Shown one piece after another: positions 1-36,520 of a DNA stretch of 36,520 bases (position 1 is its first letter; every line of letters begins with the position of its first letter). The stretch spans positions 1 through 36,520 of the forward strand of contig DATFKK010000012.1 of assembly GCA_035268685.1 (NCBI GenBank). The letters are read 5' to 3'. The notes under the pieces are model-generated. The model saw only the letters and a list, made by a program, of their open reading frames with translations. It was not told where the DNA came from and searched no databases. Source of the DNA: Candidatus Krumholzibacteriia bacterium (GTDB lineage: Bacteria > Krumholzibacteriota > Krumholzibacteriia > JAJRXK01). Made by a program: the position numbers and the translations under genes.

Positions 1-195
1 GCCCGCTCCCGGGCGGAGTATGCGGACCTCTACGCGACGCTCGCCGAACTCGGACCCCCCATCGACCGCTACTTCGACCAGGTGCTGGTGAACGCCGAGG
101 ATCCTCGGTTGCGGGCGAACCGGCTGGGCTTCCTCGAGGAGATTCACTATCTGTTCACTCGCTTCGCCGACCTGAGTCGTATCGCTCCCCGTTGA
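1..195 (+). CDS. glyS: Glycyl-tRNA synthetase beta subunit, C-terminal end (partial)
   Basis: The window opens inside a gene; only the last 64 codons and the TGA stop are present. The translation contains YFDQVLVNAEDPRLRANRL followed by a helix with LFTRFADLSRI. This is the usual end of the beta subunit of bacterial alpha2/beta2 glycyl-tRNA synthetase, in its DALR-type anticodon-binding helical domain (compare the family pattern FD-V-V-aED--LR-NRL--L). The beta subunit binds tRNA(Gly) and works with the catalytic alpha subunit, which is usually encoded just upstream and so would lie outside this window. The match rests on a short stretch, but the motif is distinctive. No other DALR-domain synthetase fits as well. 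Confidence 0.85.
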   Translation, partial: ARSRAEYADLYATLAELGPPIDRYFDQVLVNAEDPRLRANRLGFLEEIHYLFTRFADLSRIAPR

Positions 196-258
196 TCCCC
201 GCGATGGCTCCGTTCGTCCCCTGCGTCTCGGATCGGGGACGCGGGGTGTCCTCGTTGC

Positions 259-288
259 TTGACAGCGCCGTCACGAGTCCGCTACGGT
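259..288 (+). promoter_or_regulatory. Probable sigma70-type promoter for the 549 gene
   Basis: There is a perfect TTGACA at 259-264, an 18-base spacer, and TACGGT (TAnnnT pattern) at 283-288. The same architecture recurs before other transcription units here. It would start transcription near 295 and give a long leader. The -10 is weak, so a second promoter closer to the gene is possible. Confidence 0.45.
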
Positions 289-451
289 TTCATGTGCGAC
301 TCAGGGCAAGCAGCACCCGGGACCGTGTTTCGCCGGACACGACCCTTCCCTCTTTCAGAGGCCGTTACTCGACACCGAAGTGGAATCCTTGCGAGGAGAC
401 CGCTTCACCCGGTCCGAGCTCCCATCTCCGGGAGCAAGGGGATCACGTGCT

Positions 452-504
452 GATTGCCACCCCTATGTGCCGATCTCGCCTCTCGCCGGGCTCGGTCGGC
501 AATC
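452..504 (+). promoter_or_regulatory. Leader RNA with two competing stems
   Basis: GATTGCC (452-458) is exactly complementary to GGCAATC (498-504). TGCCGA (468-473) is exactly complementary to TCGGCA (496-501). The two stems share the 3' strand and cannot form together. The element ends about 45 bases before the start codon at 549. It could be an mRNA stability or attenuation structure, or chance in GC-rich DNA. It matches no riboswitch class I know. Confidence 0.25.
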
Positions 505-548
505 TCTTTCACACCTTCGCCATCTACCCAACGATGGGGGGACAAAGC

Positions 549-3500
549 ATGAAGCGATTTCTGTCGCTGACGTTGTGCCTCGTGATGGTCACCGCCGCCG
601 GCACGGCAATGGCCGCCACGGAGAGCACCCCGACGGATGTCAGCGAGCTGCACTTCGCGGTGCAGGGTGAGGGCACGGTCCTCACCAGCGCCACGAGCAG
701 CCAGAGCCTCCTTCTACGCGAGGCCGCTGGCCCTGACACCTTCGATCTCTACGGCGGTGAGCGGAATCTCGTCCGCGACCCCGACGGCGTCCCCGGTTCC
801 GGTGACGAGTACGTCGAGGGTAAGTTCGAGGACCCGCTGGGCGTGAGCCCGCGCGGCCTGAGCCCGAATCCTGGCGACTGGACCGGCGTCGATCTGACCG
901 ATACGCCGAACTTCTTCCAGGTGAGCACCTTCAACGCCGAGAACCTGAACGGCAACGGTGCGAGCAACAACGCCATGTGGTCGGGTCTCGAGGCGGGCAT
1001 TCCGGCGACCGTGGGCTGGAGCAACCCTCCGGGCTACGGCAACAACTGGAATGACGTCCTGTTGTACAGGTCGGCGCCTCTGGCCGACCCGACCGTGGGT
1101 CAGACCGTCAACCTCGACTTCTTCTTCAACTACGACACGGAGGCTGGCTTCGACTTCGTGAACGTCGAGTACGACTCGGCGGGCACCTGGACGAGCATCT
1201 ACCAGCAGTCCGGTACCAACAAGGACACCACGACGGGCGTCTTCCCGAGCCCGGGCGTGCAGTTCGCGAACGTGGCCACCGGTTCGATCGTGTACGCGGG
1301 GAACGACTACGCCGGCCCGAACGGCGACGAGATCCGGATCCGCATCCGCTTCGAGTCGGACGGTGCGTTCTCGGACGAGGACGGCGACTTCGTGGGCAAC
1401 GGCGCCATGCAGGTCGACGACATCACCGTCACCAGCAGCCTCGGCACCGAGTTCGAGGACTTCGAGGGCGGCGCTCCCTACCTGTGGAACCCGGACAAGT
1501 CGCCCTTCGCGGGTAACTTCGCTGCCGTGTTCGCTCGTATCACGGACATCGATCCGTGCGCCGAGAACCTGACCCCGATGGTCGGCTTCATCGACTTCGG
1601 CCAGGAGCCCGACAACGGTCCGGGCGTCAATGGTCTCGCCAGCACCGGCGGCACCACCTCGGACAACTGGGCCTACGGGATCCCGGGCGGCTTCGTGTAC
1701 AACTACAACGGCGGCCTGACCCTCGGCGAAGTCAACATGAACAACGAGGTCTGGAGTCCCGAGTTCGATTGGGACCTTCCGGGCACCGCCGATGACGGTG
1801 CCGACGTCTCGGGTTCGGCCTACTCCTTCACGGTGTGGCGCCACAACCCGCTGTCGAACGGCATCTTCTACGTCTGGCACGTTCGTTCCCAGGTCGGTGG
1901 TATCTGGGGCGAATGGGTCGACCGCAACTTCGTGTACTTCAGCGCGACGGGTGAGTACCTCCCGACGGCGAACAACACGACCGATCTGATTCCGCAGGGT
2001 GCGGAGAAGGTCCAGGTGGCGCTCGGTAGCACCGACCTGGCTACGAACTTCGCCTTCCCGGGCGCGGATGCCACGCCGGCTCCGCTCTTCGACGACGTGC
2101 GGTTCTACAAGTACCGCATCGGCGGCATCAGCTTCGCCACCCGCGCCATCGATCTGGCCAACGACGGCTTCCCCGTCAGCGGTGAGATCAGCGCGGCCGA
2201 CCAGGCCTCCCGTGACCTGCTGGACGTGCCCTTCGACATGGCGCGTGACATCAGTTCGGGCGACCTGAACGTTCCCGGTGACTCGGTCATCTTCGACGCC
2301 AGTGCTGTGATTGCCGGAACGGCGATCCAGGACCTGCGGATGAAGTGGGCCCTGCGCCTGAACCCCACGTTCGAGAACGCCATTCGTACCGCTCCGGCGC
2401 GTGCGAAGGACGAGAACGTGGTGACCGGGACCATCGTCAACGGGTCCGAGGTCTGGACGGGTGACTCCCTTGCGGACAGCGCCGTCGGCTCGGCCGGGAC
2501 CGTCTCCGAGGAGACCTTCTTCGTGGACCTGCCCGACGAGGACTTCATGTACCCGGGTGACGTCCTGCACTACTACATCGAAGCCACCGACAGTGACGGC
2601 CGCGTGACCACGCTGCCGGGCAACATCGACGGCTTCGGTCAGTGGGACCCCAACGGTCAGAGCGACTACAGCCGTACCTACACGGTCCGCGCTCTGCCGT
2701 CGATCACCAGTCCTGCCGGTGATCAGCCGAGCGTCCTGGTCTACAACGACTTCGGTCGCCGTGGTGGTGAGAACGACTTCGTGAGTGCGTTCAGCCAGCT
2801 CGGTCTGCTCGAGGGTCGTGACTGGGACAGCTACACCACCCAGGGCCCGAGCTCTGGTGTGTCGAACGGTATCGGTTCGGCTGGTGTCAACAACTCGCTG
2901 GGTGATCGTCGCGGCCACGGTGCCACGGCCGACCAGCTCGCGGGTTACAGCACCATCGTGTACCTGTCGGGTAACCTGAACACCCAGCTGATCAGCGACG
3001 GTTCGAACACCGGTCAGAACGACAAGAGCCCGGATCTTCTCGTGATGACCAGCTGGAAGAACCTCACCGGTCAGCGGAACACGGTGTACTTCGGTGACTT
3101 CATCGGTTCGGCTCTGCTGAACGACAGCCCGAGCGAGGGTGGCGTCTACCTGCAGACCGTCATGGGTATCGCCGTGAACGGTACCGACGTCCGTCCGGAC
3201 ATCGGTGGTCAGACCGCTCCGGTCGTCCAGCCGACGGGTGACGTGGCCGGCTTCAACACCGAGTTCATCGCGTTCGGTGGCTGCTTCGGCATCAACACCT
3301 TCGACAACATCGCGCCGGTCGGTGCTGGTTCCGCGAGGTCGCATGGCTTCGTGGATCCGGGCTCCGGTACGTTGTTCCCGGGTATCGCCGCGGGTGTCGT
3401 GTTCGACCGCGTGTCGGGCATCGACCGCAAGGTGGACATCACCTTCCCGTTCGGCTTCCTGTACCTGTTCGACAACGTGTCGCGTGCGGTGCCGGGTGTG

Positions 3501-3869
3501 AGCTCTCGCACCCTGCTGCTCGAAGAGATCCTGGCCTACCTGGGTGAGAACCCGGGCATCCCGGGTGATGCGACGGCCGCTCCGAGTGCTCGCAAGGCCG
3601 AGCTCTCGGTCGCTCCGAACCCGTTCAACCCCAAGACCACGGTCAGCTTCGCCCTGCCGAAGGCGGGCATGGAGGCCAAGGTCAAGGTGTTCAACGTCCG
3701 GGGTGAGCTGGTCAAGACGCTGCACGACGGCGTTGCCCAGACCGCTGATCTGAACCTCGAGTGGAATGGTCGGGACGACCGTGGCGCCAGCGTCGCCAGC
3801 GGTGTGTACCTGGTCAAGGCCATCACCGAGGGCTTCAGCGACACCAAGAAGGCCGTGCTCGTGAAGTAG
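549..3869 (+). CDS. Large exported protein with jelly-roll-like, Rossmann-like and C-terminal FlgD-like domains
   Basis: This is an 1106-residue secreted protein of unknown substrate. The chosen ATG is followed by a clear signal peptide (MKRFLSLTLCLVMVTAAG, cleavage after AMA at residue 22) and preceded by a GGGGGA ribosome site; the frame stays open upstream but without export features. Around residues 165-300 a beta-rich segment (NLDFFFNYDTEAGFDFVNVEY) resembles the MAM/jelly-roll modules of immune-inhibitor-A-like proteins. Around 720-960 a segment starting PSVLVYNDFG and including STIVYLSGNLN has the alternation of a GATase-like Rossmann domain. The last ~90 residues (SVAPNPFNPKTTVSF to the end, with VFNVRGELVKTL and SGVYLVKA) are a FlgD-like/type-A-sorting-like Ig domain, common on FCB-group exported proteins. 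I see no catalytic triad. It has its own promoter and a strong terminator, so it is probably monocistronic and well expressed. Confidence 0.75.
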   Translation: MKRFLSLTLCLVMVTAAGTAMAATESTPTDVSELHFAVQGEGTVLTSATSSQSLLLREAAGPDTFDLYGGERNLVRDPDGVPGSGDEYVEGKFEDPLGVSPRGLSPNPGDWTGVDLTDTPNFFQVSTFNAENLNGNGASNNAMWSGLEAGIPATVGWSNPPGYGNNWNDVLLYRSAPLADPTVGQTVNLDFFFNYDTEAGFDFVNVEYDSAGTWTSIYQQSGTNKDTTTGVFPSPGVQFANVATGSIVYAGNDYAGPNGDEIRIRIRFESDGAFSDEDGDFVGNGAMQVDDITVTSSLGTEFEDFEGGAPYLWNPDKSPFAGNFAAVFARITDIDPCAENLTPMVGFIDFGQEPDNGPGVNGLASTGGTTSDNWAYGIPGGFVYNYNGGLTLGEVNMNNEVWSPEFDWDLPGTADDGADVSGSAYSFTVWRHNPLSNGIFYVWHVRSQVGGIWGEWVDRNFVYFSATGEYLPTANNTTDLIPQGAEKVQVALGSTDLATNFAFPGADATPAPLFDDVRFYKYRIGGISFATRAIDLANDGFPVSGEISAADQASRDLLDVPFDMARDISSGDLNVPGDSVIFDASAVIAGTAIQDLRMKWALRLNPTFENAIRTAPARAKDENVVTGTIVNGSEVWTGDSLADSAVGSAGTVSEETFFVDLPDEDFMYPGDVLHYYIEATDSDGRVTTLPGNIDGFGQWDPNGQSDYSRTYTVRALPSITSPAGDQPSVLVYNDFGRRGGENDFVSAFSQLGLLEGRDWDSYTTQGPSSGVSNGIGSAGVNNSLGDRRGHGATADQLAGYSTIVYLSGNLNTQLISDGSNTGQNDKSPDLLVMTSWKNLTGQRNTVYFGDFIGSALLNDSPSEGGVYLQTVMGIAVNGTDVRPDIGGQTAPVVQPTGDVAGFNTEFIAFGGCFGINTFDNIAPVGAGSARSHGFVDPGSGTLFPGIAAGVVFDRVSGIDRKVDITFPFGFLYLFDNVSRAVPGVSSRTLLLEEILAYLGENPGIPGDATAAPSARKAELSVAPNPFNPKTTVSFALPKAGMEAKVKVFNVRGELVKTLHDGVAQTADLNLEWNGRDDRGASVASGVYLVKAITEGFSDTKKAVLVK

Positions 3870-3906
3870 TCACGATCCGGCTGGATCGTGGATCCTCGGA
3901 TCCACG

Positions 3907-3943
3907 CGATCGGCGGGGCTTCGGCCCCGCCGATCGTCTTTTT
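3907..3943 (+). terminator. Strong intrinsic terminator with UUCG tetraloop
   Basis: A perfect 13-bp stem (3907-3919 with 3924-3936) closes on a TTCG loop (3920-3923) flanked by a C-G pair, the very stable cUUCGg form. It is followed by the T-rich TCTTTTT tract (3937-3943). It sits 37 bases after the stop of the first exported-protein gene and should end that transcript. Confidence 0.9.
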
Positions 3944-4042
3944 GGCCCCCGTGGCCACACGGGCCCGCCGGCCGAGCCCCCGGACACGGCAAGTCACGGG
4001 GATTCAAGGACTTGAGCTCACGATTGTGCCGGTCCCGAGCGG

Positions 4043-4072
4043 TTGACAGGCCTTCTCGCGCGCCCCTATATT
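4043..4072 (+). promoter_or_regulatory. Sigma70-type promoter for the lipoprotein operon
   Basis: TTGACA (4043-4048), an 18-base spacer and TATATT (4067-4072) form the best promoter match in the window. The A/T-rich -10 stands out from the GC-rich surroundings. Expected start of transcription is near 4079, about 100 nt before the GTG at 4182. Confidence 0.75.
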
Positions 4073-4181
4073 TCAGCGTCTTGTTTCCGGAGACGGGTCT
4101 TCGCCCCCGGAAGCGCCTCCATCCGTCCGTCGTCCTCGCCCGCTGCGCAGGTGACGCCCGTCGCCCGAGGGGATCTGGAAC

Positions 4182-6458
4182 GTGAAGAAGCGTCGCAACG
4201 AGTCGGCTTTCGCATCCGGCGCACTCGTCCTCATGCTGTCGTTGACCCTCTTCTACGGCTGCCGGGCCTTCGACCCGGAGCCGGTGGTGGTGAATCGTCC
4301 TCCGGACACCTTCGTGATCGGGGCTCCGGCCGAGACCACCGGAACGGGATTCCGGCGGCATCTGTACTGGTACGGAACCGACCGTGACGGGGACGTGGTG
4401 CAGTTCATCTACGCGATCATGGACACCTCGGTGCGCGACCCCGAGGACCCGACGACCGACGAGGAGAACGAGCGCTTCAACCCCGCCGACGACATCACGA
4501 CCGTCACCGAGAACGAAGGCTTCGTGGGGTGGACCACCCGGACGGACTCGGTCTTCGTCTTCACGGTCGACCGGGAATCGGGGATCCAGAAGGAGATCAC
4601 CTTCCACATCGTGTCGGTCGACGATCGTGGGGCGATCGATCCCACGCCCGCGCGTCTGCGATTCTTCAACAACGCCAACGGCACACCGCGCATCAAGTTC
4701 CGCGTGTACATGAACGTGGATCCCCAGACCGGCGAGGGCGGCGAGCTGCGCTGGGTGGGTGAGCCCCGCCGCGGCCCCGACGCCGAGTCCCCGGAGCAGA
4801 CGACCCAACCGTTCGTGGGGTTCCAGAAGCCTTTCCGGATCGAGTGGGAGGCGAGCAGCCCGAACGTTGCCCCCGAGTTCCCCGATCCGATCCTCGGTTA
4901 CCGGTACAAGGCCCAGCAGGGAGCGTCCCTGCCCTTCATTCCCGACGTCGATTCGTTGAACAACAAGCTCTTCGGTGACACGCAGAGCTTCTTCTACGCG
5001 AACGCGATCGCGCAGGACACCGAGGACGAGACCTGCAATCCCAGGAGTGCGATCGGTTGCGACGTGTCGACCTTCCGGTTCCGGTCGGGGTCCTACGTGT
5101 TGTCGGTCGAGACCATCGATCGGGCCCTGGTGCAGAACCGTACCGAGGACGGCCAGCTCCGCTTCTCCGTGAACTACCCCCCGCAGACCGTCCTCGATCC
5201 CGTGGCCAACTTCGTGGTCCGGGACCAGTCCGGGACGGTGACGGCCTCTGGGACCTTCGAGGACGGCGATCGCATTCCGTACCGGTCCGAGGTCACGTTC
5301 GTCAGCACGGGCTTCGATCGGTTCCCCGAGACCCTTCCCGACGGTGTGCCCGACGACATCCTGTGTTGCGACGAGCCCTTCGAGTTCGATCCGACCGATC
5401 CGGAGAACAGTCCGGTCCTCGAGGTCGAGTTCCAGGAACGCATCGCGGTCAAGAAGTTCAGCGACGTCGACGAGAGGCCGATCGAGTTCGCGTCCCAGTT
5501 CGGCATTCCGAATCCGTCGGGCGTGGTGAGTTTCGAGGTCGCTCCCTACGAGTACACATACATCGCGGGGACCGTGGACGAACTCGAGCGTCGTGACAAC
5601 GAACCGTCGGAATTCCGGTTCGACGTCGGGTTCCCGCCGCAGATCGTGCCCGAGCAGACCATTCCGAACGAAGCGACGGGCGAGAATCGGGTGGTGGCCG
5701 GGACCGCGGGTGCCGTGCTCGAGGGTTCGACCTGGGCGGCGTCGCGGTTCCGCAACGGCGTGTTCCTCAAGGTGCCGGGGATCGAGTGCGGCGGGCGCCT
5801 GCTCTTCGAGCCGGCTCCGTCGGACACCGCGGGCCGGAACTACGAGGTCTTCATCGGCTTCACCTACGAGTACTTCCCGGTCCTGGCCGCCGCGAACGAC
5901 GATCGCGATCCGCGGGGCACCGTTCGTGCCTGGAGCTACTCCATCAATTCGGAGAACGATCCGGAGAACCAGATCGAGGATGCGCTCGAGAGCCGGGATC
6001 TGACCTTCTTCGTCGACGGATCCTCGCCCAATTTCCTCGACTTCTCCGCGCCGGTGATCGACGACGATCCGAATCAGACCCTCGACTTCTGGGTCCCCTT
6101 CAACCTCTTCTCGCGCCCCGGCGACTTCGACCAGGGGGTCGGCAGTTCGGGCAACGACGAGAACGCGACCTCCCGCGGCGTCGGGTGTCTGATCCTGAAG
6201 CAGATGGGCGAGATGAAGCTCCGCTTCCGCGGACGCGTGACCGGAACCGAAGCCAACATGCCCCTGTACCTGAACCGCGATGCCGACGGGAATCCGGTGA
6301 CCGTATCGGAGGACATTTCGCCCTTCGGCGCGAAGTCCGGTGTGTTCGACGTCGATTTCTTCATCTACGCCGGGATCGACACCGACGGCGACGGCACTCC
6401 CGATCGTTTCTGGCCCGACGAGCAGGCGCTCGGCGACGGGGCCGGAGCGAGGCGGTGA
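4182..6458 (+). CDS. Large surface lipoprotein, first of a paralogous pair
   Basis: This is a 758-residue predicted lipoprotein of unknown function. Translation starts at a GTG after a GAGGGGAT ribosome site. The N-terminus is Lys/Arg-rich, then hydrophobic, then LTLFYGC with the lipobox cysteine at residue 27. The mature part begins with a PPDT-V motif followed by LYWYGTDRDGDVVQFIYAIMD and, further on, DDRGAIDPTPARLRF. This looks like a fibronectin/Ig-type beta domain of the kind found in FCB surface proteins. Cysteine pairs (DDILCCDEP; ETCNPRSAIGC) suggest disulfides outside the cytoplasm. No enzyme motif is visible. The first ~150 residues match the start of the next gene, so the two are paralogues and probably have related structural or binding roles. 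It is first in a three-gene unit ending at 11557. Confidence 0.7.
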   Translation: MKKRRNESAFASGALVLMLSLTLFYGCRAFDPEPVVVNRPPDTFVIGAPAETTGTGFRRHLYWYGTDRDGDVVQFIYAIMDTSVRDPEDPTTDEENERFNPADDITTVTENEGFVGWTTRTDSVFVFTVDRESGIQKEITFHIVSVDDRGAIDPTPARLRFFNNANGTPRIKFRVYMNVDPQTGEGGELRWVGEPRRGPDAESPEQTTQPFVGFQKPFRIEWEASSPNVAPEFPDPILGYRYKAQQGASLPFIPDVDSLNNKLFGDTQSFFYANAIAQDTEDETCNPRSAIGCDVSTFRFRSGSYVLSVETIDRALVQNRTEDGQLRFSVNYPPQTVLDPVANFVVRDQSGTVTASGTFEDGDRIPYRSEVTFVSTGFDRFPETLPDGVPDDILCCDEPFEFDPTDPENSPVLEVEFQERIAVKKFSDVDERPIEFASQFGIPNPSGVVSFEVAPYEYTYIAGTVDELERRDNEPSEFRFDVGFPPQIVPEQTIPNEATGENRVVAGTAGAVLEGSTWAASRFRNGVFLKVPGIECGGRLLFEPAPSDTAGRNYEVFIGFTYEYFPVLAAANDDRDPRGTVRAWSYSINSENDPENQIEDALESRDLTFFVDGSSPNFLDFSAPVIDDDPNQTLDFWVPFNLFSRPGDFDQGVGSSGNDENATSRGVGCLILKQMGEMKLRFRGRVTGTEANMPLYLNRDADGNPVTVSEDISPFGAKSGVFDVDFFIYAGIDTDGDGTPDRFWPDEQALGDGAGARR

Positions 6459-6531
6459 GTGCATGTGCACGGTTCGACCGGCGGCCCCCGCGCGTGCCCC
6501 CCGAGAACGACTCGGTGACGAGAGGAGCATC

Positions 6532-8982
6532 ATGAGCAAGCCCTCCGGATTCCTACTGATCGCGCTGGGACTCGTATTCCTGGTGACCGGTTGTTCCGAC
6601 GACGCCCTGATCGGCGAGCGCGTTCCGAACTCGCCCCCCGACACGCAGGTCGAGGCGACTCCGCCCAATCTCGGGGCCGCGTCTTTCAGCATCGACTTGT
6701 TCTGGTCGGGCAGCGACCCCGACGGTTCGGTGGTCGGATACGAGTGGATCATCACCGACAACGGCCCCGACAACATCCTGGCGCCGGCGGACACCACCGG
6801 GGAGTGGAACTACACCGAGGTCTCCGATTCGACCTTCATCGTGGCGGCGGACATCCCGGAGTTCGACCCGGACGTCGAGAACCCGCAGCTGGACGACCCG
6901 AAGGACATCCGTTTCTGGCAGACGCACACCTTCCTCATCCGGGCGATCGACGATCGCGGACAGCGTGATCCGAGCCCGGCCAACGTGAGCTTCACCGCGA
7001 CGACCCTGGCCCCGCGGGTGGACATCAACGAGCCGATCGTCCCTTCGACGCCGACCTGCGTGGAGGGTCCGCTCGCGCTCTCGTTCGGCTGGGAGGCCGA
7101 GGATCCCGACAACCAGCAGGGAGGCGTCGCGGACGTCCGGTACCTGCTGCTGGAGGTCGGCGGGCCGGACGTCGCGTGCCTGACCGACACCCGGTTCAAC
7201 GAGAACAATCCGGTCGCCAGCGCGCCCGAGACCGCGTGGAGCGAGTGGATTCCCTACGACGCCGGTGAGGACAGTGGGCGCGTGAAGCGCTTCCCGATCC
7301 TCGAACAGCCGGTGGGGACATCCTTCCTCTTCGCCGTCCAGGCCCGCGACGTCGCTGGTGCGGTCACGCCCACCTTCGAGTGGGGCGTGAACGTGCGCCA
7401 CGTGAAGACCACGCGGAACAAGTTCCCCCTGCTGACCGTGACCGAGAGCAACCTGGGTACGATCACGTCGGCGGGAACTGCGGCCCTGCAGCGATTCGAC
7501 ATCGTGGCGGGTCAGCCGTTGGAATTCGCGTGGAGTGCCGACGCGAGCGCCTACGGCGGGGTGGTCGAGGAATTCCGGTACGGGTTCGAGGTGGTCGATC
7601 CCAACGACGAGGAAGATCCGAACTGGGCCGTGCCGTGGGGGCCGGCCTGGAGGAGTGCCAGGCGCCCCACGGGGTACTCCCAGGGCTCGCCGAACTTCGT
7701 CGTGCAGGTGCGTGACAACTCCGGCTCGATCTCGCGCGTGACCTATCAGTTCCAGGTCATCCAGATCAAGGCGCGCAAGGACCAGCGGCCGTTGCTGATC
7801 GTCGACGACGACACGATCGTGGGTCAGCTGCCGACGGAAGAGACGATCCGGACCGATCGGCTCTGGGACGAGCAGTGGCGCCGTGCCCTGCTCGGGGTGC
7901 AGGGCTTCGCGTCGGCCAGCGACGTCATCGACACGCAGTTCGACTCGAATCGATTGACCTTCTCGCTGATCAACGACTATCGGGCCGTGATCTGGCTGCT
8001 GCGCAGCGGTCAGGCCTCGTTCATGACCACCCGTTTCGCACCGCCCAGCCCCGATGGTCAGCGGTTCAACTGGCTCGAGATCTACCAGAAGTTCGTGGGC
8101 AACGTCATGCTGGTGGGCCCGGCGTCGGCGACGCAGTCGATCCAGACGAACAACCAGACCTTCTCGACCTACACGCGGCCCCTGATCCTGAACACCTCGG
8201 AGCGCCCGACCGCGGGCCTGGGTACCACGGAGGATGCGCAGGGTCGCACGGTGAACGTCGGCACCCTGCGCTATCCGTACACGTCCTGGTGTCTCGACAC
8301 CGTCGACCAGGTGCGGCCCACCCAGGGTTCGATCTTCGGCGAGACCAGCAGCCGGCGTCGTCTCCTGCGGTGCGACAGCTATACGTACGCCCGGCTTTCG
8401 GCGGACTTCGTGTCGAGGTTCCGGCCGACCGAGCAGGAGGTCACCAGCCTGCAGCCGACCGAGATCCGACTGAAGGCGGGGGTGAACCCCGGCGAGCTGT
8501 CCGACGAGCTGAACACGCTTCAATCGGAGGCGAAGCTGGGCTCGGAGGAGTTCTACAACGTCAACGCGGCCAACCGGCCGCAGCTGATCACCGTGCGTGA
8601 TTGCCAGACGCCGATGTTCCTGGCGGTGGCCCGGATGGACGTCGACAACGAGGAGATCATGGAGCCCGAGGACCTGCCCGAGCGCTACCACATCGAGACC
8701 CAGGAGCGCCTGGTCGGCACCACGGAGTTCCCTCCCGGTTCCAACAACCTGGTCGAGGACTGCCCGGCCGTCACCGTCGACAGGCGGTCGACCTCGACCG
8801 TGACGGGGGCCCCGGTCGCCATCGCGAGCACCCAGTACGTGGAAGAAGAGACGAAGCAGGGAGGCACCCTGCTGACCGAGGACTACATCTGGGGCTTCAA
8901 CCCCTTGACCTTCGAGTCCGCGGAGTTCCGTTCCGCGATCGAATGGATTCTCCTGACCCGCTGGGGTCTGAACGACGAGTAG
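6532..8982 (+). CDS. Large surface lipoprotein with Rossmann-like region, second of the pair
   Basis: The ATG at 6532 follows AGAGGAG (6521-6527) and gives an 816-residue lipoprotein: a hydrophobic segment ends in LVTGC with the lipid-accepting cysteine at residue 21. The mature protein begins NSPPDTQVEATPP, then FWSGSDPDGSVVGYEWIITD and later IDDRGQRDPSPANVSF, closely echoing the upstream gene. Around residues 420-545 a stretch starting RPLLIVDDDTIVG and including LINDYRAVIWLLRSG resembles the GATase-like Rossmann module seen in the 549 protein, without a visible catalytic cysteine. The function is unknown; a cell-surface structural or binding role is inferred from domain style. The 73-base gap from the previous gene has no terminator, so co-transcription is likely. 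Confidence 0.7.
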   Translation: MSKPSGFLLIALGLVFLVTGCSDDALIGERVPNSPPDTQVEATPPNLGAASFSIDLFWSGSDPDGSVVGYEWIITDNGPDNILAPADTTGEWNYTEVSDSTFIVAADIPEFDPDVENPQLDDPKDIRFWQTHTFLIRAIDDRGQRDPSPANVSFTATTLAPRVDINEPIVPSTPTCVEGPLALSFGWEAEDPDNQQGGVADVRYLLLEVGGPDVACLTDTRFNENNPVASAPETAWSEWIPYDAGEDSGRVKRFPILEQPVGTSFLFAVQARDVAGAVTPTFEWGVNVRHVKTTRNKFPLLTVTESNLGTITSAGTAALQRFDIVAGQPLEFAWSADASAYGGVVEEFRYGFEVVDPNDEEDPNWAVPWGPAWRSARRPTGYSQGSPNFVVQVRDNSGSISRVTYQFQVIQIKARKDQRPLLIVDDDTIVGQLPTEETIRTDRLWDEQWRRALLGVQGFASASDVIDTQFDSNRLTFSLINDYRAVIWLLRSGQASFMTTRFAPPSPDGQRFNWLEIYQKFVGNVMLVGPASATQSIQTNNQTFSTYTRPLILNTSERPTAGLGTTEDAQGRTVNVGTLRYPYTSWCLDTVDQVRPTQGSIFGETSSRRRLLRCDSYTYARLSADFVSRFRPTEQEVTSLQPTEIRLKAGVNPGELSDELNTLQSEAKLGSEEFYNVNAANRPQLITVRDCQTPMFLAVARMDVDNEEIMEPEDLPERYHIETQERLVGTTEFPPGSNNLVEDCPAVTVDRRSTSTVTGAPVAIASTQYVEEETKQGGTLLTEDYIWGFNPLTFESAEFRSAIEWILLTRWGLNDE

Positions 8983-9019
8983 GGCGGTTCCGGATCGCCG
9001 GGACGCCGAGGAGCGACGA

Positions 9020-11557
9020 GTGATGGGTTCGTGTGTCAACGTTGATGGGCGCGGGACGGCTCCGCGGCTCGCGGGCGCCGTCGTGGGGCTCGCGATCGTG
9101 GCGGCCGCGGGGGTGGCGGGGGCGCAGCCCTCGTGCGCTCCGGACGAGCAGATTCCGCTCCTGTCCCCGGTGTCTCTGGCGGTGGACTTCGAGACCCGTA
9201 CGGTCCTGGGCAACCGATTGACCTGGCCCGCCGTGGCGCCCGAGGAGATCAATTGCACGCTCCTCGACATCGAGCCCGATCTGCAGTCGCGCTTGCAGAC
9301 CTCGGTCAGGGGGAACTACCGGGACGTCTTCGATCGTAGCCTGGTGTTCACGTTCCAGGACGACGGACGGGTGGGGGCGAAGGACGTCGACGCCGTCCGG
9401 GTGCAGGTGGTGAACGCGCACGCGAATCCTACGGCCACGAACGTCAGCGTGGCCCTCAACCTGAGCTCACGGGGCGGGATCTTCCGTTGGTCGCCGGGTG
9501 CCCGCAGGGCGCCCCAGGCGAACGACGGGATTCCGACGCATCTGCCGACCACCGAGATCCGTGCCTTCGGCGGCTCCACCGACGGCTCCGTGGTCTACGT
9601 CGGCGTCGATCGCGTGGGGCTGCTGCGCAGCGACGACGGCGGCCGGACATGGAGCACACCGATCGACGGCCGCCCGCCCTTCGGATCGCGGGTCCGCGAA
9701 GTCGTGGTCTCGTCGAACGATCCCGACCGGCTGTGGATCCTCACGGCCAGCGAAGGGCTGCTCCGGTCGGACGACGGGGGCAGCACGTGGCAGGTGGAGA
9801 CCGCGGTCGATCCCGACCCGGGGGTGACCTACAACCTGTTCGAGAAGGTGCGGTGCATCCCGCCCGGCGGCACCGAGGTCGACGACGTCATCTTCGCCCA
9901 CGTGACGGGCTCGGGGCTCAGTTACAGCGTGGACGACGGAGCCACGTTCCAGCCGGCCCTCGGGCTTCTGCTGCCGAGCGTCCGCACGGTGAACGAGTCG
10001 AACGTGATCGATTGCACGACCCTCATCAACGGGGACGAATCCTCGGTGGTGAACGACATCGCGGTGAGCCTCGTCGATCCGGGCCGCATCTACCTGGCCC
10101 TCAGGGACTGGGGAGTCGCCGAGACCGACGTCCAGGGCGGGTTCGACGACTGGGACCTTCGCCTCTCGGGCCTGGTGCTCTGCTTCAACGAGGACCCCTT
10201 GCGCCCCCTGGGACGCCGACGGTCGATCGACGAGGTCGTGGTGTTTCCCAACCCCGATGGCGGGCCCGACCCGCAGGACGCGCTCGTGGCGATCAGTGAC
10301 ATCCCCCCGGCGACCGGTGGGGACCAGGGGGACGAGCCGGATCCGGTCATCCTCGCCTTCAGTTCGTTCGACGGAGGCCGGAGCTGGCAGGAGAACGCCG
10401 GGAACTGGCCCGGTCCGATCGACTCGCCGATCCGTGCGACGACGCTGTTCCCCCACCCGGATCGTGCGAACGAGGCCCAGACGGTGGTCGCGTCGATCCG
10501 GGACCGCGGGCTGTGGCAGTTGCGGGCGTCGAGCACCGGGGCCACCGATTGGCAGCAGGTCACCTACGAGGCAGAGGCGCCGCTGCTGAATCCCCGCGTG
10601 TCGAACGTCCTTCCGATGCCGGACGGAACCGTGCTGGTGGCCACCACTGGCGCGGGGTCGTACCGCGTGGGCGAACCGATCGATCTCGATCGGGCGATCG
10701 AGCTCAGCACCCCGACGGGTGAGATCCCCGTGCAGGTCGGCCTCGAGATGGTCTTCGAAGGGGCCGGCGAGGTCGAGGCGGGAGAGGTCTTCCGGGTGTT
10801 CGGCCAGTCGTACCAGGGCTATGCCGTCTGGCGGTCCCGTCGGAACGATCCGGCCACCGGAGAGCCGGTCTGGGAGCTGATCGGTCTCTACGACCTGACC
10901 AATCCGGAGTCGTGCAGCGACGACCCCTGCGACGTGACGGCGATCGAGTTCGAGCCAGGGTGTTTCGCCGACAAGCGGGCCAACTGCTTCGTCTTGCCGC
11001 CGGACCCGGTGACCGGCGAATGGGAGTTCTTCGACCGCGACGTCGCCGCGGGGTTCTCGTACGACTACGCGGTGTCGACCTTCGACTACGGTTTCACCGG
11101 CGACGTCACCCCCGAGGGCTCGCGGCGTGACATGTTCTTCAGCCCGCGCTCGGCGCTCGAGTCGAGCGAACAAGCGCCTCCCGCCTTCCGGGAGCTGCGC
11201 GACGGCCAGAACTTCAACCGCGTGTTCTTCCAGGTGAACATCGAGCCCGCCACCGACCTGTCCGACGTCTACGCCGTTCCCAATCCCTTCGTCCGCCGTG
11301 CCGGCTGGGACGTCGGTGACGGTCGGTTCATCCGCTTCTTCAACGTGACCGAGACGGCTGCGGTGGAGATCTACACCATCGCCGGGGACTTCGTGCGGCG
11401 GGTCGACAACGTGGTCTTCGACGGCCGTGAGACCGGGATCATCGAGTGGGACACCAAGAACGCAGAGGGTGAGGACGTCGCGAGTGGGGTCTACATCTAC
11501 CGCGTGACCGACGACGAGGGTGGCGAAGAAGTCAGCCGGTTGACCTTGATCCGCTGA
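9020..11557 (+). CDS. Exported Asp-box (BNR-like) repeat protein with FlgD-like C-terminus
   Basis: This is an 845-residue predicted exported protein. GTG (9020) and ATG (9023) are adjacent possible starts; GAGGAG at 9008-9013 suits either. A hydrophobic segment (GAVVGLAIVAAAGVAGA) ending AGA before Gln is a signal peptide. Asp-box motifs of sialidase/sortilin-type beta-propellers recur: LLRSDDGGRTW near residue 200, LLRSDDGGSTW near 250 and SFDGGRSW near 450. The last ~95 residues (VYAVPNPFVRRAGW, EIYTIAGDFVRRV, SGVYIYRVTDDEGG) form a FlgD-like Ig domain like that of the 549 protein. The Asp-boxes suggest a propeller scaffold; sialidase active-site arginines are not evident, so I do not call it a glycosidase. 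It is last in its operon and is followed by a terminator-like hairpin. Confidence 0.7.
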   Translation: MMGSCVNVDGRGTAPRLAGAVVGLAIVAAAGVAGAQPSCAPDEQIPLLSPVSLAVDFETRTVLGNRLTWPAVAPEEINCTLLDIEPDLQSRLQTSVRGNYRDVFDRSLVFTFQDDGRVGAKDVDAVRVQVVNAHANPTATNVSVALNLSSRGGIFRWSPGARRAPQANDGIPTHLPTTEIRAFGGSTDGSVVYVGVDRVGLLRSDDGGRTWSTPIDGRPPFGSRVREVVVSSNDPDRLWILTASEGLLRSDDGGSTWQVETAVDPDPGVTYNLFEKVRCIPPGGTEVDDVIFAHVTGSGLSYSVDDGATFQPALGLLLPSVRTVNESNVIDCTTLINGDESSVVNDIAVSLVDPGRIYLALRDWGVAETDVQGGFDDWDLRLSGLVLCFNEDPLRPLGRRRSIDEVVVFPNPDGGPDPQDALVAISDIPPATGGDQGDEPDPVILAFSSFDGGRSWQENAGNWPGPIDSPIRATTLFPHPDRANEAQTVVASIRDRGLWQLRASSTGATDWQQVTYEAEAPLLNPRVSNVLPMPDGTVLVATTGAGSYRVGEPIDLDRAIELSTPTGEIPVQVGLEMVFEGAGEVEAGEVFRVFGQSYQGYAVWRSRRNDPATGEPVWELIGLYDLTNPESCSDDPCDVTAIEFEPGCFADKRANCFVLPPDPVTGEWEFFDRDVAAGFSYDYAVSTFDYGFTGDVTPEGSRRDMFFSPRSALESSEQAPPAFRELRDGQNFNRVFFQVNIEPATDLSDVYAVPNPFVRRAGWDVGDGRFIRFFNVTETAAVEIYTIAGDFVRRVDNVVFDGRETGIIEWDTKNAEGEDVASGVYIYRVTDDEGGEEVSRLTLIR

Positions 11558-11583
11558 GGCGGCCCCGCGCTCCGCTCTGCAGA

Positions 11584-11610
11584 GGGCGTCTCCGGTCGGA
11601 GGCGCCCTTC
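11584..11610 (+). terminator. Probable intrinsic terminator after the surface-protein operon
   Basis: GGGCGTCTCC (11584-11593) pairs with GGAGGCGCCC (11598-11607) with one G-U pair around a GGTC loop, about 27 bases after the stop. Only two T residues follow directly, so the U-tract is weak. The next promoter starts at 11615. Confidence 0.55.
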
Positions 11611-11614
11611 GCGC

Positions 11615-11643
11615 TTGCCCCTCGGCCGCCGGGGCCCTACCCT
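11615..11643 (+). promoter_or_regulatory. Probable promoter for the ppdK unit
   Basis: TTGCCC (11615-11620), a 17-base spacer and TACCCT (11638-11643) fit the -35/TAnnnT pattern used elsewhere in the window. They lie directly after the terminator hairpin, 70 bases before the ppdK start. Confidence 0.5.
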
Positions 11644-11713
11644 GCCGCCGTCACAGGACACAGGGGCCGTCCGGCCCCGATCCCATCCACACCAGAATCC
11701 GGGGACGAGCGTC

Positions 11714-14377
<2,664 letters not shown>

Positions 14378-14398
14378 CCCGAACGGCAGGGGTACGGG

Positions 14399-14923
14399 GT
14401 GGATCTCAGGGGACGAATCGATCTGTTCGGAGTGGCGAACATCTTCCAGCTGCTCCACCAGGCCGAAGCGACCGGCAAGCTGGTCCTCGAGGGGGAGGAC
14501 CAGCGCGGCCGGGTGTACTTCCACCAGGGTAGCCTGATCTACGCCCGGACCGACGCCGACGTCGAGCGCATCGGCGATCTGCTGGTGCGAAAGGGCGCGC
14601 TCGAGCCCGCACAGCTCGAGGGAGCGAAGATCCAGGCGGATCGCCGCGGGGTACGGATCGGCACCGTGCTCGTCGAGAGCGGGGGGCTCGAGGACGACGT
14701 ACTGGCCCAGGCGATCAAGGACCAGATCATGGAGGTGGTCTACCACCTCGTCCGCATCGATCGCGGCTCCTTCGCCTTCTACAGCCAGATCTATCCCGAG
14801 AACGAGGACATCCTGCTCGACGTGAGCCTGGATCTCCTGTTGCTGGAGGGTCTGCGCAAGCTCGACGAGCTGGAACACTTCGGGCCCGAGGGCCGACCGG
14901 CGGACGCCGGCCCGGACGACTGA
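14399..14923 (+). CDS. DUF4388 (PATAN-like) regulatory protein
   Basis: This is a 174-residue soluble protein starting at GTG after a G-rich ribosome site. Residues 1-55 match the DUF4388 pattern: LRGRIDLFGVANIFQLLHQA, then TGKLVLEG, GRVYFHQGSLIYAR. In this family the domain is found in response regulators and gliding or signalling proteins, often as an interaction module. Residues ~58-110 (RIGDLLVRKGAL..., IGTVLVESGGL) resemble the helical repeats at the N-terminus of GspE/PilB-type ATPases. No enzymatic motif is visible. It lies 21 bases after ppdK and 19 before a STAS-domain gene, so the pair probably forms a regulatory module. Its target is unknown, and control of ppdK or carbon status is only a guess from position. 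Confidence 0.75.
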   Translation: MDLRGRIDLFGVANIFQLLHQAEATGKLVLEGEDQRGRVYFHQGSLIYARTDADVERIGDLLVRKGALEPAQLEGAKIQADRRGVRIGTVLVESGGLEDDVLAQAIKDQIMEVVYHLVRIDRGSFAFYSQIYPENEDILLDVSLDLLLLEGLRKLDELEHFGPEGRPADAGPDD

Positions 14924-14942
14924 CTCCGCGGGAGCGCGTTGC

Positions 14943-15296
14943 ATGGACGATCTGCAGGTCGATTTCGAATCGCTCGAGCCGCGCGACGCCCTGATCCTGC
15001 GAGCCCGGGGGTTCGTGGACACGAGCACCGCCGGGTTGCTCGAGCGGGCGTTGCAGCAGGCGGCCGAAGGGCCGGCGCGCTTCGTGGTGATCGACCTCGT
15101 GGACGTCGACTACATCAGCTCGGCCGGCTGGGGTGTGATGATCTCGGCGGTCAGTGCCCAGCGCGCCGCCGGTGGAGACCTGCGACTGGCGAGCATGCGG
15201 CCCGAGGTCCGCGAGGTCTTCGAGCTGCTCGAGTTCCCGTCGATCCTCGACGCCTATGCCTCGGTGGACGAGGCGCTGGCGGGCGACTCCGACTGA
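14943..15296 (+). CDS. STAS-domain anti-sigma-factor antagonist
   Basis: This is a 117-residue single-domain protein of SpoIIAA/RsbV type. The core shows FVVIDLVDVDYISSAGWGVM; Ser60 aligns with the serine phosphorylated by the anti-sigma kinase in SpoIIAA (family DSSGLG). Members bind an anti-sigma factor kinase when unphosphorylated and so free a sigma factor, or act in other partner-switch modules. No kinase (HATPase_c) or PP2C phosphatase gene lies nearby, so the partners must be elsewhere. It begins at an ATG 19 bases after the DUF4388 gene and is probably cotranscribed with it and ppdK. Replacement of the usual Gly after Ser-Ser by Ala is mild and does not argue against function. Confidence 0.85.
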   Translation: MDDLQVDFESLEPRDALILRARGFVDTSTAGLLERALQQAAEGPARFVVIDLVDVDYISSAGWGVMISAVSAQRAAGGDLRLASMRPEVREVFELLEFPSILDAYASVDEALAGDSD

Positions 15297-15318
15297 CCGC
15301 ACGGAACCCTGCCCACCG

Positions 15319-15349
15319 TTGGCGCGTTCGGTCGGGGCGTGGTTACGTT
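15319..15349 (+). promoter_or_regulatory. Possible promoter for the vWA-protein gene
   Basis: TTGGCG (15319-15324) and TACGTT (15344-15349) are separated by 19 bases. If real, the start codon must lie downstream, which agrees with the TTG at 15391. The match is moderate. Confidence 0.35.
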
Positions 15350-15390
15350 CCCCGCACGCCTCCTTCCTGGCCCCCGCCGGAGCCCTGGTC

Positions 15391-17643
15391 TTGTCCCCGG
15401 ATCTCGTGCCCCTCGCATCGATCGCCTTCGGCCCCCGCGGGATCGTGGGAGCCGCGGTGTTCCTCGTGCTGGTCCTGGCGGCCCTGGAGTTCGCCCGCCG
15501 TTCGTACCGGAACACCGAGCCCGCCCTCGAGAACGGTCCCCGGCGTCTGCTGACGTCCCTTCGCGCGCTGTCCCTGCTCCTGATCGTGGTGATGCTGGCC
15601 GAACCGGTCCTGCACAGGAGCCAGGAAGTGGTGACCCCGCCCGGCGTGGTGGTCCTGGTGGACGACAGCGCCAGCATGTCGATCCGCGGCGGCGACGGCA
15701 CGTCCCGGGCGGAAGCGGCCGACGGCATCGCGAGCGACCTCGTCCAGCGCTTCTCCGAGCGGCCCGAGGAGCCGCGGATCTGGCTCGAGCGGGGAGCACG
15801 GCGGGTCGAGTCCTCGGCCGAGCGCGGGCGTGATCCGCTGACCGGCAGCACGGGCGACGGCGAGGGCACCGATCTGGCGGGACTGGTCCTGTCGAGCGCC
15901 CAGCGCCACCTCGAGGACAACCTCGAAGCCGTGGTCCTGCTCAGCGACGGGCGCTCGACCACCGAGCGGGGGCCCGGCCTCGCCGGCCTGGACGTGCCCG
16001 TGTGGACGATCGCGGTCGGCGACAGCGCCGGTCCGTTGGACCTCCGCCTGGACCGCGTCCGGTACCCGACCTACGTCCACCAGGGCGACCGTGTGCGCAT
16101 CGACGCCGAGGTCGTGGCCGACGGATCCCGCCCCGGCACCGCGACCGTCCGTCTCGAGCGCGGTGGTGCGGTCGTGGACACCCTGGGCGTGTCCTGGCCC
16201 CGGGACGGAGGACGCGTTCCCGTCCACTTCGAGGTCGAGGCCGACAGCCTCGGGCTGCGCCACTACGCCGTCGAGATCGAGACCGGGTCGGGCGAGACCG
16301 TGGCCCGCAACAATCGCGTGCAGGTCGGCTTCGAGGTCGGAAAGGATCGTCTGCGCGTCCTGTACCTGGAGCGGTCCCCGAGCTGGAACGCCCACTTCCT
16401 CGCCCGCTACGCCGACCGTGACCGACGACTCGAGTGGATCGGTGTGCACTCGGCGGTCGATGGACTGCGGATTGCAGGAACGGATTCCACACTGACCTGG
16501 CCGATGTCCGAGGAAGAACTCCTCGACGTGGATCTCTTCGTGGCCGGCAGTCTGGACGACGCCTCCTTCCTGGTGTCCGATGCGACCGGAGTGGCCACGG
16601 CCGTACGATCCGGGGCGGGACTGCTCGTCCTCGCCGGCGACGGGGCGCGCATCAGCAGCCCGGGTCCCCGGGTCGAGTCCCTGCTGGCACTCCGGCCGGA
16701 ACCACGGTCGCGCTGGATGCAGGGCAACCTGCGGCCCGAGGTCACCGCGGCCGGCCGGATCCATCCCGTCCTGGCGATCGAGCCCGAGCTCGGCGACCTG
16801 TCGACCTGGCTGCGCACCGTCCCGCCGCTGCGTGCGGCCATGCTGCCCGTGGGCGTGGCGCCCGATGCCGACGTGCTGTTGCGCGGTGTCGGATCGCGCT
16901 TCTCGGTCCCGTTGCTGGCCGTTCGCGAGGAAGGCGAGGGCCGTGTGGCCACGATCAATGGCGCGCCGCTGTGGAGCTGGTCGTTCTGGCGGCTCGGCGA
17001 CGACGCGTCCGAGCCGCTGTACCGGGCCTGGGTCGGCAACCTGGTGGCCTTCCTCGCAGAGGGGGGCGACCGGGAACGGCTGCGTCTGCAGTTGCCCGGG
17101 CCGGTCGTGGCCCAGGGCGACGACGTCGACCTGCGCGCCCTCGCGCTGGACTCACGGCTCCGGCCCGACGAGTCGAGCGATGTCTGGCTCGAGTGGACCG
17201 CCGCCGGTACGGACTCGCTCGACGCTCGCAGCGAGGTGCTCGGGCGGGCACGCATGCGCGAGGATCCGCGGACGCCCGGGGGGCGGCGGCTGTCCGTCCC
17301 CGCGCTCCCGCCGGGCACCTACGGCGTGCGGGTGGCACTCGAGGACGCCGGCGAGTCGGTCGTCTCGGAGTGGCAGTCGCTCACCGTCGATCCCTATTCC
17401 GTGGAGTTCCGGGACCCCGATGTCGACGCGGCCTCGCTGGCCGCGCTCGCGCGCCGGACCGGGGGAGATCTTCTCGGCGGAGGGGGCGGGGCCCTCGATT
17501 GGGCCGCCGAGCTGCCCCTGGAGCGCCGCGAGAGCGTTCTCGCGGGTCGTCTGGACCTCTGGGCCAGCCCCTGGCTCCTCGTGCCCCTGCTGGCCTTCCT
17601 GGGCCTCGAGTGGGCTCTGCGCAAGCGCTGGGGCCTGATCTGA
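15391..17643 (+). CDS. Membrane-anchored von Willebrand factor A-type protein with GATase-like region
   Basis: The frame stays open further upstream, but the TTG at 15391 has CGGAG 8-12 bases before it and directly precedes the first membrane segment, so I use it (750 residues; GTG at 15409 is an alternative). Two hydrophobic segments (residues ~17-36 and ~54-72) lead into a vWA domain with an intact MIDAS: DDSAS at 91-95, a later GEGTDLAG threonine and LLSDGRSTT. Beta domains follow, then a segment with DVDLFVAGSLDDASF and GAGLLVLAGDGARI typical of a GATase-like Rossmann fold. A C-terminal membrane helix (SPWLLVPLLAFLGLEWAL) ends in basic residues. This layout matches the vWA/BatA-like membrane proteins usually found near MoxR and DUF58 genes; neither is here. 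Function is probably protein-complex assembly or envelope homeostasis, by analogy. Confidence 0.75.
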   Translation: MSPDLVPLASIAFGPRGIVGAAVFLVLVLAALEFARRSYRNTEPALENGPRRLLTSLRALSLLLIVVMLAEPVLHRSQEVVTPPGVVVLVDDSASMSIRGGDGTSRAEAADGIASDLVQRFSERPEEPRIWLERGARRVESSAERGRDPLTGSTGDGEGTDLAGLVLSSAQRHLEDNLEAVVLLSDGRSTTERGPGLAGLDVPVWTIAVGDSAGPLDLRLDRVRYPTYVHQGDRVRIDAEVVADGSRPGTATVRLERGGAVVDTLGVSWPRDGGRVPVHFEVEADSLGLRHYAVEIETGSGETVARNNRVQVGFEVGKDRLRVLYLERSPSWNAHFLARYADRDRRLEWIGVHSAVDGLRIAGTDSTLTWPMSEEELLDVDLFVAGSLDDASFLVSDATGVATAVRSGAGLLVLAGDGARISSPGPRVESLLALRPEPRSRWMQGNLRPEVTAAGRIHPVLAIEPELGDLSTWLRTVPPLRAAMLPVGVAPDADVLLRGVGSRFSVPLLAVREEGEGRVATINGAPLWSWSFWRLGDDASEPLYRAWVGNLVAFLAEGGDRERLRLQLPGPVVAQGDDVDLRALALDSRLRPDESSDVWLEWTAAGTDSLDARSEVLGRARMREDPRTPGGRRLSVPALPPGTYGVRVALEDAGESVVSEWQSLTVDPYSVEFRDPDVDAASLAALARRTGGDLLGGGGGALDWAAELPLERRESVLAGRLDLWASPWLLVPLLAFLGLEWALRKRWGLI

Positions 17644-17648
17644 CCTCC

Positions 17649-17665
17649 TGCCCCTGAGCGGGGCA
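17649..17665 (+). other. Short GC-rich hairpin between the vWA and LTD genes
   Basis: TGCCCC (17649-17654) and GGGGCA (17660-17665) can pair around a 5-base loop, just after the vWA stop. There is no T-tract, so termination is doubtful. It may only reduce read-through or protect an mRNA end. Confidence 0.3.
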
Positions 17666-17708
17666 TCGCCGCCTCCCCACACCTGTCTCCCGGAGAGGCA
17701 CGCCCACC

Positions 17709-19304
17709 GTGGTCGTGCTGCCGTGTGCGGTCGTGCTCGCCGCGACCGTCTCCGCCGTCGTCCTCAACGAGATCCTCTACGACCCGCCCGGCCCGGACGG
17801 CGATTCCGAGTACGTCGAACTGTTCAACCCCACCGACCGCCCGGTCCCCCTGGACGGCGTCGAGTTGTGGTTCCTGAACGCGGGCGAAGCCGCCGACGCG
17901 AAGCGCGTGTGGTCGGCCGCGGCGGGCACCGTGCTCGCCGCGGGTGGCTTCCGGGTGATCGGTGAAGAGGCCGTCGCCGAGGCCGACGAGACCACTCGCC
18001 TGGACCTGCAGAACGGACCCGACGCCCTCGAACTCCGTCGCGACGGGCAGCGCCTCGACGCCGTGGCCTGGGGGGAGGAGGCCGCGGCCGGCGGAGAGGG
18101 GCGTGCGGCGGTCGACGCCTCCGGAGCCCCGCTCGGGCGCGTCCCCGACGGTCGCGACACCGACGACAACGCCATCGATCTCGTCGTCCTGCCGCGCCCG
18201 ACGCCGGGTGGTGCGAACCTGCCCGCGGTGTGGTTCGACCCGATCTCGACCGACTGGGATCCCGCCTGGCGCGCCGATCCGGGTCCTCTGCACTGGACGG
18301 TCCGTTGGGTCGCCCGCGGCTGGACGGACACGCAGGAAGCGTTGCTTCGGGCCGACACCGCCGAGCGCGCGGTGCGGGCGGACCGCGGCGACACCGTGGT
18401 GGTGGCGGTCACGCTGTCGCTCGGCGCCGGTCCGCACGCACGAACCGTCGAGGCGGCGGCCAGCGATCCTGCCTTCGCCCGCATCGACACGAGCCGCGTC
18501 TGGGTCGGCCCCGCTCCGGTGCGCCTGACCGAGGTGCAGGCCCGTCCCCGGTCCGACGAGCCCGAGTGGGTCGAGCTGATCGCCGACGAGGCGACGGATC
18601 TGGCGGACTGGAGACTCGCCGACGACGGTCGGGCGCGGCGCATCGGCGAGGGCGCCGTGGCCGCCGCCGGCGAGCGCCTCGTCCTCGCTGCCGATCCGGC
18701 CGCCCTCGTGCGGGTGCACGAGATCGACCCGAGCGTCGTGGTGGTGCGCCCCGAGGAAGGGTGGCCCACGCTCAACGACGGGCGCAGCGGCGACCCCTCT
18801 CCCGCCGACGAGGTGCGGCTGCTCGATGCCCGCGGCCGGGTCGTGGACCGTGTGGTCTATGCCCGCACCGATCTCGGATCCCGCGGCGAGAGCCTCCAGC
18901 GGACCTCGGTGGTCGCGGGAGGGCGGTTCCGGTGGATGCGGGCCGCGGGCCCGCCCACGCCCGGCGGATCGCACCCTCTCGAGTCCTTCCGTCCCGAGGA
19001 TCCCGTGCTGACCGTCGGTCCGGATCCGTTCAGCCCGGACGGCGACGCACGGGACGACCTGCTGCAGATCGTCCTCGAGGCCCCGGGCGAAGAGCCGGTC
19101 GCCGAGATCCGTGACCTGTGGGGCGAACGGGTGCTCGTGCTGGAGGGCGCGGTGGGACCCGGGCGCGCGCACTGGCAGTGGGACGGGACCGACGCGGAGG
19201 GCGATCCCGTCCCCGTCGGGGCCTACGTGGTCTACGTCCGCGCCGACGCCGCGCGTGGAGCCGAGCGTGCCTGGAGGCGCATCGTCGGGTTGGGTCGACG
19301 ATGA
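17709..19304 (+). CDS. Exported protein with two lamin-tail domains and a FlgD-like C-terminus
   Basis: This is a 531-residue protein starting at GTG, with GGAGAGG 10 bases upstream. A short hydrophobic N-terminus (MVVLPCAVVLAATVSAVVL) is a probable signal segment. A lamin-tail domain (LTD) follows at once: VLNEILYDPPGPDGDSEYVELFNPTDRP, continuing to about residue 150 (written here beyond the core as a known LTD layout). A second LTD-like unit occurs near residues 270-410 (VRLTEVQARPRSDEPEWVEL, DLADWRLADDG). The C-terminus (VGPDPFSPDGDARDD, SGVY-like PVGAYVVYVRAD) is FlgD-like. LTDs occur on secreted bacterial proteins, often beside nucleases, and are thought to bind surfaces or other molecules; no nuclease motif is present here. 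Its stop overlaps the next start (ATGA), the first of three such overlaps, so it belongs to a tightly coupled operon. Confidence 0.75.
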   Translation: MVVLPCAVVLAATVSAVVLNEILYDPPGPDGDSEYVELFNPTDRPVPLDGVELWFLNAGEAADAKRVWSAAAGTVLAAGGFRVIGEEAVAEADETTRLDLQNGPDALELRRDGQRLDAVAWGEEAAAGGEGRAAVDASGAPLGRVPDGRDTDDNAIDLVVLPRPTPGGANLPAVWFDPISTDWDPAWRADPGPLHWTVRWVARGWTDTQEALLRADTAERAVRADRGDTVVVAVTLSLGAGPHARTVEAAASDPAFARIDTSRVWVGPAPVRLTEVQARPRSDEPEWVELIADEATDLADWRLADDGRARRIGEGAVAAAGERLVLAADPAALVRVHEIDPSVVVVRPEEGWPTLNDGRSGDPSPADEVRLLDARGRVVDRVVYARTDLGSRGESLQRTSVVAGGRFRWMRAAGPPTPGGSHPLESFRPEDPVLTVGPDPFSPDGDARDDLLQIVLEAPGEEPVAEIRDLWGERVLVLEGAVGPGRAHWQWDGTDAEGDPVPVGAYVVYVRADAARGAERAWRRIVGLGRR

Positions 19305-20053
19305 CGGGGCCGCGAACGGGATTCGTGGTGCTGGGCCTGCTGACGACACTGGCCACGACCGGGACCGGCCGGGCCGATCCTCTCGTTCGGTCCGCTCCCG
19401 GACGCGACGACACGTCGGCCCTGCGCCCGGGGCGGTGGACCGCTCCCTTGACCACGGCCCTCGAGTTCGGCAGCGCCCGGCCCTGGGCGGAGCTTCCGGT
19501 CCGCACCGACTGGGTCGACCTGCGATGGGCCGGTGGAGCGGTCGCGTTCGCTCTGGCCGGGGCCCGGACCACGGCCGGTTCGGTGCACGAGACCGATCTG
19601 GCCGTCGACGTCGAGCTCCGGTCGGGAGCGTCGGCACTGCGCGTGCAGGCGGGCCGCCGGGAGATCACCGTGGACGGCTTCGACCCGCGGACGGCGATCC
19701 GAGCCCGAGGAGCGCTGCGTCACCGGCTCGGCCCGGTACGCGCGGTGGGGGTGATCGAACGGGATCCCGGGCGTGTTCGTCGGTGGAGCTGGGCGCTCGG
19801 GATCGAGGCGGAGCACGCGGGTCTGCGCCTGCGACTGGACCACCGGGCGCGTCGCCACACGGACACGCGGGACTGGTCGATCGCCGCCGTTCTCGAGGTG
19901 GCCGGTCCGCTGGATCTCTCGGTCGACCTCGATCCGGATCGCACCACGTGGGGACTCGCCGTGCGGAGCCGGCCCTGGGGACTGCGCGTGGGTCGTGTGG
20001 TCGACGGCCCTCGTGAGGGCGCGGTCGCCGTGGCCGTGGAGTGGCGGCCATGA
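19301..20053 (+). CDS. Unknown exported protein, probably beta-rich
   Basis: This 250-residue protein starts at the ATG in an ATGA overlap with the LTD gene. The N-terminus (TGFVVLGLLTTLATTGTGRA) is a signal peptide, probably cut before Asp. The rest alternates charged/polar and hydrophobic residues, rich in Arg, Val and Trp, as in VAFALAGARTT, ALRVQAGRREITVDG and LDLSVDLDPDRTTWGLAV. That pattern suggests antiparallel beta strands, possibly a small outer-membrane barrel or a periplasmic beta protein. I recognise no family or catalytic motif. It overlaps the HHH gene by ATGA as well, so it is probably a partner of its neighbours in one envelope complex. That is inference from coupling only. 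Confidence 0.65.
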   Translation: MTGPRTGFVVLGLLTTLATTGTGRADPLVRSAPGRDDTSALRPGRWTAPLTTALEFGSARPWAELPVRTDWVDLRWAGGAVAFALAGARTTAGSVHETDLAVDVELRSGASALRVQAGRREITVDGFDPRTAIRARGALRHRLGPVRAVGVIERDPGRVRRWSWALGIEAEHAGLRLRLDHRARRHTDTRDWSIAAVLEVAGPLDLSVDLDPDRTTWGLAVRSRPWGLRVGRVVDGPREGAVAVAVEWRP

Positions 20054-21693
20054 GACGCGCTGCCCTGGCGGCCGGGGTGGCCGTGCTCGGTCTGATCGGG
20101 CCGCCGGCCGCCGTCGCCGATCTGACCGATCCCGAGCGGGTGGAGATCTGGGCCGCCTGGCGCGAGCAGCCCCTCGAGCTGCGCGACGCACCACTGGAGG
20201 ATCTGGCCCTCCTGCCCGGTTCGGACCACGCGACGGCCGAGGCCATCGTCGCCCTGCGCGACGCGGGTGAGTTGCGCACCTGGGACGATCTGCTCGCGGT
20301 CGACGGCCTCGACTCCCACCGGCTGGAGGAATGGCGCGACCTCGTCACCCTCGGGCGTCTGCGCGGGGTGCGGGTGGATGGGCGCTGGGACGGACGCGAC
20401 GTCCGGACGGCCGGCCGCGTGCGCGAGGGACGGACCACCCTCGGCTGGGTCACACGGTCGGACCCGGTCGTGCGCCGCGGCTGGATGGCGGTCGACGCCG
20501 GACGGTGGTCGGTGGTGGCCGGGGCGTTGCGTGCGCGCTTCGGCGGCGGACTGGTGGAGGGGGATGCGCTCGCCCGGGGACGGAGCGGGTGGGCGCGCTC
20601 TCCCCGACCTGGTCGCGTGCGCGGGCGGACCGACGGCTCGCAACCGCGCGCCTGGTCGGGAGTGGGGCTCACCTTCGAGGTCCTCGGCGGCGGGGGCATC
20701 GTGCTGAGCGGCCACGATGCCGAAGACCGTCGCACCACGGTCGTCGCCTGGTCGCAGCCCTGGGGTCCCGACGGCACGTGGGGCACGACGCTGGCGTGGG
20801 GAGACCGTCCCGCCCGTGCCTCCCTGTGGCTGCGGCGCTCGCTGTCGGGGGCCGGTTCGGTGTGGCTCGACGCCGGCGTGGCGCCCGATCTCCGGGCCGG
20901 CGCGACGGCCGCCGGATGGTCGATGCGTGGGCGCGGCTGGAGGGTCCAGACCGCTGTCGCACGTTCCGACCGTCGCCAGCCCGCCGCCCGCGATCCGTTG
21001 ACCGGCCTGCCCCTCGATCGTCCGCACACGGCATGGCAGACGCACGGCCGCGTCCGCGTCGCGCGGGTGACCTTCGAGGCCTCGGTGATCCGCCGCATCC
21101 GATCGGCCGGGAGTTCCCGATCGGCCGAGCAGCGCGTGCGCCTCGTTGCGCGCTGGACCGCGCCCCGGACCCGTACGTCGGACCCGCGGTGGTCGGTCCG
21201 GCTCGGCGCCGGGATCGACGAGGACCTCGAGGCCCCCGTCAGTGAGCCGCGGGCGCGGCTGGTCGTCGAGCGGAGTACGGAGTCTGCGCGCCTGCGCCTG
21301 GCCTGGGGCCGCCGCGGCCCGGTGGCGGACGCGGTCGAGGCGTGGTCGGCGCGCTACCGGTGGCGGACGTCCACGTCGAGCGCCCGGCGGATCGAGCTGG
21401 GAGTCGGGGTGAACCCGGCCGAGCGGTCCGCGGCCTGGGCCGTGGTGCGGCCGCTCGCCGGACCGCTCCCGCTGTGGATCCCGGGACGTGGCCACGCCGC
21501 CTGGGTCGCCGGCGAGTTCGAGGTGCTCGGGACCCGGCTCTCGGCGTGGACCTGGACCCGCGGTCCGGGTGTCGACGCTGGAACGGGATGGGGCCTGGCG
21601 CTGCGCCGGCGCGCCGGCTCGATGGTGCGAAGGTTGCAGCGCGACTCCACGATCCCCTTGCCGCGCGCCCGTGTACCCCGAGGCAGACCGTGA
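20050..21693 (+). CDS. Exported helix-hairpin-helix (ComEA-like) protein with beta-rich body
   Basis: I choose the ATG at 20050 (ATGA overlap), giving 547 residues; an in-frame GTG lies three codons upstream. After a signal peptide (AALAAGVAVLGLIGPPAAVA), residues ~30-95 match a tandem helix-hairpin-helix unit of ComEA type: LRDAPLEDLALLPG, ATAEAIVALRDAGELRTWDD, LLAVDGLDSHRLEEW. Both hairpins lack the canonical GIG, so non-specific DNA binding may be weakened. The remaining ~450 residues are Arg/Trp/Gly-rich alternating strands, like an outer-membrane barrel. FCB bacteria carry large exported HHH proteins with a barrel-like remainder whose role is not established; DNA uptake is one possibility, protein-protein assembly another. 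The stop overlaps the next start (GTGA). Confidence 0.7.
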   Translation: MRRAALAAGVAVLGLIGPPAAVADLTDPERVEIWAAWREQPLELRDAPLEDLALLPGSDHATAEAIVALRDAGELRTWDDLLAVDGLDSHRLEEWRDLVTLGRLRGVRVDGRWDGRDVRTAGRVREGRTTLGWVTRSDPVVRRGWMAVDAGRWSVVAGALRARFGGGLVEGDALARGRSGWARSPRPGRVRGRTDGSQPRAWSGVGLTFEVLGGGGIVLSGHDAEDRRTTVVAWSQPWGPDGTWGTTLAWGDRPARASLWLRRSLSGAGSVWLDAGVAPDLRAGATAAGWSMRGRGWRVQTAVARSDRRQPAARDPLTGLPLDRPHTAWQTHGRVRVARVTFEASVIRRIRSAGSSRSAEQRVRLVARWTAPRTRTSDPRWSVRLGAGIDEDLEAPVSEPRARLVVERSTESARLRLAWGRRGPVADAVEAWSARYRWRTSTSSARRIELGVGVNPAERSAAWAVVRPLAGPLPLWIPGRGHAAWVAGEFEVLGTRLSAWTWTRGPGVDAGTGWGLALRRRAGSMVRRLQRDSTIPLPRARVPRGRP

Positions 21694-23270
21694 CGGATCT
21701 CCACGCGCTTCCCGTCGAGCCGCTGCTGGCCGAGCCCACGCAGGGCCTGGAGCGGTGGACCGTGCCACCCGAGGTGCGGCGCTGGATCGCAGAACTTGCC
21801 GGAGAGGCGGACACGAATGCCCGCTGCGGTCTGCTCTTCCAGTCGTTCCGCAAGCAGGCCGACAGTCCGCTGTTCACGGGTATGGGGCGTGGGATCCTGG
21901 CCGGCAGCGCGCGCGGCGATGCCGAGGCGGTGGCCGTGCTGGCGGCCTTCCTGTCGGTCGACGCTCCGGGCGAGGTGTTGATCGATCGCGTGCGGGAGTT
22001 CTCCAACCTGCACCGCCAGGCCGATCGGTGCCAGCGGCGCCTCGACGCCGGAGAACCGATCGGCAAGCCCGAGCACGCCCTGCTCTCGTCGCTGAACGAT
22101 CTCGATCTCGAGTACGCCGAGCGCTGGAAGAGTCCCGATCCGGCCGGCCGTGTCCGCGACCGGGGGCCGGCGTGGCGCTGTCGGCGCGCCTTCGGCGAGA
22201 CGGTGGGTGCCCTGCACCGGACCGGAACCCTCGACGCAGACGGCATCGCGCGGTTCTGCCGGCTGGCGCGGCTCGAACTGCAGGCCCTCGAGCTGCGCGC
22301 CAGTGCCCTGGCGGGAACGATCAACCCCTACTCGGCCCGTCAGGTGTCGCAGGTCATGCCGATCCTGAGCAGTGTCGACGAGGACCTCCGCGACATGCGG
22401 CGTTTCCTCGGGCAGCTCGAGGAGAGTGGTCGGGCATCACTCTTCCGGGAGCAGTTCCCCTCGGTCTCCAAGCAGCTCGACGAGAGTGACGAGCGGCGGT
22501 TCCGCGAGCGGCTCGGGCAGGAGTCGGACCTGCAGCTGTTGTGGCGGCTGCTGCGGGGGACCGATCGCCATCCACTTCCCCAGCGGACCCTCGCCTGGTA
22601 CGTCGACCGGGTACTCGACGTGGGCGAGGTACTGACCGCCGAGGGGATCCGCGGTCGTCGACTCGACGTGATCACGGCCGCTCTCTGCGTGCTCGAGCAC
22701 CACCGAGACGGCACGGTGCTCCTGCCGGCCTCGCCCCGCGTGCGGGACGTGCTGGCCTCCGCATCGATCGACGGTGTCGAGACCATCGACGCCGGCGTTC
22801 GTCTGAGTCTCGACCCGGCGGCGGCGCGTCGTCTCGCGCTGCCCCACGGTCTGCCCGTGCCGGCCCGCGACGAGCCCGACGTGGAGCCGGCCGAGAAGGC
22901 GCAGGAGGAGACGGTCAAGGATCTCGTGTTGTCGAACATCAACAACACCAGCGTCCTGTTGGGCCTGTTGAAGAACCAGAAGGTGATCAACACGCCGGGC
23001 ATCGTGCGCATGGTGGTGGAACGGTCGCGCAACATGCGTGTGCTCGACACCATCTGCACCGCGCGCAACCTGCACTCGGGCTTCGCGAACAAGGACGTGC
23101 CGCTGGCACTGCTGCGGTCGCCCATGAACATCCCCGTGAAGGTCCTGCGCAAGTTCGTGAACGTGCGCTACGTGTCGAAGATGGACCTGCGCCGAGTCGA
23201 ACGGGACTCCTCCGCGGTCCGCCGCGAGGTCGCCGCCGAGGTGGGCGCCTACCTCAAGTCGCTCGCCTGA
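21690..23270 (+). CDS. Soluble repeat protein with HEAT-like C-terminal repeats, function unknown
   Basis: This 526-residue protein has no signal peptide or membrane segment. It starts at a GTG overlapping the previous stop (GTGA). The sequence is mostly helical and charged. The C-terminal ~120 residues show repeated units such as ETVKDLVLSNINNTSVLLGL, then TPGIVRMVVERSRNMRV, then LALLRSPMNIPVKVLRKFVN and MDLRRVERDSSAVRREV. These resemble the short helical repeats of deltaproteobacterial and related cytoplasmic proteins (DUF2336/HEAT-like) that act as scaffolds. I cannot name a family with confidence. Being the only apparently cytoplasmic product in a four-gene coupled set with exported partners is notable: it may be a cytoplasmic regulator or assembly factor. 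No terminator with a T-tract follows. Confidence 0.65.
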   Translation: MTDLHALPVEPLLAEPTQGLERWTVPPEVRRWIAELAGEADTNARCGLLFQSFRKQADSPLFTGMGRGILAGSARGDAEAVAVLAAFLSVDAPGEVLIDRVREFSNLHRQADRCQRRLDAGEPIGKPEHALLSSLNDLDLEYAERWKSPDPAGRVRDRGPAWRCRRAFGETVGALHRTGTLDADGIARFCRLARLELQALELRASALAGTINPYSARQVSQVMPILSSVDEDLRDMRRFLGQLEESGRASLFREQFPSVSKQLDESDERRFRERLGQESDLQLLWRLLRGTDRHPLPQRTLAWYVDRVLDVGEVLTAEGIRGRRLDVITAALCVLEHHRDGTVLLPASPRVRDVLASASIDGVETIDAGVRLSLDPAAARRLALPHGLPVPARDEPDVEPAEKAQEETVKDLVLSNINNTSVLLGLLKNQKVINTPGIVRMVVERSRNMRVLDTICTARNLHSGFANKDVPLALLRSPMNIPVKVLRKFVNVRYVSKMDLRRVERDSSAVRREVAAEVGAYLKSLA

Positions 23271-23303
23271 TCCATTCGCATCTTCCGCGACCGACCTCAC
23301 GGA

Positions 23304-23323
23304 GTCGCTTCTGGTCAAGCGAC
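23304..23323 (+). promoter_or_regulatory. Perfect inverted repeat over the -35 of the aminotransferase promoter
   Basis: GTCGCTT (23304-23310), six bases, then AAGCGAC (23317-23323): an exact 7-6-7 inverted repeat. It covers the predicted -35 at 23312-23317, the position expected of a repressor operator. As RNA it could instead form a hairpin after the preceding gene, but no T-tract follows. Confidence 0.4.
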
Positions 23324-23340
23324 GGGCGAGGGTCTACATT
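23312..23340 (+). promoter_or_regulatory. Probable promoter for the aminotransferase-purD unit
   Basis: TGGTCA (23312-23317; four of six consensus bases), a 17-base spacer and TACATT (23335-23340). Transcription would start near 23347, about 120 nt before the ATG at 23469. Confidence 0.4.
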
Positions 23341-23468
23341 CGCCAAGTTGTGCCTCCGTGCGCCCGATCCGTGGTGCGCGGTGGGTTCCGGGGCCGGTCC
23401 GCACCGTCGGTCGAGCGACGGGAGTGGAGCCGCGGCCCCCCGAGCCCCGTCGACAGGGGAGGTTCGTC

Positions 23469-24647
23469 ATGGCCGTCCAGCTCGCGAAGCGCATGCAGCG
23501 TCTCGGAACCGAAACCGCGTTCGAAGTCCTTGCCCGCGCGAAGGCACTCGAGGCGAAGGGCCGTTCGGTGGTCCACCTCGAGATCGGCGAGCCCGACTTC
23601 GACACGCCGCGGAACATCGTCGATGCCGGCGTGAAGGCCCTGCAGGAGGGCGCGACGCACTACGGGCCCTCGGCCGGTCTGCCGCAGGCGCGCGAGGCCT
23701 TCGCCGAGCACTTCTCGCGCGACCGCGGCGTCCAGGTCACGCCCGAGCAGTTCGTGATCACGCCCGGCGCGAAGCCCATCCTGTACTTCGTGATCACCGC
23801 GCTGGTGGACGAGGGCGCAGAGGTCGTCTATCCCAATCCCGGCTTCCCGATCTACGAGTCGGTGATCGACTTCGTCGGCGGCAAGGCCGTACCGTTGCCG
23901 CTGCGCGAGGAGAACGACTTCCGTATCGACCACGACGAACTGCGCTCGCTCACCAATTCCAACACCAGGCTGATCATCATCAACTCACCGGGCAATCCGA
24001 CCGGTGGCGTCTTGACGATGGAGGACCTCGAGGTCGTCGCCGAGGTGGCGAAGAAGAACGATGCCTGGGTGCTGGCCGACGAGATCTACAGCCACATCGT
24101 GTACGAGGGCGAGCACCGGTCGATCCTCGAGATCGACGGCATGGCCGAGCGCACGATCGTCCTCGACGGTCATTCGAAGACCTACGCCATGACCGGATGG
24201 CGGCTGGGCTACGGTGTCATGCCGCAGGACCTGGCGCCGGCCATCGCGCGATTGATGACGAACGTGAACAGCTGCACCGCGAGCTTCACGCAGCTCGCCG
24301 GTGTCGAAGCGCTGCTCGGCGACCAGTCCGGCGCCGAAGCCATGGTCAAGGAGTTCCAGATCCGCCGTGATCTGCTCGTCGACGCGTTGAACGACATCCC
24401 GGGTCTGCGTTGCAAGAAACCCGGAGGCGCGTTCTACGTGTTCCCGAACGTCGAGGAAACCGGTGCAAAGGCGGAGGACTTCGCCCGCACGCTGCTCGAC
24501 GAGTACGGTGTGGCGAGTCTGGCCGGGACCTCGTTCGGTCGCTTCGGCGCGGGCTATCTCCGATTCAGCTACGCCAACAGCCAGGACAACCTGCGCGAGG
24601 CGGTCACGCGGATCCGCCGCTACGTCGACGATCTCGCGCGCGCCTAG
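23469..24647 (+). CDS. PLP-dependent class I/II aminotransferase (aspartate/aromatic type)
   Basis: This is a 392-residue cytoplasmic aminotransferase. The ATG follows GGGGAGG; the frame extends upstream but only with Arg/Pro-rich non-family residues. Fold-type I hallmarks are present in order: LEIGEPDFDTP, the GAKPILYFVI helix at the cofactor phosphate end, INSPGNPTGG (Asn176), ADEIYSHIVYE (Asp204, Tyr207), SKTYAMTGWRLGY (PLP lysine Lys237, Arg245) and a substrate-carboxylate arginine near the end (YLRFSYANS). The closest known groups are AspB-like aspartate/aromatic aminotransferases of subgroup I-gamma; the exact amino donor cannot be read from sequence. It lies 9 bases before purD, which uses glycine, so an amino-acid supply link is possible but unproven. 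Confidence 0.92.
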   Translation: MAVQLAKRMQRLGTETAFEVLARAKALEAKGRSVVHLEIGEPDFDTPRNIVDAGVKALQEGATHYGPSAGLPQAREAFAEHFSRDRGVQVTPEQFVITPGAKPILYFVITALVDEGAEVVYPNPGFPIYESVIDFVGGKAVPLPLREENDFRIDHDELRSLTNSNTRLIIINSPGNPTGGVLTMEDLEVVAEVAKKNDAWVLADEIYSHIVYEGEHRSILEIDGMAERTIVLDGHSKTYAMTGWRLGYGVMPQDLAPAIARLMTNVNSCTASFTQLAGVEALLGDQSGAEAMVKEFQIRRDLLVDALNDIPGLRCKKPGGAFYVFPNVEETGAKAEDFARTLLDEYGVASLAGTSFGRFGAGYLRFSYANSQDNLREAVTRIRRYVDDLARA

Positions 24648-24656
24648 GAGCACGGC

Positions 24657-25922
24657 ATGGCCCGAGTTCTGGTGATCGGCGGGGGTGGGCGCGAGCACGC
24701 TCTCGCCCGTGGCCTGTCGCGTTCGTCGAGCGTGGACCGGGTCTTCGTGGCTCCTGGCAACGACGGCATGGTCGACGTCGCCGAGTGCGTCGTCGCGAAG
24801 ACGCTCGACGACCAGGTCCGCGCGGCCTCGGAGCTCGACGTCGACCTCGTGGTGGTCGGGCCCGAACAGCCGCTGGTCGACGGCCTGGCCGATCGCCTGC
24901 GCGCGTCGGGCCGCACCGTCTTCGGCCCCGATTCCGTGGCGGCACGCATCGAGGGCGACAAGGCGTGGTCGAAGCAACTCATGCTCGACGCGGGGGTGCC
25001 GACGGCTGCGGCGGCTGCCTTCGACCGTCTCGAACCCGCGCTCGAACACGTACGGTCCACCGGTGGGCAGTGTGTGGTCAAGGCCACGGGCCTGGCCGCC
25101 GGAAAAGGGGTCACCGTGTGCTCGGACGTCGCGACGGCCGAGGCGGCGGTGCGCGCGTGCCTGGTCGAAGCGGTCTTCGGCGAGGCCGGATCGTCGGTGC
25201 TGATCGAGGAGCGACTCGACGGACCCGAGTTGTCGGTCTTCGCCGTGTCGGACGGCCGGGAGGTCGCCACCTTCGCGCCGAGCCGCGACCACAAGCGTCT
25301 CGGCGACGGCGACGAGGGTCCGAACACCGGAGGCATGGGCGCCTACACGCCGGTGGCCGACGCGACCGACGCACTCGTGGCGAACGTCGCGGAGGGGGTC
25401 GTCGGCCCCACGCTCGACGCGTTGCGTGCGCGGGGGGTGGAGTACCGCGGCCTGCTGTACGTCGGTCTCATGCTGACCGCCGACGGGCCGAAGGTGCTGG
25501 AGTACAACTGCCGCTTCGGTGATCCCGAGACCCAGGTGGTGGTGCCCGCCTTCGACGGCGACCTGTACGAGTTGCTGCGCGGCGCGGCAGAGGGCTCGCT
25601 GGGGACTCGTGGCCCGTTGCCGAGTGATGGAGCGGCAGTGGGCGTCGTGCTCGCTTCGGCGGGCTATCCGGCGTCGAGTACGAAGGGTGTTCCCGTGCCC
25701 GGTCTCGTCGACCTGGAGACGACCGACGACGAGATCGTCTTCCACGCGGCCACGCGGCGGAGTGACGCGGGCTGGGAGACGAACGGGGGGCGGGTGCTGT
25801 GCGCCGTCGGCCGCGGAGCCGATGTGGCCGAAGCCCGGAAGCGGGCCGATGCCCTGGCCGGCCGCCTCGAGTTCCAAGGTGCGCAGCGAAGGCACGACAT
25901 CGGAGCCCGGGAGGCGTCCTGA
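24657..25922 (+). CDS. purD: Phosphoribosylamine-glycine ligase (GAR synthetase)
   Basis: This enzyme joins glycine to 5-phosphoribosylamine using ATP, the second step of purine synthesis. The 421-residue length is normal. The N-terminal domain shows VLVIGGGGREHALA and VVGPEQPLVDGLAD. The ATP-grasp core has KATGLAAGKGV, APSRDHKRLGDGDEGPNTGG and GMGAYTP, then VEYRGLLYVGLM and EYNCRFGDPETQ with metal- and ATP-binding residues. The C-terminal domain contains SAGYPASSTKG. The start ATG follows GGAG that overlaps the stop of the aminotransferase gene, a sign of coupling. glyA, which makes glycine, lies 1.6 kb downstream in the next operon. Confidence 0.97.
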   Translation: MARVLVIGGGGREHALARGLSRSSSVDRVFVAPGNDGMVDVAECVVAKTLDDQVRAASELDVDLVVVGPEQPLVDGLADRLRASGRTVFGPDSVAARIEGDKAWSKQLMLDAGVPTAAAAAFDRLEPALEHVRSTGGQCVVKATGLAAGKGVTVCSDVATAEAAVRACLVEAVFGEAGSSVLIEERLDGPELSVFAVSDGREVATFAPSRDHKRLGDGDEGPNTGGMGAYTPVADATDALVANVAEGVVGPTLDALRARGVEYRGLLYVGLMLTADGPKVLEYNCRFGDPETQVVVPAFDGDLYELLRGAAEGSLGTRGPLPSDGAAVGVVLASAGYPASSTKGVPVPGLVDLETTDDEIVFHAATRRSDAGWETNGGRVLCAVGRGADVAEARKRADALAGRLEFQGAQRRHDIGAREAS

Positions 25923-25962
25923 GCCCGGACCTCCGGTGGACCGGCGCTGCAGTCGGGTGCGC

Positions 25963-25991
25963 TTGACGCCCCTGCGGCCTCCCGGTAGCTT
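25963..25991 (+). promoter_or_regulatory. Sigma70-type promoter for the phosphatase-ilvE-glyA-nrdR-tatC operon
   Basis: TTGACG (25963-25968), a 17-base spacer and TAGCTT (25986-25991). The start of transcription would be near 25998, about 30 nt before the ATG at 26030. Confidence 0.6.
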
Positions 25992-26029
25992 TCGCCGGCA
26001 ACCCCGTTCCCGGGTGGGAGCACGAATCC

Positions 26030-26512
26030 ATGATCCGCATCCTGTTCGTCTGCACCGGGAACACCTGTCGCAGTCCGTTGGCCGAGGCCGCGGCGCGCCG
26101 GATCTTCGCCGATCACGACGACCTGCACTTCGCGTCGGCCGGGATCGCGGCCGACCAGGGCGCGCCTGCCTCGAACCATGCGCAGTTCGTGGCGCGGGAA
26201 CGCGGTGTCGATCTCGGGGCGCACCGCAGCCGCGTTCTCGATGCCGACCTGGCCGCCGGTGCCGATCTGATCCTGACCATGACGCGCGGCCACGCGGATG
26301 CCGCCCGCCGAATGCTGGGCGCCGAGGCGCGCGGGAAGGTCCTGACGCTCGCCGAGGCCGCGGAACGGTCCCGCCCCGTCGACGTGGACGATCCCATCGG
26401 CGGGACGCTCGAGGACTACGAGAGGACGAACGAGCAGATCGAATCCATGGTCGAAGCCCTCCGGCCGCGCCTGGACGCGCTCCGCGCCGGTGCCGTCCGG
26501 GGCGACGACTGA
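26030..26512 (+). CDS. Low-molecular-weight protein phosphatase, possibly phosphoarginine-specific (YwlE-like)
   Basis: This 160-residue protein has the family P-loop VCTGNTCRSP (nucleophile Cys8, Arg14) at the N-terminus and the general acid in VDVDDPIGG (Asp121 before Pro122). LMW phosphatases use this loop to hydrolyse phosphotyrosine via a cysteinyl-phosphate. Position 12 is Thr. In the characterised arginine phosphatase YwlE the matching residue (Thr11) sets phosphoarginine preference, while tyrosine phosphatases carry a bulky aliphatic residue there. Arginine-phosphatase activity is therefore plausible, but no McsB-type arginine kinase gene is in this window. It is first in a five-gene operon. 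Alternatives are tyrosine phosphatase or an arsenate-reductase-like role; the latter is less likely because the CX5R loop and DP motif are phosphatase-like and no ars genes are near. Confidence 0.88.
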   Translation: MIRILFVCTGNTCRSPLAEAAARRIFADHDDLHFASAGIAADQGAPASNHAQFVARERGVDLGAHRSRVLDADLAAGADLILTMTRGHADAARRMLGAEARGKVLTLAEAAERSRPVDVDDPIGGTLEDYERTNEQIESMVEALRPRLDALRAGAVRGDD

Positions 26513-26569
26513 ACGACAACAGAGCCGCATCGGGTCGTGGTGCGACTCCCCGGTCAGAAAGGACTTCCG

Positions 26570-27502
26570 ATGAACGCAGCGTCGAAGGGCCCGAGGGCGG
26601 ACTTCGTGTGGATGGACGGCGAGATGGTGCCGTGGGACGACGCGAACATCCACGTGCTCAGCCACGTGATCCACTACGGGAGCGGCGTGTTCGAAGGGGC
26701 GCGGGTCTACCAGCACCCGAGGGGTTCCGCCATGTTCCGCATGCGCGACCATGTCCGTCGACTCGCCGAGAGCGCCAAGATGCTGCGCATGGAGATCGCC
26801 TGGTCGGCCGACGAGCTCTACGAGGCGATCCGTGAGACCGTGAAGAAGAACGGCCTCGACGCCTGCTACGTTCGACCGGTGGTCTACCGGGGCGCGGGTC
26901 CGGCCGGCGTGAATCCGCTGAACAATCCCGTGAACGTGTTCATCGCCGTATGGCCCTGGGGAGCCTACCTCGGGGACGAGGCCATCAACGACGGTGTGGA
27001 CGTTTGCACCAGCAGCTTCCGCCGCATGGCTCCCGACACGCACCTGCCCATGGGCAAGGTCGTGGGTAACTACGTGAACTCCCAGTACGCCAAGATGGAA
27101 GCCGTACTCGGCGGCTTCGCCGAGGCGATCATGCTCGACGTCTACGGCAATCTGGCCGAGGGCAGTGGAGAGAATCTGTTCGTGATCCGTGACGAGCGGA
27201 TCTACACGCCCATGTACGGCAACACCGTCCTCGGCGGCATCACGCGCAACTGCGCCATGGTGCTCGCGAGGGAGATGGGCTACGAGGTGGTCGAGCAGGC
27301 GATCCCGCGAGAGTTCCTCTACGTGGCCGACGAGGCCTTCTTCACCGGCACCGCCGCCGAGGTCACGCCCATCCGCAGCGTGGACCGGTTGCCCGTCGGC
27401 GCGGGTTCACGGGGACCGATCACCGAGAAGATCCAGAAGGCCTTCTTCGACATCATCGAGGGCCGCGAGGAAGACCGCCACGAGTGGCTCGAGTTCGTCT
27501 GA
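26570..27502 (+). CDS. ilvE: Branched-chain amino acid aminotransferase
   Basis: This is a class IV PLP aminotransferase making or degrading leucine, isoleucine and valine with glutamate/2-oxoglutarate. Starting at the ATG after AAAGGA it has 310 residues, the usual size. Hallmarks: HYGSGVFEGARVY near residue 36, FRMRDHVRRLAESAKML, GAYLGDEAINDG, the PLP lysine Lys163 in MGKVVGNYVNS, and AEGSGENLFVIRD, LGGITRN, SGTAAE-like FFTGTAAEVTPIRSVD. The C-terminal GPITEKIQKAFFDI also fits the E. coli enzyme. D-amino-acid transaminase is a close relative, but the N-terminal and GTAAEVTP motifs favour IlvE. It lies 57 bases after the phosphatase and 42 before glyA. Confidence 0.93.
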   Translation: MNAASKGPRADFVWMDGEMVPWDDANIHVLSHVIHYGSGVFEGARVYQHPRGSAMFRMRDHVRRLAESAKMLRMEIAWSADELYEAIRETVKKNGLDACYVRPVVYRGAGPAGVNPLNNPVNVFIAVWPWGAYLGDEAINDGVDVCTSSFRRMAPDTHLPMGKVVGNYVNSQYAKMEAVLGGFAEAIMLDVYGNLAEGSGENLFVIRDERIYTPMYGNTVLGGITRNCAMVLAREMGYEVVEQAIPREFLYVADEAFFTGTAAEVTPIRSVDRLPVGAGSRGPITEKIQKAFFDIIEGREEDRHEWLEFV

Positions 27503-27544
27503 TCGACGCCGCCGGCGTGCGCGCCCGGCAGAAAGGGGCCTGAC

Positions 27545-28801
27545 ATGAGCTTCCTGCAGAACACCGACCCGCAGATCGCCGACCTGGTCCACCGGGAGTT
27601 CGACCGGCAGCGCAAGGGTCTGGAGATGATCGCCAGTGAGAACTTCACCAGCCCGGCGGTGATGGAGGCGGTGGGTTCGGTGCTGACGAACAAGTACGCC
27701 GAGGGTTATCCGGGGCGTCGCTACTACGGCGGGTGCGAGTTCGTCGACGAGGTCGAGCGCCTGGCCCGCAGGCGGGCCTGCGAGCTCTTCGGGGCGGCGC
27801 ACGCCAATGTACAGCCGCACAGTGGCAGCACGGCGAACCAGACCGCGTTCCTGGCCCTGCTCGAGCCCGGCGACCGTATCCTGGGCCTGAGCCTCAGCCA
27901 CGGGGGTCACCTGACCCACGGTCACGCGGTCAATTTCAGTGGCATGCTGTTCGAGGCACACCACTACGAGGTCGATCGTGAGACCGAGCAGATCGACTAC
28001 GACGCGTTGGCCGCGCAGGCCCGTGAGCTGCGGCCGAAGCTGTTGATCGCCGGCAGCAGTGCCTATCCGCGCGCGTGGGACTTCGAGCGCATGGGCGCGA
28101 TCGCGAAGGAACTGGAGATCCCGTTGCTCGTCGACATGGCCCACTTCGCGGGTCTCGTCGCGGCGAAGTTGCACCCCGATCCGGTGCCGCACGCGAACGT
28201 GATCACCACGACCACGCACAAGACCCTGCGCGGACCGCGCGGCGGGCTCATCCTGGCCGACGACGACCACTTCAAGAAGATCAACAAGATCAACTTCCCC
28301 GGCATGCAGGGCGGGCCCTTCATGCACGTGATCGCCGGTAAGGCGGTGGCCTTCCACGAGGCCATGAGCGAGAAGTTCCGCGCCGACCAGGCCCAGACCG
28401 TGGCCAACGCGCGCGCACTCGGGGAGTTCCTCGTCGAGCGTGGGCTGCGTCTGGTGAGCGGTGGAACCGACACCCACCTGGTGCTCGTCGACCTGCGCCC
28501 GAAGGGCCTGACGGGTAAGCAGGCGGAGGCCGTCCTGGAGGAGGTCGGGATCACGGTGAACAAGAACACCATTCCCTTCGATCCCGAGAGTCCCTTCGTC
28601 ACCAGTGGTATCCGGGTCGGTACCCCCGCACTGACCACGCGTGGCATGAAGGAAGACCAGATGCGGGAGATCGCGGCGGTGATGGGCGACGCGCTCGAGG
28701 CCGGGGAGGAGAGCGACGCACTGCCCGGTCTGCGGAAGCGGATCGAGGAACTGGCGGACGCCTTCCCGTTGTATCCCGAACTCGTCGGCGCCTCGCTGTA
28801 G
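27545..28801 (+). CDS. glyA: Serine hydroxymethyltransferase
   Basis: This enzyme converts serine and tetrahydrofolate to glycine and 5,10-methylene-tetrahydrofolate, supplying one-carbon units and glycine. It has 418 residues, as expected. Motifs in order: [69 protein letters not shown], and the PLP lysine Lys226 in [14 protein letters not shown]. The later NKNTIPFD and [14 protein letters not shown] motifs are intact. The ribosome site AAAGGGGCC precedes the ATG by few bases. The short leader contains a weak ACGCC/GGCGT inverted repeat (27505-27517). The gene sits between ilvE and nrdR and probably shares their transcript. Confidence 0.97.
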
Positions 28802-28810
28802 AGGGCGTCG

Positions 28811-29311
28811 ATGCTGTGTCCCAACTGCGGCCACGAGCACGACCGGGTGGTCGACTCCCGCTCCACGCGCGAGGGGGCGGCCATTCGCCGTCGCCGCGAG
28901 TGTCTGCAGTGCGACCATCGTTTCACGACCTACGAGTACGTGGAGAGCACTCCGGTCCTCGTGGTGAAACGTGACGGGCGCCGGGTCCCCTTCGACCGCG
29001 AGAAGGTCATCAACGGAGTGATGCGGGCGTGTGAGAAACGGGCGATCAGTCGCGAGCAGATCGATCGGCTGGCCGACCGTGTGGCGGCCCGCCTGTTCTC
29101 GGGCGCTCGCGACGAGGTGTCGACCGTGGAGATCGGCGAAGCGGTCATGGACGAGCTCGAGGAGCTCGACGAGGTCGCCTACGTGCGTTTCGCCTCGGTG
29201 TATCGGAGCTTCCGCAACGTGAACCAGTTCATGGACGAACTGCGGTCCCTGCTCGATCGGCACCCGGAGCCGGTCGAGGGCGAACCGGCGGACGGAGACG
29301 AATCGGCGTGA
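28811..29311 (+). CDS. nrdR: Transcriptional repressor NrdR
   Basis: This 166-residue nucleotide-sensing repressor of ribonucleotide reductase genes is clearly recognisable. It has a zinc ribbon with MLCPNCG and ECLQCDHRF (Cys3, Cys6, Cys31, Cys34), and DSRSTREGAAIRRRREC, the usual DNA-binding stretch. An ATP-cone follows from VVKRDGRRVPFDREKVINGV to VRFASVYRSFRN. The C-terminal ~20 residues are acidic and variable. ATP/dATP binding to the cone controls operator binding in the family. No nrd gene is in this window, so its targets lie elsewhere. It begins 9 bases after glyA and its stop overlaps the tatC start (GTGA). Confidence 0.97.
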   Translation: MLCPNCGHEHDRVVDSRSTREGAAIRRRRECLQCDHRFTTYEYVESTPVLVVKRDGRRVPFDREKVINGVMRACEKRAISREQIDRLADRVAARLFSGARDEVSTVEIGEAVMDELEELDEVAYVRFASVYRSFRNVNQFMDELRSLLDRHPEPVEGEPADGDESA

Positions 29312-30486
29312 CCGAGAGCGACCCGACGGCTCAGGACAAGACCCCCGACACGACGTCGATGACCGTGCTCGACCATCTGGCCGAGCTGCGTTCCACCCTG
29401 ATGTGGGCGCTGGGCATGGCCTTCGTGGCGGCGATCGCGGCCTGGTTCGTGAGCGACTGGATCATCGAGACGCTGCTCGCCCCCGTACAGGAGGCTGGAC
29501 AGGAGACCCTGTACTTCCAGGCGCCCATGGAGGGCTTCCTGCTGAAGCTCAAGGCGTCGGCGGTCATGGGCCTGCTCTTCGTCCTGCCGCTGATCCTCTT
29601 CAAGATCTATCGGTTCGTCACGCCCGGGCTGTTGCCGAAGGAGAAGCGGGTCGTGACGCCCCTGCTGGTGTCGGCGACCGGCCTGTTCTACGTGGGCGTC
29701 GGCTTCTGCTACGTCGTGCTCCTGCCGCTGGTCATCCGCTTCGCGCTGAGCTTCGCCACCGAATCGCTGCAGCCCTGGCTCACGGCGAGTTCCTACTTCG
29801 ACCTCGCGGCGCGCCTGTGCTTGGCCTTCGGCCTCCTGTTCGAGCTGCCCATGGTGGTCTTCGCCCTGAGCTGGGTCGGGGTCGTCGATCCGCGGACCCT
29901 GCTGAAGGGGTGGCGCTACGCCTTCCTGCTGATCCTCGGCGTGAGCGCGCTGCTCACACCGCCCGACATCATCAGCCAGGTGCTGCTCGGCGGGCCCGTC
30001 ATGCTGCTGTACATCATCAGCGTGCTGATCTCGATGCTGGTCCGCAAACGGCAGCGCCAGGCCAAGGAACGCGAGCGGGAGCTGGAGCGGCAGGAGGAGA
30101 TGGCCTACCGCAAGGCCCGCGCCCAGGAGCGCAAGCGTGAGCGCGAACTCGAGTTGGCCCGCGAGCGTGACGAGCGGGGCGAGACGGCCGAACCGGAGGA
30201 CGAGGGCCCTGACGAGGATCCCGACGAGGATCCCGACAAGGATCCCGACGAGGGCGAAGGGAACACGAAATCCTCTGCTCCCGAGGCGCGGCCGGCGCCG
30301 GGTACGGAACCGAGGGTCGAGGAGGCACCCGACCGCGATCCCGACGCCGAGGATCCGCCCTGGGTGCGCCGGGAACCGCCGGCGTCGACCGGCAACGGCG
30401 ACGACGAGGCCGGCGGCGGCCCCGACGGAGAGACGAGTGGTGACGGGAACGAGGACCGCGATCCCGACGACCGCGAATCGAATTGA
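29308..30486 (+). CDS. tatC: Sec-independent translocase subunit TatC with long charged C-terminal extension
   Basis: TatC is the polytopic receptor of twin-arginine signal peptides in the inner membrane, working with TatA/TatB. The GTG start overlaps nrdR. Core features are present: VLDHLAELRSTLMWAL at the N-terminus, the first periplasmic loop with FQAPMEGFLLKLKAS (conserved Glu), SYFDLAARLCLAFGLLFELP (conserved Glu) and TPPDIISQVLLGGPVMLL. Six membrane segments fit residues ~25-245. Family members are about 240-260 residues; this one is 392. The extra ~145 residues are a Lys/Arg/Glu-rich predicted coiled coil (RQAKERERELERQEEMAYR) then an acidic Asp-Pro repeat tail (DPDEDPDEDPDKDPDEGEG) and a Pro/Gly/Asp-rich end, all predicted cytoplasmic. 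No tatA or tatB gene is here. Confidence 0.92.
   Translation: MTESDPTAQDKTPDTTSMTVLDHLAELRSTLMWALGMAFVAAIAAWFVSDWIIETLLAPVQEAGQETLYFQAPMEGFLLKLKASAVMGLLFVLPLILFKIYRFVTPGLLPKEKRVVTPLLVSATGLFYVGVGFCYVVLLPLVIRFALSFATESLQPWLTASSYFDLAARLCLAFGLLFELPMVVFALSWVGVVDPRTLLKGWRYAFLLILGVSALLTPPDIISQVLLGGPVMLLYIISVLISMLVRKRQRQAKERERELERQEEMAYRKARAQERKRERELELARERDERGETAEPEDEGPDEDPDEDPDKDPDEGEGNTKSSAPEARPAPGTEPRVEEAPDRDPDAEDPPWVRREPPASTGNGDDEAGGGPDGETSGDGNEDRDPDDRESN
30211..30258 (+). repeat. 12-bp tandem repeat within tatC
   Basis: The unit GACGAGGATCCC occurs at 30211-30222 and 30223-30234 and as GACAAGGATCCC at 30235-30246; a diverged fourth copy, GACGAGGGCGAA, ends at 30258. It is in frame and encodes Asp-Glu-Asp-Pro. 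Copy-number change would lengthen the acidic tail without a frameshift. Confidence 0.85.
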
Positions 30487-30511
30487 CAGTCCCACGGGCG
30501 GTCGCTAAATA
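30483..30511 (+). promoter_or_regulatory. Sigma70-type promoter overlapping the tatC stop
   Basis: TTGACA (30483-30488) overlaps the tatC stop codon; after a 17-base spacer comes TAAATA (30506-30511, then T). Both boxes are close to consensus and AT-rich in a GC-rich context. It would transcribe the polyprenyl synthase-rsfS-argS-PfkB unit with a leader of about 90 nt. Confidence 0.7.
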
Positions 30512-30607
30512 TGTCGCCTGCGGAGCCCGGGACCGTCTACCCTGGCGTCTCGCCTCGTTCGCCCGCCGGGCGACGCCCTGACGACCCCCGCCGGGGATGG
30601 AATCCAC

Positions 30608-31606
30608 GTGCCACTCGCCGGAGAAGACCGGGTCAAGCTCCACAGCCTCCAAGAGTGGATCGCGGGCGATCTTCCGTCGCTCGAGGACGAGATCGACGGG
30701 TTGCTGCGCAGCGAGCTGCCGATGCTCCAGGAGATCTGTGACCACCTGGGGCTGGGGCGCGGCAAGCGCTTCCGTCCGACCCTGCTGCTGATCATCGCCA
30801 AGAACGGAGAGCGGTCGACGTCCGATGCGCTGTTCGCGGCGGCCTGCATCGAGCTCGTGCACACGGCGTCGCTGGTCCACGACGACTTCATCGATCAGGC
30901 GGCCACGCGTCGCGGCCTGCCCACCATCTACCGCAAGTGGGGGCCGAGCGCCGCGCTCATCACCGGCGATTGGATCTACTGCAAGGTCTTCGCGATGATG
31001 ACCGGTCGCGAGATGGACGACGCGACGCGCATCGTCGCGCGCACCGTCCACTCCATGAGCATCGCCGAGATGATGCAGCTCGAGCGGCGTCGCCGCCTCG
31101 ACCTGCCCGAGGAGGACTACCTCACGATCATCCTGCGCAAGACGGCCAGTGTGATCGAGGCCTCCTGCGAGATCGGCGCCCTGCTCAACCCCGATCTGGC
31201 CGAACATCGCACGGTCCTGGGCGAGTTCGGCCGCAAGTGCGGGCTGGCCTTCCAGGTCACCGACGACATCTTCGACTACCAGGGGGACAAGCAGCGTCTC
31301 GGAAAGCCCATCGGGGGGGATTGGCGGGAAGGCAGGATCACGCTACCCTTCCTGGCCGCCTGGCGTGTGGCGCCCGAGTCCGAGCGCAAGGAGCTGCAGG
31401 ACGCGGTCGAGACCGCCGAGGACCCGCAGGGGCTCTGGCCCGACGTGCGGGAGTTCGTGATGCGCCACGACGGGACCGCGGTCGCCCAGGAGACCGCGCT
31501 CCGCTACGCCGCCGAAGCCAAGGCGGCGATCGCGGGGATCGATGTCGAGCCCCAACGAGACATTCTCGTGAACGCGGCCGACTACGTGATCGCCCGTCTC
31601 CACTGA
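30608..31606 (+). CDS. Polyprenyl diphosphate synthase
   Basis: This 332-residue trans-isoprenyl diphosphate synthase starts at GTG after GGGGATGG. It condenses isopentenyl diphosphate onto an allylic primer to make quinone side chains or similar long chains. Motifs: GKRFRPTLLL, the first aspartate-rich motif HDDFID (Asp92, Asp93, Asp96), LITGDWIYCKVF, KTASVIEASCEIGA, and the second motif FQVTDDIFDYQGD (Asp219, Asp220, Asp223). The second DDIFD site and the length suit hepta-/octaprenyl synthases (IspB/HepT type). Chain length depends on residues before the first motif; Ala-Ser-Leu-Val there suggests a medium to long product, which is inference. It lies 41 bases before rsfS. Confidence 0.92.
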   Translation: MPLAGEDRVKLHSLQEWIAGDLPSLEDEIDGLLRSELPMLQEICDHLGLGRGKRFRPTLLLIIAKNGERSTSDALFAAACIELVHTASLVHDDFIDQAATRRGLPTIYRKWGPSAALITGDWIYCKVFAMMTGREMDDATRIVARTVHSMSIAEMMQLERRRRLDLPEEDYLTIILRKTASVIEASCEIGALLNPDLAEHRTVLGEFGRKCGLAFQVTDDIFDYQGDKQRLGKPIGGDWREGRITLPFLAAWRVAPESERKELQDAVETAEDPQGLWPDVREFVMRHDGTAVAQETALRYAAEAKAAIAGIDVEPQRDILVNAADYVIARLH

Positions 31607-31647
31607 TCCCGCGCAGCCGGCGGACTCCGCCCGGCCGCCGCCCCCGG

Positions 31648-32079
31648 ATGACGACAGAAGACAGCCAACAGCTCGCGCGTGCCGCGGTGGAGTGGGCCCT
31701 CGACAAGAAGGCCGAGGACGTCGTGCTCCTCGACCTGCGAGGGGTGCTCGACGTCACCGACTGGTTCGTGATCGCCACCGGCTTCTCCGAGGTCCAGGTG
31801 CAGGCCATCGCCGACGCCGTCTTCGACCGCGCCGTGGAGAGCGGTCAGAAGCCGGTCCACGTCGAAGGCCGCGATGCCGGGCGTTGGGCGCTGGTCGACT
31901 TCATCGACGTGGTGGTGCACGTGATGCTGCCCCAGGAGCGCGAACGCTACCGACTCGATCGCCTGTGGGGCGACGCCGGGCTCGTCGCCTTCGACGACAC
32001 CGGGGCGTCGCGGGTGGTCCGTCCTCCCGCGCACGATCCGGCCACGGCGAAGGACACCGAGGGCGAGGACACTCCATGA
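31648..32079 (+). CDS. rsfS: Ribosome silencing factor RsfS
   Basis: RsfS binds ribosomal protein L14 (uL14) and keeps 50S subunits apart from 30S when nutrients are low. The 143-residue product shows the core LLDLRGVLDVTDWFVIATGFSEV, then the central VEGRDAGRWALVDFIDVVVH and the tail ERERYRLDRLWGDA, all diagnostic. The extra ~30 C-terminal residues are variable (usual length 105-130). The frame is open further upstream in the previous gene, but family homology starts at this ATG; no strong ribosome site precedes it. Its stop overlaps the argS start (ATGA). Confidence 0.94.
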   Translation: MTTEDSQQLARAAVEWALDKKAEDVVLLDLRGVLDVTDWFVIATGFSEVQVQAIADAVFDRAVESGQKPVHVEGRDAGRWALVDFIDVVVHVMLPQERERYRLDRLWGDAGLVAFDDTGASRVVRPPAHDPATAKDTEGEDTP

Positions 32080-33803
32080 AGGAAGAAGTGCGCAACGCCC
32101 TGACGGCGGTGCTCGAGGACTTCGGCATGTTCGAAGAGGACTACGTCCTCGAGCTGGAACGGCCGCGCGATCCGAGTCACGGGGACCTCACGACGAACGT
32201 GGCCCTCACGCTCAGCAAGAAGCTGGAGCGCAAGCCGCGCGAACTGGCGGGCGAGATCGCTGCCCAGATCGACCTCGACCGCGACCTGGTGGAATCGGTG
32301 GAGATCGCGGGTCCGGGTTTCATCAACTTCCGGGCCGCGAGCGGATGGTGGGTCCGGGCCATCACCGAGATCCTGGAGGGGGGCGAGAGCTTCGGCCGCA
32401 GCGAGGTCGGCAACGGCGAGCGCGTGAACCTGGAGTTCGTCAGCGCCAACCCGACGGGACCGTTCAACATCGTCAGCGCCCGCGCGGCGGCCGTGGGCAG
32501 TGCCCTGACCCGCGCCCTCCGCTGGTCGGGTCATCGCGCGCATTCGGAGTTCTACTGCAACGACGCAGGGCGTCAGGTGAAGCTCTTCGGCGCGTCGTTG
32601 CGGGCACGCTTCGCCGAGGCCACCGGCCGCGACGACGTCTCGGTTCCGGAGGAGGGTTATCGCGGCGACTACGTGAAGGATCTGGCCGCCGAGCTCGCCG
32701 CCGATCCGTCGCGGGTGCCGGAGCTGCCCGAGATGCCCGCGGTGGGGCGGTTGCAGGGTCGGTTGCCCGAGGTCAAGGGAACCCCGGACACATGGATGCA
32801 GCTGGACGAGGAGGAGTCCAGTGCCGCCTTCGGCCGCTACGCGCTGGTCCGGATGATCACCGAGCAGCGGCGCACCTGTGAACGCTTCGGTCTGGTCTAC
32901 GACACCTGGTTCCTCGAGAGCGACCTGCATCGGAACGACAAGCTCGCTCCCGTTCTCGAGACTCTCCGCGCCAGCGACCACGTCTTCGAGCGCGAGGGCG
33001 CGGTGTGGTTCCGCAGCACCGACTTCGGCGACGAGAAGGATCGCGTGCTGGTCAAGGCCGACGGCGACGCCACCTATTTCCTGGCCGACATCGCCTACCA
33101 CGCGAGCAAGCACGATCGCGGCGCCGATCGCGCGATCGACTTCCTCGGCCCCGACCACCACGGACACATCGCGCGCATGGTCGCCGCCACGGTGGCGCTC
33201 GGCTACGAGGACGACTGGCTCGAGCCGATCGTGCTCCAGCAGGTGAACCTGATCCAGGACGGTGAACCGCTGGAGATGTCCAAGCGGGCGGGCCGGATCG
33301 TCACCATGGACGCTCTGATCGACGAGGTCGGCGCCGACGTGGCCAAGTACTTCTTCCTGGCGCGGAAGAACACCAGCCACATGGACTTCGATCTCGACCT
33401 GGCGCGGGCCGAGAAGCGCGAGAACCCGGTGTGGTACGTGAAGTACGCCCACGCACGGATCTGTTCGGTCCTGCGCAACGCCGAGGCCCGGAGCGTCGAC
33501 GCCGGGGCCGTGACTCCCGCGCAGTTGAAGCTGTTGACGCATCCGCTCGAGAACGACCTGCTACGCCTGCTGCCCGACCTGCCGCGGACCGTCGCAAGCG
33601 CGGCGCGGTCGCGTGAGATGAGTCGTCTGACGAGCTACGCGTACGAGGTCGCGTCGGCCTACCATCCCTTCCAGAAGGAATGCCGGATCCTCGGGGACGA
33701 TCCCGATCTGACCCTGGCCCGGCTCGCTCTCTGCCGTGCGACGCGCCTGGTCCTCGCCAACGCCCTGGGTGTGCTGGGAATCCACCCGCCCGAGAAGATG
33801 TGA
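32076..33803 (+). CDS. argS: Arginyl-tRNA synthetase, HIGH motif degenerate
   Basis: This class I synthetase charges tRNA(Arg). The 575-residue length is normal. The N-terminal add-1 domain (residues ~1-85) leads to RVNLEFVSANPTGPF at ~116-130. Here the canonical H-x-G-H (HIGH) residues are replaced: residues 131-134 read Asn-Ile-Val-Ser, followed by ARAAAVG. The rest is family-like: EFYCNDAGRQVKLF, DFLGPDHHGHIARM, and the second signature as EMSKRAGRIVT (common MSKR form), then GADVAKYFFLARKNTSHMDFDLDLA. A DALR-type helical domain ends the protein. The reading frame is intact with neighbours overlapping and spaced as normal genes, so this is not a pseudogene. The start overlaps rsfS by ATGA. 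It is probably the functional ArgS, perhaps of a lineage-specific variant. Confidence 0.9.
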   Translation: MKEEVRNALTAVLEDFGMFEEDYVLELERPRDPSHGDLTTNVALTLSKKLERKPRELAGEIAAQIDLDRDLVESVEIAGPGFINFRAASGWWVRAITEILEGGESFGRSEVGNGERVNLEFVSANPTGPFNIVSARAAAVGSALTRALRWSGHRAHSEFYCNDAGRQVKLFGASLRARFAEATGRDDVSVPEEGYRGDYVKDLAAELAADPSRVPELPEMPAVGRLQGRLPEVKGTPDTWMQLDEEESSAAFGRYALVRMITEQRRTCERFGLVYDTWFLESDLHRNDKLAPVLETLRASDHVFEREGAVWFRSTDFGDEKDRVLVKADGDATYFLADIAYHASKHDRGADRAIDFLGPDHHGHIARMVAATVALGYEDDWLEPIVLQQVNLIQDGEPLEMSKRAGRIVTMDALIDEVGADVAKYFFLARKNTSHMDFDLDLARAEKRENPVWYVKYAHARICSVLRNAEARSVDAGAVTPAQLKLLTHPLENDLLRLLPDLPRTVASAARSREMSRLTSYAYEVASAYHPFQKECRILGDDPDLTLARLALCRATRLVLANALGVLGIHPPEKM

Positions 33804-33846
33804 ACCGCCCGCACCCCCTGAACGTTCGTCCCCACCGGAGGTCTCC

Positions 33847-34770
33847 GTGAGCGCCGCTCATCGAATCGTCGTCGTCGGTTCCGTCGTCCTCGACACCATC
33901 CACACACCCCACGGCTCGGCCGAGGAGTGCGTGGGAGGCAGCGCGAGCTACGCGGCTCTCGCCGCCAGCTACCACGCTCCCGTGCACCTCGTGGGCATCG
34001 TGGGTTCGGACTTCCCGACCGAGGCCCGTGAGCTGTACGCCGCGCACGGCATCGACGTCGAGGGCCTCGAGGTGGTCGAGGGCGAGACCTTCCGCTGGGG
34101 CGGCCGCTACCACGCCGACATGAACCGGCGCGACACGCTCTTCACGCATCTGAACGTCTTCGAGCACTTCCACCCGAAGCTCCCCGAGAGCTACCGCGAC
34201 GCCGAGGTGGTCTTCCTGGCGAACATCCATCCGTCGCTGCAGATGGAGGTCCTCGACCAGGTGCGGAACCCGCGCTTCGTGGCCCTGGACACCATGAATC
34301 TGTGGATCGACATCGCGCGCGACGACCTGGCCGCGGTCCTGCAGAAGGTCGACCTGCTGTTCCTGAACGACGAGGAAGCCCGGCAGCTCAGTGGCGAGAC
34401 CAATCTGGTGGCCGCGGTGCGTGCCCTGCGGGCCATGGGACCGAAGGCCGTGGTGGTGAAGAAGGGCGAGCACGGGGCGGTGCTGTTCGGCCACGCGTCG
34501 ACGCCCTACGTGCAGTCGACGGTCCTGCTCGACCAGGTGGTCGACCCCACCGGGGCGGGCGACGCCTTCGCCGGCGGTTTCCTGGGACATGTGGCCCGGG
34601 TCGGGAACACCGAAGACGTGACCTTGCGTGCCGCAATGGTGCACGGAACCGTGCTGGCATCGTACACCACGGAGAGATTCGGGATCGATCGGCTCGCCGA
34701 GATCCGGGAATCCGACATCTCGGAACGCAGTGACGTGCTCCGGATGTTGACGGCATGGCCCGGCCACTGA
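33847..34770 (+). CDS. PfkB-family sugar/nucleoside kinase
   Basis: This 307-residue ribokinase-fold kinase starts at GTG, five bases after CGGAGG; upstream in-frame residues overlap argS. Near the N-terminus VGSVVLDTIHTP and CVGGSASYAALAASY are substrate-side motifs. The C-terminal ATP site VDPTGAGDAFAGGFLGHVA contains catalytic Asp239 with the anion-hole GAGD. KAVVVKKGEHGAVLF also fits. The family phosphorylates sugars or nucleosides; the segment TFRWGGRYHADMNRRDTLFT marks a subgroup I believe is conserved across many bacterial phyla without a settled substrate. Adenosine or ribose-like substrates are candidates only. It follows argS by 43 bases and ends the unit. Confidence 0.85.
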   Translation: MSAAHRIVVVGSVVLDTIHTPHGSAEECVGGSASYAALAASYHAPVHLVGIVGSDFPTEARELYAAHGIDVEGLEVVEGETFRWGGRYHADMNRRDTLFTHLNVFEHFHPKLPESYRDAEVVFLANIHPSLQMEVLDQVRNPRFVALDTMNLWIDIARDDLAAVLQKVDLLFLNDEEARQLSGETNLVAAVRALRAMGPKAVVVKKGEHGAVLFGHASTPYVQSTVLLDQVVDPTGAGDAFAGGFLGHVARVGNTEDVTLRAAMVHGTVLASYTTERFGIDRLAEIRESDISERSDVLRMLTAWPGH

Positions 34771-34775
34771 GCCTG

Positions 34776-34784
34776 TGGTAGACT
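34776..34784 (+). promoter_or_regulatory. Possible extended -10 promoter element
   Basis: TGG directly followed by TAGACT (34779-34784) matches the extended -10 form TGn-TAnnnT, about 90 bases before the next gene. The only good -35 (TTGACG at 34747-34752) is 26 bases away, too far, so this would depend on the extended element. Confidence 0.3.
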
Positions 34785-34874
34785 CCCGCTCCCCAAGGAC
34801 CGACATCGGGAACCGGAACAGGATCCGCCACGGTGTCGCTTCACGCCCGAGCGCAGCAGGAGAAGGAATCTCCC

Positions 34875-35723
34875 ATGCAGCACGATTCAGCACAGCTCCG
34901 TGACCTCGAGCAGGAGATCGTTCGCATTGCGAACGTTCAGGCCGCGGCGATCCGCGTCGACACCGACGGAAACGTCGATTCGGTGGACGTGATCGCCGAT
35001 CGGAACCGGTCGCCCCAACGGATCGTCCGCGACGTCGAGATCATCCTCCGCAGCGGAGGTGTCGACGTCGACCATCGCAAGATCGGGGTCGCGGCTCTCG
35101 ACTCCCCGGAGGCGGTCCTCGGCGGTGCCCGCCGGAATCCCGGGCCGGAGACCGGATCCACCCAGACGCCTGCGCAGGAGGAACCCGAAGTGACGCGGCA
35201 GGAATCGCCACGATCCGCCCCGGAGGGCGACTCAGCGCCCCGGATGGCCGTCCTGGACTACGAACCGGACTCCGAGCGGGTTCGCCTGACGGCGGTGCAC
35301 AGCTCGACCCGCGACGGCGCCTTCTCCGTGGAGGTCGAGCTGGCCGTGGGGGCCTACGAGGGTCTGCCGGGCCGTGCCGAGGGTCCGGCGCCGGAACCGG
35401 TCGGATGCGCGGCACTGGTGGCCCGGGCCACCCTCGATGCGGTGCGCAACTTGCTCCAGCCCGGATACGAAGCCCAGCTCCGCGAGTTGAGGATCGTGGA
35501 CATGGGCGGGCTCCCGATGGTGGCGGTGACGGTGGACTTCGGTGAGGGCCGACGTCTGCAGAAGGTCGCCGGCGCGTGCCTGCAGCACGGATCGCTGAAC
35601 GACACGGCGGTCTACGCGACGCTCGACGCGATCAACCGTCCGCTGGGCCGCGCCCGGTTCCGACAACTCGCCGTGCTGGACAGCGAAGAGACCCCGGTGC
35701 AGGCTCGCCAGGCGCGGGCCTGA
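34875..35723 (+). CDS. Two-domain protein of unknown function
   Basis: This 282-residue soluble protein starts at the ATG preceded by AGGAG and AAGGA (34858-34867); a GTG 42 bases upstream is possible but adds no recognisable sequence. Residues 1-76 form a compact alpha/beta domain: IANVQAAAIRVDTDGNVDSV, DVIADRNRSPQRIVRDVEIIL, then VDVDHRKIGVAAL. A Pro/Glu/Ser-rich linker (~77-128) follows. The second domain (~130-275) has RVRLTAVHSSTRDGAFSVEV, VGCAALVARATLDAVRNLL, and AVYATLDAINRPLGRARF. I recall similar two-domain proteins of unknown function in Firmicutes and other phyla, near membrane signalling genes, but cannot check that here. No catalytic or DNA-binding motif is visible. A 147-base gap separates it from the small ORF. 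Confidence 0.7.
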   Translation: MQHDSAQLRDLEQEIVRIANVQAAAIRVDTDGNVDSVDVIADRNRSPQRIVRDVEIILRSGGVDVDHRKIGVAALDSPEAVLGGARRNPGPETGSTQTPAQEEPEVTRQESPRSAPEGDSAPRMAVLDYEPDSERVRLTAVHSSTRDGAFSVEVELAVGAYEGLPGRAEGPAPEPVGCAALVARATLDAVRNLLQPGYEAQLRELRIVDMGGLPMVAVTVDFGEGRRLQKVAGACLQHGSLNDTAVYATLDAINRPLGRARFRQLAVLDSEETPVQARQARA

Positions 35724-35858
35724 CCCGAGCCACGGAATCCAACGGGCCGATCGGAGGACCAGCGCCACCACTCCTAGCAGAGCGGAAATCGACAGGAGAG
35801 CGAAGCGAAGCCTCACTGCCGTCACCCAGCGGAGTCGACGGTAAATCCAATCGAACGT

Positions 35859-35866
35859 GAGGTGAT
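35859..35866 (+). promoter_or_regulatory. Near-ideal Shine-Dalgarno site of the 19-residue ORF
   Basis: GAGGTGAT is complementary over eight contiguous bases to the conserved 3' end of bacterial 16S rRNA (anti-SD CACCUCC region, with AUCAC). It ends four bases before the ATG at 35871. No other start in the window has so long a match. Confidence 0.75.
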
Positions 35867-35870
35867 ATCG

Positions 35871-35930
35871 ATGACGTTCCTGGAGATGATGCTCGACTTC
35901 TTCAGCCTGGCTGGGATCATCAAGTGGTAG
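35871..35930 (+). CDS. 19-residue hydrophobic peptide ORF
   Basis: The peptide is MTFLEMMLDFFSLAGIIKW, followed by TAG. It is mostly hydrophobic with acidic residues at 5 and 9 and one Lys near the C-terminus. On a helical wheel Glu5 and Asp9 lie on one face, as in membrane-surface or one-pass small peptides. It has an exceptionally strong ribosome site and sits alone in the 257 bases between the two-domain protein and the membrane protein. I do not recognise a family. Possibilities are a small membrane protein, a signalling peptide sensed by its neighbour, or a leader peptide whose translation controls the downstream gene. There is no signal peptide or export motif. Translation is probable from the ribosome site; function is unknown. 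Confidence 0.55.
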   Translation: MTFLEMMLDFFSLAGIIKW

Positions 35931-35980
35931 TTTGAGCGCTGACCTTCGATCGGCCCAGTTCCCCTCTCGGCGACACGTCC

Positions 35981-36520
35981 ATGCGCAATCGAGTCTCCGT
36001 CTACGCCTTCGTCCTCGCCGTCGTGGTCTGTGCGGCCTGGCTGCTCGACACGTTGTTGCCGGCGTGGGCCCTCGACGGGCCGCTCCTGCTCACGGTCCTG
36101 GCCTTCGCAGTCTTCGTGACCGGGATCGAGTTCCTCGAGGTCCGCACCAGCGACGGCTTCCGATGGGCGCCCTCGAGCACCGTCGACCACGCGGCCTGGA
36201 TGCTCTTCGGGCCGGTGGCGGCCATGCTCATCCGAGGTCTGGCGATCGTGGTGGGCGATGGATTCGTGCGTCGGCGGCCGCCCCTGCGGGTACTCTTCAA
36301 CACGGCCACGGGCGCGATCGCCGTCGGACTCGCCGGGGCGACCTTCCATGCGCTGCCGTGGAGCGACGACCTCTCCAGCCCGGCCTTCCTCGTGCCGGCC
36401 GTGCTCAGCCACCTGGTCTTCGCCCTGGTGAACAACCTGCTGGCCACGGTGGTCATGGCCCTGAGCGAGGCCAAGCGTTTCGACGAAGTCGCCCGCACCG
36501 TTTTCGGGTGGCACTTCCTC
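35981..36520 (+). CDS. Multi-pass membrane protein, probable sensor part of a signalling protein (partial)
   Basis: The gene runs off the window; 180 codons are present from the ATG at 35981. There is an in-frame stop at 35933-35935 and no other ATG/GTG/TTG start between. At least five hydrophobic segments occur: VYAFVLAVVVCAAWLL, LLLTVLAFAVFVTGIEFL, AAWMLFGPVAAMLIRGLAIV, a stretch with LFNTATGAIAVGLAGATF, and LVPAVLSHLVFALVNNLLAT. The pattern RRRPPLRVLFN followed by Ala/Gly-rich helix resembles the N-terminal membrane domain of some HD-GYP or GGDEF c-di-GMP proteins. The output domain is beyond the window, so this is inference. No strong ribosome site precedes the ATG, and the 19-residue ORF ends 50 bases upstream, so translational coupling or leader control is possible. 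Confidence 0.65.
   Translation, partial: MRNRVSVYAFVLAVVVCAAWLLDTLLPAWALDGPLLLTVLAFAVFVTGIEFLEVRTSDGFRWAPSSTVDHAAWMLFGPVAAMLIRGLAIVVGDGFVRRRPPLRVLFNTATGAIAVGLAGATFHALPWSDDLSSPAFLVPAVLSHLVFALVNNLLATVVMALSEAKRFDEVARTVFGWHFL

Follow-up and report, generated by a model that had tools for sequence, protein, structure and literature searches.

Does a 19-codon open reading frame lying between an uncharacterised gene and a membrane signalling gene encode a peptide, and what would such a peptide do there? The question arises near the end of a 36,520-nucleotide stretch of DNA from a Candidatus Krumholzibacteriia bacterium (the window, by which we mean the whole stretch analysed), where an ATG at position 35871 opens a micro-ORF that runs to a TAG stop codon at 35928–35930 (35871..35930, + strand) and encodes MTFLEMMLDFFSLAGIIKW. 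The ATG is preceded at a spacing of 4 nt by the Shine–Dalgarno (SD) sequence GAGGTGAT (35859..35866, + strand), and 8-base anti-SD words (n = 5), sought on either strand of the 36.5-kb window, give four matches, of which this is the sole one with an ATG 3–8 nt away. The original prediction had given these coordinates, the SD sequence and the 4-base spacing, all of which were exact on re-reading, and had stated that the downstream membrane-protein gene has no comparable ribosome site; its ATG at 35981 (CGACACGTCCATG) indeed lacks an SD. A single 19-codon ORF is weak evidence when taken alone, and could reflect a chance ORF behind a chance SD. The evidence that we bring to bear on this is comparative and computational.

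The genes on either side were used to locate the equivalent interval in relatives. Upstream is a gene for an uncharacterised protein of 282 amino acids (34875..35723, + strand) with no match in Pfam or NCBIfam, which flanks all 16 of the loci described below and has homologues in 50 of 56 relatives, phylum-wide. It is near-universal in the Krumholzibacteriota genomes searched, mostly beside an HD-GYP gene or purM. The downstream gene (35981..36520, + strand) is cut by the end of the contig, the final 141 bases of which (36380–36520) are identical to L033:18999–19139 at the end of a second contig of this genome, G000:C155; the latter carries the rest of the gene (L033 18186–19139, minus strand), followed by purM. 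The protein has MASE9 and HD_5 (PF13487, E = 5.7e-35) domains, as do its counterparts in relatives, and both the HDIGK and HHERxDGxGYP motifs can be read in its sequence, so that it is predicted to be a c-di-GMP phosphodiesterase with a membrane domain.

Intervals between the 282-aa gene and the HD-GYP gene were extracted from relatives, and the survey as a whole covered 80 genomes, mostly metagenome assemblies, from the one phylum Krumholzibacteriota. In 16 of these, which belong to families f1 (that of the window), f4 and f5, both neighbours flank a short ORF of 11–20 codons led by a strong SD, and every one of the 16 peptides ends in Trp-stop. The peptides of f1, a family with three divergent members only, are MTFLEMMLDFFSLAGIIKW, MRWLMSVMLAGHIKW and MFWVLGSKIRW; those of f4 are MFKFIFDLFFGDLLLTKTWW and two close variants; and those of f5 are MLDFILKLFYRWEW (twice), MIEFILGLFSKWEW, MLDFILGLFYKWEW, MLDFIMKLFFRWEW, MLEFLIGLFWKWEW, MLNFIIGLFFKWEW, MLDWLFALMSKWEW, MIDWLLSLFSKFEW and MLDWLLILLTKFEW. 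A FFSLAGIIKW-like tail had been proposed as a feature to search for, and is not itself conserved: the parts that are kept are [KR]W-stop within f1 and W-stop overall. Lack of a conserved reading frame in relatives with both neighbours had been named as grounds for refutation; the claim withstood this within its clade (f1, f4 and f5), whereas the more distant f3, f6, f7 and f8 have both neighbours and no such ORF, and reading the f3, f6 and f7 intergenic regions for a hidden version revealed none.

Comparison of synonymous with non-synonymous changes, proposed as a check in the original prediction, came out in favour of coding in both families in which it could be made. The pN/pS ratio is 0.11 in f4 (n = 3 sequences) and 0.43 in f5 (n = 10 sequences; 0.26 for the first six), with an excess of third-position changes in each (permutation p = 0.023 and p = 0.004, respectively, values that are only approximate because related sequences do not form independent pairs). 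For the three f1 peptides, whose lengths vary too widely for a codon test, we infer coding from where the ORF lies, from its SD and from the [KR]W-stop ending. With position, SD and terminal Trp kept in three families, synonymous change in excess in two and the ORF lying within a covarying stem (see below), a chance ORF is barely credible, and the claim that the peptide is real is well supported, since all 16 readable f1, f4 and f5 genomes carry an SD-led Trp-ending ORF.

The ORF was found to sit inside an RNA element of 160–215 nt that is closed in all 16 loci by a long stem, P1. In the window the 5' arm of P1 is GGGCCGATCGGAGG (35744..35757, + strand; p = 0.003 against dinucleotide shuffles) and pairs with the 3' arm CCTTCGATCGGCCC (35943..35956, + strand), which begins 12 nt past the stop codon. 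When dinucleotide shuffles were put through the identical best-helix search, P1 stood out from them (p <= 0.003) in all but one of 13 genomes, the exception being L010 (p = 0.11). P1 also covaries in f5 and f4: 96.9% of cells are paired in f5, with two-sided change in 7 of 14 pairs and at most 48% paired when the partner is slid by 1–3 columns, and 97.5% are paired in f4, with two-sided change in 6 of 14 pairs among three sequences and far lower values for the slid controls, although these percentages are biased upward because the arms were located by complementarity, which makes the dinucleotide shuffles the fairer comparison. When trained on f5 only, a covariance model recovers the f4 loci (E = 1e-4 to 3e-7) with one match per genome, and misses f1. 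The distance from the stop codon to the 3' arm of P1 is 2–17 nt in 16/16 loci, despite ORF lengths of 36–63 nt. Conservation of the ORF, the long-range stem that encloses it and the continuation of the downstream gene on a second contig all go beyond the original prediction.

The element is present in one copy per genome, and no further copies were found elsewhere in the genomes, where other AGCGGAG...GAGGTG matches are not accompanied by a short Trp-ending ORF in comparable surroundings. It tracks the HD-GYP gene closely within three families. Among the 17 f1, f4 and f5 genomes with this gene, the element was found in 16, and in the remaining one (G074) the gene starts <=47 bases from a contig end; the HD-GYP gene is directly downstream in 15 of the 16 element loci, the contig of the sixteenth ending there. 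No element was found in the 31 f1, f2, f4 and f5 genomes, some of them incomplete, that have no match to the HD-GYP N-terminus, nor in any of the 27 genomes of f3, f6, f7 and f8 that do carry an HD-GYP gene. In a tree of the HD-GYP proteins, one branch (support 100/97) sets all element-bearing rows apart from the others, and a single gain or a single loss therefore suffices to explain the distribution. For contigs at large, a search with the HD-GYP N-terminus of the window gave no match, and a degenerate SD-plus-peptide pattern was used instead. Across 84,980 species this pattern found short Trp-ending peptides only in Krumholzibacteriota-type loci (some on contigs that carry another phylum label or none), although distant versions may exist elsewhere because the pattern would miss f1-type peptides.

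Between the 5' arm of P1 and the SD, each element contains two to three copies of a repeat, AGCGNAG, with 35 copies in the 16 elements compared to 1.5 in shuffles. The window has two overlapping copies (AGCGAAGCGAAGC; 35799..35811, + strand), a degenerate copy AGCAGAG (35776–35782, + strand) and a further AGCGGAG (35828–35834) that lies in the loop of a hairpin with the stem TGCCGTC ... GACGGTA (35817..35843, + strand), equivalents of which with changed stems occur in G002 and G003. The core of the repeat, GCGNAGC, corresponds to the consensus of a DNA mini-hairpin with a GNA triloop and unusual stability, and variation confined to N would fit a structural role. At least one AGCGGAG is found in every element, and the N is often not G.

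This last observation bears on the possibility that the leader is controlled by CsrA, which would block a micro-ORF coupled to HD-GYP by binding GGA, both in the AGCGGAG repeats and in the SD. A CsrA gene was found in 15 of the 16 genomes that carry the element and is scarce in the HD-GYP genomes that lack it, which together with the presence of AGCGGAG in each element makes CsrA a candidate input to the leader. The conserved unit is not GGA, however, G002 has the element without a CsrA match, and CsrA is also common in members of the clade that have no element; moreover, binding of CsrA would feed into control of HD-GYP in cis rather than replace it. We consider CsrA control very unlikely as the explanation of the element. 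Across the phylum, CsrA is present in 47 of the 80 genomes; it is common in f1, f2, f4 and f5, whereas f6 and the greater part of f3 and f7 lack it.

Folding predictions indicate that the SD could be caged by the upstream part of the element, with a mean probability of being unpaired of 0.09 compared to 0.32 when the upstream part is shuffled; the effect is clear in f5, but does not exceed the control in f4 or for the window alone. A candidate anti-SD, CCTCAC (35811..35816, + strand), is complementary to GTGAGG at 35857–35862 and pairs with it in the minimum-energy fold of the relative L005, but the minimum-energy fold of the window itself does not contain this pairing. A caged SD in an RNA with paired ends calls to mind type I toxin mRNAs, among which those of Hok and AapA share the same type of long-distance 5'–3' pairing. 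AapA mRNAs encode a small hydrophobic peptide and have an SD caged by an anti-SD as well as paired RNA ends (PMC6733600), and the small hydrophobic peptides, 5'–3' pairing and predicted SD caging reported here could thus reflect the mRNA of a small hydrophobic toxin. The element differs from AapA and Hok in being one conserved, vertically inherited chromosomal locus tied to one gene and in encoding peptides of just 11–20 aa. A scan for consensus sigma-70 promoters on both strands of the window element and of four relatives, albeit crude, found none, and hence no promoter-like site for an antisense RNA. A toxin is accordingly scarcely probable.

The same scan argues against a second kind of independent transcript, namely a stand-alone small RNA of dual function that encodes the peptide, ends at P1 and acts on targets of its own, its proximity to HD-GYP being mere linkage. 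Such an RNA would account for the joining of both ends by P1, for the U-runs that follow P1 in five of the 16 elements, where they suggest a terminator, and for the TTGACA-like boxes (read by eye only) that precede P1 in f4. All five U-runs belong to f5, however, with none in f1 or f4, and the element was never found away from HD-GYP in the 80 genomes. We therefore regard a stand-alone small RNA as unlikely.

Where f1, f4 and f5 have the element, 10 of 12 f3 loci have a sigma-54-type –24/–12 promoter (TGGCAY-N5-YTGC) before HD-GYP in its place, ~85–106 nt after the stop codon of the upstream gene (L012, L013, L016, L017, L020, L022, L023, L027, L030 and L031). A promoter in the f3 interval fits the interval being the control region of HD-GYP, and it seems, judged from these sequences, that one control region of the gene has been exchanged for another between families.

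We favour, at roughly even confidence, the reading of the element as a cis-regulatory RNA leader whose translated micro-ORF would control the adjacent MASE9-HD-GYP gene. It is favoured because the element lies before HD-GYP, because P1 comes so close before the HD-GYP start in f1 and f4 that there is little room for a promoter in between, because of the promoter type found in f3 and because the distance between the stop codon and P1 is so narrow. Among the findings that count against it, f5 has enough space for a separate HD-GYP promoter, and SD caging is not above the control in f4 or in the window. The original prediction had offered a small membrane protein, a signal sensed by the adjacent protein and a regulatory leader without ranking them; the structured RNA around the ORF raises the regulatory leader above a free membrane peptide in likelihood.

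A mechanism is proposed in which a local hairpin cages the SD of the micro-ORF until it is opened by a signal, which might act via the AGCGNAG repeats, and the micro-ORF is translated. A ribosome paused at the invariant Trp-stop would cover the few bases before the 3' arm of P1 and keep P1 open, and expression would run on into HD-GYP; when no ribosome pauses, P1 would close and HD-GYP would be repressed. In this scheme the pause, what triggers it and the sign of control are all hypothetical. Because U-runs follow P1 in only 5/16 elements, a single terminator mechanism cannot fit all of them.

The main rival to control in cis is that the locus serves to produce the peptide itself, which would be very small and hydrophobic, be made together with the HD-GYP protein and bind or tune its MASE9 domain in trans, with the RNA controlling only synthesis of the peptide. 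Conserved, hydrophobic and aromatic residues are spread along the whole of the f4 and f5 peptides, beyond those near the stop codon, and conservation of this kind would equally suit a trans-acting peptide, for which the membrane sensor downstream would be the partner. On the other hand, the amphipathicity of the peptides, considered as support for a membrane peptide, is not above that of residue shuffles, their length and sequence diverge strongly between families (11–20 aa), and action in trans would leave the persistently short distance (2–17 nt) between the stop codon and the 3' arm of P1 unexplained. A trans-acting peptide is thus a serious alternative that we nevertheless hold to be somewhat improbable.

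Which known systems does a translated leader of this kind resemble? In trpL-type attenuators, Trp codons lie near the end of the leader ORF, and the element similarly has a Trp codon near the end of its ORF, followed in some members by a terminator-like stem. A trpL-type Trp attenuator was rejected: a single Trp codon stands in the window peptide in place of tandem Trp codons, the penultimate aromatic residue can be Phe (KFEW variants), residues other than Trp are conserved, and the gene downstream encodes a MASE9-HD-GYP protein and not Trp synthesis. Like c-di-GMP riboswitches of the GEMM classes, the element is a structured leader before a c-di-GMP turnover gene. A search of eight loci found no relevant Rfam match at E values up to 10 or 5, so that assignment to a c-di-GMP riboswitch or another Rfam family was also rejected, and the element, moreover, holds an ORF that is apparently translated.

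The element probably works most like a TnaC-type leader, going by analogy, although we file it as a member of neither the TnaC leaders nor the type I toxins. TnaC, from the tnaCAB operon, has 24 aa, ends in Pro and senses free Trp, and a Rho utilisation site follows its stop codon (PMC8429421). The likeness lies in a short SD-led ORF with conserved residues and a regulatory site right after the stop codon, where a stalled ribosome blocks it (PMC8429421); here the peptide ends in Trp-stop, the site is an arm of a long 5'–3' stem, the gene downstream is HD-GYP and stalling is hypothetical. As expected of a leader ORF, a short, SD-led and seemingly coding ORF precedes the gene that it would control, and as to an attenuator structure within reach of a translating ribosome, the 3' arm of P1 lies 2–17 nt past the stop codon in every locus, but U-runs follow P1 in five only. 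Going further, we tentatively suggest, as a possibility rather than a likelihood, a new class of leader in which a nascent Trp-ending peptide of 11–20 residues stalls at termination in response to a signal, holds a 5'–3' stem open and so couples translation status to the breakdown of c-di-GMP.

A literature search found nothing on an HD-GYP leader peptide or on small RNAs of Krumholzibacteriota, which is weak evidence of novelty because subscription journals were mostly outside the search. ORFs this short are skipped by annotation, and strong comparative support was obtained here at 11–20 codons, joined to a covarying RNA structure that has no Rfam match; tiny Trp-ending peptides inside a structured RNA are apparently an undescribed family. 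The element is probably a switch for the adjacent HD-GYP gene. If it does control HD-GYP, a micro-ORF would be tied to c-di-GMP signalling in an unusual way and a new arrest-peptide candidate would be at hand, whereas a peptide that acted in trans on the sensor would be remarkably small for a regulator of a membrane signalling enzyme.
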